Of a DNA stretch of 64,000 bases, positions 1-64,000 are shown in pieces. Position 1 is the first letter of the stretch. Every line of letters begins with the position of its first letter. The notes under the pieces were generated by a model. It did not search any database. It saw nothing but the letters and a program-made list of their open reading frames with translations, and was not told the origin of the DNA. Position numbers and translations under genes: made by a program. Source of the stretch: an uncultured Pelagibacteraceae bacterium. GTDB taxonomy: Bacteria; Pseudomonadota; Alphaproteobacteria; Pelagibacterales; Pelagibacteraceae. The stretch spans positions 1-64,000 of the forward strand of contig CACJEN010000005.1 of the NCBI GenBank assembly GCA_902592445.1. The letters are read 5' to 3'.

Positions 1-62
1 GTTGGTAGAGCATCTCGTTTACACCGAGGGGGTCAAAGGTTCGAGTCCTTTACTGCCCACCA
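1..62 (+). tRNA. tRNA-Val (anticodon TAC), 5' end cut by window edge
   Basis: The sequence has a D-arm remnant, an anticodon stem TCTCG/CGAGG enclosing the loop TTTACAC (anticodon TAC, valine), a T-arm with GGTTCGAGTCC, and the 3' acceptor strand ACTGCCC followed by an encoded ACCA. The acceptor 5' strand lies outside the window. Only 7 nt separate it from the next tRNA, so the two are very probably one transcript. Confidence 0.93.
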
Positions 63-69
63 AAATTAT

Positions 70-146
70 GGGGGTGTAGCTCAGTTGGTTAGAGCACGTG
101 CCTGTCACGCACGGGGCCGAGGGTTCGAGTCCCTTCACTCCCGCCA
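70..146 (+). tRNA. tRNA-Asp (anticodon GTC)
   Basis: A complete 77-nt cloverleaf. The acceptor strands GGGGGTG and CACTCCC pair with one G.T wobble. The anticodon stem CGTGC/GCACG holds the loop CTGTCAC, giving anticodon GTC (aspartate). The T-arm GGTTCGAGTCC and an encoded CCA are present. It points toward the 3' end of the truncated lon gene, 107 nt away. Confidence 0.96.
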
Positions 147-253
147 CCAATAAAATCAATACTATTTTACGCTAAAAATGTGACCTATCTGCTCTTTTAG
201 TTGATATAAAAGGTGCTATATAGATTCACGATGCTTGCGGAATTTTTAAAAGA

Positions 254-1921
254 TTACCTTTCAATAATACTGTTCCTTGTGACTTTAGATATTTCTCTTT
301 CTAGATTTCTAACACCTGACTCTCTTGTGTAACTTCTTATTATTTCCTTAATAGTTCCATCCTCTAAATTCATTTCTCCTTCTTTAACCCCATTATCTTT
401 TATTTGCTTTGGTAAAAGGTATTTATTTGCGATATTGATTTTTTCATCCTCTGTGTATCCCGGAATTCTTATTACTTCCATTCTATCCAAAAGTGGAGGT
501 AAAATGTTAAGGGTATTTGCAGTCGTAACAAACATTACATCTGACAAATCATAGTCAACTTCTAAATAATGATCGTTAAAAGTAGTATTTTGCTCAGGGT
601 CTAAGGCTTCTAATAAAGCTGAGGATGGATCTCCTCTATAATCATTTCCAATTTTATCTATTTCATCTAACAAAAATAATGGATTTTTTGTTCCAGCTTT
701 TTTCATCATTTGAATAATTTTTCCAGGTAGTGACCCAATATATGTTCTTCTATGACCCCTTACTTCAGCCTCATCTCTAACACCGCCTAATGACATTCTT
801 ACAAACTGTCTGTTTGTTGCTTTTGCTATAGATTTTCCTAATGAAGTTTTTCCAACACCTGGGGGACCTACTAAACAAAGAATTGGACCTTTAATCTTGT
901 CCATTCTTTTTTGAACTGCTAAAAATTCAATAATTCTCTCTTTAACTTTCTCTAATCCAAAATGATCTTCATCTAATATTTTTAAAGCTTTATTTAAATC
1001 AATATCAACTTTATCCTTTTTAAACCATGGAATATCAATCATCCAATCTAGATAATTTCTAACTACTGTAGCTTCAGCTGACATCGGGCTCATATTCTTT
1101 AGTTTTTTTAGTTCAGCCATACATTTTTTCTCAACTTCTTTAGGCATTTTAGCTTTTTGAATTGATTTCTTTAGGCTTGTAGTTTCATCTTTGCCATCTT
1201 CGATTTCACCAAGTTCTTTTTGGATAGCTTTTAGTTGCTCATTTAAATAATATTCTCTTTGGGTTTTCTCCATTTGTGTTTTAACACGACCTCTAATTCT
1301 CTTCTCAACACCAATGATACTTGTCTCATTTTCCATAATTTTGATAACACCATTCAATCTTTTTTTAACATCTAATGTTTCAAAAATTTGTTGTTTTTCC
1401 GAAATAGTGGCGTTTAAGTGAGATGCAATATTGTCAGCAATTTTCGATGGATCTTTAAGTTGTTTAATGTTGTTTATGGTTTCAGTTGAAACTTTTTTAT
1501 TAATAGAAGTTAGTTTTTCTAATCTTCTTACAGCTGTTAGTGCAAGAGGAAGTAAATCTTCATCTTTAACTAAAATATCTTTTTGATACTCAAATGTACA
1601 AGAAATAAATTTTTCATCATCTTTAAAATCAACAAGTTTTACTCTTTTAATTCCTTCAACTAAAACCTTGACTGTACCATCAGGTAATTTTAATAATTGT
1701 AAAATGTTACTTTCACATCCATACGAAAACACATCATTTTTTTTTGGATCATCAACCTCTGAATTTTTTTGAGTTACTAAGACAATTTTTTTATCACCTT
1801 TCATCACTTCATTTAGAGCTGTAATTGATTTATCTCTACCAACGAATAAAGGTATGACCATGCTAGGAAAGACAACTATGTCTCTCAAAGGTAATAAAGG
1901 TTGTGTAACTTTAACTTCCAT
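254..1921 (-). CDS. lon: Lon-type AAA+ protein lacking the C-terminal protease domain (truncated lon)
   Basis: This is the Lon (La) protein by its N-terminal substrate-binding domain (about residues 5-200), a helical linker, and a complete AAA+ module: Walker A GPPGVGKT at 352-359, Walker B LFLLDEID, sensor 1 near VTTAN and a sensor-2 region near ESGVRNLERE. The reading frame stops with TAA at residue 555, directly after the AAA+ alpha-helical subdomain. Family members are usually near 780-800 residues and continue into a Ser-Lys protease domain, which is absent. Only 107 bases remain before tRNA-Asp and no frame there resembles the missing domain, so this is not a simple frameshift inside the window. 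Upstream neighbours are clpX, clpP and tig, the usual proteostasis order. The protein could be a non-proteolytic unfoldase, a decaying gene, or an assembly join. Confidence 0.9.
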   Translation of the reverse strand: MEVKVTQPLLPLRDIVVFPSMVIPLFVGRDKSITALNEVMKGDKKIVLVTQKNSEVDDPKKNDVFSYGCESNILQLLKLPDGTVKVLVEGIKRVKLVDFKDDEKFISCTFEYQKDILVKDEDLLPLALTAVRRLEKLTSINKKVSTETINNIKQLKDPSKIADNIASHLNATISEKQQIFETLDVKKRLNGVIKIMENETSIIGVEKRIRGRVKTQMEKTQREYYLNEQLKAIQKELGEIEDGKDETTSLKKSIQKAKMPKEVEKKCMAELKKLKNMSPMSAEATVVRNYLDWMIDIPWFKKDKVDIDLNKALKILDEDHFGLEKVKERIIEFLAVQKRMDKIKGPILCLVGPPGVGKTSLGKSIAKATNRQFVRMSLGGVRDEAEVRGHRRTYIGSLPGKIIQMMKKAGTKNPLFLLDEIDKIGNDYRGDPSSALLEALDPEQNTTFNDHYLEVDYDLSDVMFVTTANTLNILPPLLDRMEVIRIPGYTEDEKINIANKYLLPKQIKDNGVKEGEMNLEDGTIKEIIRSYTRESGVRNLEREISKVTRNSIIER

Positions 1922-1983
1922 ATGTCGAATATGGATATTAAATAATATATTGCAATAGAAAATAGTTCTTTATTAACTTATTT

Positions 1984-3243
1984 TTAAGCCGCTGAGGTCT
2001 TATCGGACTTAGATTTGTTCTTGGAATGTACGACAACGGGTTGAGAAACACCTTTCGCCGCACCAGAATCGATGATTACTTCCTCTATATTTTCCTGACT
2101 AGGTAAATCAAACATCGTCTTTAATAAAATATTTTCAAGTATTGATCTTAATCCTCGCGCACCTGTTTTTTTACTTATTGCTTTATTTGCTATGTCTTTA
2201 ACTGCTTGATCTTTAAAAGTAAGTTTTACTCCTTCAAGTTTAAATAGTTCCTGATATTGTTTTATTAAAGAATTTTTTGGTTCTAATAAAATTTTAACTA
2301 ATGATTTTTCATCTAAATCTTCTAATGTAGCTGTAATTGGAAGTCTGCCAATAAATTCGGGTATCAAACCATATTTTAATAAATCTTCAGGTTCAAGATT
2401 TTTCATCCATTCTCCAGTTTTTTTATCTTCAATACTTTTCACCTCTGCACCAAAACCAATGGATGAACCTTTGTCTCTTTGAGAAATTATTTTATCTAAA
2501 CCAGCAAACGCACCCCCACAAATAAATAAAATATTAGTTGTATCTACTTGAAGAAATTCTTGTTGTGGATGTTTTCTACCCCCTTGAGGAGGAACACTGG
2601 CAACTGTGCCTTCCATTATTTTTAATAAAGCTTGTTGAACACCTTCTCCTGAAACATCTCTAGTAATAGATGGATTTTCAGATTTTCGACTAATTTTATC
2701 AACTTCATCAATATATACTATTCCTCTTTGAGCTTTTTCAACATTGTAATCTGCTGATTGTAAAAGTTTAAGAATAATATTTTCAACATCCTCACCTACA
2801 TAACCTGCTTCGGTTAAGGTTGTTGCATCTGCCATGGTAAACGGAACATCTAATATTCTTGCTAATGTTTGAGCTAGTAATGTTTTTCCACAACCAGTTG
2901 GGCCAACCAACATAATATTTGATTTTGATAACTCAACTGTTTTGCTTGTTTTATTTTCGTAGTTCAATCTTTTGTAATGATTATGAACAGCAACTGATAA
3001 AACTTTTTTTGCGTGATCTTGACCAATTACATAATCATCTAAGACTGTACAAATTTCTTTTGGAGATGGTAAACCATCTTGATGTTTAACAAATGTATCT
3101 TTACTCTCTTCTTTGATAATATCCATACAAAGCTCAACACATTCATCACAAATAAAAACAGTTGGACCTGCAATTAGCTTTCTAACTTCGTGTTGGCTTT
3201 TCCCACAAAATGAACAGTAAAGAATATTTTTGTTATTACTCAT
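1984..3243 (-). CDS. clpX: ClpX, ATP-dependent unfoldase subunit of ClpXP
   Basis: ClpX recognises tagged or damaged proteins, unfolds them with ATP and feeds them to ClpP in the cytoplasm. The 419-residue protein has an N-terminal C4 zinc finger (Cys10, Cys13, Cys32, Cys35), Walker A GPTGCGKT at 114-121, the pore loop GYVGEDVE, Walker B with DEVDKI, and a RPIT-type sensor region before the C-terminal AAA+ lid. The length matches the family. The last 20 or so residues are a low-complexity Lys/Ser-rich tail. It lies 90 nt downstream of clpP and 62 nt upstream of lon on the same strand, so one proteostasis transcript is likely. Confidence 0.98.
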
Positions 3244-3333
3244 AATTTTTTTTTATCGAATCAATTTTTATACTTTATTACAATTATCTCTTCTTAATCA
3301 AGTGGAGGTTGTGGATTAACTAGATATAGTTGT

Positions 3334-3945
3334 TTACTCTCTCTTATCTACTACTTTATCTATTAAACCAAAATCTTTGGCATTATTTGGAGTCATAAAA
3401 TTATCTCTTTCTAATGCAGATTTAATTTCATCAACTGACTTTCCTGTATGTTTTGAATAAATTTCATTTAATCTTTTTTTCAAAGATAAAACTTCATTGG
3501 CATGTATTTCTATGTCTGTAGCTTGACCTTGAAATCCTGCTGATGGTTGATGAACCATAATTCTTGAATTTGGAAGTGAAAATCTTTTTCCTTTCGCGCC
3601 CGCTGCTAATAAAAAAGACCCCATGCTAGCAGCCTGTCCGATACATAAAGTGTTTACTTCTGGTTTAATATATTGCATGGTATCGTATATACCTAAGCCA
3701 GCAGTTACCAGTCCACCTGGGCTGTTTATATATAAAGATATTTCTTTTTTTGGATCTTCGCTTTCTAAAAATAATAATTGCGCTGTTACTAATGAAGCAA
3801 CGGTATCGTTAATTGGGCCCACTACAAAAACAATTCTTTCTTTTAAAAGTCTTGAGTAAATATCATAAGCTCTTTCACCTCTGCTGGATTGTTCCACAAC
3901 CATAGGGACAAGAGTATTTAGCTGTTCGGATAATTTTGATGTCAT
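3334..3945 (-). CDS. clpP: ClpP, ATP-dependent Clp protease proteolytic subunit
   Basis: This is the serine protease core that degrades substrates delivered by ClpX or ClpA. The 203-residue length is typical. The catalytic triad is visible as Ser107 in GQAASMGS, His132 in RIMVHQPS and Asp181 in the ERDNF motif. The oligomerisation-handle and oxyanion-loop regions (SPGG) are intact. It sits between tig and clpX, with 33 nt to tig. Because the neighbouring Lon lacks its protease domain, ClpXP may carry a larger share of cytoplasmic proteolysis in this cell; that is an inference. Confidence 0.98.
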
Positions 3946-3978
3946 AAGTTGATTCGATTTTACTTATACAACTTGTGA

Positions 3979-5415
3979 TTACTTTTTGCTAACCTTTTTT
4001 GCTTGGACTTTTTTCTTTGAAGGAGTTTTGGGTTTTTTAGAAACTGTTTCTTTATTTTCTTTTACTTTTGTTTTTTTTTCATCAGAGCTTAGTTTTGCTA
4101 ATTTCTCTTGCTCTTTTAAGTTTATTTCGTTTTCAGCTTTTAATATCTTTTCTGCCTCATCTTTAGAAATTTGTTTTTTGATTACTTTTGCTGATTTTTT
4201 TATTTCATTGATGATTTTTTCCTCATAAATTGATCCTCTAATACCATCAATTGCTGATGGATTTTTTTCATAATACTCTTTTACCATTTTTTCTTGACCT
4301 GGCATCATTCTAAATTGTTTTTGAATTTCGGCATTCACTTCCTCTTGAGAAACTTTAATATTATTTTTTTCTCCAAAAGCATTTAGAATTAAACCTGTTT
4401 TAATTCTTTTTTGAGCTTGTTCTTCAAGAGATTTCTTGTTTTTCTTTAATTCATCTTCCTTCATTCCTTGAGATAAAATCTGAACTTCTTGTTCAATTAA
4501 ATTCTGAGGAAGGTCATCTAATTTTTGTTTTTCTACTTGATCTAAAATCTGTTTTTTAGATATTAAATCAAGTGAATTTTTAAACTCATCATTTATTTGT
4601 TTTGATATTAATTCTTTTAAATTATTTAAATCCGTAGCACCTAATGTTTTTGCAAAATCATCATTAATTTTTACATCTTCAGGAGTTTTTACAGAATTAA
4701 TTTTACAGTCAAATACTGCTTTTTTATTTATTAATTCTTTTTTTGGAAAGTTTTCTGGAAGATTTACTTCAACTTTTTTAGTGTCATTTTTTTTAACTCC
4801 TTCTAATTGTTTATCAAAGCCTTTGATAAACAAATTTTTGCCAAGCACTAATTGTGTATTCTTTCCTTCGTTCCCTTCGAAGTCATTACCATCGACTGTT
4901 GCTTTATAATCAAACGCTACTAAGTCTTTAGTTTTTGCGGTGTATTTTTCATCTACTTCTTTAAAATTATTTTGGCTCTTTGCAATTTGATCAATTCTTT
5001 TATCTGTTTCGGTATTGTCAATTTTCACCTCATAATCATCTACTTTGATTTTGTTGATAGATGAAACATCTATATTTGGTAATTCTGTTACGGTAATTAT
5101 ATATTCTAGGTCTTTTCCTTCTCCAAAAGATTTTAAATCAATTTTAGGCTGTCCAGCTGGTTTAATTTTGTTCTCTTGAAGGGCCTTGGTAGTTGTATCC
5201 TTTAAAACTTTATCAATGACTTCTCCATAAACAGCTTTACCAAACTGTCTTTTTAGAATTTCTGTTGGAACTTTTCCAGGTCTAAATCCTTTAAGAACTA
5301 CGTCTTTTCTAATTTCATCGTACTTTTCATCCATATATCCGGAGATAGTTTTTTTATCGATGAAGACTTTTAGATCTTTCTGTAAACCTTTTTTATTTTC
5401 TACTGTTACTTTCAT
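3979..5415 (-). CDS. tig: Trigger factor, ribosome-associated peptidyl-prolyl isomerase chaperone
   Basis: Trigger factor binds at the ribosome exit tunnel and helps nascent chains fold. The 478-residue product shows the ribosome-binding signature region with GFRPGKVP near residue 40, a central FKBP-like PPIase domain and a long helical C-terminal arm. I chose the ATG at 5413-5415 (MKVTVENKK) rather than an upstream in-frame ATG because the longer version would run into tRNA-Leu. It is longer than the usual 430-450 residues because of a Lys/Ser/Thr-rich tail of about 50 residues, which looks disordered. It is the first protein gene of the tig-clpP-clpX-lon run. Confidence 0.96.
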   Translation of the reverse strand: MKVTVENKKGLQKDLKVFIDKKTISGYMDEKYDEIRKDVVLKGFRPGKVPTEILKRQFGKAVYGEVIDKVLKDTTTKALQENKIKPAGQPKIDLKSFGEGKDLEYIITVTELPNIDVSSINKIKVDDYEVKIDNTETDKRIDQIAKSQNNFKEVDEKYTAKTKDLVAFDYKATVDGNDFEGNEGKNTQLVLGKNLFIKGFDKQLEGVKKNDTKKVEVNLPENFPKKELINKKAVFDCKINSVKTPEDVKINDDFAKTLGATDLNNLKELISKQINDEFKNSLDLISKKQILDQVEKQKLDDLPQNLIEQEVQILSQGMKEDELKKNKKSLEEQAQKRIKTGLILNAFGEKNNIKVSQEEVNAEIQKQFRMMPGQEKMVKEYYEKNPSAIDGIRGSIYEEKIINEIKKSAKVIKKQISKDEAEKILKAENEINLKEQEKLAKLSSDEKKTKVKENKETVSKKPKTPSKKKVQAKKVSKK

Positions 5416-5424
5416 AATTTTAAA

Positions 5425-5509
5425 TGGTAGGGCGAAAAGGACTCGAACCTTCACCGATTGCTCGACTGGTTCCTAAGACCAGCGCGTCTACCAATTCCGC
5501 CATCGCCCC
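5425..5509 (-). tRNA. tRNA-Leu (anticodon TAG)
   Basis: On the minus strand an 85-nt cloverleaf with long variable arm starts GGGGCGA and ends TCGCCCT plus ACCA, with encoded CCA. The anticodon stem CTGGT/ACCAG holds the loop CTTAGGA, giving TAG (leucine). The extra arm and the T-arm GGTTCGAGTCC fit a class II tRNA. It ends 9 nt before the tig start codon, so tig may be read from the tRNA promoter. Confidence 0.95.
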
Positions 5510-5595
5510 AGTTAAATTATGCAGTTTTATATATTATTGAACTAATTTGTCCAATCCGAATAATAGTGTAAAAGTATAAAGAAATTAAAAAAATT

Positions 5596-5844
5596 ATGGT
5601 TGTTTCGCCTTGCATCAGTATATGTAGAACAGACCCAGTCACTGGTTATTGTTATGGCTGTGCTAGGAACAACGATGAAAAAAGAAACTGGAAAGATCCG
5701 GCTACGACTGATGAGTGGAAGAATAAAAATCTTGAAGAAATTCAAGAACGAATGAATGGATGGCAATTAGAAAGCTTTAAAGAGTCTTATGATCACAAAG
5801 TTAATAAAGGAATGTCATTATTTAAAAAAAATTTAACTAAATGA
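5596..5844 (+). CDS. DUF1289 family small cysteine-motif protein
   Basis: The 82-residue protein begins with the pattern characteristic of DUF1289: Cys6-x3-Cys10, then DPVTGYCYGC with Cys19 and Cys22, followed by a Trp/Lys-rich helix. The four cysteines could bind a metal or iron-sulfur cluster; the family's function is unknown. Its stop codon overlaps the ATG of the next small gene (ATGA), which suggests co-translation. No signal peptide is visible, so it is probably cytoplasmic. Confidence 0.85.
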   Translation: MVVSPCISICRTDPVTGYCYGCARNNDEKRNWKDPATTDEWKNKNLEEIQERMNGWQLESFKESYDHKVNKGMSLFKKNLTK

Positions 5845-6008
5845 ATAAAACAAATTTAGCAATTATAATTTATGTTATAGGTATTATTATTGGTATGTTT
5901 GTATTGGATATATGGAGTGCTGAAACTAGTCCAAAAGCTATTTTAGGAATGATTTGGACAGCTCTTTTTGCAATAGCTTTATATTACGCTGAAAAAAAAG
6001 AAAATTAA
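5841..6008 (+). CDS. Small two-helix membrane protein, 55 residues
   Basis: This short reading frame starts at an ATG that overlaps the stop of the DUF1289 gene. It encodes two hydrophobic segments (about residues 6-23 and 34-49) separated by a short loop with a DIWSAETSP stretch, and ends with a charged tail. The overlap and the clean hydrophobic pattern argue that it is real. I do not recognise a family. Confidence 0.7.
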   Translation: MNKTNLAIIIYVIGIIIGMFVLDIWSAETSPKAILGMIWTALFAIALYYAEKKEN

Positions 6009-6019
6009 TTTAATTTATA

Positions 6020-6160
6020 TTATTTTTTTGTTGAATAATTAGATTTCGTATTCTTTATAATTTTTTTTTTAAATGGATTATTAAAGTTTGAAGAAAAATT
6101 ATTTTTAAATCGTGCATAGTTTTGCTTTTGAGCTTGTTTCATTGCTTTTTTTGAAGACAT
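6020..6160 (-). CDS. Tiny lysine-rich basic protein, 46 residues
   Basis: The minus-strand frame starts MSSKKAMKQAQKQ and has about 15 Lys/Arg residues and many Asn, with almost no acidic residues. It fills the space between the small membrane gene and the histidine phosphatase gene almost exactly. Such composition suggests binding to RNA, DNA or the ribosome. No family is recognised; two more very basic mini-proteins occur in the window at 18171 and 36070. Confidence 0.55.
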   Translation of the reverse strand: MSSKKAMKQAQKQNYARFKNNFSSNFNNPFKKKIIKNTKSNYSTKK

Positions 6161-6183
6161 AATTTAATTAAATATAATTATAT

Positions 6184-6738
6184 TCACATTGTCTCAATTG
6201 ATCCAATAATTTCATAATTTTTATCAGAAACAACTATTTCACCTGAGCTTACTGCTACATTTAGCATTGATGAAATAACGACATAGTGCGTAATTAGAAC
6301 TAAATTTTTATTACTTTTCCAGTTTTTTATAAATTTCTTAAGATTCTCAATTTGTATTTTCTCATTTTTGGCAAAATTTGCAGAATAAAAAGAATTTAGT
6401 GCATCAAATGTTTCAAAATCATTAAAGGCAAATTTTGCAGTGTCTTTACACCTACACCACTCGCTCGATAAAACTTTATCAATTTTAATTTTTTTTGTTT
6501 TAAAAAATTCTCCAATAAGTTTTGATTGACTAATGCCCTCATGGTTTAAATTTCTTTGTGTAGAACAGTCATTTATATTAAAGTTTTCTGGATCACCTCC
6601 GCCGGGTGCATAAGCATGTCTAATAAATATTATTTTACCACCCTCTTTTAAGCTTTCTAAAATTTTATCCTCAGAAAATACTTGGTTTGAAAATGTTAAA
6701 GATATAAGGATTAGTAAAAATAATTTAAATATTTTCAT
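6184..6738 (-). CDS. Periplasmic histidine phosphatase family protein
   Basis: A 184-residue protein with an N-terminal signal peptide (about residues 1-22). The branch-2-like phosphatase core is shown by Arg40-His41 in the IRHAYAPG motif, Arg96 in the SSEWCRCKDTA motif and His151 in LITHYV. The nucleophilic histidine would be phosphorylated during hydrolysis of a phosphoester; the substrate cannot be told. Cys58, Cys95 and Cys97 could form a disulfide in the periplasm. Its start codon is only 3 bases from the start codon of the divergent uracil-DNA glycosylase gene. Confidence 0.85.
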   Translation of the reverse strand: MKIFKLFLLILISLTFSNQVFSEDKILESLKEGGKIIFIRHAYAPGGGDPENFNINDCSTQRNLNHEGISQSKLIGEFFKTKKIKIDKVLSSEWCRCKDTAKFAFNDFETFDALNSFYSANFAKNEKIQIENLKKFIKNWKSNKNLVLITHYVVISSMLNVAVSSGEIVVSDKNYEIIGSIETM

Positions 6739-6741
6739 TTA

Positions 6742-7416
6742 ATGAAAAAAAATTTTAATAAACTTAATAATTCTATTATTAAATGTATCAAATGCAAAAG
6801 ACTAGTTAATTTTAGAACGAAAATTTCTATTCAAAAACGAAAACAATTTATTAATGAGAAATATTGGGGAAAACCAATTACAGGCTATGGGGATACAAAT
6901 GGAAAAATTTTGCTTGTTGGATTAGCACCAGCAGCTCATGGTGGAAATAGAACAGGAAGAGTTTTTACAGGCGATAAATCTTCGGATTTTTTATACAAGT
7001 GTTTACACAAAGTAAAAATAGCTAATCAACCAAACTCAGATTATCTTGATGATGGACTGAAGTTAAAAAATGCTTTTATTACTACTGCTTTAAAATGTGT
7101 TCCACCTGAGGACAAACCATTAAAAAAAGAATTAGATCAATGTTTTAAATACTTTAATCAAGAAATAAATTTTCTTAAAGACCTTAAGGTTATAGTTGCT
7201 CTAGGAAAAATTGCATTTGATGCTTGTAAATACTTTTACAAATCTAATTATAATTTTAATGAAAATATTAAATTTGAGCACAATAAAGTATTTAAATTAC
7301 CCAATAATATATTATTGATTGGCTGCTACCACCCAAGTCCTAGAAACGTAAATACTGGAAGAATTAATGAAAAGAAAATGGTTCAATTATTTAAAAAAGT
7401 ATTAAAATTAGTTTAG
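6742..7416 (+). CDS. Uracil-DNA glycosylase, family 5 (UdgB type)
   Basis: This enzyme removes uracil and other deaminated bases from DNA. It shows the family 5 motif GLAPAAHGGNRTGR (about 60-73), where the usual Asp/Asn of other families is replaced, and motif HPSPRN near 197. Four cysteines placed at 15, 18, 119 and 134 fit the [4Fe-4S] ligands of the family. The length of 224 residues is typical. It converges on ybgC with an overlap of a few bases, and its 5' end nearly touches the divergent histidine phosphatase gene. Confidence 0.9.
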   Translation: MKKNFNKLNNSIIKCIKCKRLVNFRTKISIQKRKQFINEKYWGKPITGYGDTNGKILLVGLAPAAHGGNRTGRVFTGDKSSDFLYKCLHKVKIANQPNSDYLDDGLKLKNAFITTALKCVPPEDKPLKKELDQCFKYFNQEINFLKDLKVIVALGKIAFDACKYFYKSNYNFNENIKFEHNKVFKLPNNILLIGCYHPSPRNVNTGRINEKKMVQLFKKVLKLV

Positions 7417-7803
7417 AAGCTTTTCTAAAATCTCAGGAATTTTTACAGGTTTACCTTTTTTATTTACTGTTACCAATTTAACATCAGCTTCAGATATTGT
7501 TTCTTCATCCTTTTTAATTATCTGTTTCATTGTAAAAGAAGTTTTAGTTTTTGTTAATACTGAGGAAATTATTTCAAGTTCATCTTCAAATCTTGCAGGT
7601 TTTTTATATTCAATGTTACAAGACTTCACAATTATTATTGTGGCATAATCTTTTAGAAGTTTAGTATTAGTTAATCCTAATGAATATATAGCTTCAGAAC
7701 GAGCTCTCTCTAAATATTTTAAATAATTTGCGTAATAAACTACACCACCTGAGTCTGTATCCTCATAATAAATTTTAACTTTATATATAAACTGTTTTGA
7801 CAT
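7408..7803 (-). CDS. ybgC: Acyl-CoA thioesterase YbgC/4HBT family
   Basis: A 131-residue hotdog-fold thioesterase. The signature YYEDTDSGGVVYYANYL (about 12-28) carries the catalytic Asp17, followed by ERARSE. YbgC proteins hydrolyse short-chain or malonyl-type acyl-CoAs and are usually coded with tol-pal genes; that partner cluster is not in this window. The 3' end overlaps the convergent UDG gene. The start codon is close to the divergent small membrane gene. Confidence 0.88.
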   Translation of the reverse strand: MSKQFIYKVKIYYEDTDSGGVVYYANYLKYLERARSEAIYSLGLTNTKLLKDYATIIIVKSCNIEYKKPARFEDELEIISSVLTKTKTSFTMKQIIKKDEETISEADVKLVTVNKKGKPVKIPEILEKLLN

Positions 7804-7853
7804 TAATTAATCATATCAAAATAGTAATTTTTTTAATACTAATCATTAACTTT

Positions 7854-8000
7854 ATGAAAATTTATTTTATTTGGTTAATAGGTGTAATTTTATGGAATTT
7901 TGGTTATCCAATTGCAACACCTATTGAGGATGTTGTTGTGGCAATATTGTTATCCTTGTTAAGCTATATACTTAAACAAAAAGTTAAAATTTTAAATTAG
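7854..8000 (+). CDS. Small hydrophobic membrane protein, 48 residues
   Basis: Starting at the ATG at 7854, the frame encodes a mostly hydrophobic peptide with two likely membrane segments (about 2-16 and 24-40) flanking a PIATPIED loop, then a Lys-rich tail. An upstream in-frame ATG at 7797 exists but lies within the first codons of divergent ybgC, so the shorter start is preferred. The end overlaps the stop of the convergent DUF3047 gene by 4 nt. Function unknown. Confidence 0.6.
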   Translation: MKIYFIWLIGVILWNFGYPIATPIEDVVVAILLSLLSYILKQKVKILN

Positions 8001-8650
8001 TTAGCTGAAAAATATATATTTTGGTAATAGCTTATTGACTTATTTTTTGAATTATCTGTATCAGCCATAATTGCGACCCCATCTATTTCACTGACGTCTA
8101 AATCATGAAATTTTTTAAAATCCTCTTTAACATTAGCCTTGACAGTTACCCATTCATTTAAATTTTCATTAGTTGTTGATAAAACTTTATCAATTGATTT
8201 TTTTGTAAAAGGACTTGGCCAGTTTTCTCCTATTTTATTATTACTTGAAAAAACGTAGTTTATTGCTCTATTTGATAATACAGTAGCACCAGTTTTTTTA
8301 ATTACAAAAACCCTTGCAGCGTAATCATGCCCCTTTTTACTTTTCTCATTTATTCCTTTTAAATCTCTCTCAACTTTCCATGTAATATTGATAAAAGGTG
8401 TAGAATTAAGATTGATGGTAAACTTTTTTCCAAGTCCAGAAGCCGCATTATCAGCAACCGCCTTGAGATAATTACCATTTTCATTTGAGCCAAGTGAATA
8501 ATTAGTTTTATTATCAGCTCCTCTAACTTTTCTAACCTCTAAGGATTGAAGTTCAGTATCTGTAAAATCAAAAATGTTAATTTTTTCTGCAAAAGTAAAA
8601 TTAATAACTAGTATTGATATAATAATAGATTTAAAACAAATTTTGATCAC
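7997..8650 (-). CDS. Secreted DUF3047 family protein
   Basis: The 217-residue protein has a signal peptide (about 1-21) and a single beta-rich domain fitting DUF3047: the ITWKVER stretch, DYAARVFV, an AINYVFS strand, and near the C terminus the DVSEIDGVAIMADTDNS segment. Proteins of this family are periplasmic or outer-membrane associated and uncharacterised. The 446 bases upstream contain no confident gene. Confidence 0.8.
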   Translation of the reverse strand: MIKICFKSIIISILVINFTFAEKINIFDFTDTELQSLEVRKVRGADNKTNYSLGSNENGNYLKAVADNAASGLGKKFTINLNSTPFINITWKVERDLKGINEKSKKGHDYAARVFVIKKTGATVLSNRAINYVFSSNNKIGENWPSPFTKKSIDKVLSTTNENLNEWVTVKANVKEDFKKFHDLDVSEIDGVAIMADTDNSKNKSISYYQNIYFSAN

Positions 8651-9096
8651 GCTATTGATATAGACTAGATATTCTTGATTACAATATTTTTTTATTGAGT
8701 CAAAAAATTGTCAATATTTGAACATCCATTTTTCAAAATTGGATATTAAATATTTATTATGAAAAGTTTTACAATATTTAGCTTGTTAATTTATTGGTCG
8801 GTTATAATATTAACTCCTGTAATTTCAAAAGATTTGAAAATAGCCAACTATAACGATTTGATAATACCTGTCACAAAACCTTACAAATAGATCTTCCACC
8901 ACCAGAAACTTTACCTGCCTATTTTTTAAAATAGGTCGTTCCAGTATGTTTTTATAAATATATATTCTTTGAATTAATGCAGTTTATGGTGCTTCAGATG
9001 ATATAAATAACTTTAATAATAGTATTCCCTCAAATTACTTTGTGGCTATCAATACTCCTGTATGGACAGTATTTTATATTGGTTTAATATATTATT
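8651..9096. other. 446-base gap without a confident gene
   Basis: AT-rich sequence between divergent DUF3047 and NCS1 genes. It contains one short frame (8759-8890, described separately) and scattered stop codons in all other frames. No terminator or riboswitch fold is obvious. For a genome with such short spacers this is a long gap, and it may hold promoters for both flanking genes and gene debris. Confidence 0.5.
8759..8890 (+). pseudogene. Possible 43-residue remnant with signal-like N terminus
   Basis: The frame starts with MKSFTIFSLLIYWSVIIL, which reads like a signal peptide or membrane anchor, then about 20 polar residues and a TAG stop. The sequence downstream does not continue a recognisable protein in another frame. 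It could be the start of a decayed exported protein or a short peptide. I do not recognise a parent gene. Confidence 0.3.
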
Positions 9097-10551
9097 GTGA
9101 TTCAAGCTAAAGATAAATATCAACTCAAAAATTGGGAACTTGTATCAATAAATCCTAATAATAGAGATTGGCATTGGTTTGATTTTTTTAATTTTTGGGC
9201 AGTTTCAATTCAAAGCGTAATTGGTTTTTCATTAATTGCATCTTTATATCTATTGTATGATCTAAATAGTCTGGTTGTTTTAAGTGGAACTTTATTTTCA
9301 GGTTTAATTATATTTTACTTAACAAATTTAATAGGAAGCATTTCTCAAAATAGCGGTTTACCATTCCCAGTAATATTAAGAATATCATTAGGTTTTAATG
9401 CTGCAAAATATTTTGGGTTAGTAAGAGGTTTAATTGGTGTTTTTATGTTTGGGGCACAAACATTTTTTATTTCAAAATCTTTAGGATATGTTTTAAGAAT
9501 AATTTTATATAATTTTGATAATCAATTACTAAATCATGAATTCTTATTAATTTTTTTCTTCGGCTTAAATATAATTGACTGGTTTGCTCTTATTTTAACT
9601 TTAATTATTCAATTTATTCTTTTCACTAGAAGTGCATATTTTAATAAAAACTTAATAAAATTTTCCTCAATAATTATTTATCTTGGTCTTATATTTTTTT
9701 TAATTATTTTATTTTTAGATCATTCAAATGATTTGTTAAATTCTTTTAAATTAAGCACAAATATAGAAAATGTAATTTCCAAAAAAAATATTATTCCTTT
9801 TATATCAGTAGTAGGAACTATGTTTGCATATTTTTCTATTCTTGTTGTAAATTTTGGAGATTTTGCACGTTATGCAAAAAATCATAACGAAATGAAAATT
9901 GGCAATCTTACTTTATTATTAAATATTATTTTATTTTCTTTGTTAGCATTATTAATCTGTTTAGGTTCTGATATTTTTTTCTCAAAATATTCAATTAATG
10001 TTGACAGATTATTAACCAATCCAAACGATATTATCAGTCAAATAAATAATATTTTTATAACAATATCAGCTTTAATTCTTATTTTAATTTCGTCAATGTC
10101 ATCAAATTTGATTATAAACTATATCCCCTCCCAAAATACTTTAATAAATTTTTTACCAAATAAATTAAATTTAAAAAGTACTGGAATAATAATCACTTTT
10201 CTTGCACTTTTAATTTCTACTTTTTGGCTTTCAATATTTAGTCAACAAATATCTTTAAATATTTTTGATACATTGACATCTTTCTTGGGTCCAATTTTTG
10301 GTGTGATTGTTGCAGACTTTTACTTTATTAAAAATAAAAAAATAAATCATAAAGAATTATTTTATCCTGAGGAGGAAACTGAATATATTTATAATAATGG
10401 GTGGTGCTTTAAAGCCGTGTATGCAGTATTCATTGGTTTTGTATTTTCTGCAGCCACAGTTTGGAATGTAAATTTATTACAATTCCAATCATTTGGATGG
10501 CTAATTGGTGCAATATTATCTTACATCGTATATCTTCTACTTAAAAAATAA
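9097..10551 (+). CDS. NCS1 family permease (nucleobase/allantoin/thiamine type)
   Basis: A 484-residue membrane protein with about 12 hydrophobic helices. Family hallmarks of NCS1 are the N-terminal NPNNRDWHWFDFFNFW block, the first-helix Gln/Ser-Gly region and the DFARYAKN segment in the middle, and the GPIFGVIVADFYFIKNKKI block before the last helices. Such carriers bring in nucleobases, hydantoins, allantoin or vitamins with Na+ or H+. The start is a GTG, chosen because it is the first start before the conserved block. No catabolic gene is next to it, so the substrate is open. Confidence 0.88.
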   Translation: MIQAKDKYQLKNWELVSINPNNRDWHWFDFFNFWAVSIQSVIGFSLIASLYLLYDLNSLVVLSGTLFSGLIIFYLTNLIGSISQNSGLPFPVILRISLGFNAAKYFGLVRGLIGVFMFGAQTFFISKSLGYVLRIILYNFDNQLLNHEFLLIFFFGLNIIDWFALILTLIIQFILFTRSAYFNKNLIKFSSIIIYLGLIFFLIILFLDHSNDLLNSFKLSTNIENVISKKNIIPFISVVGTMFAYFSILVVNFGDFARYAKNHNEMKIGNLTLLLNIILFSLLALLICLGSDIFFSKYSINVDRLLTNPNDIISQINNIFITISALILILISSMSSNLIINYIPSQNTLINFLPNKLNLKSTGIIITFLALLISTFWLSIFSQQISLNIFDTLTSFLGPIFGVIVADFYFIKNKKINHKELFYPEEETEYIYNNGWCFKAVYAVFIGFVFSAATVWNVNLLQFQSFGWLIGAILSYIVYLLLKK

Positions 10552-10634
10552 TGCCTAACATTTCGTCTAAGAACACGAATGCACCAACTATAATGATTGC
10601 TTAAAAAGCTACAGATATGATATTGAATTCATAA

Positions 10635-11216
10635 ATGTTTTCACCTGAACAAATTACTATCCTCATACAAATTATATTTATAGATTTGGTATTAGCTGGC
10701 GATAATGCAATTATAATTGGAATGGTTGCATCTCAATTTCCTCCAGATCAAAGAAAAAAAATTATTTTTTGGGGAATTGGTGGTGCCGTAATTTTGAGAA
10801 TTATTTTAACTTTGATTACCGCTTACCTGCTTCAAATAACTGGATTAAGATTGATCGGAGGATTGTTATTACTTTATATTGTTTATAAACTGTATGCTGA
10901 TGTCATTAAAATAGGTGGTAGTGAAGGAAGTAATATAAAAATAGATAATTCTAGTTTTTTCAAAGCAATCTTTACGGTTTTGCTCGCTGATTTTACAATG
11001 AGTTTGGATAATGTTTTAGGGGTTGCTGGGGCTGCAAAAGACCATTATGGATTGTTAGTATTTGGTCTTGTTTTATCAATAATTTTAATGGCTACTGCTG
11101 CTACTTTAATTTCAAATTGGATAAAAAAATATAAATGGATTGCCTGGTTAGGTTTGTTTGCAATATTAATAGTGGCTTTAGATCTAATTTATACTGATAT
11201 AAAACTACTAATCTAA
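10635..11216 (+). CDS. TerC family integral membrane protein (YjbE/YkoY type)
   Basis: The 193-residue protein has six or seven hydrophobic segments with two half-repeats marked by DLVLAGDNAIIIG (about 17-29) and DFTMSLDNVLGVAG (about 118-131). These Asp/Asn motifs are typical of TerC proteins, which act in metal (often manganese) export linked to protein secretion. It is the first of a plus-strand run; its stop TAA overlaps the ATG of the SDR gene by one base (TAATG). Confidence 0.85.
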   Translation: MFSPEQITILIQIIFIDLVLAGDNAIIIGMVASQFPPDQRKKIIFWGIGGAVILRIILTLITAYLLQITGLRLIGGLLLLYIVYKLYADVIKIGGSEGSNIKIDNSSFFKAIFTVLLADFTMSLDNVLGVAGAAKDHYGLLVFGLVLSIILMATAATLISNWIKKYKWIAWLGLFAILIVALDLIYTDIKLLI

Positions 11217-11974
11217 TGTATTTAAAAAAAATCAATTTAAGAAATAAATATGCTTTAGTCACTGGAGCAGGTAAGGGTTTGGGTAGAGCATGCGCTATAG
11301 CTTTAGCTGAAGCTGGAGCAATAATTATTGGTTTAAGTAGAACTAAATCTGATTTAGATAAATTAGATAAGGATATAAAAAAAGCAAAGAGTAAACTTAT
11401 TAAAATTCATTGCGATGTAATGGATTACCATGATTTAACTAAAAAGCTTAAAAAAGTAAAATATATTGATGTTTTAGTAAATAATGCAGGTACAAATATA
11501 CCAGAACCTTTTGAAAAGGTAAAACAACGAAACATGAATTATTTGGTAGATCTTAACCTTAAAGCTGCTTTTAATGTTGCACAATTAGTTGTTAAAAAAA
11601 TGTTAAAAAATAAAAAAAGAGGGGGATCTATTATTAACATGTCCTCACAATTGGGGCATGTGGGAATGTCTGGTAGAAATGTTTATAACATAACTAAATT
11701 TGGTATAGAAGGTCTTACTAAAGGCATGGGTGTTGAGTTAGCAAATAGAAATATAAGAGTAAATAGTGTTGCTCCAACTTTTGTTGAAACACCAATGGTT
11801 AAGAAATTTTTTAAAAACAAAAAATTTAAAAAATTAGCTTTAGATAACATTCCTATGGGTAGGGCTGCTAAAGAAAGTGATGTTGCAACTGCTGTATGTT
11901 TTTTAGCATCTAATGCAGCTGCAATGATTACAGGAACATCTATTCTTATAGATGGAGGGTGGACAGCTAAATAA
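11216..11974 (+). CDS. Short-chain dehydrogenase/reductase (SDR)
   Basis: A classical 252-residue NAD(P)-dependent SDR. It has the nucleotide-binding motif TGAGKGLG near residue 17, NNAG near 90, and the catalytic Ser (SSQLGHVG) plus Tyr-x3-Lys (YNITK). The C terminus ends with the common SILIDGGW pattern. Best resemblance by eye is to gluconate 5-dehydrogenase / 3-oxoacyl reductase-like SDRs. One-base overlaps with both neighbours (TAATG) indicate translational coupling with the TerC-like and M23 genes. Confidence 0.88.
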   Translation: MYLKKINLRNKYALVTGAGKGLGRACAIALAEAGAIIIGLSRTKSDLDKLDKDIKKAKSKLIKIHCDVMDYHDLTKKLKKVKYIDVLVNNAGTNIPEPFEKVKQRNMNYLVDLNLKAAFNVAQLVVKKMLKNKKRGGSIINMSSQLGHVGMSGRNVYNITKFGIEGLTKGMGVELANRNIRVNSVAPTFVETPMVKKFFKNKKFKKLALDNIPMGRAAKESDVATAVCFLASNAAAMITGTSILIDGGWTAK

Positions 11975-12762
11975 TGAGGAAAATATTGCTTTTTATAGCA
12001 ATTATATTCTCTAGTCACGCACATGCTCTTGAGTTTCAAGGTAAATTTTTACAGGGACATTTCATCCTAGGTAAAACAGAAAAAGGCTCACAAGTATTTA
12101 TAGATAAAAAGCAAGTTAAAGTATCTATAAATGGGTATTTTGTATTTGGGATCGATAGAGATAGAAAATTTGATGTAGAGATTACAGAAATCAAAGATGG
12201 AAAAAAAAATACAATAATTAAAAAAGTTTTTAAAAGAAAATATAACATTCAGAGAATAGATGGTTTGCCTGAAAATAAAGTTACACCACCAGCTTCTGTT
12301 TACAAAAGAATTAAAGAAGAAAATGGTAAGATTGGAAAAGCAAGATCTACTAATTCAGATTTAACATTTTTTACTGCAAAATTTATTATGCCAGTAGAAG
12401 GTATAATAAGTGGAGTGTACGGAAGTCAAAGAATTCTTAATGGAAAACCAAAGTGGCCCCATTACGGAATTGATATTGCTGCAAAAAAAGGTACCAAAAT
12501 AAAATCATCAGCATCAGGGGTTGTTACTATGGCTGAGGAGGATCTTTATTATACAGGTGGTACAATAATAATGGATCATGGTCATGGTATATCTACCATA
12601 TATTCACACTTAGAGGATATTATGGTTAATGTTGGCGATGAAGTTAAGCAGGGGGATATTATTGGAACAGTTGGTTCAACTGGTCGGTCAACAGGTCCAC
12701 ATCTAGATTTTAGAGTTAATTGGTTTCAAACAAGACTTGATCCAATGAGTATTCTTCAATAA
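11974..12762 (+). CDS. M23 family metallopeptidase (LytM-like), exported
   Basis: The 262-residue protein has a signal peptide (about 1-18) and a C-terminal M23 domain that would cut peptidoglycan cross-links or act as a regulator of amidases. Zinc-site residues are seen in HYGIDIA (His and Asp) and YSHL. The last motif reads GPHLDFRV, with Asp where the usual HxH has its second His; this HLD variant occurs in some alphaproteobacterial members. The N-terminal 120 residues form a beta-rich region typical of this subgroup. The start overlaps the SDR stop. Confidence 0.87.
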   Translation: MRKILLFIAIIFSSHAHALEFQGKFLQGHFILGKTEKGSQVFIDKKQVKVSINGYFVFGIDRDRKFDVEITEIKDGKKNTIIKKVFKRKYNIQRIDGLPENKVTPPASVYKRIKEENGKIGKARSTNSDLTFFTAKFIMPVEGIISGVYGSQRILNGKPKWPHYGIDIAAKKGTKIKSSASGVVTMAEEDLYYTGGTIIMDHGHGISTIYSHLEDIMVNVGDEVKQGDIIGTVGSTGRSTGPHLDFRVNWFQTRLDPMSILQ

Positions 12763-12771
12763 GCTCTAATT

Positions 12772-13545
12772 ATGAAAACTGAAATTAATCGAATTGCTGA
12801 CAAATTAGTAAAGGCTTTCAATACAAATACGTTTATAAAACCTATTCCAGTAAAATATTGTAAAAATATTAATTTAGCTAATAAATTAAGAATACTATGT
12901 GAAGATCAAATCAATGACGAAACAATAGGGTTAAAGGCAGGTGGGACTGGAATTCAAGCGCTTAAAAAACTTGGAGAAAAAGAGCCTTTTATTGCAAAAA
13001 TTTTTAAGAAAAGATTTGTTAAGTCAGGTCAAAAAGTAAAAATATATAAAAATACAAAAGGTATAGAAGTTGAAGTTTATTATTTAATAAAAAAATCTTT
13101 CTTCGATTTTAAAGGAAAAATTACAAATAAAAATCTAACTAAATTTATTAAATTTATGGGTCCTTGTTTTGAAATAGTTGGATTTAGACAGAATAATAAA
13201 AAATTTAATTATCTAGGTGATATTTGTAGTGATTTTGGATTTAATATAAGGTTCATAGTTGGAAGAAAAATAAAATTTAAAAAACTCAATCTAAATAATT
13301 TAAAAACTTCTTTAGAAAGCAAAAAAAATGGTTTGAGAGTTAATGGAAATACAAATGTAGTTTATACAACTCCATTAAATAGCTTAAGATTTGTTCTGAA
13401 CAAAATCAAAAAAGAAAAAATAAAATTAAATAAAGACTTCTATGTTTTTACAGGTTCAACTGTAGGCGTGGTTCCATTCAAAGGAAAAGGATTATACAAA
13501 GGAACAGTTGATAAAATTGGCTCTGTTAGAGTTATTATTCGTTAA
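12772..13545 (+). CDS. MhpD-like 2-keto-4-pentenoate hydratase/decarboxylase family protein
   Basis: The 257-residue protein resembles the hydratase branch of the fumarylacetoacetate hydrolase superfamily: an N-terminal helical region with IADKLVKAF, then IGLKAGGTG where MhpD has its KxG motif, PCFEIVGFR in the middle, DFGFNIRFIVG, and TGSTVGVVP near the end. It lies between the M23 gene and the M24-type gene, overlapping the latter by one base. The usual acidic metal ligands are not all obvious, and the sequence is unusually Lys-rich, so the exact reaction is uncertain. Confidence 0.65.
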   Translation: MKTEINRIADKLVKAFNTNTFIKPIPVKYCKNINLANKLRILCEDQINDETIGLKAGGTGIQALKKLGEKEPFIAKIFKKRFVKSGQKVKIYKNTKGIEVEVYYLIKKSFFDFKGKITNKNLTKFIKFMGPCFEIVGFRQNNKKFNYLGDICSDFGFNIRFIVGRKIKFKKLNLNNLKTSLESKKNGLRVNGNTNVVYTTPLNSLRFVLNKIKKEKIKLNKDFYVFTGSTVGVVPFKGKGLYKGTVDKIGSVRVIIR

Positions 13546-14696
13546 TGGGTCTTCATTTTAGTAAAGAAGAATTCTCAAATAGAAAAGGGAAAATACTAAA
13601 CTCCATGAAAAATGAAGGTTTAGATGCTCTTATCATGTTTAGACAAGAGTCTATGTATTGGCTCACAGGTTACGATACTTTTGGATACGTTTTTTTTCAA
13701 ACACTCATATTAGATCAGATAGGAAACGTAATATTATTAACTAGAGCTCCTGATTTAAGACAAGCTCAAAACACATCAAACATTAACGATATAAGAATTT
13801 GGGTAGATAAAGATGGCGCAAATCCTGCTGATGATCTCAAAATTATTTTAGACGAATTAAACTTAAAGGGAAAAAAAATTGGTGTAGAGTACGAAGCTTA
13901 TGGTCTTACAGGAAGGAATGCACTAAGACTTAATACAGTATTACAGAATTATTGCTCAATTGAAGATAGGTCAGAATTAATTACTAAACTACGAGTAATA
14001 AAATCTTCAGAAGAAATTGATTATATTAAACAAGCAGCAAATTTAGCCGACCAAGCTTTAGATGAAGTTTGGAAACATGCAAAAGCAGGTGTAAGTGAGT
14101 CTAAAATTTTAGCTGAAATGAACAGGGTTATATTTGAAGGAGGTGGAGATTATCCTGCAAATGAATTTATAATTGGATCAGGAAAAAATGCCCTACTCTG
14201 TCGCTATCAGTCAGAAAAACAAATACTAACTAATCAAGATCAGTTAACTATTGAATGGGCTGGAACTTATAGGCACTATCATTCTGCAATGTTTAGAACA
14301 ATACCAATTGGAAAAGCAGATCCAAAACATGGCAAAATGCATGAAGCATGTGTTGAAGCTCTTACAAATTGTGAAAATAAACTAAAACCTGGAAATAAAA
14401 TTGGAGAAGTTTTTGATGTTCATGCAAAAACTTTTGATGATTATGGTTTTAAAAGCTCAAGAATGAATGCATGTGGATACTCTTTAGGTGCAACTTTTTC
14501 ACCAAACTGGATGGATTGGCCAATGCTTTATACGGGCAACCCTTACACCATTGAACCAGGTAATGTCTTCTTCATGCATATGATACTGATGGACTCTGAA
14601 AATCAATTAGCGATGAATTTGGGTGAAACCTATCTTGTTACAGAAAATGGTAACAAAAGATTAGGTAAACAAAAATTAGATTTAGTTGTTCTCTAA
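13545..14696 (+). CDS. M24/creatinase-fold hydrolase (DoeA/Xaa-Pro peptidase-like)
   Basis: A 383-residue pita-bread protein with an N-terminal creatinase domain (about 10-150) and C-terminal M24 domain. At the places where metallo-aminopeptidases have Asp-Asp-His-Glu-Glu ligands, this one reads IEWAGTYRHYHS, GYSLGATF and FMHMILMD, so the dinuclear metal site is not conserved. That pattern is shared with creatinase and with ectoine hydrolase-type proteins. It probably hydrolyses a C-N bond in a small osmolyte or amino-acid derivative; the substrate is inference. The SOUL gene converges with 4 nt overlap. Confidence 0.75.
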   Translation: MGLHFSKEEFSNRKGKILNSMKNEGLDALIMFRQESMYWLTGYDTFGYVFFQTLILDQIGNVILLTRAPDLRQAQNTSNINDIRIWVDKDGANPADDLKIILDELNLKGKKIGVEYEAYGLTGRNALRLNTVLQNYCSIEDRSELITKLRVIKSSEEIDYIKQAANLADQALDEVWKHAKAGVSESKILAEMNRVIFEGGGDYPANEFIIGSGKNALLCRYQSEKQILTNQDQLTIEWAGTYRHYHSAMFRTIPIGKADPKHGKMHEACVEALTNCENKLKPGNKIGEVFDVHAKTFDDYGFKSSRMNACGYSLGATFSPNWMDWPMLYTGNPYTIEPGNVFFMHMILMDSENQLAMNLGETYLVTENGNKRLGKQKLDLVVL

Positions 14697-15256
14697 TATT
14701 TATATTTAACCCTAAACATTGCTTCATTTCTTCTCAATATTGGTAAAGTAAAAGGGCTGTTATAAGTTGCTTTAATTGGTGGGCTTTGAATTGAAATATT
14801 ATCTTTAATTAATTGATCTTCTAAAATATTTTTATGTTTAATAAAATTTTCCTCTGATGCTCTACCAGAATATCTAATTACAGCATAATACCCACCATCG
14901 ATATTAATAACCTCTACATCAGTATTTGTCGGATCTGGGACATTGTCTTTACTAAATTTTGATGGAAGATAAAATTGCATAGTCATATTTCCAGATTTTT
15001 CTGTTTGGGTTACTGGAATTGTCATTTTGATTTCTAAGTTTTTCTCATTATTTCCTGAGATATAATTAAATAACTTCCTAAAACTATTATCTTCAGTTGT
15101 ACTTACTACTTCTACAGCTAAACGATCAGAGTATTTTCGTATTTCATATACATCAGTTGATTTTACGATATCATATTTTGCTTCCTCACTAGCCATCACG
15201 CTAGAATAAATAAAAATTGATATACTATAAAATATAATTAATAAAATTTTTTTCAC
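14693..15256 (-). CDS. SOUL family heme-binding protein, exported
   Basis: The 187-residue protein has a signal peptide (about 1-22) and the SOUL/HEBP fold: YEIRKYSDRLAVEV near the start, KMTIPVTQ in the centre, MQFYLPS, and the terminal RRNEAMFRVKY. SOUL proteins bind tetrapyrroles; the role in bacteria is unclear. The signal peptide points to periplasm. It converges on the M24 gene. Confidence 0.88.
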   Translation of the reverse strand: MKKILLIIFYSISIFIYSSVMASEEAKYDIVKSTDVYEIRKYSDRLAVEVVSTTEDNSFRKLFNYISGNNEKNLEIKMTIPVTQTEKSGNMTMQFYLPSKFSKDNVPDPTNTDVEVINIDGGYYAVIRYSGRASEENFIKHKNILEDQLIKDNISIQSPPIKATYNSPFTLPILRRNEAMFRVKYKY

Positions 15257-15290
15257 TTTAAATAATAGTTATGTTACCTTTACATTTTAA

Positions 15291-15596
15291 CTAATAATTC
15301 CATTTAACTCTAAAATCTTCAGGTGCTTTTTTAAATTCTTTTTCACATTCTTTAAATAATTTATTGAAAAATTCATTAGTTTGTAGTTCTAATTTAATAT
15401 CTTCATGAGTTTTAAGTTTTTCATAATTATTGGACTCGACGCTTGCTTTATTTTTTGCGCAGACACCTATCATCATATCATGTTTAATAATTCTATCTTT
15501 TTGTTTACTGCTCTGAAAAATTTGATTAATTCCATATATAATAAGTAAAATTACAATACTTATTATTATAATTTGTGATTTTTTCTGTTGCTGCAT
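15291..15596 (-). CDS. Hypothetical protein with N-terminal membrane anchor
   Basis: A 101-residue protein with one hydrophobic helix at about residues 9-27 and a charged, Lys/Glu-rich exterior domain that contains two Cys (in IGVCAKNK and FKECEKEF) that could pair. It lies upstream of the SOUL gene on the same strand with a 34-nt gap. I do not recognise a family. Confidence 0.65.
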   Translation of the reverse strand: MQQQKKSQIIIISIVILLIIYGINQIFQSSKQKDRIIKHDMMIGVCAKNKASVESNNYEKLKTHEDIKLELQTNEFFNKLFKECEKEFKKAPEDFRVKWNY

Positions 15597-15661
15597 ATTA
15601 AAACAAAAATTAATATAAATTTCTTTAATTGATATAATTGAAATTAATATACAATAGTTTA

Positions 15662-16654
15662 ATGAAAAAAATAATTAACAATCCAAGTAATTTTGTTGAT
15701 GAAACAATCGATGGACTTATAAAATCTCACCCGAATATTTATTCACTAGCTTTAGATAATTCGAGAGTTATTACTCGTGCAATAAAGTCTTCAAATAAAG
15801 TTGGTTTAGTAACTGGTGGAGGGTCTGGTCATTTGCCAGTTTTTACAGGCTATGTTGGAAAAGGATTGTTAGATAGTTGTGCTATAGGATCTGTATTTGC
15901 ATCACCATCTGTTGAACAAATAGCATCTGCGATTCGTAATGCAAATAATGGTAATGGAGTGCTATGCATTTTGGGTAATTATGGTGGAGATGTAATGAAT
16001 TTTGAAATGGCTTGTGAAATAGTTAAAGACGAAGGTATTGAAACTAAAACTGTTATAGTTGCAGATGATATTGCGAGTGCAAAACCCGAAGAAAAAGAAA
16101 AAAGACGAGGTATTGCTGGTATGATATTTGTTTTTAAAGTTGCAGGAGCGTTAGCTGAAACGGGGGCATCTCTTCAAGATGTTTGTGAAATAGCACTTGA
16201 AACTAATTCAAATATTAGAACATTAGGCGTTGCTCTTTCTCCTTGTATTTTACCTGAAGCTAGAAAACCTACGTTTGAAATTAATGATGATGAAATAGAA
16301 ATAGGAATGGGTATTCATGGTGAGCCAGGTATTTCAAGAGAAAAATTAAAGTCAGCAAATGCTTTAACAGATGATATATGTAATCGAATACTAAATGATT
16401 TCAATTTATCCGATCAAGAGATAGGGTTAATGATTAATAGTCTAGGAGCAACTCCGCTTGAAGAACTTTACATTGTATCAAGAAGAGTTATCGAAAATTT
16501 TAATAAAAAGAAAATAAAAATTTTTAAAAATTATATTGGAAGGTATGCAACTTCAATGGAAATGGCAGGAATGTCAGTTACTGTTTTAAAACTTAATAAA
16601 AATATTAAAGATAATTTATTAGCTCTTTCTAATTGTCCATTCTGGACAAATTAA
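15662..16654 (+). CDS. dhaK: DhaK-type dihydroxyacetone kinase substrate-binding subunit
   Basis: DhaK holds the ketone substrate as a hemiaminal on a histidine while DhaL transfers phosphate. The 330-residue protein shows TGGGSGH (51-57), the GNYGGDVMNF block near 105-114, and GMGIHGEPG with the covalent His219. I use the ATG at 15662; an ATG eight codons upstream is possible. It is followed one base later by dhaL. No PTS-type dhaM gene is nearby, so the pair is likely ATP-dependent and could act on dihydroxyacetone or another short keto-sugar. Confidence 0.93.
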   Translation: MKKIINNPSNFVDETIDGLIKSHPNIYSLALDNSRVITRAIKSSNKVGLVTGGGSGHLPVFTGYVGKGLLDSCAIGSVFASPSVEQIASAIRNANNGNGVLCILGNYGGDVMNFEMACEIVKDEGIETKTVIVADDIASAKPEEKEKRRGIAGMIFVFKVAGALAETGASLQDVCEIALETNSNIRTLGVALSPCILPEARKPTFEINDDEIEIGMGIHGEPGISREKLKSANALTDDICNRILNDFNLSDQEIGLMINSLGATPLEELYIVSRRVIENFNKKKIKIFKNYIGRYATSMEMAGMSVTVLKLNKNIKDNLLALSNCPFWTN

Positions 16655-16655
16655 A

Positions 16656-17243
16656 ATGTTAAATAAAGAAAATTTAATAATAATATTAGATAAATTATTT
16701 GACCAGTCCAAAAAATATTACGATGATTTCAACTCTGCTGATGCTAAAATTGGAGACGGAGATTTAGGTATTACCATTCTTCATGGATTAGAGGAAATCC
16801 AGAAAAATAAGTTATCTTTTAGTAACGATATGGGTGAAAATTTTATGGTTTGCTCAAAGTCTTTTGTTAAAAGGTCAGGATCTAGTTTTGGAACATTAAT
16901 AGCATTTTCATTAATGAATATTTCAAAAAAAATGCATGGTAAGAAAGAGTGCAATCATAATGATATAGTTACTATTTTTGAAATAGCTTTAAAAACTATT
17001 TTAGAAAGGGGTAAAACAAAGTTAGATGACAAAACTATAGCAGATACTCTAAATTTAATAATCCATAAAATTAAAACGAGTAAAAATTATAATCATGAAA
17101 TAAAATCTGCATGTACAGAAGCTCTGGAAAATTTTAAGGGAAAAAAAATATTAATAGGCAGAGCACGAATGTTTGAGGAGAAAACAACAAAATTTGATGA
17201 TCCTGGAATGTTTGCATTAAAAAAACTTTCTGAAGTATTTTAA
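16656..17243 (+). CDS. dhaL: DhaL-type nucleotide-binding subunit of dihydroxyacetone kinase
   Basis: The 195-residue all-helical subunit carries the Mg-ADP/ATP site: Asp29, Asp34 and Asp36 in DAKIGDGDLG, then KRSGSSFGTL and near the C terminus the DDPGMFAL motif. It matches DhaL in length and layout. It follows dhaK with one base between stop and start, so the two are co-translated. Together they would phosphorylate dihydroxyacetone to DHAP, feeding lower glycolysis or gluconeogenesis. Confidence 0.93.
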   Translation: MLNKENLIIILDKLFDQSKKYYDDFNSADAKIGDGDLGITILHGLEEIQKNKLSFSNDMGENFMVCSKSFVKRSGSSFGTLIAFSLMNISKKMHGKKECNHNDIVTIFEIALKTILERGKTKLDDKTIADTLNLIIHKIKTSKNYNHEIKSACTEALENFKGKKILIGRARMFEEKTTKFDDPGMFALKKLSEVF

Positions 17244-17269
17244 ATTATTAATTAAATTTATAGTTAATT

Positions 17270-18181
17270 ATGAATTGGATTATATTTACATTTTTGGGAG
17301 CTTTTTTCCAAAATTTAAGATCATCGTTACAAAAAAAATTAAATAAAGATCTTTCATTAATTGCATCAAGTTATGTTAGATTTGTTTTCGCTCTACCTTT
17401 TGCAACAGTATTATTTTTTTCTTATTTTCAAAATTTTTCAATTATTTCAGTAATTTTATCTAATTCGAATTTTATTATTTACACGTTTTGTGCCTCTGTG
17501 CTTCAAATAATGTTTACTTTCAGTCTCTTATATTTATTTAAATTTTCAAATTTTGTAGTTGGTACTTCACTAAGTAAAACAGAGGTCATTCAAGTTGCAA
17601 TTTTTGAATACATTGTCTTGAATGACAAGCTTAATGCTGCCGGTGTGATTGGGATTATAATTGCTACCTCTGGAGTAATTATAATGACTATAAAAGATGT
17701 AAATTTTTTTATTAAAAATTTATTTTCAAAAACAACGTTGGTTGGACTTATAACTGGATTATTTTTAGGCTTAAGTGTTGTTTATTTTAGAGCAGCAGCA
17801 TTATCATTAGAAAATATTACATCTAACTTTGAAAAAGCATTAAGCACACTATTCTTTGGGCTGTTAATTCAAACATCTATATTAACTGTATACCTTCTTA
17901 TTTTTGAAAAATCTGAATTTAAAAAATTATATAGCAATAAGTTTGAATGTGGTTTAGCTGGCCTATCTGGTTTCTTAGCTACTTTGTCTTGGTTTTATGC
18001 TTTTACACTTATTCAATCATCATTTGTAAGAGCAGTTGGACAAGTAGAAATTTTATTTAGTTTTATCTCTTCAAAATATTTATTTAAAGAAAAATTAAGT
18101 AAAATTGAATTGTTTGGAATATTAATATTTATTTTAGGGGTATCGCTTATGCTGTTAACTAAAACAAAAATTACCGATTAG
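17270..18181 (+). CDS. EamA/DMT superfamily transporter
   Basis: A 303-residue membrane protein with about ten hydrophobic helices in two EamA repeats. The repeat ends VIGIIIATSGVIIM and ELFGILIFILGVSLM show the typical closing helices. The DMT superfamily exports or imports amino acids, nucleosides and other small metabolites. It follows dhaL by 26 nt, so a link with the keto-sugar kinase is possible but not shown. The 3' end overlaps the tiny basic gene on the other strand by 11 nt. Confidence 0.85.
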   Translation: MNWIIFTFLGAFFQNLRSSLQKKLNKDLSLIASSYVRFVFALPFATVLFFSYFQNFSIISVILSNSNFIIYTFCASVLQIMFTFSLLYLFKFSNFVVGTSLSKTEVIQVAIFEYIVLNDKLNAAGVIGIIIATSGVIIMTIKDVNFFIKNLFSKTTLVGLITGLFLGLSVVYFRAAALSLENITSNFEKALSTLFFGLLIQTSILTVYLLIFEKSEFKKLYSNKFECGLAGLSGFLATLSWFYAFTLIQSSFVRAVGQVEILFSFISSKYLFKEKLSKIELFGILIFILGVSLMLLTKTKITD

Positions 18182-18287
18182 ACTTTTTCTTATCTCTTTT
18201 GGATTTTCTCTTTTCTTTAAGAGTTAGCTTTGCTTTTTTCATTACACTAGAGTCTTTAAACGATTTACCACTATACCTTTTTGACAT
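18171..18287 (-). CDS. Tiny lysine/arginine-rich protein, 38 residues
   Basis: The minus-strand frame starts MSKRYSGKSFKDSSVMKK and ends in a dense basic tail with KEKRKSKRDKKK. Roughly half of the residues are Lys or Arg. It fits exactly between the DMT gene and the next minus-strand gene. The composition suggests nucleic-acid or ribosome binding, but no family is recognised. Confidence 0.55.
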   Translation of the reverse strand: MSKRYSGKSFKDSSVMKKAKLTLKEKRKSKRDKKKSNR

Positions 18288-18293
18288 TAATGA

Positions 18294-18566
18294 TTATTTT
18301 TTCTTATCAAATTCTAATGAGCCTCTAGAATTTACATTTAATTTTACATGATTGTAATAACTGACGTCATTTATAAGTTTTATTAAATCGATACCTTTAT
18401 TCTCATACCTTCTTTTTATTGTCATTCTTGGAATAGTTATAAAATTCATTTCATCTACAAAATTCTCGGTCCATTCCTTCTCAATCTTATCCTTAATCAT
18501 TTTTTTGAGAAAAACTCTAAAATCAGAACAAGTAATCGATTTTATACTTTCATTGATGAGTACCAT
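18294..18566 (-). CDS. Hypothetical protein, 90 residues
   Basis: A small soluble protein rich in Lys, Ile and Asn without a signal peptide or membrane helix. It includes ITCSDFRVFLKKMIKDKI near the start and ITIPRMTIKRRYENKG in the middle. It lies between the aminotransferase gene and the tiny basic gene on the same strand. No domain is recognised. Confidence 0.6.
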   Translation of the reverse strand: MVLINESIKSITCSDFRVFLKKMIKDKIEKEWTENFVDEMNFITIPRMTIKRRYENKGIDLIKLINDVSYYNHVKLNVNSRGSLEFDKKK

Positions 18567-18604
18567 GGCTAAAAGATACCAAATATTTTAAATGTGTCTA
18601 TTAG

Positions 18605-19753
18605 TTAATTAAAATTTTTACTCATAAATACTCTTAACCTTTTTGTGCACTCAATTATATCTTCTGTGCTTCTAGCATAAGAAAATCTAATTGTGCTTGA
18701 TCCTCTATGTTGATCAAAGTCTAAACCTGGGGTTATCGCAACACCTACTTCATCTAAAACTTGCCTACAAAAACTCAAGCTATCATTGCTAAATTTAGAT
18801 ATATCTACATAAATATAAAAAGCCCCATCAGGAGGTGAAAAAGTTGTAAATCCAGCTTTGGGCAATTCTGCTAATAAAATTTCTCTATTTTTTCTATAAA
18901 CTTTTACATTTTCATCTAATTCGTCTTTAGCATCTAGTGCAGCAAGAGCTGTAATTTGACTAGCGTGTGGTGGGCAAATAAATAAATTTTGTGAAACTTT
19001 TTCAACCTGTCTCACATGATCCTCAGGGACAATCATCCATCCAATTCTCCAACCAGTCATAGAAAAATATTTAGAGAATGAATTTATCACATAACAATCA
19101 TTAGTTATTTCTAATGCTGAAACTGCTTTATTCTCATATTCTATACCATGGTAAATCTCATCACTTATAAAGCTTACATTATATTCTCTGGAACATTCGA
19201 TTAGTTTTGTAAGTGAAGTTTTATCAAGCATTGATCCAGTTGGATTTGCAGGTGAAGCAACTAACAATCCATTTAAACTATTTTTTTTAATATCTTCTGT
19301 CGTAGGTTGGTATTTATTTTGAATTGTTGTTTCAATATTAATAGGAATTAAATTTTGGGCTTTTAATATTTGTCTATAGCTAGGGTATCCTGGAGATCCC
19401 ACGCCTACCCTTTCTCCTGCATCAAATAATGTTGCGAAGGATAAAATAAACCCTCCAGATGAACCAGTAGTAATAACTACTCTTTCTGGATTAATATCAA
19501 TATTATACCAATCACCATATAATTTTGAAATTCTTGATCTCAATTGAGGCAATCCTAAAGTAACTGTGTATCCAAGATTATTATTTTTTAATTCTTTTGT
19601 AATATATTCACTTGCAACTTTTGGAGCTGGCGTACCTGGTTGTCCCACTTCCATATGAATAATTTTTTTACCTGCTTGCTCCGCTTTTCTGGCAGCCTCC
19701 ATAACATCCATTACAATGAACGGATCAACATTTGATCTATTAGATTTTTTCAT
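18605..19753 (-). CDS. Class I/II PLP-dependent aminotransferase
   Basis: The 382-residue enzyme has the fold I aminotransferase landmarks: GQPGTPAP near 38, ASPANPTGS (167-174), SDEIYHG, the PLP lysine Lys228 in NSFSKYFSMTGWRIGW, and the Arg of RFSYARS near the C terminus that binds the substrate carboxylate. It resembles aspartate/aromatic-type transaminases; the amino donor cannot be told. Its ATG overlaps the stop of the small upstream gene by one base (TAATG), and a DadA/PuuB-like oxidase precedes that, hinting at an amine or amino-acid catabolic unit. Confidence 0.88.
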   Translation of the reverse strand: MKKSNRSNVDPFIVMDVMEAARKAEQAGKKIIHMEVGQPGTPAPKVASEYITKELKNNNLGYTVTLGLPQLRSRISKLYGDWYNIDINPERVVITTGSSGGFILSFATLFDAGERVGVGSPGYPSYRQILKAQNLIPINIETTIQNKYQPTTEDIKKNSLNGLLVASPANPTGSMLDKTSLTKLIECSREYNVSFISDEIYHGIEYENKAVSALEITNDCYVINSFSKYFSMTGWRIGWMIVPEDHVRQVEKVSQNLFICPPHASQITALAALDAKDELDENVKVYRKNREILLAELPKAGFTTFSPPDGAFYIYVDISKFSNDSLSFCRQVLDEVGVAITPGLDFDQHRGSSTIRFSYARSTEDIIECTKRLRVFMSKNFN

Positions 19754-19962
19754 TATTTTATTTTTTTATTGATCTCTTCTTCACAAAAAATTTTAATTTC
19801 CTCTATGGGCTTATCTTTAAATATTTTCTTCTGAGCGATCATGCATGACTTGATAGATTTACTTTTACTGAATTCTCCATACTTTCCTTTTGTAAAATAA
19901 AGAGCAAGTAAAGCTATTAATATAAGTAAAAAAATTTTTAAGTTATTATTTATTTTAAACAT
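19753..19962 (-). CDS. Small membrane-anchored protein, 69 residues
   Basis: One hydrophobic helix at about residues 8-24 is followed by a short basic/acidic domain with two Cys (SCMIAQKK and IFCEEEI) that could form a disulfide. It overlaps the upstream oxidase by 8 nt and the downstream aminotransferase by one base, so it is embedded in a transcript and probably real. Its layout resembles the 101-residue protein at 15291. No family recognised. Confidence 0.6.
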   Translation of the reverse strand: MFKINNNLKIFLLILIALLALYFTKGKYGEFSKSKSIKSCMIAQKKIFKDKPIEEIKIFCEEEINKKIK

Positions 19963-21259
19963 CAGACCTTGCTCTTATTCTTTCGTAGGCTAATCTAGTG
20001 TAAATTCCTAGATTTAAAAAGGGTTGAGGTGGTAACCAATTGGGTTTTATTCTATCTTCTATAACAGATATTTCATCAGATTGTTGCTCTGAAGCCATAA
20101 TTGCTATTTGTTCACCAAACAAGGTTCCGACACCAATACCTGAGCCATTGTAACAACCCGCAGCATAAATATTATTATCAATTTTTTCAAAAATCTGCGA
20201 ACTGTTGCCACTTCTACAAACAATTCCAGACCAGCTATTTTCAATAATATTATCTGGTAGATTTGGAAATCTTTTTTTAATTCCAACAAGGTGAAATTTA
20301 GATCTTTTATTTAATTTTGATATGTTCATTGAATAAGGGTTTTTAACCTCAGCAGTGTTTCTAATTAAAATTCTACGATCTTTAGTAGTTCTAATGGTTG
20401 CTCCCATTGGTCTAATTGGTAAAACGCCCCACTCTTTTGGAGATCCTATTTCTTTAAATTCATTTTCTGTTAGAGGACGTGTCATGCTGGCTGTTAAAGT
20501 TATTGGAAAACTAAAATTTTTTTTTATATTTAATGATTTTAAAAACCCATTAGTACAAAAAATAATTTTTTTTGTTTTAATTTGATTTTTTTCAAATTGG
20601 CACTCAATATTATTTGTAACTTTTTTCCAATTTAATAATTCTGTGTTTTCATATAATTCAACATTATCTGGCAAAGTACCAACCATCGACCTTGCTAATT
20701 TTGCAGGATTTAAAAGTATTCCGCCTATAGTATAAACTCCAATTTTGTAAAAAGAGGTTCCTAATCTAGATTTAAGTTTTGATTTGTCTAATACCTCATT
20801 TTGAAAACCAAGTTTATTTAATAAATTACTAAATGATCTGGCCTTATCTTCATCTTTTAAATTTGAGGATGCAAAATATTTTCCACATTCATTCCAATCA
20901 CAATCTACTTGAAATTCTTTAATATATTTTTTGACACTTTTAATACCTAAATCATAAATTTTTGTTTTAGTTTTATAATTATTAATATCTTTATTTGACG
21001 TAAATCCATCATTCAAAGTAGTATCCACTAAATATCCAGAGTTTCTTCCACTACCACCTTCGCCTGCCAGTTGCGCATCTACAACTATAATTTTTGAAGT
21101 TTTTTTTATTTCAGAAAGTTTTCTAGCTGCTGATAAACCGGTATATCCAGCACCAACTATAAGATAATCACAAATTAAATTTTCTGTTAATTTTTTAGTG
21201 TTATTCCTAGCTTGAATTTGATTTATCCAAACACAGTTATTGTCATTAATTAGTCTCAA
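19955..21259 (-). CDS. FAD-dependent amine/amino-acid oxidase (DAO family, PuuB-like)
   Basis: A 434-residue oxidoreductase with a dinucleotide-binding motif LIVGAGYTGLSAARKL (about 33-48) and EGGSGRNSGYL, typical of the DAO superfamily and similar to gamma-glutamylputrescine oxidase. The C-terminal part has NIYAAGCYNGSGIGVGT, the second FAD-contact region. It probably oxidises the C-N bond of an amine or N-methyl amino acid. It heads a three-gene run with the small membrane protein and aminotransferase. A strong AT palindrome lies in its upstream region. Confidence 0.85.
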   Translation of the reverse strand: MRLINDNNCVWINQIQARNNTKKLTENLICDYLIVGAGYTGLSAARKLSEIKKTSKIIVVDAQLAGEGGSGRNSGYLVDTTLNDGFTSNKDINNYKTKTKIYDLGIKSVKKYIKEFQVDCDWNECGKYFASSNLKDEDKARSFSNLLNKLGFQNEVLDKSKLKSRLGTSFYKIGVYTIGGILLNPAKLARSMVGTLPDNVELYENTELLNWKKVTNNIECQFEKNQIKTKKIIFCTNGFLKSLNIKKNFSFPITLTASMTRPLTENEFKEIGSPKEWGVLPIRPMGATIRTTKDRRILIRNTAEVKNPYSMNISKLNKRSKFHLVGIKKRFPNLPDNIIENSWSGIVCRSGNSSQIFEKIDNNIYAAGCYNGSGIGVGTLFGEQIAIMASEQQSDEISVIEDRIKPNWLPPQPFLNLGIYTRLAYERIRARSDV

Positions 21260-21283
21260 AATTTTAAGATTATTAAATAATAT

Positions 21284-21308
21284 ATTATGTATATATAATA
21301 TACATAAT
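21284..21308. promoter_or_regulatory. Perfect AT-rich inverted repeat between xsc and the oxidase gene
   Basis: Two 11-base arms, ATTATGTATAT and ATATACATAAT, flank a 3-base spacer. It sits 25 bases upstream of the oxidase start and 17 bases past the xsc stop. It could be an operator for the oxidase run or a hairpin after xsc; it lacks the GC-rich stem of a strong terminator. Confidence 0.4.
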
Positions 21309-21324
21309 CATGAAATTTGTTTAA

Positions 21325-23109
21325 TTAATTTGAGAGTGATTTTTGAGGTTTCATATCCTCTTTTTTAATTCCAGCTACACGAACAGGTTTTTTCATTGCA
21401 TCTCTTCTAAACGGTTCACCTAATTCTTGATTTAAAATAACCTCAATAAATGTTGTAATTCCTTGTTTTTGATCTTCACAAGATTGTTTAATTGCAGCTG
21501 TAGTTTCTTCCATTGTTTTAACAGTAACTCCTTTTAAACCACAAGCAGTTGCTACTTTTGCATAACTTAATTCTGGATCAAGTTCTGTTCCAACAAAATT
21601 ATCATCAAACCATAATATTGAATTTCTTTTTTCTGCCCCCCACTGATAATTTCTAAAAATAACCATTGTTATTGCTGGCCACTCTTTTCTTGCACACGAA
21701 CTCATCTCGTTCATAGATATTCCAAATGCACCATCACCTGCAAAACCAATTACTGGTGTATCAGGACATCCAATTTTTGCTCCTAAAATTGATGGGAAAC
21801 CATATCCACAAGGACCAAATAAGCCTGGTGCTAAATATTTTCTTCCTTTTTCAAAAGTTGGATAAGCGTTTCCAATTGCACAATTATTTCCTATGTCACT
21901 TGAAATAATTACATCATCTGGCATTCCAACTTGAATTGCTCTCCATGCTTGTCTCGGAGACATTCGATCTGAGTCTCTTTCTCTTGCTTCTTTATTCCAA
22001 ACAGTCCCTGGATCATCATCTTCATGATCTAGGCTAGTAAGAGTTTGTAGCCATGCTGATTTTGTTTTGTGTATTAAATTTTTTCTTTCTTCTCTATTAT
22101 TATCTCCAGCGTTTGATGAAAGTTTTTGTAAAATTTGTTGTGAAACTAATTTTGCATCTCCACAAATTCCAACTGTAACTTTTTTTGTTAATCCAATTCT
22201 ATCTGGGTTCATATCTACTTGAATTATAGTGGCATCTTTTGGCCAATAATCTATTCCATAACCTGGAAGAGTTGAAAATGGATTTAGTCTTGTGCCTAAT
22301 GCCAAAACCACGTCAGCTTTTGAGATCAATTCCATTGCTGCTTTAGATCCATTGTAACCCAATGGTCCAACCGCTAAAGGATGGCTCCCTGGAAAGCTAT
22401 CATTATGTTGATATCCATTACATACAGGAGCATCTAATTTCTCAGCTAATTTTTTACAATCTTCTATAGCACCACCAATTACCACTCCTGCTCCGGATAA
22501 TATTACTGGGAATTTTGCATCTGATAATAATTTTGCTGCTCTATCAATTGCATCCTTTCCTCCACCTTGTCTTTCAAATCTTACAATTGGAGGTAATTCA
22601 ATATCAATAACTTGTGTCCAGTAATCTCTCGGTACATTTATTTGTGCAGGAGCTGATCCTCTGAATGCTTTTTCAATAACTCTGTTTAAAACTTCAGCCA
22701 TTCTAGATGGATCTCTAACTTCCTCTTGATAACAGACCATGTCTTTGAATAAATTCATCTGTTCGACTTCTTGAAACCCACCTTGGCCCATGGTTTTATT
22801 TGCAGCTTGCGGAGTTACTAAAAGCAAAGGTGTGTGATTCCAATAAGCAGTTTTAATCGGTGTAACTAAACCTGTAATTCCAGGTCCGTTTTGTGCAATG
22901 ACCATTGACATTTTTCCTGTCGCTCTTGTGTATCCATCTGCAATCAATCCTCCATTTGTTTCGTGTGCTACATCCCAAAAAGTAATTCCTGCTGAAGGAA
23001 AAATATCTGAAATAGGCATGAAAGCAGACCCAATAATTCCAAAAGCATGTTCTATCCCATGCATCTGAAGGACTTTTACAAAAGCTTCTTCGGTTGTCAT
23101 CTTAGTCAT
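21325..23109 (-). CDS. xsc: Sulfoacetaldehyde acetyltransferase
   Basis: Xsc is a thiamine-diphosphate enzyme that turns sulfoacetaldehyde plus phosphate into acetyl phosphate and sulfite. The 594-residue length is typical. Visible landmarks are the catalytic Glu50 in VAHETNGGL, QNGPGITG, a central domain, and the ThDP/Mg motif GFAGDGAFGISMNEM, followed by the Xsc-like QWGAEKRNS stretch. It differs from acetolactate synthase in these segments. The start could also be the Met three codons later. It is divergent from suyA, and the taurine aminotransferase, transporter and a Pta-like enzyme that would supply its substrate and use its product are at 51.6-61.5 kb. Confidence 0.93.
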   Translation of the reverse strand: MTKMTTEEAFVKVLQMHGIEHAFGIIGSAFMPISDIFPSAGITFWDVAHETNGGLIADGYTRATGKMSMVIAQNGPGITGLVTPIKTAYWNHTPLLLVTPQAANKTMGQGGFQEVEQMNLFKDMVCYQEEVRDPSRMAEVLNRVIEKAFRGSAPAQINVPRDYWTQVIDIELPPIVRFERQGGGKDAIDRAAKLLSDAKFPVILSGAGVVIGGAIEDCKKLAEKLDAPVCNGYQHNDSFPGSHPLAVGPLGYNGSKAAMELISKADVVLALGTRLNPFSTLPGYGIDYWPKDATIIQVDMNPDRIGLTKKVTVGICGDAKLVSQQILQKLSSNAGDNNREERKNLIHKTKSAWLQTLTSLDHEDDDPGTVWNKEARERDSDRMSPRQAWRAIQVGMPDDVIISSDIGNNCAIGNAYPTFEKGRKYLAPGLFGPCGYGFPSILGAKIGCPDTPVIGFAGDGAFGISMNEMSSCARKEWPAITMVIFRNYQWGAEKRNSILWFDDNFVGTELDPELSYAKVATACGLKGVTVKTMEETTAAIKQSCEDQKQGITTFIEVILNQELGEPFRRDAMKKPVRVAGIKKEDMKPQKSLSN

Positions 23110-23200
23110 AATAATGATGTCTCAAAATCTATATTTTAATTGTTAAAGAGACCGATTAATATATAAGTTGATGCAAATTTCAAACAAAGAAATCGTCACA

Positions 23201-23488
23201 ATGGCAAACACAGATATAATAATTCATGACGAAAAAGATAATGTAGGCGTGGTTGTCATAGAAAAAATTACACCAAGCCAAGATTGTAATTGTTGGGTAA
23301 TGGAGAATGATAAATCTGTCCAAATTCAATCAAAGGATGAAATTCCTTTAGGTCATAAAATAGCAATGATAGACTTAAATGAAGGTGATACGATTTTAAA
23401 ATATGGACACGATATTGGTAAAGTAGTTAAGTCAATTAAAAAAGGTGAACATGTTCATATTCATAATGTAAAAACTAAGAAGTGGTAA
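23201..23488 (+). CDS. suyA: (2R)-sulfolactate sulfo-lyase small subunit
   Basis: SuyA with SuyB removes sulfite from sulfolactate to give pyruvate. The 95-residue product is a SAF-domain protein of the UxaA N-terminal type, with [24 protein letters not shown] and a final [10 protein letters not shown] prefer the ATG at 23201 because the family begins near this point; an in-frame ATG at 23168 would add 11 residues. The gene is followed one base later by suyB. The divergent xsc starts 91 bases away, so both sulfite-releasing enzymes may share a control region. Confidence 0.9.
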
Positions 23489-23489
23489 G

Positions 23490-24656
23490 ATGGAAATTCC
23501 AAAAATATTTTTAGGTTATAAAAGAGAAGACGGCAGATCTGGAACTAGAAACCATGTAATAATACTTCCTGTGGATGATATTTCAAATGCTTGCGCAGAG
23601 GCAGTTGCAAATAACATTAAAGGGACAATCGCATTACCTCATTCTTATGGAAGATTACAATTTGGTGCTGACCTAGAATTACACTTTAGAACTATGATCG
23701 GTACAGGTAGAAATCCAAATGTTGCAGCAGTGATAGTTATTGGCATTGAACCTAAGTGGACAAAAAGAATTGTAGATGCAATTGCAGTAACTGGAAAACC
23801 AGTTGAAGGTTTTAGTATTGAAGGTGTTGGAGACATTGACACAATTGCTAAAGTTTCAAAAAAAGCGCAAGAATTCTCAATTTGGGCATCTGAAAAACAG
23901 AGAGAGGAAAGACCAATTAGTGATTTATGGATTTCTGTAAAATGTGGCGAGTCAGATACAACTTCTGGGCTTGCTTCGAACCCTACAGTTGGGAATTTAA
24001 TGGATAAATTAGAACCTTTAGGTGTTCATTTATGTTTTGGAGAAACATCAGAATTGACTGGAGCCGAAACAGTTTGTGAAAAAAGAGGAAAAACCCCTGA
24101 GGCACAAGAAAAGTTCAAAAAAACTTGGAATGCGTACAATGATTTTATTTTAAAAGAGGCAACAGATGATTTATCTGAAAGTCAACCCACTGCTGGAAAC
24201 ATTGCTGGTGGTCTCACAACTATTGAAGAGAAAGCATTTGGTAATTTTCAAAAAATTGGTTCAAGACAATTTATAGACGTCTTAGAACCTGCAGAAGAAC
24301 CAACTAAAGGTCCTGGTTTATATTTTATGGATACCTCATCAGCTGCTGCTGAATGTGTAACTTTACAAGCAGCAGGTGGTTTTAATATTCATTTATTTCC
24401 AACAGGACAAGGGAATATCATAGGAAATCCAATTGAGCCAGTTATTAAGTTAACGGCTAATCCATTAACAGCAAAAAACATGAGTGAACACATTGATGTT
24501 GATGTATCAAAAATTCTTTCAAGAGAGATGAACTTAGATCAAGCTGGAGACGAACTTATTAAAGCTACTTTAAGAGTAGCTAACGGTAGACTTACCTGCG
24601 CAGAAGCTTTAGGTCATAAAGAATTTGTAATGACTAAACTTTATAGAAGTGCATAA
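23490..24656 (+). CDS. suyB: (2R)-sulfolactate sulfo-lyase large subunit
   Basis: The 388-residue protein belongs to the UxaA C-terminal (altronate dehydratase-like) family: [14 protein letters not shown] at the start, the [11 protein letters not shown] segment, [19 protein letters not shown], and [13 protein letters not shown]. In this family the split small-plus-large arrangement also occurs in altronate and galactarate lyases, so the sulfolactate assignment rests on the neighbourhood of xsc, sulfite exporters and apr genes. It would release sulfite and pyruvate in the cytoplasm. Confidence 0.88.
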
Positions 24657-24669
24657 ACTTTAAATACAC

Positions 24670-25755
24670 TTGACTTTAAAACATCCTTTAAATTTATTGC
24701 CTGGTATAATTTTAGCTTTTATACTTTATTCTTTTTCTCAGGGTTTAAATAATATTATTGGAATTGAATTGTTAGGATATGAAAAAAGTCCTATGTCAAC
24801 AGCAATGATTGCAATTATTTTAGGATTAATTTTGGGAAATATTTTTAATATTAGGGAAGGTTTTTTAATTGGATTAGACTTTACTCAAAAAAATATTCTT
24901 AAACTTGGTATTATTTGTTTAGGAATTCAATTAAAACCTTTCGAATTTATAAAATTTGGATCAATAGCTATTCCTTTAATAGTTGTATGTATTATGAGTG
25001 TATTGATCGTCATAAAACTTCTCATTCAAAAACTTAAAATATCAAGAGGAATGTCTTACTTAATTGCGATCGGTAGCACTGTTTGCGGAACAACAGCTAT
25101 TATTGCAACAGCGCCAGTAATTAACGCAAAGAAAAGTGAGGTAGCGTATGCTGTAGGGAATATGACATTGTTCGGAATTCTGGCAATGTTAATTTATCCT
25201 TACTTTGCAAACTTTTATTTTGAGGGAGATCCATTATTTGTTGGTTTATTTCTTGGAACTGCAATACACGAAACCTCACAAGTAGCTGCAGCTGGTCTTA
25301 TTTACGATCAGCAATTTAACAGCCCTGAAACCCTAAATATAGCAACAGTTACAAAGCTAATTAGAAATACATTTCTTGTTATAATGATACCTCTATTCGC
25401 TTATCTTTATAATAGGGGTCAAAATCACGATCAAAAATATTCGATCGTTAAAATTTTTCCATATTTTGTATTAGGTTTTATAGCATTTATTATTTTAAGA
25501 AATGTTGGCGATGTATTTTTCTACAATACAAATATTTCGGACAAGGAACTGTGGGTCGACTTCGTTAATACAATAAAAATTTCTTCAAAAATATTTTTAA
25601 CAATGGCCATGGCTGCAATCGGATTATCTACTAACCTAAAAGATTTAAATAAAATGGGATACAAGCCGTTTATAGTCGGATTTGTATCTCTTTTAACTGT
25701 AGGATTTGTAAGTTTGGTTGCAATTAATTATTTTAGCGAAATAGTTTTAAATTAA
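24670..25755 (+). CDS. YeiH family putative sulfate/sulfite exporter
   Basis: A 361-residue membrane protein with about ten hydrophobic helices. Family segments include TAMIAIILGLILGN, GIICLGIQL and the conserved STVCGTTAIIATAPV (about 137-151), then GTAIHETSQVAAAG. YeiH proteins are proposed exporters of sulfur oxyanions. The start codon is TTG, 13 bases after the suyB stop, chosen because it is the first start in frame before the family block. Placement behind suyAB fits removal of sulfite or sulfate. Confidence 0.87.
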   Translation: MTLKHPLNLLPGIILAFILYSFSQGLNNIIGIELLGYEKSPMSTAMIAIILGLILGNIFNIREGFLIGLDFTQKNILKLGIICLGIQLKPFEFIKFGSIAIPLIVVCIMSVLIVIKLLIQKLKISRGMSYLIAIGSTVCGTTAIIATAPVINAKKSEVAYAVGNMTLFGILAMLIYPYFANFYFEGDPLFVGLFLGTAIHETSQVAAAGLIYDQQFNSPETLNIATVTKLIRNTFLVIMIPLFAYLYNRGQNHDQKYSIVKIFPYFVLGFIAFIILRNVGDVFFYNTNISDKELWVDFVNTIKISSKIFLTMAMAAIGLSTNLKDLNKMGYKPFIVGFVSLLTVGFVSLVAINYFSEIVLN

Positions 25756-26840
25756 GAGGCTTTTAATTTCGCCTCTCTTGCAGCATTCCACTTTGAAAAA
25801 TAATTTCTAATTACGGCAGCTCCCACGCCTAAACCAACTGCTAATATAACTGAAGTAAGTCCATAAAATATTGGTAAGTCTTTAGAATAATTTAAAATAA
25901 ATTCGCCAATTTTTCCAAGACTTGATGATCCATTAATTACTGTTTCAACTATTTTTTCATCTTTAATAAATGTGTCGTAAGCAATTGCAATTCCAACGAG
26001 TAGAAGAAGAATTGCTAAAATTGTTTTAAATTCTGAGCTGTCAACTTTTTCTCCAATTTTTTGGCCTAGTTGTACTCCTATAATTGATCCTAGGATAAGT
26101 ACAAAAACTAAAACTAAATCAATTGTTCCATAATTTAATGCGTGTAAAACTGTAACAATTGCGCTTACAAATATAGTTACAAATAAAGATGTACCTGGGA
26201 TTAATTTTGTTGGCATTCCAATTATATAAATCATGGCAGGAACTAAAATAAATGCACCTCCTACACCCATGATTGCAGCAATAAATCCAACAACTAATCC
26301 AATAATAATTGGTGTAAATGCGCTTTCATATAATTTTGATTTTTTAAATCGCATCCTTAAAGGAAGACCATGTATCCAATAGTGTGTGTGCAATTTTTTC
26401 TTTACAACAATTTTTTTTCTTGCCTTATCAATTTCAGATACACCTTGAATTAACATTAATGTTCCAAGTATTGCTAAAATGTACATATAAGCCAGAGATA
26501 TAACTACATTAATTTTCCCTATGTCCTTAAAATAAGAAAAAGTTAAAATTCCAAGCAGTGTTCCTATTACTCCACCAACAACTATCATTAAACCCATTTT
26601 GTAATCTAAAGTACCTTTTAAATAATGTGTTGTAGATCCTGAAACCGATGTTCCTAAAATATTGCTTGCTTCATTTGGAACAGCATAAGCGGGGGGAATA
26701 CCTAAAAATATTAAGAAAGGTGTCATTAGAAAACCACCTCCCACACCAAATAATCCTGATAGAATTCCAACTACAAGACTTAATCCAAATATAAAAAGTA
26801 AATTTATTTCGACTTGAGCAATTGGAAGAAAATACTCCAT
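25752..26840 (-). CDS. TauE/SafE (TSUP) family sulfite exporter
   Basis: The 362-residue protein has two TSUP repeats: GLFGVGGGFLMTPFLIFLG (about 31-49) and a second MGVGGAFILVPAMIYIIG (about 191-208), with a long basic insert between helices 4 and 5 and an extra C-terminal helix. TSUP proteins move sulfite, sulfoacetate or other organic sulfur compounds outward. It lies downstream of the apr genes on the same strand and converges on the YeiH-like gene with 4 nt overlap, so two unrelated exporters face each other. Confidence 0.9.
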   Translation of the reverse strand: MEYFLPIAQVEINLLFIFGLSLVVGILSGLFGVGGGFLMTPFLIFLGIPPAYAVPNEASNILGTSVSGSTTHYLKGTLDYKMGLMIVVGGVIGTLLGILTFSYFKDIGKINVVISLAYMYILAILGTLMLIQGVSEIDKARKKIVVKKKLHTHYWIHGLPLRMRFKKSKLYESAFTPIIIGLVVGFIAAIMGVGGAFILVPAMIYIIGMPTKLIPGTSLFVTIFVSAIVTVLHALNYGTIDLVLVFVLILGSIIGVQLGQKIGEKVDSSEFKTILAILLLLVGIAIAYDTFIKDEKIVETVINGSSSLGKIGEFILNYSKDLPIFYGLTSVILAVGLGVGAAVIRNYFSKWNAAREAKLKAS

Positions 26841-26888
26841 TCTTTTTGATATTCCTCTAAAGAAATAAAGTCAACAATTTGCTTATGA

Positions 26889-27032
26889 TTAAGAGCCTAA
26901 AAATGTGCTTATTACGATCACTGACCAGTAAATACCCAAGCCAAAAAATACAAATGATTTTGCGTGATTTACGAAATAATTGATTGTGACTGATTTAATT
27001 TTTTTTGATTTTTTTATAAATATTTCTGTCAC
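26889..27032 (-). CDS. Possible 47-residue membrane protein with GTG start
   Basis: A frame beginning with GTG (first residues VTEIFIKKSKK) encodes a basic N terminus and one hydrophobic helix (about residues 26-46) ending near a TAA. It fills the space between the unrecognised apr-linked gene and tauE, on the same strand. The positive-inside then helix design is plausible for a small anchored protein. There is no ATG and no clear Shine-Dalgarno site. Confidence 0.45.
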   Translation of the reverse strand: MTEIFIKKSKKIKSVTINYFVNHAKSFVFFGLGIYWSVIVISTFLGS

Positions 27033-27082
27033 ACCCGCCAATTAGCATAAGTTTAATACTTTGCAAGAAATATTTGCTAAAT

Positions 27083-27433
27083 TTAAAAAATTGTTGCTCC
27101 AAAGACTTTAACTTCATCTCCCTCATCTCCAAGGACAAGCCTTCCTAAAAAATCTCCGGATACTTCGGTGCTTGTCTGTTTATAGACTATGGTAACGTAC
27201 TTCCCTCTTCTAAGACATCCAATGGCCTTACATCCTTCAGATAATGAGGACAAAAGTTTATTGGTCGACCACTGTTTGCCTAGCTCGACTTCATTTGCTC
27301 CGTACAGCATTTGTGAAGACAAATCTCTTGTAAATCCACCATAATCTTTAATATTTGAGGATTTAACAAGGTTTTGCCAGATAGGATCTGCAATATTTAT
27401 AATCTCAGTATCAGATTTATCGACGATGCTCAT
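27083..27433 (-). CDS. Unrecognised soluble protein encoded after aprA
   Basis: The 116-residue protein has no signal peptide or membrane helix. Its composition is balanced rather than Lys-rich, with a two-Cys segment EGCKAIGCLRRGKYV near 68-82 and a Gly/Val-rich end (LGDEGDEVKVFGATIF). It starts 15 bases after the aprA stop, so it is almost certainly in the aprM-aprB-aprA transcript. I do not recognise a domain. It may help AprBA assembly, handle the APS product or pass electrons; none of these is shown by sequence. Confidence 0.75.
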   Translation of the reverse strand: MSIVDKSDTEIINIADPIWQNLVKSSNIKDYGGFTRDLSSQMLYGANEVELGKQWSTNKLLSSLSEGCKAIGCLRRGKYVTIVYKQTSTEVSGDFLGRLVLGDEGDEVKVFGATIF

Positions 27434-27448
27434 TACTAGGATTGGTTT

Positions 27449-29308
27449 CTAAGAGGCTTGTTTTTTCTCTTTGTCATCAACTATATGATAAACCGGCTTT
27501 TTCTCCATTTCAAATTTTCCTGTCTCAGGGTCTCGTCTAGAAACAGTTAAACAATGCCAATTTTCATCATCAAGCTTCATATGATCGCCTCTGTAATAAT
27601 ATCCAGGCCAACGTGTTTCCTCTCTAAAAAGAGTATGATGAGTGACACATTGAGAGGTCACAGCTCTGTGTTTAAGCTCCCAAGCTCTCATTAATTGGTG
27701 ATAATCCTCTGCTCCAACATTTTCTAGGTCTTCCTCTAACATTTCAAGTTGTTCGATACCTTTTTTAAGAAGATTGTCATTGGTCATGTAATTATTGGTC
27801 AAACCACCACAATATTCATCCATAATTTTTTGAAGTCTCTGAAGACCCTGAATAGGAAGTATATAGCTTGGGGAAACAGTTCCACCAGTAATCTCGTTCC
27901 TTCCAACTGTATAATTCTCTATCGGTTTAAATATTTCCTCTTTCAACTTCTCTAATTGTTCATCAGAAACATGAATATCATCAGCTTTTTTATCCTGAAT
28001 ATATTTAACAGCTGCTTTAGATGCCAATCTTCCCTCAGTAAATGAACCTGAGGAAAACTTATGTGCACTTCCACCAACTGCATCTCCAGCACCAAATAAT
28101 CCATCAATTGTCATCATACGATTATATCCCCAGAAATACTCATCAGGAGCAATATCCTCTGGTCCACTTACCCATGCTCCAGAACATGTTGCGTGAGATC
28201 CCATTACATACGGCTCAGAAGTTGTTAACTCCGGATTTGTATATTTTGGATCAATATTTTGAGATGCCCAAACCACTGCTTGTCCAACTGTCATCCCTAA
28301 GAAATTTTCCCATCCAACTGTTTCTAAATGAGGGTCTTGAAATGCTTCTTTGGTAACCATGTGAATTGGTCCACCACCTGCTGCTGTTTCTTGAATAAAT
28401 GCGTGGTTCCTCAAACATGTTGGAGTTGGATGATGATCTATATATTCTCCAACAAGTTTCTTAGTTGCATCATACCATTTCTTTTCATAATTTTCGCCAT
28501 TTGCATTTTGGGTATATGTTTTTAAATGTAAAAAATATGCTCCAACAGGACCATATCCATCTTTAAATCTACACAGTACAATCCTATTTTCCATTTGTGT
28601 CATTTTAGCACCAGCTTGAATTGGTAAAGCGTACGCAGATCCATTGCTCCAAGGAGCGTACCAAGTTCTTCCCATACCTTCTCCTACTGCTCTTGGTTTA
28701 AAAATATGTGAAGCTCCACCAGCAGATACAACAACAGTTCGAGACTTAAATACATGGAAATTTCCTGTTCTGACATTGAAGCCAACAGCGCCAGCTATTC
28801 GGTTTGGATTTTTTTCATCTTTTAAAAGATGAGTAATCATTATTCTATTATAAATTTTATCAGCAGATTTTTTTGCAGCTTCTGCTACAATTGGTTTATA
28901 ACTTTCGCCGTGGATCATTATCTGCCACTTACCTTCTCTTTGATATCTGCCAGTCTCTTTATTTTTCATCATTGGAAGACCCCATTCATCAAACATATGA
29001 ACAGTTGAGTCTACGTGACGAGCCATATCGTAACCCAGATCTTCTCTTACTAATCCCATTAAATCATTTCTAGCGTACCTTACATGGTCCTCTGGCATAT
29101 TTTCGCCCCACTGCATTCCCATATAACAGTTAATAGCGTAAAGACCTTGCGCAACTGCACCACTTCTATCAATATTTGCTTTCTCTACACAGATAATTTT
29201 TAGATCTCTTCCCCAGTGTCTTGCTTCAAATGTTGCACCTGTACCAGCCATACCTCCGCCGACAACAAGAACATCACATTCTTCTATAATTGTTTTGTGT
29301 TTAGCCAT
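27449..29308 (-). CDS. aprA: Adenylylsulfate reductase alpha subunit, likely in sulfite oxidation
   Basis: AprA is the FAD subunit that interconverts sulfite plus AMP and APS. The 619-residue protein shows the FAD motif LVVGGGMAGTGATFEARHWG (about 15-34), the RSGAVAQGLYAINCYMG block, GSHATCSGAWVSG and FGAGDAVGG. In an aerobic sulfonate degrader it most plausibly runs in the oxidative direction. Its ATG overlaps the aprB stop by one base. The electron acceptor seems to be AprM rather than Qmo proteins, and no sulfate adenylyltransferase is in the window. Confidence 0.95.
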   Translation of the reverse strand: MAKHKTIIEECDVLVVGGGMAGTGATFEARHWGRDLKIICVEKANIDRSGAVAQGLYAINCYMGMQWGENMPEDHVRYARNDLMGLVREDLGYDMARHVDSTVHMFDEWGLPMMKNKETGRYQREGKWQIMIHGESYKPIVAEAAKKSADKIYNRIMITHLLKDEKNPNRIAGAVGFNVRTGNFHVFKSRTVVVSAGGASHIFKPRAVGEGMGRTWYAPWSNGSAYALPIQAGAKMTQMENRIVLCRFKDGYGPVGAYFLHLKTYTQNANGENYEKKWYDATKKLVGEYIDHHPTPTCLRNHAFIQETAAGGGPIHMVTKEAFQDPHLETVGWENFLGMTVGQAVVWASQNIDPKYTNPELTTSEPYVMGSHATCSGAWVSGPEDIAPDEYFWGYNRMMTIDGLFGAGDAVGGSAHKFSSGSFTEGRLASKAAVKYIQDKKADDIHVSDEQLEKLKEEIFKPIENYTVGRNEITGGTVSPSYILPIQGLQRLQKIMDEYCGGLTNNYMTNDNLLKKGIEQLEMLEEDLENVGAEDYHQLMRAWELKHRAVTSQCVTHHTLFREETRWPGYYYRGDHMKLDDENWHCLTVSRRDPETGKFEMEKKPVYHIVDDKEKKQAS

Positions 29309-29778
29309 TAATAGTAAACACCTTGCTTAAATGAATTTTTATCTAAGGTTGGTAGTTCTTTTTCGGTATTTAAACCTTGCGGCTCATTGTATAAGATTTG
29401 TGAATTTATTTCTCCTTGGTTTGGTGTGTCTGCTTCAGCTAATTTTGGAATAAATTTTCCCCAAGGCTTAGTTGTTATTGGTGATACAAAATTTTTCTCT
29501 GTTCCATTTCTAAATTTAATTCTCCAGGAGATCGTACCTTTTTCCTCTTCTCTTCTAACTCTAACACTATGACCCATTGGTGCAAAGTCTGCATATCCTC
29601 TTACATCAATTGCATGATTTGGACATGCCTTCACACATGAATAGCATTCCCAACAAAAATTTGGTTCTATATTTTTGGCTCTTCTTATAGTTTCATCAAT
29701 GTGCATGATGTCTGATGGGCAAATATCTACACAATGTCCACAACCATCACATCTCGTCATATATACAAATGTTGACAT
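29308..29778 (-). CDS. aprB: Adenylylsulfate reductase beta subunit (ferredoxin-like)
   Basis: The 156-residue electron-transfer subunit carries two [4Fe-4S] motifs: Cys10, 13, 16, 20 in CDGCGHCVDICP and Cys42, 45, 48, 52 in CWECYSCVKACP. The rest forms the AprB-specific beta region and a tail that wraps AprA. It lies between aprM and aprA, overlapping aprA by one base. It would carry electrons from the AprA flavin to the membrane protein AprM. Confidence 0.95.
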   Translation of the reverse strand: MSTFVYMTRCDGCGHCVDICPSDIMHIDETIRRAKNIEPNFCWECYSCVKACPNHAIDVRGYADFAPMGHSVRVRREEEKGTISWRIKFRNGTEKNFVSPITTKPWGKFIPKLAEADTPNQGEINSQILYNEPQGLNTEKELPTLDKNSFKQGVYY

Positions 29779-29817
29779 GACTATTTATTACCTTTCTTAA
29801 AAAATTTATCAATCATA

Positions 29818-30612
29818 TTAATAGTGCTTTGGTGCCTCACGTTTAATTCCAAGACCATATTGTTCTGGAGCATCAGCCGGTGGAGGTAAGTTATCTCTTG
29901 AACCATCAGCTTCTGCTAAATTTTTTTGAATAGCCGCGCCGGGCTTGTAGAACATATGTGCAAATTTCGACCAATAGACACCGCCGAATAAAATTATATT
30001 AGCAGCTGCAAATAAAACTAAAAATAAAACACTTAGACCTGTTGAGCCATTGTATTGAAAGTAGGACCATGCTAATCCAAAAGTCGATGATAATACTAAT
30101 GCTAAAACAAATAAATCTGCTTTAATAATTCTAAAAACTGAGTGTGCTTCAGCAGAAACATCTACTCTTAAAAAAAACCAAAACCAATAAGCTCCTAGGC
30201 ATGTTAATATAGCACCTACATGCCAAATAATTGGCCATATAGATGGCGTGACTGCATTTGGTGAAGAATAACCAAATATCATTACTCCTGATCCAATCCA
30301 AAATAGTATTGTCCCGTACATTCCTAAAACATGTGCCACTCTTCTTTTTCCTAATCCTAATTCAGATGTTGTTCCAATATCATGAACAACGGTTTTTGAA
30401 ATTATTGCAGTTTTTTCTCCAAAACTTAATTCTCTACTTGCGGCTTTTTTCGCCTTCTTAGCGTTATTGAAAAAGTACTTTACATTTTTTTTATGAATAA
30501 TGTCCATAAGAGTTCCAATTACAGCTAAAGCTAACATCAATAAAACAAAACCCTGCAAAGCAATTGAAGGAACTGTTGAAGAGAGAACAGCAAATGGGTT
30601 GGTTGTGAACAT
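29818..30612 (-). CDS. aprM: AprM, membrane anchor/electron acceptor for AprBA
   Basis: The 264-residue protein has about six hydrophobic helices (near 15-35, 95-117, 125-148, 163-182, 195-213) and a soluble C-terminal tail with the end GIKREAPKHY. His residues in helices (for example VAHVLGMYG and WHVGAIL) could hold heme, as in other quinone-reactive subunits. AprM replaces QmoABC in several lineages with AprBA. It is first in the run aprM-aprB-aprA-unknown, with a candidate operator 54 bases upstream. Confidence 0.88.
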   Translation of the reverse strand: MFTTNPFAVLSSTVPSIALQGFVLLMLALAVIGTLMDIIHKKNVKYFFNNAKKAKKAASRELSFGEKTAIISKTVVHDIGTTSELGLGKRRVAHVLGMYGTILFWIGSGVMIFGYSSPNAVTPSIWPIIWHVGAILTCLGAYWFWFFLRVDVSAEAHSVFRIIKADLFVLALVLSSTFGLAWSYFQYNGSTGLSVLFLVLFAAANIILFGGVYWSKFAHMFYKPGAAIQKNLAEADGSRDNLPPPADAPEQYGLGIKREAPKHY

Positions 30613-30666
30613 ATTATTGTCTTCGCTTAATATAATATTAAATATAGCTCTTAATCTATAAAAAAT

Positions 30667-30685
30667 ATTAGTTCAACTGACTAAT
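30667..30685. promoter_or_regulatory. Short inverted repeat upstream of aprM
   Basis: Arms ATTAGT and ACTAAT are separated by 7 bases and lie 54 bases upstream of the aprM start codon. It is a possible operator for the apr transcript. It is short enough to arise by chance in such AT-rich DNA. Confidence 0.25.
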
Positions 30686-30718
30686 AATCTCATCTAAAGA
30701 AAAAAATGTTAATAAAGT

Positions 30719-31117
30719 TTACTTTTTTCTTAGATAATGCTGTTTTGATGAAATTACTGCCCTTACTCCTCCCTGAGGATTTTCAACATCATTAATCCGT
30801 CTTGGAATCAGATGAATGTGACAGTGATTGATAGATTGTCCAGCTACTTTGCCTGAATTAGTGCCAACATTAAATCCCTTTACAGATTTATCTTTTTTTT
30901 CGATATTTTTTTTTAATTTTTTAATCAGTTTATTGCATGCTAAAATTTCTTTTAGTGTTAGATCAAAATAACTCTTAACACATCTTTTAGGAATAATAAG
31001 TGAGTGAAATTTTGAAACAGGATAAGTATCTTTGGTTACATAAGCCAATTCATTTTCAAAAATAAAGTCTTTCTTTTTTGGAAAACAAAAAATACATGGA
31101 TTATTTGGATCTCTCAT
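30719..31117 (-). CDS. HIT family nucleotide hydrolase/transferase
   Basis: The 132-residue protein has the histidine triad NHCHIHLIPRR near 101-111 and an N-terminal NPCIFCFP with two Cys that may bind zinc. HIT proteins cleave nucleoside phosphoramidates, AMP conjugates or dinucleoside polyphosphates. The start overlaps the stop of the pabC-like gene (ATGA) on the same strand, so it is in the pab transcript. Sequence alone does not fix the substrate. Confidence 0.9.
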   Translation of the reverse strand: MRDPNNPCIFCFPKKKDFIFENELAYVTKDTYPVSKFHSLIIPKRCVKSYFDLTLKEILACNKLIKKLKKNIEKKDKSVKGFNVGTNSGKVAGQSINHCHIHLIPRRINDVENPQGGVRAVISSKQHYLRKK

Positions 31118-31890
31118 AAATAATTGTTTAAATTTTTTTGTTGCATTATTTTAACTTTATATTTCTTTAAAAAATTTTCATATGATTTATAATTTTTTCT
31201 ATTCCAATTTTTCTCTTTTATAGATTTTACAGTAGATACTCCTTTTCCAGATCCAATCAAAAGAATTTCCTCATACTGACTTAAATTATCTATATGAATA
31301 TTTGTTTTTTTTATTTTAAACTGCTTGTCAAAAAACTTAAGATTAACTCCTTTGTAAAATCTATTCACTGGCGAAAAATATTTATTATTTTTAATGAAAA
31401 TAATATTTGAAGTTCCAGTTTCTAAAATTTTTCCTTTTGAGCAAAGTGCAATATCAGTTTTTGTATTATCGACTTTTGATAAATTTTTTAAGATAAATTT
31501 ATATTTTAGATTTTTATGCTCAGGATTAACTCTGTTATAATTAACTAATTTTAATTCAAGATTTTTTTTAATTTTTAACTTATCTCTTAATGAAATTGAT
31601 ATTAAATTTTTAGTTACAGCAATCCTTAAAAGGTGATTATATTTTTTTTGTTTGTTTAAGTTAGAATTGATTATTTTGAATATATTTGCTTTTAAGTTTT
31701 TGTCATAAATTTTATAAGTTTTAGTAGATTTCATTAGATTTGTAATATGCTCTTTAAAAAATAAAATCTTTTGAGGTTTTCCATAAATCCACATTGTTGT
31801 AAAAACACCATGGGCATTCCATAGATCTTTGAATTCTTTTTCTTTAAGATCGTTACGATTGTAAGATTTTTTTAATAAGTATTTTACCAT
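31114..31890 (-). CDS. pabC: Class IV aminotransferase family, likely aminodeoxychorismate lyase
   Basis: The 258-residue protein shows fold IV features: the PLP lysine in LKYKFILKN (near 134), the ETGTSNIIFIKN segment (Glu, Ser, Asn for cofactor contact) and an SGKGVSTVK end motif. Next to pabA and pabB this is best read as 4-amino-4-deoxychorismate lyase, giving p-aminobenzoate and pyruvate for folate. Its first 38 bases overlap the end of pabA in another frame; a later start is possible, but no clear Met lies before the conserved region. Confidence 0.83.
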   Translation of the reverse strand: MVKYLLKKSYNRNDLKEKEFKDLWNAHGVFTTMWIYGKPQKILFFKEHITNLMKSTKTYKIYDKNLKANIFKIINSNLNKQKKYNHLLRIAVTKNLISISLRDKLKIKKNLELKLVNYNRVNPEHKNLKYKFILKNLSKVDNTKTDIALCSKGKILETGTSNIIFIKNNKYFSPVNRFYKGVNLKFFDKQFKIKKTNIHIDNLSQYEEILLIGSGKGVSTVKSIKEKNWNRKNYKSYENFLKKYKVKIMQQKNLNNYL

Positions 31891-32410
31891 TTGTTGTTAA
31901 AAAAGATTCTGGATGAAATTGAAATCCATATACATCATCTTTCTGATTTTCAAAAGCCATAGCAACATTAGATTCTTTCGATCTCATTGTAATTTGAAAG
32001 TTTTTTGATTTAAAAGGTTCTTTTAGTTTCAAAGAATGGTATCGACCGACTTTAAATTTCTTGTATTTACTAAAAATTGAACCTCTAGAAACAACTTTTA
32101 CCTCAGACTGATATCCATGAAAAATCTTATTTTGTTTTATAATTTTTCCATTTTCACAATATAAAATTTGCTGAAAACCTAAACAAATACCAATGATTTT
32201 TTTTTTACCTTTATATTTCTTATAAATTTTTGAGGTCAGCGGATAATCAGTTGGAGATCCTGGTCCTGGGGAAAATACAATAGTGTTTGCTTTATTTAAC
32301 TTTTTTTTATCAATTTCAAAATAATTAGAACAATAAACCTTATCAAAAGCAGAAAATTGGTGAACAACATTCCAAGTAAAAGAGTCTTCGTGATCAATAA
32401 TATAAATCAT
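31853..32410 (-). CDS. pabA: Glutamine amidotransferase subunit, PabA/TrpG type
   Basis: The 185-residue class I amidotransferase has the oxyanion region VFSPGPGSPTD, the nucleophile Cys in GICLGFQQIL (the residue two after Cys is Phe where His is common), and the His/Glu pair in FQFHPESF. It supplies ammonia to PabB. Stop and start of pabB overlap in ATGA. Because it sits with pabB and pabC it is assigned to p-aminobenzoate rather than tryptophan synthesis. Confidence 0.88.
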   Translation of the reverse strand: MIYIIDHEDSFTWNVVHQFSAFDKVYCSNYFEIDKKKLNKANTIVFSPGPGSPTDYPLTSKIYKKYKGKKKIIGICLGFQQILYCENGKIIKQNKIFHGYQSEVKVVSRGSIFSKYKKFKVGRYHSLKLKEPFKSKNFQITMRSKESNVAMAFENQKDDVYGFQFHPESFLTTNGKILIKKILQS

Positions 32411-33621
32411 TTAAATAGTTCCAATAAAGATTTTGCTTTTATGTAATTTTCATTAAATTCTTTTTTTGCCTGACTGTCCAATACAACGCCAGATGCTGCT
32501 GAAATCTCTGAAAAATTTTTATAATTTAATATAGATCTAATTATTAAATTAAATCTCATGTCTTTATTAAATTTAATATATCCAAAACTGCCTGTAAAAA
32601 TATTCCTTTGTTCATTTTCTTGTTCATTTAATAATTGAAGTGTTTTAATTTTTGGACAACCGATTACAGAACCTCCTGGCATCATTGATTTTATAATATC
32701 TATAATTTTAATATTATTATTAACTTTTCCTACAATACTCGTAACGTAATGATAAAGGTGCTTATATTCTTCTACATACTTTTCTTTTAGAATATTTACT
32801 GAACCAGGCTTACATATTCTCGACAGATCATTTCTCTCCATATCTACAATCATATTATGTTCTTTAGTTTCCTTAATGTTATTTCTAAAATATCTATATG
32901 CATATTTAATTGAGGTTTTCTTATTTTTTTTTAAAGTACCTGCTATTGGTTTTGTAATTATATTATTACCTTTTTTTTCAATTAAAGTTTCTGGAGAGCA
33001 ACTAACTATTGAGTAGTCTTTATCTCTTATCATAAAAGATTCAGGGGCAGCGTTTACTTTCATCAGTTTCCAAAAAAAATTTAAAGGATTTATTTGAGAT
33101 TTATTTTTATATTTTGTGCAAATTTTTATTTGATATGTCTCTCCTTTTCTTATTTTTTTGGAAAATAAATTAAATATTTTTTTATACTTTTCAAAACTTA
33201 TATTGGTTTTAAATGGTGATAGAATTTTGGTAGAGTTAAATTGATCTTTAAATTTATGTTTATTTATATTTGAAGTAATGCTGATTTTATCTCTTATTTT
33301 TATTATTGTTTCTGGTTTGTAAAATATACCTTTATAAAAATTTATTTTTTTTTGTTTTTTAATTTTTAACCCAATTAAATTACATAAAATTTCATACCCA
33401 AAAAATCCAATTAGAATATCGGTTTCTTTTTTATATTTTTTATTATTAAAAAAATTAAAAAAACTATTAATGTTGTTGTTATTTAAAATTAGCTTTTTTG
33501 AAAAATCTGTATAAATATTATAACCGTTTGAAACCTTATAAATAATCAAACTTTTATTTGAATTATAAAGCTTATCTAAATAAGGATTAAATTTTAGTTT
33601 ATATTTTTTGTAATCTCTCAA
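32407..33621 (-). CDS. pabB: Aminodeoxychorismate synthase component I
   Basis: The 404-residue chorismate-binding enzyme has the KGETYQIKICTKY motif near 158, SCSPETLI, KPIAGTLKK, the MIVDMERNDLSRIC block, and MPGGSVIGCPK. These belong to the anthranilate synthase/PabB family; the Lys of KPIAGT fits the aminodeoxychorismate synthase branch. With PabA it makes 4-amino-4-deoxychorismate. Its first 23 bases overlap the end of the MFS gene. The protein is very Lys/Asn-rich, as are its neighbours. Confidence 0.88.
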   Translation of the reverse strand: MRDYKKYKLKFNPYLDKLYNSNKSLIIYKVSNGYNIYTDFSKKLILNNNNINSFFNFFNNKKYKKETDILIGFFGYEILCNLIGLKIKKQKKINFYKGIFYKPETIIKIRDKISITSNINKHKFKDQFNSTKILSPFKTNISFEKYKKIFNLFSKKIRKGETYQIKICTKYKNKSQINPLNFFWKLMKVNAAPESFMIRDKDYSIVSCSPETLIEKKGNNIITKPIAGTLKKNKKTSIKYAYRYFRNNIKETKEHNMIVDMERNDLSRICKPGSVNILKEKYVEEYKHLYHYVTSIVGKVNNNIKIIDIIKSMMPGGSVIGCPKIKTLQLLNEQENEQRNIFTGSFGYIKFNKDMRFNLIIRSILNYKNFSEISAASGVVLDSQAKKEFNENYIKAKSLLELFK

Positions 33622-34822
33622 CTGGTTTTTCTATAATTGGTAAATGTATTATTGCTGCAAATATAGAGAGTAAAATTGCTAAATACCATGCGTAATCATA
33701 TGATCCATATAAGTCATGGAATAAACCTCCTAAATATGCGCCAAAGAAAGAACCAATCTGATGGCTTAAAAATACAATTCCATAAAGTAGACCTAAATAT
33801 TTAGTACCAAATAAGTGAGCAACAATGCCACTAGTTGCAGGTACAGTCGACAACCATAAAAAACCAAAGCTTGCGCCAAATATAAATGCAGAAAGAACGC
33901 TTGGTGGAGTAAATATGAAAAATGCAATTGAAAAACCCCTTAAAAGATAAATAGCACTTAAAAGAACTTTCTTACTAATTTTCGTAGAAAGGTAACCACT
34001 TAATAATGAACCAAAAATATTAAATAAACCGATCAGAGATAGAATTGCTGCTGCAGTCCAGTCTTCTAAACCTCTATCAATTACATATTTTGGAACATGT
34101 GTTCCTACTAATGTAATGTGAAATCCACAAACAAAAAAGCCTGAAACAAGTAAAATATAACTCTTTGATTTAAATGCTTCGCTGAGCGCTTCCTTTAAAG
34201 ATTGATCAGATCGGTTTTCAACAATTTCATTTTCTTTTGGAGATCTAACAAAAAAGGCTGCAATTAAACCTGTGACCAAAAATAGGGAAAATAAAAACAA
34301 TGTATAATTCCAACCATATTCAATAAGAGAATAATTTGTAAATATTGGAGATATAAAATATCCAAATGATCCAACCGCTGTAACAATACTCATGGCAATT
34401 GTTCTGGTAGATAGAGGAAAGTGTTTACCAACTATCGACATTGGAATACTAATAGCCGTTCCGCCTAATCCAATACCTACTAACAATCCTAAGTGTATTT
34501 GAAAAAATATTCCTGTATTTGGACCAGAATATAAAAAATAAACACCTAAAGTATAAAATAAAAATGATGAAATGATAGCAACGTGTCCCCCAAAACGATC
34601 AGCAATCGCTCCAAAAATTGGACCAGTTAGTCCCCACATCAGCATTTGAGTTCCAATCGCAAAACCAAATGCTGTGTTGCTTATATTTAAACTTTCATTA
34701 AAGTCTATAAAAAATAAACCAAAAGTCTGCCTAACTCCCAAAGAAATTAAAACAACAAAACATGCCGCAAAAAGAGTAACTATTGCAGTATTTGAATGAA
34801 AAAATTTTTTTTCAGTGTTCAT
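33599..34822 (-). CDS. MFS transporter
   Basis: A 407-residue carrier with 12 predicted helices. The loop 2-3 motif reads GAIADRFGGH and a matching loop in the second half GYLSTKISKK. The layout resembles the oxalate/formate or monocarboxylate-type branch of the major facilitator superfamily. Its start overlaps the stop of the cystathionine beta-lyase-like gene (ATGA) and its end overlaps pabB. No substrate can be assigned. Confidence 0.87.
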   Translation of the reverse strand: MNTEKKFFHSNTAIVTLFAACFVVLISLGVRQTFGLFFIDFNESLNISNTAFGFAIGTQMLMWGLTGPIFGAIADRFGGHVAIISSFLFYTLGVYFLYSGPNTGIFFQIHLGLLVGIGLGGTAISIPMSIVGKHFPLSTRTIAMSIVTAVGSFGYFISPIFTNYSLIEYGWNYTLFLFSLFLVTGLIAAFFVRSPKENEIVENRSDQSLKEALSEAFKSKSYILLVSGFFVCGFHITLVGTHVPKYVIDRGLEDWTAAAILSLIGLFNIFGSLLSGYLSTKISKKVLLSAIYLLRGFSIAFFIFTPPSVLSAFIFGASFGFLWLSTVPATSGIVAHLFGTKYLGLLYGIVFLSHQIGSFFGAYLGGLFHDLYGSYDYAWYLAILLSIFAAIIHLPIIEKPVERLQKI

Positions 34823-35994
34823 TTTAGATATTTAAGAGCCTGCTTGATATCATTTATTATATCTTTAGGATCTTCTAAACCTATATGAAGTCTGACTAAG
34901 TGTTCATCTTTCTCTAATTTAAGGTAATTTCTTTTTCCAATCTCTAAATTACTTTGATGTAAAGCTAAACTTTCAAATCCTCCCCAGCTATAACCATAAC
35001 CAAAAAGCTTTAAGGAGTTAACGAATTTTGTAATTGATTTTTTATTTTTTGATTTAATTTTTAATCCCATTAATCCAGATGATCCAGAATAATATTTTTT
35101 CCACATTTTAAAATTTTGTGAATTTTTTTTGTAAGGATACAATAATTTTATGTTTTTATATTTAGATAGAAATGCAGCAACTTTTCTTGCATTATCTTGG
35201 TGTTTATCCAGTCTTACATCTAATGTTCTTAATCCTCTTGTTATTAAGTAAGCATCATCTGGTCCTAATCTTAATCCAGTTACATTATCTGCGAGTTGTA
35301 CTTTTCTAAAAACTCTTTTATTTACTGCTAAAGATCCTCCCATTACATCTGAATGACCTGAATAGTATTTGGTTGCTGAAACAATGGACATGTCAAAACC
35401 TAATTTAATTGGCTTTAGAAAATATGGTGTTCCCCATGTATTATCTATTGCAGTATAAATTTTATGTTTTTTTGCAATTTGAATTATTTTAGACAAATCT
35501 TGAAAGTCAAAAGTATTGCTACCAGGATTTTCTACAAAAATAAGTTTAGTATTTTTTGATATATTTTTTTTAAGTGTATTTAAATCACTTGGATTATAAA
35601 AAATGGTTTTAATGTTAAAATCTTTTAAAAAATCCTGTGTTAATCTTCTAGTTGGTTTGTAAGATGGATCAGCTACGATAATTTCGTCACCAGGTCTAAC
35701 TAGGCTAAATATAGCAAGAAAAATTGCACCAAATCCAGTAGAAGTTAAAAAAACATGATAACTTTCTTCTATTTTTGTTAAAATTTTTTGTAAGATATAA
35801 GTTGTTGAAGTTCCCTGTCTTCCATAATCAAAATGCCCTCCAATAGGATTTTTTCTAAATTTTGATTGAGTTTTTCTGATATCTTGCATTGACTTAAAAA
35901 TTATTGTCGATGCTCGAACTACTGGTGGATTAACTGACTGATTGTGAAAATCTTTTGCTGTGTGCTTTAAAAATGTTTTAAAGGGACTAGTCAT
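34819..35994 (-). CDS. Cys/Met metabolism PLP enzyme, cystathionine beta-lyase-like
   Basis: The 391-residue enzyme is a gamma-family PLP protein: YGRQGTSTTYIL near 57-68, a STGFGAIFLA segment, DNTWGTPYF, and the PLP lysine Lys209 in SATKYYSGHSDVMGG. The Trp in DNTWGTP and the overall pattern favour cystathionine beta-lyase (MetC), which gives homocysteine, ammonia and pyruvate. The partner MFS gene overlaps its stop. Upstream is the tiny basic gene on the opposite strand. Confidence 0.85.
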   Translation of the reverse strand: MTSPFKTFLKHTAKDFHNQSVNPPVVRASTIIFKSMQDIRKTQSKFRKNPIGGHFDYGRQGTSTTYILQKILTKIEESYHVFLTSTGFGAIFLAIFSLVRPGDEIIVADPSYKPTRRLTQDFLKDFNIKTIFYNPSDLNTLKKNISKNTKLIFVENPGSNTFDFQDLSKIIQIAKKHKIYTAIDNTWGTPYFLKPIKLGFDMSIVSATKYYSGHSDVMGGSLAVNKRVFRKVQLADNVTGLRLGPDDAYLITRGLRTLDVRLDKHQDNARKVAAFLSKYKNIKLLYPYKKNSQNFKMWKKYYSGSSGLMGLKIKSKNKKSITKFVNSLKLFGYGYSWGGFESLALHQSNLEIGKRNYLKLEKDEHLVRLHIGLEDPKDIINDIKQALKYLK

Positions 35995-36069
35995 ATTTAA
36001 ATTTGATTATTTTAAGGACAATGCTATATCAACCGAATAAGTCAATAAAATAGTAAAATTAAGGAGAAT

Positions 36070-36153
36070 ATGGGATACCCAAAAAAACATAGAGGCCGAA
36101 GAAAAATGGGCTCTAAAAAGAGAAGAGCTAGAAAAAAAAATAAGAAAAAATAA
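36070..36153 (+). CDS. 27-residue arginine/lysine-rich peptide, possible ribosome-associated protein
   Basis: The frame MGYPKKHRGRRKMGSKKRR and on to a Lys-rich end is preceded by the Shine-Dalgarno sequence AAGGAG three bases before the ATG, one of the clearest in the window. More than half of the residues are basic. The size and charge recall ribosomal protein bTHX, but the sequence is not a clear match. It is followed 8 bases later by the end of convergent mnmA. Function is inference from composition. Confidence 0.65.
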   Translation: MGYPKKHRGRRKMGSKKRRARKKNKKK

Positions 36154-36161
36154 TCTACCTT

Positions 36162-37280
36162 TTAATTTTTAATCCAACCACCGCCGAGAACTTTGTGACC
36201 AATTTGGTCTTTATTATAAAATACACAGGCTTGTCCGGGTGAAATTCCGTTTTCTGAATTAACTAAATTAACTTCTGCTTGATTATTATCTTTTAATAAA
36301 ATTTTAGCATCCAGTAATTTTCCTGTAGATCTTACTTTGACAAATATTTCTTTTTCAAGGTCTTCTTTGTTGCATAAAAGATTTAAATCTCTTAAATGAA
36401 TTTTTGTTTTAGCTAATTTTTCCTTTGGACCTATAATTATCTCATTTTTATCTGAGTCTATTCGGATGACGTATAAGGCTTCTTTATCTGAAACCTTTAT
36501 TCCTCTTCTTTGACCAATTGTAAAATTTATAATTCCATCATGAACTCCTACAACATCTCCATTTAGGTTTTTAATATTTCCTTTTTGAAAAGATTCAGGT
36601 TTAAATTTTTGTATTACAGACGCATAATCGCCATTTGGAACAAAACAAATATCCTGGCTATCAGGTTTATCAGCTACATTAAGCTCAAGTTTTTTGGCGA
36701 TTTCTCTAGTAGTATTTTTAAGCATTCCTCCTAAAGGAAATCTTAAATAATTTAATTGCTCTCGAGTTGTATTAAATAAAAAATAACTCTGGTCTCGATT
36801 TTCATCAATTGCTCTATACATATTTGTTGACTCATTTACTGTTACGCTTTTTACGTAATGACCTGTTATCATAGCATCAGCTTTTAATTCTTTTGATACC
36901 TCAAACAAATCTCTAAATTTTACTGTTTGATTGCATTGAACACATGGAATAGGTGTTTCTCCTTTAAGATAGCTATCTACAAAATTATCAATAACTCCTT
37001 GTTTAAATTTATTCTGGTAGTACAAAATTTTATGTTCAATATCTAATTTCTGCGCTACTCTTTTTGCATCCATTATATCTTGTCCAGAGCAACATTGTTT
37101 TGAAGCAGCAACTTCTTTGCCATCGTCATACAGTTTAAGGGTAATCCCTATAACTTTATAACCTTCTTTTTTCATCATCCCTGCGACAGTGGAAGAGTCG
37201 ACACCACCAGACATTGCAACAACAACAGTTGTATCAGACGGTTTTTTCTTTATGCCAATTGAATTAATTTCACTATTCAT
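36162..37280 (-). CDS. mnmA: tRNA-specific 2-thiouridylase
   Basis: MnmA adds sulfur to U34 of the wobble position in Lys, Glu and Gln tRNAs using ATP and a sulfur relay. The 372-residue protein has the PP-loop SGGVDSS at 24-30, Cys116 in PCVQCN, and Cys212 in SQDICFVP, which form the catalytic disulfide pair. The C-terminal beta-barrel ends with HKVLGGGWI. Its start is 41 bases from the divergent DUF3553 gene. Confidence 0.97.
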
Positions 37281-37321
37281 TTTGTGGTATTTATACTTAA
37301 TTCTAATATAAGTGAAATTAA

Positions 37322-37498
37322 ATGATTTTAGATTTTGAACCAGGTGACAAAGTAATTAATCCTAATAATAAAAACTGGGGTATTGGACAGGTTCAATCAA
37401 TTATAAAAGAAAAAGTGACTGTAAACTTTGAAAACGTAGGTAAAAAAGTAATAAATTGTAAAAATATTGAATTAGAAAAGATTTACAATAATGAATGA
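37322..37498 (+). CDS. DUF3553 family small protein
   Basis: A 58-residue protein with the DUF3553 pattern: [32 protein letters not shown]. The fold is likely a small beta barrel similar to the CarD/TRCF RNA-polymerase-interacting domain, which also begins with a PGD.V pattern; that link is family knowledge. Its end overlaps the cysQ start by 8 nt, so the two are co-translated. Confidence 0.85.
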
Positions 37499-38270
37499 TT
37501 TAAATATTAAAGATGTAATTATAAATTTAATAGATACTTTTTTATATGCAGGCAAAGTGTCTCTTGAACTAAGAGAAAAAGGATTAACCAAAGAAATTAA
37601 ATCAGATAATACACCGGTAAGTAATGGTGATCTAGAAGTAAATAAAATAGTTACTCAAAAACTTTTGGAACTTACTCCCGATATTCCAATTGTATCCGAG
37701 GAAACATCCCACAACAAATCTTCAAGTAATCTGAAAAATTTTTGGCTAGTTGATCCAATAGACGGTACATATGATTATATAAATGATTTAGAGGAATTTA
37801 CTATAAATGCTGGATTAATTTTAAATAGAAAACCTGTAGCTGGACTTATAAATGCACCAGCAAAAAATAGAATGTTTTACACATATGGCAAGAATGATGC
37901 TTACGAACTTACAAATGGAAAAGAAATTAAGTTAGATTGTTCAAAAAAGACTAAAAAAGAATTTGTCAAAGTTGTTTCTTACTCAAATAAAATTAAGCCA
38001 GAAATTGAAAAAGTTCATAATCTTTTAGGAGTTAACGAATTTGTGAGAATGAAAAGTTCATACAAATTTTGTGTAATAGCCACAGGAGAATATGATGGGT
38101 ACGTGGCTGAACCCAGGGCATGTGAGTGGGATATTGCTGCTGGTCATGCTTTACTAGAGAATGCTGGAGGTACAATTACAGATTTTGAAGGTAATGAAAT
38201 ATTGTATGGAAAAGAAAATTTTAGAAACCCAAGTCTAATTTTAAAAAGAAGCGAAGATTTGAAATATTAG
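37491..38270 (+). CDS. cysQ: 3'(2'),5'-bisphosphate nucleotidase CysQ
   Basis: The 259-residue Mg-dependent phosphatase of the inositol monophosphatase superfamily hydrolyses PAP, a by-product of sulfur assimilation. It has SEE(T) at the first metal site (PIVSEETS), WLVDPIDGTYDYIN at the second, and CEWDIAAGHALLENAGG. The length fits CysQ. Given the sulfite-to-APS route in this window, a PAP phosphatase is consistent, but cysQ is common in bacteria. It overlaps the DUF3553 gene. Confidence 0.9.
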   Translation: MNDLNIKDVIINLIDTFLYAGKVSLELREKGLTKEIKSDNTPVSNGDLEVNKIVTQKLLELTPDIPIVSEETSHNKSSSNLKNFWLVDPIDGTYDYINDLEEFTINAGLILNRKPVAGLINAPAKNRMFYTYGKNDAYELTNGKEIKLDCSKKTKKEFVKVVSYSNKIKPEIEKVHNLLGVNEFVRMKSSYKFCVIATGEYDGYVAEPRACEWDIAAGHALLENAGGTITDFEGNEILYGKENFRNPSLILKRSEDLKY

Positions 38271-38273
38271 TTA

Positions 38274-38420
38274 ATGAGTGAGCAATTAAGAATAATTTTA
38301 ATTATAATTGTTTCTGTTTCAATATTTGGTTTATTGGTTTTTGTATTAGTTAAAAATTACATTAAAAATAAAATTCAATATTACCTAGAGGAAAAAAATA
38401 AGAAAGTTAAAGAAGATTAA
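38274..38420 (+). CDS. Small single-helix membrane protein, 48 residues
   Basis: Starting 3 bases after the cysQ stop, this frame encodes one hydrophobic helix (about residues 6-25) followed by a charged helical tail ending KKVKED. It overlaps the end of convergent recX by 14 nt. Position right after cysQ suggests it is translated from the same transcript. No family recognised. Confidence 0.6.
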   Translation: MSEQLRIILIIIVSVSIFGLLVFVLVKNYIKNKIQYYLEEKNKKVKED

Positions 38421-38967
38421 TTATTTTTATATATTCATCTTTATCAAGATCCATCACTCTTCTAGATACTTCGAAATCAAATCCTGATCTAGCCAATACA
38501 CCCATATCTTTTTTATAAAACAAAGGTCTATTATCTTCTTGTCTTGAGGGTCCAATTCTTTTTTTTTTACATATTTTAATTGCAGAGAAAAAATCTTGAT
38601 CCTCATTATTCTCGCGAATTTGATCAATTGTATTTTTTATATATTTATCACCTACACCTTTGCCAATTAAATAGTTTCTAATTTTGTTTATTGAAGAGCC
38701 TCTATTTATTAAACTTTTTGCTTTAGCTTCTGAGTAAAATTTGTCATTAATGAATTTAGATCTTTCTAGGTCCTCTAGTACTATATCTATTAGATTTGAA
38801 ACATTGCTTCTGTTTATAGGAGTTTTAGATTTTAAATATTTCTTAAGTAAGTAGGTTTTTAATTGTTGTTTAGAGGGGGCAAATTTTTCAATATAATTAA
38901 ACGCAAAATTCCTCATTTCTTCTACGGTAACCTCTAATGTTTTTTTTTTATTTTTTATAGGAATCAT
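38407..38967 (-). CDS. recX: RecX family regulatory protein
   Basis: RecX binds RecA filaments and limits recombination. The 186-residue protein shows the three-helix repeats of the family: a first one near AFNYIEKFAPSKQQLKTYL, then IDIVLEDLERSKFINDKFYSEAKAK split over residues 60-85, and the third with FEVSRRVMDLD. Similarity is moderate and judged by eye. recA is not in the window. It is divergent from the DUF4281 gene with a 29-nt spacer. Confidence 0.75.
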   Translation of the reverse strand: MIPIKNKKKTLEVTVEEMRNFAFNYIEKFAPSKQQLKTYLLKKYLKSKTPINRSNVSNLIDIVLEDLERSKFINDKFYSEAKAKSLINRGSSINKIRNYLIGKGVGDKYIKNTIDQIRENNEDQDFFSAIKICKKKRIGPSRQEDNRPLFYKKDMGVLARSGFDFEVSRRVMDLDKDEYIKIINLL

Positions 38968-38996
38968 TATTTCATCTAATATAATGCAAAAAAATT

Positions 38997-39470
38997 ATGA
39001 TAGAACAAATAGCAGCATTTTTTACAATAGAAATGATCTATTTATGGTTGAACATAGGTGTTTTGCCATTTTGGTTTGTATTAATTTTTTTTCCAAGATC
39101 AAAAATATGTAGTTTATTGGTTACATCAATATTTCCATTTTTAATACTTGGAGGCACTTATTGTTATTTAGTTTTCTATTATTTTTCTACAGGTTACGAT
39201 TTTTTAGAAAACTTTAATCTTTATAAAGGTTTGTCTGACCTTGGATCTTTATTTGAGAATGAAAGTTTCTTAATTTTGTTTTGGACTCATTTTTTAGCGG
39301 TAAACTTATTTTGTGGTGCATGGATTGTAAGAGATAGTCTAAGGTTCTTAATATCAAAGTATTTAATCTTGGTTCCTCTTTTAGTGACTTATTTTATTGG
39401 GCCAGTTGGTTTAATTTTGTATTGGATATTAAGAATCTTTTATGCAAAAAAAATAGGTCTTATTGATTAA
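38997..39470 (+). CDS. ABA4-like (DUF4281) membrane protein
   Basis: The 157-residue protein has four hydrophobic helices. The DUF4281/ABA4 signature is seen in WLNIGVLPFWFVLIF near the start, ILFWTHFLAVNLFCGAWI with a conserved His in the third helix, and TYFIGPVGLILYW at the end. Plant ABA4 acts in neoxanthin formation; bacterial members are uncharacterised. Its end is 2 nt from the convergent rhodanese gene. Confidence 0.8.
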   Translation: MIEQIAAFFTIEMIYLWLNIGVLPFWFVLIFFPRSKICSLLVTSIFPFLILGGTYCYLVFYYFSTGYDFLENFNLYKGLSDLGSLFENESFLILFWTHFLAVNLFCGAWIVRDSLRFLISKYLILVPLLVTYFIGPVGLILYWILRIFYAKKIGLID

Positions 39471-39472
39471 AA

Positions 39473-39859
39473 TTATTTGATAACTTTAAATCCTGAATTC
39501 TTCATTGCTCCAAATCCTCCATCAATATGGCAAATATTTTTAAAGCCCATATCTTTTAAAGATTTAGTTGCAAGAGCTGACCTTAATCCACCTGCACAAA
39601 AAAGAACCATTTCTTTATCCATATCTATCTTTCCCTCTTTAAAGTATGGACTGTCTGGATCCATCCAAAATTCCAACATCCCTCTAGGAATATGACTAGA
39701 ATTTTCAATTCTTCCTAAATTATCAAGTTCTCTTACATCTCTAATATCTATTAGATTGCATTTGCCATCATTTGACATTTGCAAGGCCTCTAAAGGTGAA
39801 ATTGTTTTTATTTCTTTCAAAGCATCTGCGACTAAAGTTTGTGCTGATTTTATTGTCAT
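39473..39859 (-). CDS. Rhodanese-like sulfurtransferase
   Basis: A single 128-residue rhodanese domain with the active-site loop MVLFCAGGLRSALA, where the Cys accepts sulfane sulfur, and NLIDIRDVRELD near the start. The function could be sulfur transfer to thiols or cyanide. It is divergent from bcp with a 43-nt spacer, which may pair it with peroxide stress. It has no signal peptide. Confidence 0.9.
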   Translation of the reverse strand: MTIKSAQTLVADALKEIKTISPLEALQMSNDGKCNLIDIRDVRELDNLGRIENSSHIPRGMLEFWMDPDSPYFKEGKIDMDKEMVLFCAGGLRSALATKSLKDMGFKNICHIDGGFGAMKNSGFKVIK

Positions 39860-39902
39860 ATCAGTTATTTACCTTAAAAAAATTAAATTACAATTAAACA
39901 TT

Positions 39903-40361
39903 ATGACCAAATTTAAAAATGCACCTAATATAAAAATTCCATCTACAAATGGAGAAATATTTGAACTAAAAAAAATTAAAAATAAATTTTTAGTTTTATA
40001 TTTTTATCCAAAAGATGATACTCCCGGTTGCACAACAGAAACAAATGATTTTAATACATTATTATCTAAATTTAAAAAGTTAGACTGTGCTGTATTTGGT
40101 ATTTCAAAAGATGACATGAATAGTCACGATAAATTTAAAGAAAAATATAAAGTAAACTTTGATCTTTTATCAGATGAAAAAAAAGAAGCTTTAAAAGCTT
40201 TTAAAGTGTGGGGAAAAAAGAAATTTATGGGTAAAGAGTTTATGGGGGTAATTAGAAGTACATTTGTGATCAAAAATAATAAAATAATAAAAGAGTGGAG
40301 ATCAGTAAAAGTTAAAGATCACGCTAAAGAAGTTTTAGAATTCATTAAAAACACCAATTAA
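39903..40361 (+). CDS. bcp: Peroxiredoxin Bcp/PrxQ type
   Basis: The 152-residue thiol peroxidase has the peroxidatic motif YPKDDTPGCTTE with the catalytic Cys, preceded by FLVLYFYP. No second Cys follows five residues later, so it likely works with an outside resolving thiol. The ATG at 39903 was chosen over an upstream in-frame ATG at 39756 because that part lies in the antisense of the rhodanese gene. A bidirectional terminator follows the stop codon. Confidence 0.92.
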   Translation: MTKFKNAPNIKIPSTNGEIFELKKIKNKFLVLYFYPKDDTPGCTTETNDFNTLLSKFKKLDCAVFGISKDDMNSHDKFKEKYKVNFDLLSDEKKEALKAFKVWGKKKFMGKEFMGVIRSTFVIKNNKIIKEWRSVKVKDHAKEVLEFIKNTN

Positions 40362-40363
40362 AA

Positions 40364-40387
40364 AAAAGGCCCCTAACGGGGCCTTTT
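40364..40387. terminator. Bidirectional Rho-independent terminator between bcp and amt
   Basis: A GC-rich stem GGCCCC / GGGGCC with a TAAC loop is flanked by a run of A on the left and T on the right, so it ends transcription from either side. It lies between the convergent stops of bcp and amt and is the cleanest terminator in the window. Confidence 0.92.
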
Positions 40388-40412
40388 AGTTACTAACTTG
40401 AGGGAGGTTAAT

Positions 40413-41711
40413 TTAATCTCTAATTGAGTAAGCTATAACTCCAGTTTCAGATACGTCTGTACCTTTCATTTCAGCTTCTTTACTCAATCTGATACCTATA
40501 GTTGCTTTCATAATTGACCATACGATGTAAGCTACAACAAATACGAACGCATTAATTGAAACAACACCTAGTGCTTGTGCACCAAAATTTGCATCAGGAT
40601 TTGTTGCTGGAACAATTAATGTTCCCCAAATTCCTGCAAACAAATGGGCTGGTACTGCACCAACAACATCGTCAATTTTTAGGCTAAATAAAAATTTAGT
40701 TCCATAAACTACGATTATTCCACCAACTGCACCGATTAAAATCGCAGCTATTGGAGATGGCATTAATGGTTCTGCAGTAATTGCTACAAGACCACCTATA
40801 CATCCGTTTAACATCTGTACCACATCTGTTTTTCCACTTAATCTTGTGACTGCACCTGCTGCCATTACACCACCTGCTCCTGCAAGTAATGTGTTTATGA
40901 AAATACTTGATACTGCAATTGCATCGTCTGCTGTACCCATTGCTAATTGAGATCCACCGTTAAATCCAAACCAACCTAACCATAGAATAAATATTCCAAG
41001 TGTTACTAATGGAATAGATGAAGCTGCAAATGGTTTAACTGGAGCAGGATCACCTTTTTTCGTAAATCTTCCAAGTCTTGGACCAAGAATCATTGCACCA
41101 GCAAGTGCAGCTGCACCACCAGTTGAGTGAACTAAAGTTGATCCGGCAAAATCTGAGAAACCAGCAGCAGCCAACCAGCCACCACCCCATTGCCAACCCA
41201 TAACAATTGGATAAATAATTCCTGCTAAAATTGCTGCAAATAAAAAGAAAGGCCATAATTTAATTCTTTCGGCTAATGTTCCAGATACAATTGAAACTGT
41301 TGTTGCACAGAATACCATTTGGAAATACCAATCGGAACCATCAGAATAACCAGTATCTACTGAACTAGCATCTGACCATGGTATAAATTCACCAATGTAT
41401 CCCCCTTCAGGAATTCCATAAGCAAGATTATATCCTACCAACCAAAACATTATTGCTGCAATTGAGAATAAACCTATGTTTTTAGCACAAATCACAGACA
41501 CACTTTTTGATGTAACCATTCCCGACTCTAGCATTGCAAATCCTGCTGCCATGAACATGACTAGGAAACCACAAATTAAGAATAGAAGAGTATTAAAAAT
41601 AAAACCTACTTCAGCAGAAACGGTTGTCTCTGCATAACCTGTACTGGTCATATTTAACAAGAAAAACAAACTTATTAAAGGACCGACAAGTTTTTTAAAA
41701 AATTTAGTCAT
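40413..41711 (-). CDS. amt: Ammonium transporter Amt
   Basis: The 432-residue protein has a signal-like first helix and eleven membrane segments with the Amt hallmarks: AGFAMLESGMV, DWYFQMVFCATTVSIVSG, VHSTGGAAALAGA with a pore His, GWFGFNGGS, and HLFAGIWGTL with the second His. It brings ammonium into the cell. No glnK gene is adjacent. A palindrome 75 bases upstream of the start could be an operator. The upstream spacer also holds the hup terminator. Confidence 0.95.
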   Translation of the reverse strand: MTKFFKKLVGPLISLFFLLNMTSTGYAETTVSAEVGFIFNTLLFLICGFLVMFMAAGFAMLESGMVTSKSVSVICAKNIGLFSIAAIMFWLVGYNLAYGIPEGGYIGEFIPWSDASSVDTGYSDGSDWYFQMVFCATTVSIVSGTLAERIKLWPFFLFAAILAGIIYPIVMGWQWGGGWLAAAGFSDFAGSTLVHSTGGAAALAGAMILGPRLGRFTKKGDPAPVKPFAASSIPLVTLGIFILWLGWFGFNGGSQLAMGTADDAIAVSSIFINTLLAGAGGVMAAGAVTRLSGKTDVVQMLNGCIGGLVAITAEPLMPSPIAAILIGAVGGIIVVYGTKFLFSLKIDDVVGAVPAHLFAGIWGTLIVPATNPDANFGAQALGVVSINAFVFVVAYIVWSIMKATIGIRLSKEAEMKGTDVSETGVIAYSIRD

Positions 41712-41786
41712 TTTACCTCCGTTGATTAAAAGAGGTTCTTATAGTTTTAAAATAACTAAAAACTAATGATTGTTCTTAAAAATAGG

Positions 41787-41803
41787 TATGCAATAATTGC
41801 ATA
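41787..41803. promoter_or_regulatory. Perfect 17-base palindrome upstream of amt
   Basis: Arms TATGCAAT and ATTGCATA surround one base. It lies 75 bases upstream of the amt start codon, a suitable position for a regulator. The factor is unknown; it does not match the usual NtrC consensus closely. Confidence 0.4.
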
Positions 41804-41807
41804 TAGA

Positions 41808-41846
41808 AACAGCCTTTATTAAGTATTTTTCTCAATAAAGGCTGTT
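41808..41846 (-). terminator. Terminator of the hup gene
   Basis: Two perfect 13-base arms, AACAGCCTTTATT and AATAAAGGCTGTT, enclose a 13-base loop 11 bases past the hup stop codon. The T-rich tail on the minus strand is short (TTTCTATAT), so termination may be partial; a better T run follows it in the plus direction. Confidence 0.75.
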
Positions 41847-41857
41847 TTAAAAAAAGT

Positions 41858-42133
41858 TTACTTATTGAAAACTTCTTTGAGCGCTTTGGCAGGTAAAAAT
41901 TTTACCTTTTGAGAAGCAGCTATTTGGATTTGCTCTCCTGTTCGTGGATTTCTTCCAATTCTTGCTTTTCTTTTAGCCACTTTATATGTACCAAAACCGG
42001 CTATTTTTACTGAATCGTCATTCTTCAATGCATCCAATATTGTGTTTGTTATGGTATCAAAAGTACGCTCCGCATCAGCTTTACTTTGGTTTAAAGAACC
42101 AGCTAATTTAGCGACTAATTGTTTTTTATTCAT
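41858..42133 (-). CDS. hup: HU family DNA-binding protein
   Basis: The 91-residue histone-like protein has the HU fold: MNKKQLVAKLAG, an AGFGTYKVAKRKAR strand and the beta-arm GRNPRTGE. It bends and compacts DNA. I choose the ATG at 42131-42133, as the longer upstream frame would add 30 unrelated residues. The gene stands alone with its own terminator, and an AT-rich spacer of 146 bases separates it from rseP. Confidence 0.96.
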   Translation of the reverse strand: MNKKQLVAKLAGSLNQSKADAERTFDTITNTILDALKNDDSVKIAGFGTYKVAKRKARIGRNPRTGEQIQIAASQKVKFLPAKALKEVFNK

Positions 42134-42235
42134 TTTTTTAGCTCCAGGTTTAAAATTAAATACTTTACAAAATCGTTGATAATTCAAGCTTTTTTTTAGT
42201 GTTTGATAAAATATATTATACAATATGTAGTGGTG

Positions 42236-42262
42236 AAAAACCGTTGATTTTGTTGGTTTTTT
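42236..42262 (-). terminator. Possible terminator of rseP
   Basis: On the minus strand AAAAACC pairs with GGTTTTT around a 12-base loop, 18 bases after the rseP stop. The stem has only two GC pairs, so it is weak, but it is followed by more T. Confidence 0.4.
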
Positions 42263-42279
42263 ATATCTAAAAAAAACCT

Positions 42280-43389
42280 TTAAAATAAGCCCAAATCTCG
42301 TAGGTCATTAAAAGTGACAAAAAACATTAATGAAAGCAGCAAAAACATCCCGATTCGAAAAAATCCTTCTTGAGTTTTTTGGCTTAAGGGACGTCCTAAA
42401 ATTTTCTCAAATCCATAAAACATTAAATGGCCTCCATCTAACATTGGTATGGGAAATAAGTTAATTAAACCAAGGCTAATTGAGATATAGGCCATCATAC
42501 TGATAAATGGAATAATGCCAAACTCAGCAACTTGCCCTGATATTTTAGCTATTCTTATTGGACCCCCCAACTGGGAAGTGTCACCTTTTCCAACAATCAT
42601 AGATCCAAGATATTTTAAGGATGAAACGGTTACGAAATACACCTCATTAAATGATTGAACTAATGCTTGTGCAGGACCTAATTTGACGTGATTTATTTTA
42701 TCATTATAAGCACTCAATTTTATACCCACCATCCGTTTCTTAAGCTTGTTTCCTAAGTTATCTTCACTTTCTACTAAATTTGGTTTTACTTTTAATAATA
42801 TCTCATTTTCAAATCTTGATACTTTGAAATCAACAAAATCTGATGTCGACATTGCAATAAATTTAGAAACATCCAAAATACTCTCTACTTTATTGTTATC
42901 TATTTCTAATATTATGTCATTTTTCTTTAAACCTGCTATTTCTGCAGGGCTATCTTTTTGAACTTCATCAATAACAGCGGGAGTAAAATCTTTACCTACA
43001 AACATATAAATAAAGAGAAAAATAAAAATCGCTAAAATAAAGTTAGCTAAAGGCCCACCAAATACAATCCATGCTCTTTGATATAAAGGTTTAGTTACAA
43101 ATAATTTTTCTTGGTCCTCTTTATTATATTTTTTTAACAATTCTTCTTGATCTGCTTGTGAAAAAACATTTCTGTCACCAAAAAATTTTACATATCCACC
43201 TAAAGGTATCCAACAAATTTTCCATCTAGTGCCTGATTTATCGTTCCATCCAAATATTTCTTTACCAAATCCAATTGAAAAATCAGTTACTCCAACACCG
43301 TATTTCTTTGCAAAATAATAATGGCCATACTCATGAATAAATACAACGATTAAAATGAGTATAAGAAATGGAATAATATAAGTAATCAT
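42280..43389 (-). CDS. rseP: Site-2 intramembrane protease RseP family
   Basis: A 369-residue zinc metalloprotease that cuts membrane-bound regulators. The active site is His19-Glu20-x2-His23 in VFIHEYGHYYF, with the Asp ligand in NLFPIPMLDGGHL near the C terminus. One PDZ domain lies at about 125-190, as is usual in alphaproteobacteria, compared with two in E. coli. In most genomes it sits near dxr and bamA; here it lies between thiV and hup. Confidence 0.93.
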   Translation of the reverse strand: MITYIIPFLILILIVVFIHEYGHYYFAKKYGVGVTDFSIGFGKEIFGWNDKSGTRWKICWIPLGGYVKFFGDRNVFSQADQEELLKKYNKEDQEKLFVTKPLYQRAWIVFGGPLANFILAIFIFLFIYMFVGKDFTPAVIDEVQKDSPAEIAGLKKNDIILEIDNNKVESILDVSKFIAMSTSDFVDFKVSRFENEILLKVKPNLVESEDNLGNKLKKRMVGIKLSAYNDKINHVKLGPAQALVQSFNEVYFVTVSSLKYLGSMIVGKGDTSQLGGPIRIAKISGQVAEFGIIPFISMMAYISISLGLINLFPIPMLDGGHLMFYGFEKILGRPLSQKTQEGFFRIGMFLLLSLMFFVTFNDLRDLGLF

Positions 43390-43453
43390 AGAATTTAAAT
43401 AATCATATCTATAAATTTAGAAAATTAAATAGTTAAAAATATCTTTCAAATTG

Positions 43454-44884
43454 TTATTTTTTTAAATTCCATGTCAACAAAGGAGCAAAAGTCGCAGTCA
43501 AAAATGATAGAAATAACAACGATTGAGAGACAAAACTTGGAAACAGATCAATTGGAAAAAGTATTCCAATTAAAATAGATCTAGAAAAATCTGGGCTTGG
43601 AAATAATAGTAAACCAGCGATTAAACCTACAATTATTGATACATATGCATTTTTCTCAAAAAATGTTTTCGAATAAAATCCATGAAAAATACTTAATACT
43701 GCTGCACAACAAAAAAGATCGGCTAACAAAAATAAGTATAAAATACTCAAACCCTTTGAGGCTACAAATAATGCAATGATGGATAATATAATTATTATCT
43801 GTTTAGACAACAAATCATAATTTTTGATTATTATAATTTTTTTTCCATCAACAATAATTAAGCTGGAAATTGCGTTAATAATTGTATCAATACTGCTAAC
43901 AGTTAATGATATTCCTAAAAAAATAATAATAATTGAAATAATTAAATACTGATCTTTTAAAAGTAATTGAAAAAAAGCAAGATCGGGTGCAACTAGATTT
44001 TCAGATGATACTGCAACTAATCCTGTAAAACCCATAAAGAATACAATTGGAAAAATTATTAAAAAAGAAAAAATTAAACTTTTTTTTAAAACTTTAGTAT
44101 TCTTTGCAGCATAAACTCTTTGCCAATTTCCTTGGTGAAATAGATTTGTAGCTGCAACGGCTATGAAAAATGTTAGTCCAGCTGTAAAATTAGGTAGATA
44201 ATTTATGCTTAATAGCTGGGGTTGTTTTGTTTTAATATAATCAAAATTAAATTCATTAGTGTTAAAATTAAATAAATAGGAAAATGTAATTAGCAATAAA
44301 ACAATCAAGAATAAAAATTGAATATTATCTGTAAAAATCGAAGCTCTTAAGCCTCCGTATAATGTGTAAATAAGAGAACTAAGAATGACTATTAAAGCAG
44401 TTATCCATAAATCAGCTCCCGAAATATAATTAATTAATACTGAAACAGCAGTTACCTCGGCAATTAAAAAGATAGTCATATAAAATATGGATAAAACCAA
44501 AATTAATTTAAACAAATGAGGTCCATACTTTAATCTAATTACTTCTATTAAAGTTTTTCCTTTTGGGTATTTTTCTCTAAATTGTGTTCCAAGATAAATT
44601 AAAATAAATAATGGAAATGCAGTTCCTAATGCATATCCAATAACAGCACCTATTCCGCCCCAAGTGGCAGCTGATGCAGGTCCAAATAATATCCATGCAC
44701 CCAATGCTGATGCAACTAAACTGGATGTTAATGAAAATGTTCCAACAGATCTATTTGCTAAAAGATAATTATTTAGTCCTTTAAATTTTTTAGAATAAAC
44801 TATTCCAAGAATTACAAAAATTATTGATATGCCAAGAACTAGTAAAACTGCATTTTGTTGGCTTAATAAATTTATATTATTCAT
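43454..44884 (-). CDS. thiV: Sodium:solute symporter, likely thiamine-pyrimidine (HMP) importer ThiV
   Basis: A 476-residue protein of the SSS family with about 13 hydrophobic helices, including GLNNYLLANRSVGTFSLT, a GLRASIFTDNIQF segment and a Na+-site region around SLTVSSIDTIINA. It is directly preceded by a TPP riboswitch. SAR11 bacteria lack pyrimidine synthesis for thiamine and need HMP; a symporter named ThiV with the same control has been proposed as its importer. Substrate assignment rests on that knowledge and the riboswitch. Confidence 0.88.
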   Translation of the reverse strand: MNNINLLSQQNAVLLVLGISIIFVILGIVYSKKFKGLNNYLLANRSVGTFSLTSSLVASALGAWILFGPASAATWGGIGAVIGYALGTAFPLFILIYLGTQFREKYPKGKTLIEVIRLKYGPHLFKLILVLSIFYMTIFLIAEVTAVSVLINYISGADLWITALIVILSSLIYTLYGGLRASIFTDNIQFLFLIVLLLITFSYLFNFNTNEFNFDYIKTKQPQLLSINYLPNFTAGLTFFIAVAATNLFHQGNWQRVYAAKNTKVLKKSLIFSFLIIFPIVFFMGFTGLVAVSSENLVAPDLAFFQLLLKDQYLIISIIIIFLGISLTVSSIDTIINAISSLIIVDGKKIIIIKNYDLLSKQIIIILSIIALFVASKGLSILYLFLLADLFCCAAVLSIFHGFYSKTFFEKNAYVSIIVGLIAGLLLFPSPDFSRSILIGILFPIDLFPSFVSQSLLFLSFLTATFAPLLTWNLKK

Positions 44885-44889
44885 TTTTC

Positions 44890-44950
44890 TCCCTTTCTGA
44901 ATTACCGGACAGGTTCAAAGAGTATTTCTCAGTCCATTTGGACACCCCTA
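44890..44950 (-). promoter_or_regulatory. TPP riboswitch (THI element) upstream of thiV
   Basis: On the minus strand the segment begins with AGGGGTGTCC and GGACTGAGAAATACTCT, followed by GAACCTGTCCGG and ends in AAAGGGAG. These match the conserved thi-box parts (GGGGTG, CTGAGA, ACCTG and GGGA). The closing GGGAG is also the likely ribosome site, only 5 bases before the thiV ATG, so TPP binding could block translation directly. The aptamer is short, about 60 nt. Confidence 0.9.
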
Positions 44951-44987
44951 AATTTATTTATATATATTTTAAAATTTTATGGAAGAT

Positions 44988-45734
44988 TTAAATTAGAAAG
45001 TCATAAAGCATTTTTGAACTACTAATAAAAATTAAAGTATAAATTATGTTATAGAATAAGTTTTCCTCAATTATTTTAAGTAATTTAAAACCAATGTAAA
45101 TTCCTAATATTGATAGTGGGAATAACAAAATAGAATTAATTAGCGTTCCTGTATTCATCATAGATAGATGAATATATAATGGTAACTTAATTAAGTTTAC
45201 AAATGTAAAAAAAATTACTCTCGTGCCAACATAAATTTCTTTTTTAAGTCTCAAAGGCAATAAATAAATACTTGTTGGTGTACCTCCAGCGTGTACACAA
45301 AAAGATGTAAATCCTGCAACAATTGTACAAACTGAACCCTTAATATTATTTTTTTTATGAGGTTTAATTTTATTTTTTTTAAATATGAAGTAATGCCCTG
45401 CAAATATAAAACCCATTAATCCAATTAGAAATTTTAAAAGATCTTCAGAAAAATATGAAAATGTAAATGAGCCAACAATAATTCCAATTGCAGCTGATGG
45501 GATAATTAATTTTAAAGTTTCAAGGTCATAATCTTTTCTAAATCTATAAACCGCTATAAAATCTGAAAATATTAAAATTGGTAGCATAATTGCTAATGCC
45601 TCTGTTAATGACATTGATAGTGTCATTAATGGAATTGAAATTAATGCTATAGAACCTCCCAATCCAGATTTTGCTATTCCGAATAGAATTATTGCTGGAA
45701 TTACTGAAATTAAGAAAATAAGATTTATTTCCAT
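44988..45734 (-). CDS. TauE/SafE (TSUP) family permease, second copy
   Basis: A 248-residue protein with about eight helices and the TSUP motif ILFGIAKSGLGGSIALISIPLM near the start (positions 16-37). The second repeat starts at FCVHAGGTPTSIYLLP. It is shorter than the one at 25752 and has no long insert. It lies upstream of the thiV riboswitch on the same strand. It might export a sulfur compound or another anion; no context fixes it. Confidence 0.85.
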   Translation of the reverse strand: MEINLIFLISVIPAIILFGIAKSGLGGSIALISIPLMTLSMSLTEALAIMLPILIFSDFIAVYRFRKDYDLETLKLIIPSAAIGIIVGSFTFSYFSEDLLKFLIGLMGFIFAGHYFIFKKNKIKPHKKNNIKGSVCTIVAGFTSFCVHAGGTPTSIYLLPLRLKKEIYVGTRVIFFTFVNLIKLPLYIHLSMMNTGTLINSILLFPLSILGIYIGFKLLKIIEENLFYNIIYTLIFISSSKMLYDFLI

Positions 45735-45740
45735 TCAGTT

Positions 45741-45992
45741 TTACTGAAGCTGAAATAATTTTTTACCTAGTGGACTAATTGGTTCTTGAGGAATTGGTTT
45801 CTTGCCAGTTTTTTTTTCGATAATTTTAATTAATTGTTTAGCTAAGCCTTTTCGTCTAAAAATAGGATTTACGAATATATATTCGATCTCTCCCATCTCA
45901 TTATATCTTGCAAAACCAAGTGTTGTGTTCACATTTTTGAATGTAATTATACCTTCAGTTTCTACACACTCATAATTATTTAGGTTGTCCAT
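45741..45992 (-). CDS. Short GNAT-type acetyltransferase
   Basis: The 83-residue protein has the GNAT motif A, EIEYIFVNPIFRRKGLAKQL, with RRKGLA as the acetyl-CoA phosphate loop. It lacks the fourth strand and tail of full-size GNATs, as in the small YjdJ-type group. It lies 6 bases upstream of the TSUP gene and 2 bases after the small membrane gene, so it is in one transcript. Substrate unknown. Confidence 0.75.
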   Translation of the reverse strand: MDNLNNYECVETEGIITFKNVNTTLGFARYNEMGEIEYIFVNPIFRRKGLAKQLIKIIEKKTGKKPIPQEPISPLGKKLFQLQ

Positions 45993-45994
45993 GA

Positions 45995-46159
45995 TCAGTC
46001 ATATAATAATAATCCTAGAATAGACAAGGCAATAATTGAAATAGTTACTATTATATAATTAATTTTAAATTTGTATTTTTGATAAAAAAAATCCTCAATT
46101 TTTTTCCAAAATATAACTATGAGTAATAAAATAATTACAGGTAATACAATTTTAACCAT
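45995..46159 (-). CDS. Small two-helix membrane protein, 54 residues
   Basis: Starting at the ATG at 46157-46159 (MVKIVLPVII) the frame encodes two hydrophobic helices separated by a basic-aromatic loop with KKIEDFFYQKYKFK. An ATG 31 codons upstream would make it start just 5 bases from the divergent GcvT-like gene; the added part is not membrane-like and would cover the presumed promoter, so the short form is favoured. No family recognised. Confidence 0.6.
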   Translation of the reverse strand: MVKIVLPVIILLLIVIFWKKIEDFFYQKYKFKINYIIVTISIIALSILGLLLYD

Positions 46160-46202
46160 TAAATAAGTTAGACTAATTAGTTTATTTTTTAAATTAATTA
46201 AA

Positions 46203-46217
46203 TTGTCTTTAAGACAA
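46203..46217. promoter_or_regulatory. 15-base palindrome in the GcvT-like gene's upstream region
   Basis: Arms TTGTCTT and AAGACAA flank one base, 41 bases upstream of the GcvT-like start. It is a candidate operator for the divergent pair. Confidence 0.4.
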
Positions 46218-46257
46218 ATTTCTTTGCATAAAATTTGCTTTCTGCTATGCACTCACA

Positions 46258-47397
46258 ATGACAGATAAAAACTTTGGTTTTGGTACACAAATTAGAAAAT
46301 CTCCTTATTTCAATGCAACAGTCAGATACGGTGCAAAAGGGTTTTCAGTTTATAACCATATGTATATTCCAAGAGATTTTGGAAGTCCTGAACAAAATTT
46401 TTGGAATTTGATTGAAAATGCCATTTTATGTGATGTTGCAGTTGAAAGGCAGGTTGAGATAACTGGACCAGATGCATACAAGTTTATACAGTTATTAACT
46501 CCAAGGGATTTATCTAAGCTTGCAGTGGGTCAATGCAAATATGTTTTAATAGTTAATAACGAAGGTGGAATTTTAAACGATCCAGTTTTATTAAGACTTG
46601 ATACAAATCATTTTTGGCTGTCACTTGCTGATAGTGATGTATTATTTTGGGCTCAGGGAGTTGCAATAAATTCTGGTTTGAACGTTAAAATTACAGAGCC
46701 TGATGTTTCACCATTGCAATTACAAGGTCCAAAATCAGGAGACATTATGGTTAGCTTATTCGGTGAAAGCATTAAGAGTTTAAAATACTACTGGCTTAAA
46801 GAGTACGAATTAGATGGAATTCCATTAATTGTTTCAAGAACTGGTTGGTCAAGTGAACTTGGATATGAAATATATTTAAGAGATGGATCAAAAGGTGATG
46901 ACTTGTATGAAAAAATTATGACTGGTGGAAAAAATTTTGGTATTCAGCCAGGTCATACATCATCAATAAGAAGAATTGAGGGTGGAATGTTATCTTATCA
47001 TGCAGATGCAGATATAAATACTAATCCTTTTGAACTAGGTCTTGATAGGTTAGTCAACTTAGAAAGTGATATAAATTTCATCGGTAAAGATGCATTAAAA
47101 AAAATTAAAAATGAAGGAATAAAAAGAAAACAAGTTGGTATTGAATTAGATTGTGAACCGTTGTTAGGTCCTAATACAACTTTTTGGACAATAATGAATA
47201 AAAGTGAAAAAGTTGGGAAAGTTACATCAGCTGTTTACTCACCAAGACTTAAAAAAAATATTGCTTTAGCAATGGTAGATATAAAATACACAGATTTAGG
47301 AACAAAATTAAAAACTAAAATTGATGATAAAATAGTCAATTGCACTATCGTGGAAAAACCATTTTTTGATCCTAAAAAGAAGATTGCCTCAAGTTAA
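46258..47397 (+). CDS. GcvT-family folate-dependent methyltransferase, DmdA-like
   Basis: The 379-residue protein resembles DMSP demethylase DmdA and its relatives rather than glycine-cleavage GcvT: YNHMYIPRDF near the start, CDVAVERQVEITG, LTPRDLSKLAVGQC, NDPVLLRLD, WLSLADSDV and RTGWSSELGYEIY. Those segments line up with DmdA motifs I know from SAR11. Differences such as HTSSIRRIEGGMLSY, where DmdA has a different sequence, mean it may be a paralogue that demethylates another compound. It would hand a methyl group to tetrahydrofolate. The palindrome upstream may control it. Confidence 0.78.
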   Translation: MTDKNFGFGTQIRKSPYFNATVRYGAKGFSVYNHMYIPRDFGSPEQNFWNLIENAILCDVAVERQVEITGPDAYKFIQLLTPRDLSKLAVGQCKYVLIVNNEGGILNDPVLLRLDTNHFWLSLADSDVLFWAQGVAINSGLNVKITEPDVSPLQLQGPKSGDIMVSLFGESIKSLKYYWLKEYELDGIPLIVSRTGWSSELGYEIYLRDGSKGDDLYEKIMTGGKNFGIQPGHTSSIRRIEGGMLSYHADADINTNPFELGLDRLVNLESDINFIGKDALKKIKNEGIKRKQVGIELDCEPLLGPNTTFWTIMNKSEKVGKVTSAVYSPRLKKNIALAMVDIKYTDLGTKLKTKIDDKIVNCTIVEKPFFDPKKKIASS

Positions 47398-47399
47398 AA

Positions 47400-47567
47400 T
47401 TAGAAAATAAAATAAGTAATCAAAATTACAATTAATACAATTATAGACCAAATGGATAAATTGGTTAGAAATTGTTTAAATTTTGAATTAGTTTTTAGAA
47501 AAGCAGGCAAAACTAATATTAATACAGCAATTAGAGATATCGCTGGAATTACTTGTTCTAAATTCAA
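47400..47567 (-). CDS. Small membrane protein, 55 residues, TTG start
   Basis: The minus-strand frame has two hydrophobic segments (about 6-22 and 36-54) around a loop LKTNSKFKQF. There is no ATG in frame, and the TTG at 47565-47567 is the first possible start after a stop. It lies 5 bases downstream of the ABC permease gene on the same strand. The good helix pattern supports it; the start is uncertain. Confidence 0.5.
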   Translation of the reverse strand: MNLEQVIPAISLIAVLILVLPAFLKTNSKFKQFLTNLSIWSIIVLIVILITYFIF

Positions 47568-47572
47568 ACTAT

Positions 47573-48340
47573 TTATTGTTTTATGTTATAACCTTTTTTT
47601 AACAATGTTGTTACAACAGTTATACAAGTTATTAAAAAAAGTAACATACAGCCAATACTTATCCATATATTAAAATCTGAAACACCATAAAAAGAGTATC
47701 TCATTCCATTAATTAGATAAACAACTGGATTAAAGTAAGTAACTGTTTGCCAAAAAGAAGGAAGCATATCTAAAGAGTATAAGCTACCGCCAAGAAAAAC
47801 CATTGGTGTAATTACTAATGTTGGTACAATTGACATTTGTTCAAAATTAGAGCTCATCAATCCAATTAAAAAGCCAAATAGTGCGAATGTAAAAGCTACA
47901 AGCACCAAAAGGAATATCATGAGTAATGGATATTTAACTGTTACATCTACAAAAAACAAAGAGGTAATAAATATAACAACGCCAACTATTAAAGTTTTAG
48001 TTGCACCTGCCCCAACAAATGCAAGTACTACTTCAAACGTAGAAATTGGAGCAGCTAAAATTTCATAAATAGTGCCATTAAATTTTGGAAAAAATATTCC
48101 AAAAGAAGTATTGCTTATTGATTGTGTCAATAAAGTTAACATCAATAAACCTGGTACTATGTATGAGCCATAACTTAGCCCATCAATACTCTCCACATAA
48201 TCACCAATAACAGATCCAAAAACAATAAAGTAAAGAGAGGTGGATAACACTGGTGAAAGTAAAGATTGTAGTAACGTTCTTCTAAATCTATCCATTTCAT
48301 GAAGGTAAATAGCTCTTAGAGCATAAAAGTTAAATTTCAT
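47573..48340 (-). CDS. ABC-2 type exporter permease (YadH-like)
   Basis: A 255-residue protein with six helices and the ABC-2 permease pattern: [20 protein letters not shown] near the start (positions 17-36), a [13 protein letters not shown] segment, and [15 protein letters not shown] near 180. Its size and neighbour fit E. coli YadH/YadG. It overlaps the ATPase gene by 11 nt. Exported substrate unknown. Confidence 0.88.
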
Positions 48341-49265
48341 TATTTTCCTTTACTAAAGTGACAAATATTTTTTCTAAAGAACTTTGCTCTGTTTTAAGGT
48401 CTCTCATTTTTAAACCAGCCTCTTTTAATTCTTGTAACAAATTTGTAATTCCAGTCCTCTCAGCTCTAACATTATAGTTATAAATAAGCGACATTTGATC
48501 TTTTCCAATTACTAATTCATATTTTGAAAGTTGTTCAGGAATTTGAGTTATTTTATCTTGTAGTTCTATTAATAAAGTTTTTTGACCCATTCTTTTAAGT
48601 AAATCATTTTTATTTTCTACAACAATGATTTCTCCTTGATTGATTACAGCTACTCTATCTGCAATTGCCTCTGCCTCTTCAATGTAATGAGTTGTCAAAA
48701 TTATTGTTACTCCAGTTTTTCTTAATATATCCACAACATTCCACATATCTTTTCTTAACTCTACATCTACACCTGCTGTTGGTTCATCCAAAAAAAGTAT
48801 TGAGGGTTCATGAGAAAGTGCTTTGGCAATTAAAACTCTTCTTTTCATTCCGCCAGATAATTGTCTAAGTCCAAGATCTTTTTTATCCCATAAACTTAAA
48901 TCTTTTAAAACTTTTTCTATATGTTTCGGATTTGGAGATTTGCCATACAAGCCTCTCGAGTAAGATACATTATTGAAAACCGTCTCAAAAGCTTCCAAGG
49001 TTAATTCTTGGGGTACTAATCCAATTCTTGATCTAGTTTCGCGGTATTGATCAATTATATCAAAATTGTCGACAGTAATGTTGCCTGAAGTGGGAGTTAC
49101 AATTCCACATATTACACTTATCAAAGTTGTTTTCCCAGCTCCATTGGGACCTAATAATGCTAAAATTTCTCCTTTTTTAATTGTGAGATTAATATTTTTT
49201 AAAGCGTTAAATCCATTACTGTAAACTTTAGATAAGTCATTAATTATAATTTGATTTTCTTTCAT
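48330..49265 (-). CDS. ABC exporter ATP-binding protein (YadG-like)
   Basis: The 311-residue ATPase has Walker [11 protein letters not shown] near 37-46, signature LSGGMKRR, Walker [13 protein letters not shown] and switch His in [11 protein letters not shown]-terminal extension of about 80 residues is typical of the drug/multidrug exporter group. It precedes the permease in the same transcript. Confidence 0.92.
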
Positions 49266-49360
49266 GGGGTTGTGAACATATAATTGTTAAAAAGATTATT
49301 ACAAGAAATTATAAGAACACATTTATTAACTACAATTAATAATAGGGTTTTTTAACTAAT

Positions 49361-49804
49361 CTAATGACAAGCTTGATCGAATTTTTTAAGTCTCCAATAA
49401 TTATAAGGCCATGGAGTTACAAAACCAACTGCTAACATAATTGGAACTACCCACCAGGTAAGTATTGCGCCACCTGTTAAGAAATAATCAGTTAAATTCA
49501 TTGCAACTTCCATGCTGATCATAGATATAAAACTCATCCCAATAGCTGTGTGAAAAGCTTTTTTGAAATCAAAATTTTGTTTCATCAAAATTATTGTCTC
49601 TAAAATAATACTTGTTATTAAACCATTTATGATGGCTAACATCATTATGGCAAGGACGGGAAAAGGGATTTTGGTTAATTGAAAAAATAAAATTGTTCCA
49701 AAATCTCCTATAGAACATCCAAGTAAACACCATGCAGTATTTTTTGCACTTCTTTTCCATGTATGTTTACATGACCAATTAAAATTTAAAGTTTCTGTAC
49801 TCAT
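49361..49804 (-). CDS. DUF4396-like membrane protein
   Basis: A 147-residue protein with four helices and a Cys/His-rich start (SCKHTWKRSAKNTAWCLLGC) that is followed by SIGDFGTILFF. That pattern fits DUF4396. The Cys and His in the first helix region could bind copper or heme. It overlaps the cytochrome c gene (ATGA), so it belongs to the same redox operon. Confidence 0.7.
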   Translation of the reverse strand: MSTETLNFNWSCKHTWKRSAKNTAWCLLGCSIGDFGTILFFQLTKIPFPVLAIMMLAIINGLITSIILETIILMKQNFDFKKAFHTAIGMSFISMISMEVAMNLTDYFLTGGAILTWWVVPIMLAVGFVTPWPYNYWRLKKFDQACH

Positions 49805-50235
49805 TTTTTACTAATTTCCAACTGATGAAAATAAATATCATCATTCCAATATGATTTAATATAGGAAAGAATATTATCAATCCCTTCATCTTCAATATTG
49901 TCGCCAAAACCCATCATTTTACCTTCATAATTTTTTATCAGTTTTGCAAATCCATACTTTATAATTTTATGCAACAACTCATCGGAATGATGCCACGTAT
50001 GTCCTGTTCCATTTAAAGGTGGTGCTTTTCTATGTCCGTCTTCATCAAATCCTTTCCAGTTTTTTGCACCAGCTAAATTTACTTGATGACAAGAAGCACA
50101 GTATTGATTGTATAATAATTTTCCTGCTTCAATTTTTAATGGATCGTCTTTAGTTATAGGATAATGAGAATGCGAATACGCAGTTTTAATTAAACAAAAA
50201 AATAAAAATATTATAAAAAAAAAATTTTTAAACAT
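49801..50235 (-). CDS. Periplasmic class I cytochrome c
   Basis: The 144-residue protein has a signal peptide (about 1-22), heme motif CASCH at 46-50 and a probable axial Met in EGKMMGFGD. It is a single-heme electron carrier. The gene sits 8 bases after the second cytochrome and overlaps the DUF4396 gene, so the three are cotranscribed. Confidence 0.88.
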   Translation of the reverse strand: MFKNFFFIIFLFFCLIKTAYSHSHYPITKDDPLKIEAGKLLYNQYCASCHQVNLAGAKNWKGFDEDGHRKAPPLNGTGHTWHHSDELLHKIIKYGFAKLIKNYEGKMMGFGDNIEDEGIDNILSYIKSYWNDDIYFHQLEISKK

Positions 50236-50243
50236 TTAAAATG

Positions 50244-50693
50244 TTAATGTGGTTTTCTATATCTGCTATGACACGCATTACAATTTGCCCACATTAATTT
50301 TTTGTAGGTTGCTTGTATGTCATCTACCTCTTCCATAACTTTAGCTAATTGTAACATGTCATCTGCTGCTTTTTGCATTAAAGCGTTAAATGCATCCTTT
50401 TCTTCCCAAATAATTGGTAAAGCCTCAGTACCATGACCTTCTTTAGAATTTTCTGGAAAATAATTTAATAAATTTTCATAATTCTTACTCATTTCAAGAA
50501 TAATAGGTTCTGCTTCCTCAAACTCGAAATCCTTCAATAGAATATTTACCCTTTTAGCTAATTTCGCATTATTGCTAAAAATTGCTTTTCTACCTTTAAT
50601 TATATCCTCTATACTTTCTTCAGAATGAGCAATAAAATTAGAATTAAAAAATGATGCAGCGACAAAAATTAGTAATAAAACTTTATTTTTCAT
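50244..50693 (-). CDS. Cytochrome c'/c556 family protein
   Basis: The 149-residue protein has a signal peptide (about 1-23) and the heme motif CNACH at 138-142 just before its C terminus, as in class II cytochromes with a four-helix bundle. Such proteins bind NO or transfer electrons. Its start codon lies 11 bases from the start codon of the divergent cytochrome b561 gene. Confidence 0.87.
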   Translation of the reverse strand: MKNKVLLLIFVAASFFNSNFIAHSEESIEDIIKGRKAIFSNNAKLAKRVNILLKDFEFEEAEPIILEMSKNYENLLNYFPENSKEGHGTEALPIIWEEKDAFNALMQKAADDMLQLAKVMEEVDDIQATYKKLMWANCNACHSRYRKPH

Positions 50694-50704
50694 AAATATA
50701 AAGT

Positions 50705-51232
50705 ATGAGAGATTTAAACATTATACCAAAATATAATATTTTTACTAAATTTTTCCATTGGCTAAGTGTCATGGGTTTAACAGTTCAAATACCACTTGGT
50801 TTTTATTTAGTTAGACAAGAATTTTCTGATTTAAGAATAACAATTGAGGAAATTCACGTATTAATTGGAATTACAATTTTTTATATAACTTTATTAAGAC
50901 TATTGGTGAGGCTTTTTGTCAATTCTCCAGAAGATCCAATTGAGGCATTTCCAGGTCAAATGATAATTGCGAAACTAAATCATTTTTTATTATATTTAAC
51001 ACTGCTAACAGTCACTTCTTCTGGGATATTAAAAAAGTTGTTTAATGGTGAAAAATTAAATTTTGGGATTACTGAAATCAAATTAAAATCGAATTTTGAT
51101 TATGCTGATTTAAGTTATGATGTGCATATATACTCAAATTATACTTTGATTGCTCTTATATCTTTGCATATTTTAGCGGCATTGTTACATACCTTTGTTT
51201 TTAAAGATAATGTTATCAAAAGAATAACATGA
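50705..51232 (+). CDS. Cytochrome b561 family membrane protein
   Basis: The 175-residue protein has four helices with possible heme-ligand His at 18, 51, 141 and 155, and others at 93 and 162. It resembles the bacterial CybB/YodB branch, whose E. coli member oxidises superoxide to reduce quinone. It is divergent from cytochrome c' and its stop overlaps the thioredoxin-like gene (ATGA), so they form a small redox unit. Confidence 0.88.
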   Translation: MRDLNIIPKYNIFTKFFHWLSVMGLTVQIPLGFYLVRQEFSDLRITIEEIHVLIGITIFYITLLRLLVRLFVNSPEDPIEAFPGQMIIAKLNHFLLYLTLLTVTSSGILKKLFNGEKLNFGITEIKLKSNFDYADLSYDVHIYSNYTLIALISLHILAALLHTFVFKDNVIKRIT

Positions 51233-51612
51233 TTAAGCTTAAAATTTTAATATTTGTATCTTGTTTTACTTTTTATTCATTTGCAAGTTTTGGCTTTGAA
51301 AAATCTTCTAATTTTTCCTTAGATGAATTTGATAAACTAAACAATCAAGGAAAGACAATTGTAATTAATTCTTGGAACGAATGGTGTTCAGTTTGCGCAA
51401 CTCAAACTTCTATATTTGAACAAGCAAAAAAAGATTTTCCAGATTTTGAGTTCTTTTTTTATGAACATGATGAAAATAAAAATATAAGTGAAAAACTAAA
51501 TATAAAGTTTTGGACCACTATAGCCATTTATAAAGATGGAAAAGAAATTGCTAGAGAAATTGGTTTGGATAAAAAAGAGGATATTTACGACTTACTCAAA
51601 AAAGGTATTTAA
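51229..51612 (+). CDS. Exported thioredoxin-like protein
   Basis: A 127-residue protein with signal peptide (about 1-23) and the active-site WCSVC (Trp52, Cys53, Cys56). It could be a periplasmic disulfide reductase for cytochrome c maturation or for its partner cytochromes. It follows the b561 gene by overlap and converges with ald (4 nt overlap). Confidence 0.85.
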   Translation: MIKLKILIFVSCFTFYSFASFGFEKSSNFSLDEFDKLNNQGKTIVINSWNEWCSVCATQTSIFEQAKKDFPDFEFFFYEHDENKNISEKLNIKFWTTIAIYKDGKEIAREIGLDKKEDIYDLLKKGI

Positions 51613-52724
51613 TTTAAGATTTCAGAAGCATTAGCGTATTGGTGACCAAAAACATCTGCAACAGCTTTATAAGTGACACAACCTTTATGAACATTTAATC
51701 CAGCTAAAAAGTTTAAATCTTCTTTTAACGCTTTTTGATAACCATCATTTGCTAGTTTACTTAAAAAGGGTAAAGTAGCATTGTTTAATGCAATTGTTGA
51801 AGTTCTAGGAACCCCTCCTGGCATGTTTGCTACGCAATAATGAACTACATCATCAACGATATAAGTTGGTTCTGCGTGTGTTGTCGGTTTGCTGGTTTCA
51901 ACACATCCACCTTGATCTATTGCAACATCAACTATTACAGATCCTCTTTTCATTTTCTTAAGCATATTTTTTGATACTAATTTTGGTGCTTCAGCCCCTG
52001 GAATTAAAACTCCTCCAACTAATAAATCACATTCTGAGATCAATTTTTCTATATCGGTTTGGTCACTTAATTGAGGAATGATTTTGTCTCCAAACATTTC
52101 AGTTAATTGTTTTAGTCTCTCAGCTGATTTATCAACAATATGAACTTTTGCTCTCATTCCTGTTGCAATAATTGCAGCATTTTCTCCAACAACGCCTCCA
52201 CCTAAAATAACTACATTACCAGGTTCTCCACCAGGAGCTCCACCAAGCAATATCCCTCTTCCTTTTTGATTTTTCTCTAAACAATGTGCTCCAGCTTGAA
52301 CAGACATTCTGCCTGCGACCGCACTCATTGGTGCAAGCAGTGGAAGTCTACCATTATTATCTGTGACAGTTTCATAAGCTATGCAAACTGATTTTGAATC
52401 TATTAATCCTTGTGTTAATTCTTTTGCAGCAGCTAAATGCAAATAAGTAAAAACTATTTGATTTTCTTTAATCATTTTTACCTCTTTTGCTAAAGGTTCT
52501 TTGACTTTAACAATTATTTCAGAGTCGTTAAAAATATCCTCTGCCTTATCAATAATTTTAGCTCCAGCTGATTTATATTGATCATTATCAAAACCAGCTT
52601 CAAAACCACCATTATTTTCAATTAATACCTCATGACCATTTGAGGTTAAAGTTTTTACACTTTCGGGAGTTAATCCTATACGATTTTCTTGCGGTTTAAT
52701 TTCCTTAGGAACACCGATTTTCAT
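51609..52724 (-). CDS. ald: Alanine dehydrogenase
   Basis: The 371-residue enzyme interconverts L-alanine and pyruvate plus ammonia. Key residues are Arg15 (ENRIG), Lys75 (KVKEPL) and His96 (TYLHLAA), all at the usual positions, with the NAD motif VILGGGVVGENAA. It follows the aminotransferase gene by 9 bases. In taurine use it would recycle alanine made by the aminotransferase back to pyruvate and release ammonium. Confidence 0.95.
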   Translation of the reverse strand: MKIGVPKEIKPQENRIGLTPESVKTLTSNGHEVLIENNGGFEAGFDNDQYKSAGAKIIDKAEDIFNDSEIIVKVKEPLAKEVKMIKENQIVFTYLHLAAAKELTQGLIDSKSVCIAYETVTDNNGRLPLLAPMSAVAGRMSVQAGAHCLEKNQKGRGILLGGAPGGEPGNVVILGGGVVGENAAIIATGMRAKVHIVDKSAERLKQLTEMFGDKIIPQLSDQTDIEKLISECDLLVGGVLIPGAEAPKLVSKNMLKKMKRGSVIVDVAIDQGGCVETSKPTTHAEPTYIVDDVVHYCVANMPGGVPRTSTIALNNATLPFLSKLANDGYQKALKEDLNFLAGLNVHKGCVTYKAVADVFGHQYANASEILN

Positions 52725-52733
52725 AAATTGGAA

Positions 52734-54077
52734 TTAATTTTTTTTGCTTTTTGCGTAGTTTGAAATTCCAGTTCTTAGTTTTTCAATAATTTCATCTATA
52801 TGTTTTTTTTCACAAATGAACATCGGAGCAATAATTAAACAGTCTCCTGTTGCTTTAAAATTAACTCCTGCTTCATAACAATGTTTAAAACATGTAAATC
52901 CAGCGGCTCCAGGCTTTTTATGCATTTTCATGTCTATACCGCCCATCATTCCATATCCTCTAATATTATCTACTGCTTCTAAATCTTTAAGAGACATTAA
53001 ACCTTCTTGGAAATATGGACTCATTTCTTTTGCCCTATTAAATATATCTTCTTTCTCAAATATATCTTGAACCGCTAAACCTGCTGCAACAGAGATAGGT
53101 ATTCCTGAGTATGTGTATCCATGGAATAATTCTATTGTTCCTTTGGGTGCGCCGTCCATTATTGAATCGTAAATTTCCTCTTTACATGCCACTGCACCCA
53201 ATGGTGATATACCATTCGTTGTTGCTTTTGCCATTGTGATTATATCTGGTGTTACACCGTACTCTTGAGACGCAAATGGTGAGCCTGTTCTTCCCCATCC
53301 TGTAATGACCTCGTCAAAAATTAAAATTATGCCGTGTTTATCGCAAATCTCTCTTAGTCTTTGTAAGTATCCTTTTGGTGGAACTAAAGTTCCAGTTGAT
53401 CCTGCAATTGGTTCTACAATACATGCTGCAATATTTTCTCCTCCAAAGTTTGTACAAATTCTTTCTAAATCATCTGCTAATTCTGCACCTGTTTCAGGCT
53501 GACCTGAAATAAATTTATGTTCTGGTAAATGTGTATGCCTCATATGAACTACACCTGGCATTAATACACTTGCAAATGTTTTAACATTATTAATCATACC
53601 ACCAACAGATGTTGCTCCAATATTCATCCCATGGTAACCTCTTTCTCTACCGACAAATCTAAAACGATTACCTTCTCCTCTAGATTTATGATACGCTATC
53701 GCAATTTTAATTGCTGTTTCAACTGCAGTTGATCCACAAATCGTATAAAAAATTCTATTTAAATTTCCTGGGGTATGTTTTGCAATTCTTGTAGCAAGTT
53801 CAAATGAACCTCCAAAACCTTGTTGAAATGGTTGAGCGTAATCAACAGTTTTTAGTTGTTTAGTTATTGCATCAATAATCTCTTGCCTTCCATGTCCTAA
53901 AGGATTGCAAAATAATCCTGAGCTTGCATCAATTTGAGTTTTCCCATGGTGGTTTTTTAAATAAACTCCTTTTGCTTCAACTATTAATCTTGGATTTTCT
54001 TTAAAGTCTTTATTGGATGTAAACGGCATCCAATGTTCATTTAAAGAATTTGGAATATTTGGTTTTTCTGAACTCAT
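52734..54077 (-). CDS. tpa: Class III aminotransferase, probable taurine:pyruvate aminotransferase
   Basis: The 447-residue omega-aminotransferase has GSTAVETAIKIA (115-126), YHGMNIGATS, Asp255 in FDEVITGWGRTG and PLP Lys284 in MAKATTNG. The class also includes beta-alanine:pyruvate and GABA transaminases, so sequence alone is ambiguous. Location between ald and divergent tauABC, with xsc elsewhere in the window, supports taurine to sulfoacetaldehyde. It is divergent from tauA with about 190 bases between them. Confidence 0.85.
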   Translation of the reverse strand: MSSEKPNIPNSLNEHWMPFTSNKDFKENPRLIVEAKGVYLKNHHGKTQIDASSGLFCNPLGHGRQEIIDAITKQLKTVDYAQPFQQGFGGSFELATRIAKHTPGNLNRIFYTICGSTAVETAIKIAIAYHKSRGEGNRFRFVGRERGYHGMNIGATSVGGMINNVKTFASVLMPGVVHMRHTHLPEHKFISGQPETGAELADDLERICTNFGGENIAACIVEPIAGSTGTLVPPKGYLQRLREICDKHGIILIFDEVITGWGRTGSPFASQEYGVTPDIITMAKATTNGISPLGAVACKEEIYDSIMDGAPKGTIELFHGYTYSGIPISVAAGLAVQDIFEKEDIFNRAKEMSPYFQEGLMSLKDLEAVDNIRGYGMMGGIDMKMHKKPGAAGFTCFKHCYEAGVNFKATGDCLIIAPMFICEKKHIDEIIEKLRTGISNYAKSKKN

Positions 54078-54151
54078 ATAATTTTTAAAAAAGTAAGTTT
54101 TTATCCTCTTAGACTAATTCATTTTGATTGGACAGAAAATAAATATACCAT

Positions 54152-54166
54152 ACAACTCAAAGTTGT
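54152..54166. promoter_or_regulatory. Inverted repeat in the tpa-tauA divergent region
   Basis: Arms ACAACT and AGTTGT flank CAA. It lies about midway between the tpa and tauA starts, where a shared regulator could act. Short and only moderately significant. Confidence 0.3.
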
Positions 54167-54269
54167 CTAAGTTTTTAATGTCACCCCTTATGCATAATTC
54201 ATCATTTACATCAATCTTATAATGAACTTAAATACGCGCCGTAAATTAAATTTAATTACAGGAGAAATA

Positions 54270-55211
54270 ATGAAAAAAATAATTAGTTTTATTTTAGGAA
54301 GTATTTTTGCTCTAAACCTTACGATTACTGCCGCAAATTCAGCAGCGAATGTGGTTAGAGTTGCATACTTTTTAGAATGGCCAAGTCCTAATTTAGAAGA
54401 CATGCAAAAAAAGAATTTTGCAAAAGCTCTTGGGGTGCCAGTTAAATGGACAAACTTCACTAACGGTGGTGCAATGACTGATGCAATGTTAGCTGGAGAT
54501 ATTGATATTTCTTATTCACAAGGACTAGTTCCTTTCATCAATGCTGTAAAATCAAAAGCTCCAATTAAGCTTGTTGATATTGCAATGGAGTATGGAATGG
54601 GTGGAACTACGTGTGTAACATCGAATGCTTCAGGTATTACAAAAGCAAATGCAACAGAACTAGAGGGCAAAAAAGTTGCTGTTCCACTTGGAACAATGGC
54701 TGAATATGTTTTTGATGAAAGTATGAAAGTTGTAGGAGCTGACAGAGGTAAAATGGATATCATTCAAATGGACCCAGAAGAAGGTGCTGCTGCTTTAGTA
54801 AGTGGTGATGTTGTAATGGCATGTTTATTCGGTGGTAACTCAATCAAGGCTGCGACTGCAGTTGGATCAAGACTTTTAACTGTTCAAGAAGCAAGAGATG
54901 CAGGTATTTTAGGAATAGATATCACATCAGTTACAGATAAGTTTATGAAAGAGAACCCTGGGATGTTAAGAACATTCATCGAAGTAACTCATGAAGCTAA
55001 TGATAGATATAGAGCTGGTAAAAGCGATATGAATTCTATGTCAAAGGCATCTGAGATGAAAGTTGCAGACATGAAAGAAACTTTAGATGGTTTCAAATTT
55101 TTAACTCCAGAAGAAACTAAACAATCTATGGAAAGTGGTAATCTTGATGCCTTCTTAAAAGGTATGGGAACACCAGATGGAGCAGTGGATACAAGTTTCT
55201 TACCTCTATAA
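54270..55211 (+). CDS. tauA: Taurine ABC transporter substrate-binding protein
   Basis: A 313-residue periplasmic binding protein. It starts at the ATG with a good ribosome site AGGAG 6 bases upstream, giving signal peptide 1-25 and then VVRVAYFLEWPSPN. The pattern GGAMTDAMLAGDIDISYSQG (positions 50-69) and the MEYGMGGTTC segment fit the TauA/SsuA group. Location beside tpa and ald fixes taurine as the likely ligand. An attenuator-like terminator follows it, so it may be made in excess of TauB and TauC. Confidence 0.92.
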   Translation: MKKIISFILGSIFALNLTITAANSAANVVRVAYFLEWPSPNLEDMQKKNFAKALGVPVKWTNFTNGGAMTDAMLAGDIDISYSQGLVPFINAVKSKAPIKLVDIAMEYGMGGTTCVTSNASGITKANATELEGKKVAVPLGTMAEYVFDESMKVVGADRGKMDIIQMDPEEGAAALVSGDVVMACLFGGNSIKAATAVGSRLLTVQEARDAGILGIDITSVTDKFMKENPGMLRTFIEVTHEANDRYRAGKSDMNSMSKASEMKVADMKETLDGFKFLTPEETKQSMESGNLDAFLKGMGTPDGAVDTSFLPL

Positions 55212-55231
55212 TTTTGTAGGGTAAAGTATTT

Positions 55232-55267
55232 AATAGGCACCAGTTTTTAATTGGTGCCTATTTTTTT
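55232..55267 (+). terminator. Intercistronic terminator between tauA and tauB
   Basis: Perfect 11-base arms AATAGGCACCA and TGGTGCCTATT with a 9-base loop run into TTTTTTT. It is a Rho-independent terminator 21 bases past the tauA stop. Because tauB lies only 29 bases further on the same strand, it probably works partially. Confidence 0.85.
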
Positions 55268-55295
55268 GATAAAAATTCTAATATAAAGCCATTTA

Positions 55296-56093
55296 ATGAG
55301 TGATTTAGTTTCTGAAAATCTCAATATGATTTTTAAAACTCCAAAAGGAGAGACTGTTCATGCATTAAAGGATGTAAGTTTTACTCTCAAAAAAGGAGAA
55401 CTTCTAACTGTGTTAGGCCCATCTGGTTGTGGAAAAACAACTTTATTAAATATTACTGCTGGATTTTTAAGACCAACCTCAGGGAAAATAACTTTAAATA
55501 ATAATGAAATAGATGGACCGGGTGTTGAACGAGGTATGGTTTTTCAACAAGGTGCATTATTCGAATGGTTAACAGTTGCAGAGAATGTGAACTTTGGATT
55601 GAGGATGAAAAAAAAGGATCCAAAAATTACTGCAGAAAAAGTTGATGAATGGCTTGATATAGTCGGTCTAAAGGGATTTGGAAATACTCCTACCTATCAG
55701 CTATCTGGTGGAATGCAGCAAAGAGTTGCTTTAGCAAGATGTTTAATAAATGATCCCGATTTAATTTTAATGGATGAGCCTTTAGGCGCTTTAGATGCAT
55801 TAACTCGGGAAAAGATGCAGTCTTTGGTTTTAAAGATTTGGAAAGAAACAGGAAAAACAATTATATTAATTACTCACTCAGTTGAAGAAGCCCTGTTACT
55901 TGGAGAAAGACTTTATGTAATGGCACCAAGACCAGGAAGAATACACAAAGAGTATAATCTTCCTTTTGCAGAGATGGGCTTAAAAGAAGACTTAAGGGAA
56001 ATTAAAAAAAATAAAGATTTTTCATCTAAAAGAGAAGAAATCCTATCTATGATTTGGGATATGGAAGAAGAAATTATGGGGAAAGATAATTAA
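55296..56093 (+). CDS. tauB: Taurine ABC transporter ATP-binding protein
   Basis: The 265-residue ATPase shows Walker A GPSGCGKTT (about 42-50), the Q-loop region FQQGALFEW, signature LSGGMQQR, Walker B LILMDEPLGALD and switch His in THSVEEA. The length and motifs fit the nitrate/sulfonate/taurine importer group. The next gene starts at once after its stop codon, so TauB and TauC are coupled. Confidence 0.94.
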   Translation: MSDLVSENLNMIFKTPKGETVHALKDVSFTLKKGELLTVLGPSGCGKTTLLNITAGFLRPTSGKITLNNNEIDGPGVERGMVFQQGALFEWLTVAENVNFGLRMKKKDPKITAEKVDEWLDIVGLKGFGNTPTYQLSGGMQQRVALARCLINDPDLILMDEPLGALDALTREKMQSLVLKIWKETGKTIILITHSVEEALLLGERLYVMAPRPGRIHKEYNLPFAEMGLKEDLREIKKNKDFSSKREEILSMIWDMEEEIMGKDN

Positions 56094-58019
56094 ATGTTAA
56101 CCCAGTTTGCAACAATATTAATATTTGTAGCGATAATTGGATGTATTCTTTACGGAAGAAGATTAATAAAAACTGAGAAAGTTGATGCAGTTTTTGGAAA
56201 CCCAGAGAGAGCAAAAGGAGGTACACATTGGATTGTAGTAGGCAGTAGCGCAATCTTATTAGTTTGGTTGTATTATTCCTGGGATATAGCAAAAGGATTT
56301 TACCCAAAGTCTGCAAATGAGTTATGCCAAGTGGCAAAAATCAACGAGTCATTGATGGGTTTAAAATATCAATTTCCCATTGAAGAAAGAGAGTTCAAAA
56401 GTACTTCAATTATTAAAATCGAAAATAAAAATCTTAAAAATGTAGCTAATGAAATTCAAAATTCAAATGATCTAAATAATCAGCAAAAAAAGATATTGAT
56501 TGGATTTATTTATAAAACAACCCAGCTCATTCCTTTGCTTACAAATAATAATTTAATGGAAATGGATACAAAAATTAAGATTAAAGAAATGACTGAGGAA
56601 ATTAAAATTTTGAGCTCAAATTTTAAAAAAAAAGATTATCCATTTGAAACTGAGGAAGAAAGAAATGAGAGACTCAAAGCTGTCTCGGAACAAGGTGGAT
56701 GGGGTATTACCACTATAAGAACTGGAACTGGCTCTATAGAAAATACACTTGAAGTTCCATTAGTTCCAGGAACAAATAGAGGTTTAAAATTTCATGCTGC
56801 AGCAGCAGAACTTAAAGTGATAAGTGACAAATTTTTTAAGTTAAGAAATCATAACTCATATTTTAAAACTTCAATTAAAGGATTAAAAAATGAGATCAAA
56901 GCGTACAGGAAAAGTTTGGATGATAGTGAGGAAATAGCATCAACATATGCAAAAAATATTGTAAAAATAGCAAGAAGAATAGAATTTGCTAGCATCTATC
57001 CTCCAACAGCTCTTAATGAGATGAAAGATGCAATAATTGAATTTGATAATCTTCAAAAATCTGAGCAAGGTGGGTTGAGATTAATTGATATTCTTTTATT
57101 TCCAGCAGGAACAATAGTTGCGAGTGGTCCAAGTTGTTCTGAACAAGGTTCAGGTAGATGGCTACCTAAGCCATCTGATACCTTTAACAAATTTATTCTC
57201 ATGTCTAAACCAAGTGTTGGATATAAAAATATTCCATTGCTTTGGATTGAAATGGTTGATGTTAGCTCAATGATTGGTTTTATTCTACCAGATTGGATTG
57301 CAGATATTATACCTGGAGATTATCCAGTTCATACTAAAGATGGAATTGTAAAGGAAAATTTTAAAAGTAAAGTATTAAAAATAGTAACAGGTGATTTTAA
57401 ACTGTTTAAAGTTCCTGTCCCGTACGGGCATATTTGGGACTCTTTTTTAAGAGTATTTTTAGGATTAGTTTTTGGTATTATTATAGGAGTTCCTTTAGGT
57501 TTGTTTATGGGACTAAACAGGTTTGCAAAAGGATTTTTTGATCCCTTAATTGAATTATATAGACCTGTACCGCCTTTAGCATGGGCACCTTTGATAATTT
57601 CAGTCTTAGGAATTGATAATACCGGCAAAGTTTTTCTATTATTTATGGTTTCATTATCGATAATGATAATATCAGCTAGAGCTGGGGCATCAGGTACTCA
57701 GTTATCAAAAATTCATGCAGCACACTCTTTGGGTGCTTCTAAGAAACAAATTTTAAGACATGTTATTTTCCCTAATTCTCTCCCTGAAATATTAACAGGT
57801 ATAAGAGTGGCTGTTGGAATGTGTTGGGGTACATTAGTAGCTGCAGAGTTTTTAGCTGGCACAACTGGTATTGGTTTTGTTGAAAACGTAGCTAAAAAGT
57901 ACTTTCAGTATGAGGTAATTTGGATCACAATATTTATAATGGGAATGTTAGGTCTTTTGTTTGATATTACTCTTAGAAAAATTATCGATAAAACTATACC
58001 TTGGAGAGGTAAAGGCTAA
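56094..58019 (+). CDS. tauC: Taurine ABC transporter permease with large N-terminal extension
   Basis: The 641-residue protein is more than twice the length of E. coli TauC (275). The permease part begins near residue 446 (HIWDSFLRVFLG) and includes the EAA-type loop HSLGASKKQILRHVIFP that meets the ATPase. Upstream are two membrane helices (about 3-20 and 46-62), then about 380 residues rich in charged helices (with Cys78 and Cys348), and a hydrophobic stretch near 381-402. That region matches no domain I know. The topology suggests it faces the periplasm, where it could work with TauA. Sequence from both parts is in one uninterrupted frame. Confidence 0.9.
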   Translation: MLTQFATILIFVAIIGCILYGRRLIKTEKVDAVFGNPERAKGGTHWIVVGSSAILLVWLYYSWDIAKGFYPKSANELCQVAKINESLMGLKYQFPIEEREFKSTSIIKIENKNLKNVANEIQNSNDLNNQQKKILIGFIYKTTQLIPLLTNNNLMEMDTKIKIKEMTEEIKILSSNFKKKDYPFETEEERNERLKAVSEQGGWGITTIRTGTGSIENTLEVPLVPGTNRGLKFHAAAAELKVISDKFFKLRNHNSYFKTSIKGLKNEIKAYRKSLDDSEEIASTYAKNIVKIARRIEFASIYPPTALNEMKDAIIEFDNLQKSEQGGLRLIDILLFPAGTIVASGPSCSEQGSGRWLPKPSDTFNKFILMSKPSVGYKNIPLLWIEMVDVSSMIGFILPDWIADIIPGDYPVHTKDGIVKENFKSKVLKIVTGDFKLFKVPVPYGHIWDSFLRVFLGLVFGIIIGVPLGLFMGLNRFAKGFFDPLIELYRPVPPLAWAPLIISVLGIDNTGKVFLLFMVSLSIMIISARAGASGTQLSKIHAAHSLGASKKQILRHVIFPNSLPEILTGIRVAVGMCWGTLVAAEFLAGTTGIGFVENVAKKYFQYEVIWITIFIMGMLGLLFDITLRKIIDKTIPWRGKG

Positions 58020-58036
58020 TTCAGCTCGTAAACTTA

Positions 58037-58261
58037 ATGAATAAAAATAAAATATTAGAGTGGACGGGCGTTATAACTGCCATTGTTTATTCACTACTAG
58101 TTGCCTTAAACATTGGTGCTGAATTTTTAGGATTTGCATTATTATTAATTTCTGCAATTTTAATTGGTTTGTGGGCATATTTAGGAAATCATAGAGGTAT
58201 TTTACTACTTCAAATTTTTTATGCCACAGCTGGTATCATTGGAATGTTTAGATGGTTTTAA
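58037..58261 (+). CDS. Small three-helix membrane protein, 74 residues
   Basis: The protein has three hydrophobic helices: 9-25, 31-47 and 54-70, with WAYLGNHRGILLLQIFYA in the middle-end. The layout resembles a PnuC- or SWEET-type half-unit. It starts 17 bases after tauC and its stop overlaps the dehydrogenase ATG (TAATG), so it is an operon member and may be an accessory part of taurine or sulfolactate transport. Family uncertain. Confidence 0.7.
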   Translation: MNKNKILEWTGVITAIVYSLLVALNIGAEFLGFALLLISAILIGLWAYLGNHRGILLLQIFYATAGIIGMFRWF

Positions 58262-59265
58262 TGAAAAAAAAAAAATTAAAAAAATTGCTGACTAAAGTAT
58301 TTCTAAAATATAAATTAAGTAAAGCACATGCAAATATTTGTTCTGATGCACTAGTAAATGCAGAGTTAGTTGGCGCTACTGGTCATGGTGTATCTAGATT
58401 AAAAATGTATTGTGATAGAATAAGTAAAAAATTAATTAATCCAAAGCCAAAATTTAAATTTAAAAAAATATCTCAATCTATAATTCAAATTGATGCTGAT
58501 GACAGTATTGGTTTTGTAGCTGCTGATATTGGAATTAAAAAAGCAATTGAAAGTGCAAAAAAAACAGGATTAGGTTTAGTTGGTATTAAAAGAAGTGGTC
58601 ATTACGGGTTATCAGGATATTATGCGGAACAAGCAGTTAAAAAAAATTTATTAACATTAATTTTTACCAATGCTCCCCCCGCTATAGCCCCACATGGTGC
58701 ATTAAAAACTTTGTTTGGAACAAATCCAATTTGTTTTGGAACCCCCACCTCATCAAAAGTTCCATTTATTTTAGATACATCTGTATCAATGATCAATAGA
58801 GGAAAAATAAGAGTTGCAGCAAGAAGAGGATCTAAAATACCTGAAGGAGTTGCATTAGATAAACAAGGAAGACCAACAACAGATGCAAATAAAGCTCTTA
58901 AAGGTGTTCAATTACCTATTGGTGGATTTAGAGGATCAGGTCTAGCATGGATGGTTGACATTTTGAGTGGTGTTTTTACTGGTGGAAATCATGGAGGGAA
59001 AGTTAAAGATCCATTCGATGATTTTTCAGGTCCTCAAAATATTGGTCATTTATTTATTGTTATGAAGACAAATTTATTTGTTAAGAACTTTAATTCAAGA
59101 ATTAATGAAAATATAAGAAGAGTTAAAAAACTTCCAAAACTTAAAAATGTAAAAGAAATTATGTATCCAGGACAAAATAAATTTAAAAGATATAAAAAAA
59201 ATATGAATAAGGAGATTAAAATTACTGATGATGTTATGAGGGATATTGACTATCTTTTAAACTAA
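58261..59265 (+). CDS. comC: Malate/L-lactate/L-sulfolactate dehydrogenase family enzyme
   Basis: A 334-residue NAD(P)-dependent Ldh2/ComC-type oxidoreductase. Visible are ATGHGVSRL near 39, the catalytic His in RSGHYGLSGYYAEQA, IAPHGA and FGTNPICFGTP, and GGFRGSGLAWMVDILSG. The start used overlaps the previous stop (TAATG); an ATG three codons upstream exists. By its place next to tauABC and with suyAB in the same window, reduction or oxidation of sulfopyruvate/(R)-sulfolactate is the best reading. The family includes malate and ureidoglycolate dehydrogenases, so substrate is not certain. Confidence 0.8.
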   Translation: MKKKKLKKLLTKVFLKYKLSKAHANICSDALVNAELVGATGHGVSRLKMYCDRISKKLINPKPKFKFKKISQSIIQIDADDSIGFVAADIGIKKAIESAKKTGLGLVGIKRSGHYGLSGYYAEQAVKKNLLTLIFTNAPPAIAPHGALKTLFGTNPICFGTPTSSKVPFILDTSVSMINRGKIRVAARRGSKIPEGVALDKQGRPTTDANKALKGVQLPIGGFRGSGLAWMVDILSGVFTGGNHGGKVKDPFDDFSGPQNIGHLFIVMKTNLFVKNFNSRINENIRRVKKLPKLKNVKEIMYPGQNKFKRYKKNMNKEIKITDDVMRDIDYLLN

Positions 59266-59534
59266 GTTGCTATATAAAACAAAACTGCAACAATGCTTAA
59301 AAATAAACCTGTCAAAATTCTATTTTCAATTTTTTTACTTTTTTCCTCAATTTTGAGTCTATTTTTTAATTTATTTATACAAATTTTTGACTCAGTTTTT
59401 TTTGAATAAGGAACTTTATTAAGTTCAGTATTCATCATACTTTGATCAGATGCTTTTGAGACTGATCCATTGGGGTCTAATTTTGAATTGATTAAAACTT
59501 TAGGATTTAATTTTGTTAATGTTTCAGTACTCAT
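59262..59534 (-). CDS. Hypothetical protein with C-terminal membrane helix
   Basis: The 90-residue protein is Lys/Ser-rich with a helix at about 72-88 (TGLFLSIVAVLFYIA) right at the C terminus, the form of a tail-anchored protein. It converges on the dehydrogenase gene with a 4-base overlap. No family recognised. Confidence 0.55.
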   Translation of the reverse strand: MSTETLTKLNPKVLINSKLDPNGSVSKASDQSMMNTELNKVPYSKKTESKICINKLKNRLKIEEKSKKIENRILTGLFLSIVAVLFYIAT

Positions 59535-59660
59535 TAAGTTTTCTTAAAAAGTATATTTATTCAGAAAAATTCAAATTGCTCAATATGCGACGTGACCAAA
59601 TTAGGTTTTTTTTTTTTGAAACTTATTTGCTCATTTTGGGTCTTATATTGACAATAGATC

Positions 59661-60509
59661 CTAATTTACTTTTCTTAAAATAAACACAAACATGATTGAT
59701 GTGACAAACATGATCAAAGCGTAAGACGCCGTTGGTATCAAATAAACAATATCATCGAATAGCTGAGTAGATACAAATACTGCTAAAGTTCCATTTTGTA
59801 GCCCACATTCTAGTGAAATACATTTTCTTTGTTTAATACCGCTTGCAAAGATTTTAGCAACATAAAATCCTATAACCATCATTATCACATTTAATATTAG
59901 AGTTATTGTACCAGCTTTTGAAATATACATAATTATATTGTCCCATTCTTCTAACCAAATTGATATGAAGACTAGCATAAAAAGAACTAATGATACTTTT
60001 TCGATTAAAGCTGTTCTGTTAATTATAAAATTTTGTGCAAACTTCCTTATTAACATTCCAATTACTACAGGTAATGTTACTACCAAAAACATTTTTATTG
60101 ATATTCTGCTCATAGAAATTTCCTTAGATAGGTAATTTACATCAAGTAGGTCAGCAGATTTAATGACGATAAATGGAACGGTTAAAATACTAAGTAAACT
60201 TATTATTGCTGTGAATGAAACGGAAAGAGCAACATCACCGTTTGCAAATTTTGTTAGAATATTAGATGTAACACCTCCTGGTGCAGCAGCTATTATCATT
60301 ACTCCTAGAGCTAATGCTGGTTGAACATTTAAAATTTTTATTAAAGCAAAAGCAATTATAGGAAGTAATATTACTTGGCAAATCAATCCAACTAAAAAAT
60401 CTTTTGGTCGTTTAATTACTCTAGTAAAATCACTCGTTGTAAGACCCAAGCCCAACGTTAACATAATCAATGCTAGAGCAATTGGAGCAATTTTTGTTAC
60501 AACTTCCAT
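59661..60509 (-). CDS. Bile acid:sodium symporter family (BASS) transporter
   Basis: The 282-residue protein has about nine hydrophobic helices and the family segments LTLGLGLTTSDF near 18 and MIIAAAPGGVTSNILTKFANG near 91-111, plus SLECGLQNGTLAVFV near 230. BASS carriers import small organic acids (pyruvate, pantothenate, 2-keto acids, bile acids) with Na+. It is divergent from the Pta-like and HpsN-like genes, so an organic acid or sulfonate is possible. That is inference. Confidence 0.87.
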   Translation of the reverse strand: MEVVTKIAPIALALIMLTLGLGLTTSDFTRVIKRPKDFLVGLICQVILLPIIAFALIKILNVQPALALGVMIIAAAPGGVTSNILTKFANGDVALSVSFTAIISLLSILTVPFIVIKSADLLDVNYLSKEISMSRISIKMFLVVTLPVVIGMLIRKFAQNFIINRTALIEKVSLVLFMLVFISIWLEEWDNIIMYISKAGTITLILNVIMMVIGFYVAKIFASGIKQRKCISLECGLQNGTLAVFVSTQLFDDIVYLIPTASYALIMFVTSIMFVFILRKVN

Positions 60510-60574
60510 ATTTCTGACATTATCAAAAAATAAATGATATGTTAGTTTTTTTTAATTTTGATATAAGATTTTAG

Positions 60575-61486
60575 ATGCTTTCAGATAAATCAACAGTATG
60601 TCCAAATAATCTCTTAGACCTTGCTCATCAAAAAAAAGGTATTAAAGTTGCAATAGCTAATGCTGGAAAGACACTGCCGATGATTTCAGCAATGGATGCA
60701 GTAAAAGAAAAACTGATTGTACCAGTTTTAATTGGTAACGAAACTGAAATTAAAAAAACTGCAGATGATATAAAGTTTGATATATCTGAATATGAGATAA
60801 TAGACGAACCGGTAGAAAATAATACTGCCAAGATTGCAGCTAAACTTGCCTCAGAAGATAAAATTAAAATAATTGTTAAAGGACATATTCATACAGATGT
60901 TTTGATGAAAGAAGTTTTAAAACGAGAGTATAGTTTGTTAGGTAAAAAAAGGCTTAGTCATATATGGCACATGACATTAGAAAAAGATGATAGGCCACTT
61001 ATAATTACAGATGGAGCATTAAATGTTAATCCAAATGTTAAAACTAAAATGCACATTTTAAGAAATGTAATTGATTTTTGTCATCGTATAAATATTCCAA
61101 AACCAAAGATATCAATTTTATCAGCAACTGAAGAAGTATTGGATAGTATGCAAAGTTCTCTTGATGCAAAAGAAATTACAAATTTAGCTGCAAAAGAGAG
61201 TTTTAATGCTGACATTTTTGGTCCTTTGGCTTTTGATAATAGTATATCTAAAAAGTCAGCTGGTATTAAAAGTATAAAAAATATTGTTGCTGGAGATGCA
61301 GATGTTTTGCTAGTTCCTAATGTTGAGACTGGAAATGCGCTTGTAAAAATGATGATTTATTTTATGGGAGCCTGTGCAGCAGGTGTCGTAGTTGGAGGTA
61401 AAGTTCCAGTTGTAATTACAAGTAGATCAGACGATGCAACAGCTAGATTAGCCTCAATAGCTGCTGCGGTAGTTGCGTTAGATTAA
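60575..61486 (+). CDS. Phosphate acetyl/butyryltransferase family enzyme, Pta-like
   Basis: The 303-residue PTA_PTB protein shows KVAIANAGKTLPMISAM at the start, IVKGHIHTDVLMKEVLK, IITDGALNVNP, GPLAFDNSIS and a C-terminal GVVVGGKVPVVITSRSDDA. These fit a single-domain phosphate acyltransferase. It would turn the acetyl phosphate produced by Xsc into acetyl-CoA; butyryl-type activity is also possible. It is followed by hpsN after 82 bases. No acetate kinase gene is next to it. Confidence 0.85.
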   Translation: MLSDKSTVCPNNLLDLAHQKKGIKVAIANAGKTLPMISAMDAVKEKLIVPVLIGNETEIKKTADDIKFDISEYEIIDEPVENNTAKIAAKLASEDKIKIIVKGHIHTDVLMKEVLKREYSLLGKKRLSHIWHMTLEKDDRPLIITDGALNVNPNVKTKMHILRNVIDFCHRINIPKPKISILSATEEVLDSMQSSLDAKEITNLAAKESFNADIFGPLAFDNSISKKSAGIKSIKNIVAGDADVLLVPNVETGNALVKMMIYFMGACAAGVVVGGKVPVVITSRSDDATARLASIAAAVVALD

Positions 61487-61523
61487 ATCATCAAGAGAGT
61501 TAATAAAAAATATCTTTGTTGAA

Positions 61524-61566
61524 ATGAGTATTTTAATACATTAAATAACTTGATCAAAATACTCAT
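61524..61566. repeat. Inverted repeat just before the hpsN start codon
   Basis: Two perfect 11-base arms, ATGAGTATTTT and AAAATACTCAT, are 21 bases apart, and the second ends two bases before the ATG at 61569. A hairpin in the mRNA would cover the start region; as DNA it could be an operator for a dimeric regulator. Confidence 0.55.
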
Positions 61567-61568
61567 CA

Positions 61569-62855
61569 ATGACAATTAAGTACCTTAAAAAATCTCCTAA
61601 AACATCATCAACTGACGATAATAAAACAAGGGATATTGTTCAAAATTTACTTAATGACCTAGAGAAATCTAAAGAGGAAGGTTGTAAAGAATTAACAAAA
61701 AAATTTGACAGGTATGAGGGTGAAATAATTGTATCCAAAGATAAAATTGAAGAAATAAAAAAAAATTTAGATCAAAAAACAAAGGATGATATTCAATTTT
61801 CTTATGAAAGAGTGAGAAAATTTGCTGAGGCTCAACTTAAAAACTATGGAAACGATTTCGAAGTTGAATTATCTGATGGTTTGTATGCTGGTCAAAAATT
61901 AGTTCCTGTTAACACTGCGGGTTGTTATATTCCAGGTGGAAGATATGCTCATATAGCTTCGGCAGTTATGAGCGTGACGACTGCAAAAGTTGCTGGAGTA
62001 AAAAACGTAATTGCTTGTAGTCCACCAAAAGCTGAAGTGGGCGCCCACCCTACTATTATATATACTGCTGATTTGTGTGGTGCAAATGTTATTTTAAATT
62101 TAGGCGGAGTTCCTGCTATCGCTGCAATGACATACGGTTTATTTGGTAATGCTCCAGCAGATATTTTAGTTGGTCCAGGTAATCAGTTTGTGGCTGAAGC
62201 AAAAAGAATTTTATTTGGAAGGGTTGGAATTGATTTATTTGCTGGTCCCACAGAAATTGGAATTATTGCAGATGAAACTGCTGATCCTGAGATAGTTGCA
62301 GTAGACTTAGTTGGGCAAGCAGAGCATGGTTATAATTCTCCTTGTTGGTTATACACTACAAGTAAAGAGCTTGCTGAAAAAGTGATGAAAAGAGTTCCTG
62401 AACTAATTTCAGAGTTACCTGAATTACCAAGAACTAGTGCGGAGGCTGCATGGAAAGATTATGGTGAGGTAATTCTTTGTGATACTGACGATGAAATGGT
62501 TAGGATAAGTGATGAATATGCTCCAGAGCATCTTGAGGTTCAAACTAAAAATTTAAAATGGTTCCATGACAAACTAACGAATTATGGATCCCTATTTGTT
62601 GGTGAAGAAACAACGGTAGCTTATGGAGACAAATGTTCTGGAACAAATCATATTTTACCAACTAAAGGAGCGGGTAAATATACAGGGGGATTATTCGTTG
62701 GAAAATTTATAAAAACATTAAGCTTCCAAAGAATGACAAAAGACTCAACAAAACTTGTGGGTGCTGCTGCTGCAAGAATTTCTAGATACGAAGGTATGGA
62801 AGCTCATGCACGAACCGGCGATGTAAGATTAAGAAAATACGGATTTTCTAATTAA
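61569..62855 (+). CDS. hpsN: HisD-family dehydrogenase, probable sulfopropanediol 3-dehydrogenase HpsN
   Basis: The 428-residue protein is in the histidinol dehydrogenase family: GCYIPGGRYAHIASA, the zinc ligands in DLVGQAEHG, catalytic EH in YAPEHLEV, and SGTNHILPTKGAG followed by KYTGGLFVGKFIKT, then the His in MEAHARTGDVRLRK. The KGAGKYTGGL stretch differs from true HisD (SGGARFRSGL-type) and fits HpsN, which oxidises 2,3-dihydroxypropane-1-sulfonate to (R)-sulfolactate. That substrate suits suyAB in the same window. An ordinary HisD role cannot be ruled out by sequence alone. Confidence 0.82.
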   Translation: MTIKYLKKSPKTSSTDDNKTRDIVQNLLNDLEKSKEEGCKELTKKFDRYEGEIIVSKDKIEEIKKNLDQKTKDDIQFSYERVRKFAEAQLKNYGNDFEVELSDGLYAGQKLVPVNTAGCYIPGGRYAHIASAVMSVTTAKVAGVKNVIACSPPKAEVGAHPTIIYTADLCGANVILNLGGVPAIAAMTYGLFGNAPADILVGPGNQFVAEAKRILFGRVGIDLFAGPTEIGIIADETADPEIVAVDLVGQAEHGYNSPCWLYTTSKELAEKVMKRVPELISELPELPRTSAEAAWKDYGEVILCDTDDEMVRISDEYAPEHLEVQTKNLKWFHDKLTNYGSLFVGEETTVAYGDKCSGTNHILPTKGAGKYTGGLFVGKFIKTLSFQRMTKDSTKLVGAAAARISRYEGMEAHARTGDVRLRKYGFSN

Positions 62856-63465
62856 AAAATTTTAAAATTTCAAAAATCACATAAATTGAAATTAAGCTCA
62901 TTATTAATGAAATAATCCATTTAATTATAACCCAAGCCCTTGAATTATTGAGATATTTTGAAAAATAATTTGCTAAATATCCCAATAGGTAAAAAAATAA
63001 AAAAGAAGCAATAGAACCTCCAATACCAAAATAAATTTTATAATTAATTGGGAAATTTTTTGAAAAATTACCAAGAAAAAAAACTGTATCAGAATAAACA
63101 TGCGGATTTAAATAAGTAAAAGCGAGGGTTTTTAATATAATTTTTTTTCTCTCATCATGTTTCTCACCTTTATCTATTTCTATGTTTTTAAATTTTTCAG
63201 AAATTTTTGTGTAAATGAAATAAATTAAAAAAATTAATAATAAAATATTGAAAATTAGTTCAGTTATTTCATTAAAATATGTTCCAAGATACTGAAAAAG
63301 AAAAATTCCTAAAAAAATCAAAATTGTATCTGATATTGAACAAATCAAACATATTAAAAAAATATGTTGTTTCTTAATACCCTGCTCTATTACAAAGATA
63401 TTTTGTGGTCCTATTGCTAATATTAAACTTAAACTGGTTATAAAACCTAAAATTAAAAAACTCAT
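62848..63465 (-). CDS. LysE/ArgO family amino-acid exporter
   Basis: The 205-residue protein has six helices and the LysE block AIGPQNIFVIEQGIKKQH near 17-34. It is close to arginine exporter ArgO in length and pattern and would remove basic amino acids. It overlaps the end of hpsN by 8 nt and the MFS gene by 4 nt. Confidence 0.87.
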   Translation of the reverse strand: MSFLILGFITSLSLILAIGPQNIFVIEQGIKKQHIFLICLICSISDTILIFLGIFLFQYLGTYFNEITELIFNILLLIFLIYFIYTKISEKFKNIEIDKGEKHDERKKIILKTLAFTYLNPHVYSDTVFFLGNFSKNFPINYKIYFGIGGSIASFLFFYLLGYLANYFSKYLNNSRAWVIIKWIISLIMSLISIYVIFEILKFFN

Positions 63466-64000
63466 CTTTTTTTATCTGCATTTACTATCGATAAAATAAT
63501 GAGTATTAAAAAAGGAATACAAAATAAGTTAACTGTTTTCCAGCTTGCAATAGAAATTAGTATACCTGCCAATAAACTTGCTAAAGCCATGGAAGAGAAA
63601 ACTAATAAATCATTAAATCCTTGAGCTTTAAATTTTTCTTCAGGTTTATAAGTTGTGACTAATAAGCTTGTGCCAGATATAAATAAAAAGTTCCATCCTA
63701 TACCTAAAAAAATCAGACTTATAAAATAGTTTAAAAAAGATGGTTGAAAGAAAGATAATAAAATTGTGAAAAAATAGAATAAGACACCTAAGTACATCAT
63801 ATTACTATAACCAAACTTTTTGATTAAATTTCCAGTAACTAGCGAAGGTAAAAACATTGCCAAAACATGAAATTGAAGAACTATTCCTGTTTTTTCTAAA
63901 CTTAATTGATGAACAATATGCATACTTATTGGGGTAGCTGTCATTAAAAAAGACATTACTGCATATGCAAATGCAGCAGAGGTAATTGCTTGTAAAAATT
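63462..64000 (-). CDS. MFS transporter, N terminus cut by window edge
   Basis: At least 179 codons are visible, open to the window end, with six helices of the second part of an MFS carrier. The loop GNLIKKFGYSNMMYLG fits the typical MFS pattern, and FISGTSLLVTTYKPEEKFKA (about 20 residues) is the common intracellular loop. The ATG at 63956 is probably internal as the frame stays open upstream with hydrophobic residues. Substrate unknown. Confidence 0.8.
   Translation of the reverse strand, partial: FLQAITSAAFAYAVMSFLMTATPISMHIVHQLSLEKTGIVLQFHVLAMFLPSLVTGNLIKKFGYSNMMYLGVLFYFFTILLSFFQPSFLNYFISLIFLGIGWNFLFISGTSLLVTTYKPEEKFKAQGFNDLLVFSSMALASLLAGILISIASWKTVNLFCIPFLILIILSIVNADKKR

Follow-up and report, generated by a model that had tools for sequence, protein, structure and literature searches.

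The analysed window is a stretch of 64,000 nucleotides from an uncultured Pelagibacteraceae bacterium. Its minus strand carries, in this order, a HIT-domain gene, aprM, aprB, aprA, a gene for a 116-residue protein (labelled X here), a gap of 242 bases and a TauE/SafE-family exporter gene (Table 1). No Pfam family matched aprM above cut-off and its similarity to QmoC is weak, far under the cut-off; the name was taken from the operon as described in the available parts of PMC2211403 and PMC3779200. The exporter gene follows X in 118 of the 119 Pelagibacteraceae-type loci (a grouping of our own) with room for it, duplicates being kept. Beside the operon, positions 21325-25755 hold xsc (sulfoacetaldehyde acetyltransferase), an altronate-dehydratase-type gene and a YeiH-family exporter gene (TIGR00698, under its cut-off). 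By resemblance, we presume that the second of these may code for a sulfolactate sulfo-lyase, and the region likely represents sulfite sources adjoining a sulfite oxidase.

Table 1. Genes of the apr locus in the window and the basis of their assignment.
Feature	Positions	Strand	Length or basis
TauE/SafE-family exporter gene, next same-strand gene past X	25752..26840	-	PF01925 E 2.3e-45
X, NTF2-like-fold protein (predicted) of unnamed family	27083..27433	-	116 aa
aprA, APS reductase alpha subunit, AprM-associated type	27449..29308	-	TIGR02061 1001.7 bits (cut-off 641.75); tree position
aprB, APS reductase beta subunit	29308..29778	-	TIGR02060 191.6 bits (cut-off 135.65)
aprM, APS reductase operon membrane protein	29818..30612	-	position before aprBA; kept in 47/61 relatives
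HIT-domain protein 5' of aprM	30719..31117	-	PF01230 E 2.8e-18

The X open reading frame starts with ATG, 15 bases past the aprA stop, and its coordinates agree with the original prediction of a 116-residue protein at this place. The same prediction, made from the sequence alone, had judged X to be unlike random sequence; this is borne out by homologues of whole or nearly whole length in 47 of 61 relatives, and by dN/dS values of 0.05-0.11 against four SAR11 relatives (eight were tried, the other four having saturated synonymous sites). Against one close relative, the ratio is about 0.02. X is a real gene under strong purifying selection. Records with a 96-99% identical X belong to the Pelagibacteraceae (SAR11), and a length of about 116-117 residues is kept across classes, down to about 45% identity. 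As for the paired cysteines (C68 and C73) also pointed out earlier, neither is conserved among the homologues: C68 is seen in near relatives alone, and many homologues have T, I or M in place of C73. A Cys-based thiol-redox role for X was ruled out, there being no conserved cysteine pair.

Within the 61 relatives, aprA was found above its family cut-off in 48 genomes, 47 of which also carry X; the contig of the remaining one (G026) ends within aprA. None of the 13 SAR11-order relatives without aprA has X; four of these 13 genomes have a completeness rating of 90% or more. X shares its strand with aprA in all 127 SAR11-type loci with X. These loci are not independent, since many come from SAR11 genomes that are nearly identical and no fewer than seven places are counted twice. 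The gap between the two genes measures 0 to 24 bases at 125 of the 127 loci and 0 at the other two. In one relative (G005, C6:71074-71870), the aprM match is in two pieces with one in-frame stop each, while aprA and X are kept; the split may be an assembly error or a sign of decay.

The distribution of X was also analysed beyond SAR11. In a class sample of 289 genomes, X was found in four (G000, G267, G254 and G347), all among the 15 with aprA above cut-off. In a phylum sample of 398 genomes, X matched in 18. Eleven of these matches, among them the window, were strong (E 9e-22 or better), five were weak and came from genomes in which aprA was not found at E 1e-100 (G488, G399, G514, G510 and G578), and two were borderline (G470 and G531, E about 8e-4). 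Besides the window, aprA precedes X in nine of the ten strong matches, the tenth (G446) being cut by a contig end. Concerning another class of the phylum (258 genomes), matches were present in 35 genomes at E 1e-5. Five were left out, namely three contig-edge fragments (G795, G838 and G940) and two weak matches (G763 and G754), for which aprA was not found in the 7.9 and 9.8 kb of fetched DNA. The other 30 loci, one of which (G682) also belongs to the phylum sample, have aprA directly upstream of X in 29 cases, and an apparent IS element stands between the two genes in the thirtieth (G888). At that locus (L241:8395-9538), two ORFs look by eye to be of the IS3 type, X and a SlyD-like gene past it still being open.

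Three genomes of this other class, of 1.0-1.1 Mb, have a SAR11-like cassette with AprA 82% and X 54-64% identical, which, judged from these identities, suggests that the apr-X cassette moved into them as a unit. They also carry a gene for a small metallophosphoesterase 2 to 38 bases past X (L244:9350-9856, L245:9146-9667 and L246:7609-8127), assigned to PF12850 in the two tested and by eye in the third. A diverged SlyD-like gene, 34-37% identical, lies no more than about 4 kb from their apr-X cluster. X is thus retained in streamlined genomes, those of SAR11 and these three. A mobile or phage origin of X was rejected, searches against plasmids and phages giving no match at E 0.01; viral contigs gave a single partial match, 30 residues long.

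Close orthologues, with an identity of about 45% or higher, were confined in the samples searched to loci with an AprM-type AprA and to contig edges. There are also distant X-like genes, 24-35% identical, with no apr genes around them (L205:7976-8329, L206:7600-7950, L207:8024-8374, L209:8004-8354, L242:6681-7028 and L243:7190-7543), and these relatives show that other roles exist in the wider family. In L205 and L206, the neighbour of the X-like gene looks by eye like a gene for what we take to be a BLUF-domain photoreceptor. The related genes in genomes without aprA are what could be put forward for X being a passenger, which would owe its place beside apr to common descent and operon hitch-hiking and have an unrelated housekeeping role. 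This we regard as the least probable of the readings: it conflicts with the restriction of close orthologues just described, with the crossing of class borders by X together with AprM-type AprA and with the retention of X in minimal genomes. The association of X with aprBA of the AprM type is near certain. The two outcomes named beforehand as speaking against the original prediction, a wide occurrence apart from apr genes and membership in a known unrelated family, did not come about: the orthologues found adjoin apr, and no Pfam, NCBIfam or PDB family matches X by sequence above cut-off.

Two types of AprA have to be told apart. Thirty-four aprA loci were fetched, 30 from phylum-sample genomes without X and four being other-type loci of X-bearing genomes (the second loci of G417, G356, G498 and G446). 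Their AprA is 39-53% identical to that of the window, and neither X nor AprM was found in any of the 34 in the fetched DNA, some of which is cut by contig ends. G417, G356 and G498 hold both AprA types, X adjoining only one of them. Of the 48 genomes in the order of G427, X is present in seven, aprA (E 1e-60) stands without X in 26 and both genes are lacking in 15. Past aprA of the AprM-less type, another gene recurs, coding for a CxxCxxCC domain protein (L251:6150-7064, PF03692 E 8.7e-9); a similar gene was seen by eye in L164, L259, L256, L277, L278 and L280, L251 alone having been tested. The two AprA types thus seem to have different companion genes at the same place.

The tie to AprM has its exceptions. 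Nine Alphaproteobacteria have aprM-aprB-aprA without X (G061, G256, G286, G089, G087, G182, G245, G339 and G348), by which a strict dependence of X on AprM is ruled out. The original prediction of an unrecognised apr gene, to be checked by its co-occurrence with aprM, holds in its main part, X being strongly tied to aprBA and aprM and lying beside aprA of the AprM type, with the qualification that X is missing from these nine aprMBA loci. In a tree of AprA with 36 rows, a fully supported clade of 23 rows comprises all 22 X-bearing rows and G061, the eight other X-less AprM-bearing loci falling outside it. The position of G061 within the X-bearing clade has weak support (83/74), and constraining the 22 X-bearing rows together was not rejected (p-AU 0.384), so that a single gain of X possibly fits the AprA tree. 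The unconstrained tree needs two changes for X, and such counts cannot separate gain from loss; X may also have been gained and then lost once, in G061, or have been lost from the other X-less lines.

Pairwise distances were compared over 21 loci. The correlation coefficient is 0.917 for X and AprA, 0.955 for AprA and AprB and 0.860 for X and AprM. With mean distances of 0.635 for X, 0.221 for AprA and 0.621 for AprM, X changes at roughly three times the rate of AprA and at a pace like that of AprM, as would fit an accessory protein. Four sites of AprA (S148, V411, Q493 and E529) and one of AprB (K104) separate X-bearing from X-less loci, a division confounded with ancestry, and no such site was found in AprM.

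These data bear on the idea that the AprM-B-A complex permanently contains X as a small subunit or docking adaptor, which would connect AprBA with AprM or shield an interface. The tight linkage of X and aprA, with the narrow spacing seen in SAR11, and their correlated distances speak for it, as do the few AprA and AprB sites that split loci with X from loci without it. These sites are confounded with ancestry, though, AprM has no site separating the groups, and AprM-bearing loci without X exist; a subunit is therefore a possibility to be kept in mind, and on balance an unlikely one. An AprA-X read-through model of 741 residues (pLDDT 44.6, pTM 0.42) is uninformative on a contact, its alignment of 27 rows being probably too shallow.

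No Pfam family matched X above cut-off, the only match being DUF4888 at E 0.029 (14.8 bits for a cut-off of 25), and no DNA-binding family was found there. Nothing relevant matched in NCBIfam, no PDB sequence scored above cut-off and a profile search of the PDB gave as best match a MarR protein at chance level (E 0.46). The AlphaFold model of X (pLDDT 91.0, pTM 0.84) has helices at residues 8-27, 31-35, 40-45 and 48-57, and strands at 70-76, 79-86, 95-104 and 107-115. Its matches in Foldseek and VIA-align are mostly NTF2-like and cystatin-like chains. The best Foldseek match has an E of 2.9e-3, none reaching 0.001, and the best VIA-align match has a Z of 10.8 over 110 residues (rmsd 3.0), many NTF2-like chains giving a Z of about 10 over 100-110 residues. 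An NTF2-like fold is thus predicted for X, a cone in which N-terminal helices pack on a curved antiparallel sheet. Such a shared fold does not reveal the function of X. The VIA-align matches include ketosteroid isomerase, scytalone dehydratase, LinA and designed ligand binders. Residues invariant in 24 aligned rows include W19, S26-N27, Y31, F34, G45, N47-E48, Q54, G72, R76, G97-R98-L99-V100 and F111; in a wider set, single rows change one or another of them. The conserved polar residues S26, N27, Y31, N47, E48, R76 and R98 could line a ligand pocket.

The gene following X outside SAR11 has SlyD as its best PDB match (E 2.6e-15) and no Pfam family at E 0.1. It was found 3' of X in 26 of the 30 loci of the other class, in all ten of the loci L195-L204 and in L162 and L163. 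A gene of this folding-factor type next to X suggests, from gene order, a maturation module. No close SlyD-like gene was found in any of the 13 SAR11-order genomes tested, so that X and the SlyD-like gene are separable. In the nine X-less Alphaproteobacteria, a close SlyD homologue is likewise absent, weak matches occurring in G061 and G256 only.

ATP sulfurylase (Sat) was absent from all 25 SAR11-order genomes tested, whether they had X or not, and present in all 13 other Alphaproteobacteria tested, including the X-bearing G254 and G347; a sat-like gene was seen by eye beside apr in some X-less alphaproteobacterial loci. X as a simple substitute for Sat was ruled out, because G254 and G347 carry both. 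A HIT gene lies directly 5' of aprM and on the same strand in all 69 of the Pelagibacteraceae-type loci that extend 700 bases or more upstream (duplicates kept), and in none of eight loci of a second SAR11 family nor of 22 others. Cleavage of APS, yielding AMP or ADP, has been described for certain HIT proteins (Guranowski 2010, cited in the available part of PMC8704414), and the HIT protein of the window may be a candidate for the missing APS-consuming step where Sat is absent. In the second SAR11 family, a gene pair is convergent with X (L113:4289-5171 and L123:5262-6141; by eye also in L111, L115 and L116). Its first gene is APS kinase-like (PF01583, E 1.3e-6 in L113 and 2.2e-6 in L123, where AAA_33 scores equally) and its second is nucleotidyltransferase-like (PF01467, under cut-off).

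A role of X in handling a small molecule, by binding or converting APS, AMP or sulfite in its NTF2-like pocket and, for instance, passing APS on, can be considered in this context. NTF2-like folds often hold ligand pockets, N47-E48, R75-R76 and R98 are conserved and Sat is lacking in the SAR11-order genomes tested; yet G254 and G347 have Sat beside X, X evolves faster than the catalytic subunits and, for SAR11, the HIT protein encoded nearby is a better candidate for consuming APS, all of which makes such a role clearly unlikely. Improbable by a further step is a bolder version, in which X would define a second kind of AprM-type APS reductase as an APS-handling or gating protein, its pocket passing APS or AMP from AprA to the APS-consuming enzyme (HIT in SAR11, Sat elsewhere); if true, it would explain sulfite oxidation in Sat-less SAR11 cells. 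Finally, X might be a sensor of sulfite, APS or redox state regulating the operon or the enzyme. It is a small soluble protein within the same gene row, and two X-like relatives adjoin BLUF-photoreceptor-like genes (by eye, a naming presumed by us). Set against this, X belongs to no DNA-binding family found, its cysteines are not conserved and it accompanies structural genes, not a regulator, so that a sensor is very improbable.

As a whole, X is very probably a functional partner of AprBA in some way, and a role in aerobic sulfite oxidation, as first proposed, would follow from its genomic context. We rank a partner in assembly or stability ahead of a docking subunit, a ligand handler or a sensor. 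An assembly or stability role, as opposed to that of a permanent subunit, an enzyme or a sensor, is put forward tentatively, somewhat short of an even chance, and the overall reading of X as a dedicated cytosolic partner aiding AprBA assembly or stability is the best available one, held with barely more assurance. X would then be a cytosolic, non-catalytic partner of the AprM-type, Qmo-independent APS reductase. It would bind AprA or the AprBA dimer and aid its assembly or stability by loading cofactors, joining the subunits or delivering the enzyme to AprM, which would let electrons from the oxidation of sulfite to APS reach the membrane. The gene, its selection, its linkage, its specificity and the fold model form the observed basis, from which contact and function are deduced. 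Several points count against the assembly partner: aprMBA can exist without X, as in the nine alphaproteobacterial loci, NTF2-like proteins can be enzymes, X is separable from the SlyD-like gene in SAR11, the Foldseek threshold of 0.001 is unreached and apr-free X-like relatives exist.

The AprM-type APS reductase is a sulfite oxidation route in SAR11, among the most abundant ocean cells, and in many sulfur oxidisers. X is a concrete candidate for a missing part in the electron transfer of this enzyme to the membrane and in its maturation, and a marker splitting the aprMBA operon into two subtypes; a reconstitution expressing aprMBA alone may miss it.

In its lineage, aprM is always co-transcribed with aprBA, according to the available part of PMC2211403 (Meyer and Kuever), and in A. 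vinosum sat-aprMBA corresponds to Alvin_1118-1121 (Parey et al., PMC3779200). No gene past aprA is named in section 5 of PMC3779200 or in the available parts of PMC2211403 and PMC3368242. Likewise, the available parts of PMC5069961, PMC10609205, PMC6397845, PMC10504309, PMC11267869, PMC4136832, PMC10952691, PMC8704414 and PMC7705103 give no gene past aprA as part of the system. In the library searched, no paper joined APS reductase with NTF2-like proteins, and none joined aprM, aprA and SAR11. For P. ubique, the available part of PMC5069961 restates an earlier proposal of sulfite detoxification by AprBA, lends it support and reports that sat is missing. Alvin_1122, the next tag after aprA (Alvin_1121), is described as coding for a conserved hypothetical protein, and is given the value -2.73, in the transcriptome table of the available part of PMC11267869; Alvin_1119, Alvin_1121 and other Alvin_111 and Alvin_112 tags are absent from that text, which hence holds no evidence of co-regulation.

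Compared with NTF2-like, SnoaL-like and ketosteroid-isomerase proteins, X is alike in its predicted fold of four helices followed by four strands, and differs in having no sequence match to a curated family above cut-off. We know of no characterised NTF2-like member with such a gene context. The SlyD FKBP-type peptidyl-prolyl isomerase is a protein separate from X, its gene adjoining that of X outside SAR11. SdhE (SdhAF2) is an assembly factor of SdhA, a flavoprotein of the superfamily to which AprA belongs. X would resemble SdhE in concept only, as a small soluble protein serving a single flavoprotein of that superfamily. SdhE consists of helices throughout and carries an RGxxE motif, whereas the X model has four strands and RGxxE was not seen by eye in the X alignment. 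Also, we know of no covalent FAD binding in AprA. The closest known system is that of AprMBA (sat-aprMBA), which has the same row of aprM, aprB and aprA as the window. As published, it ends at aprA, whereas X is a further gene that comes with one AprA subclade and is an unrecognised member of the known apr operon.
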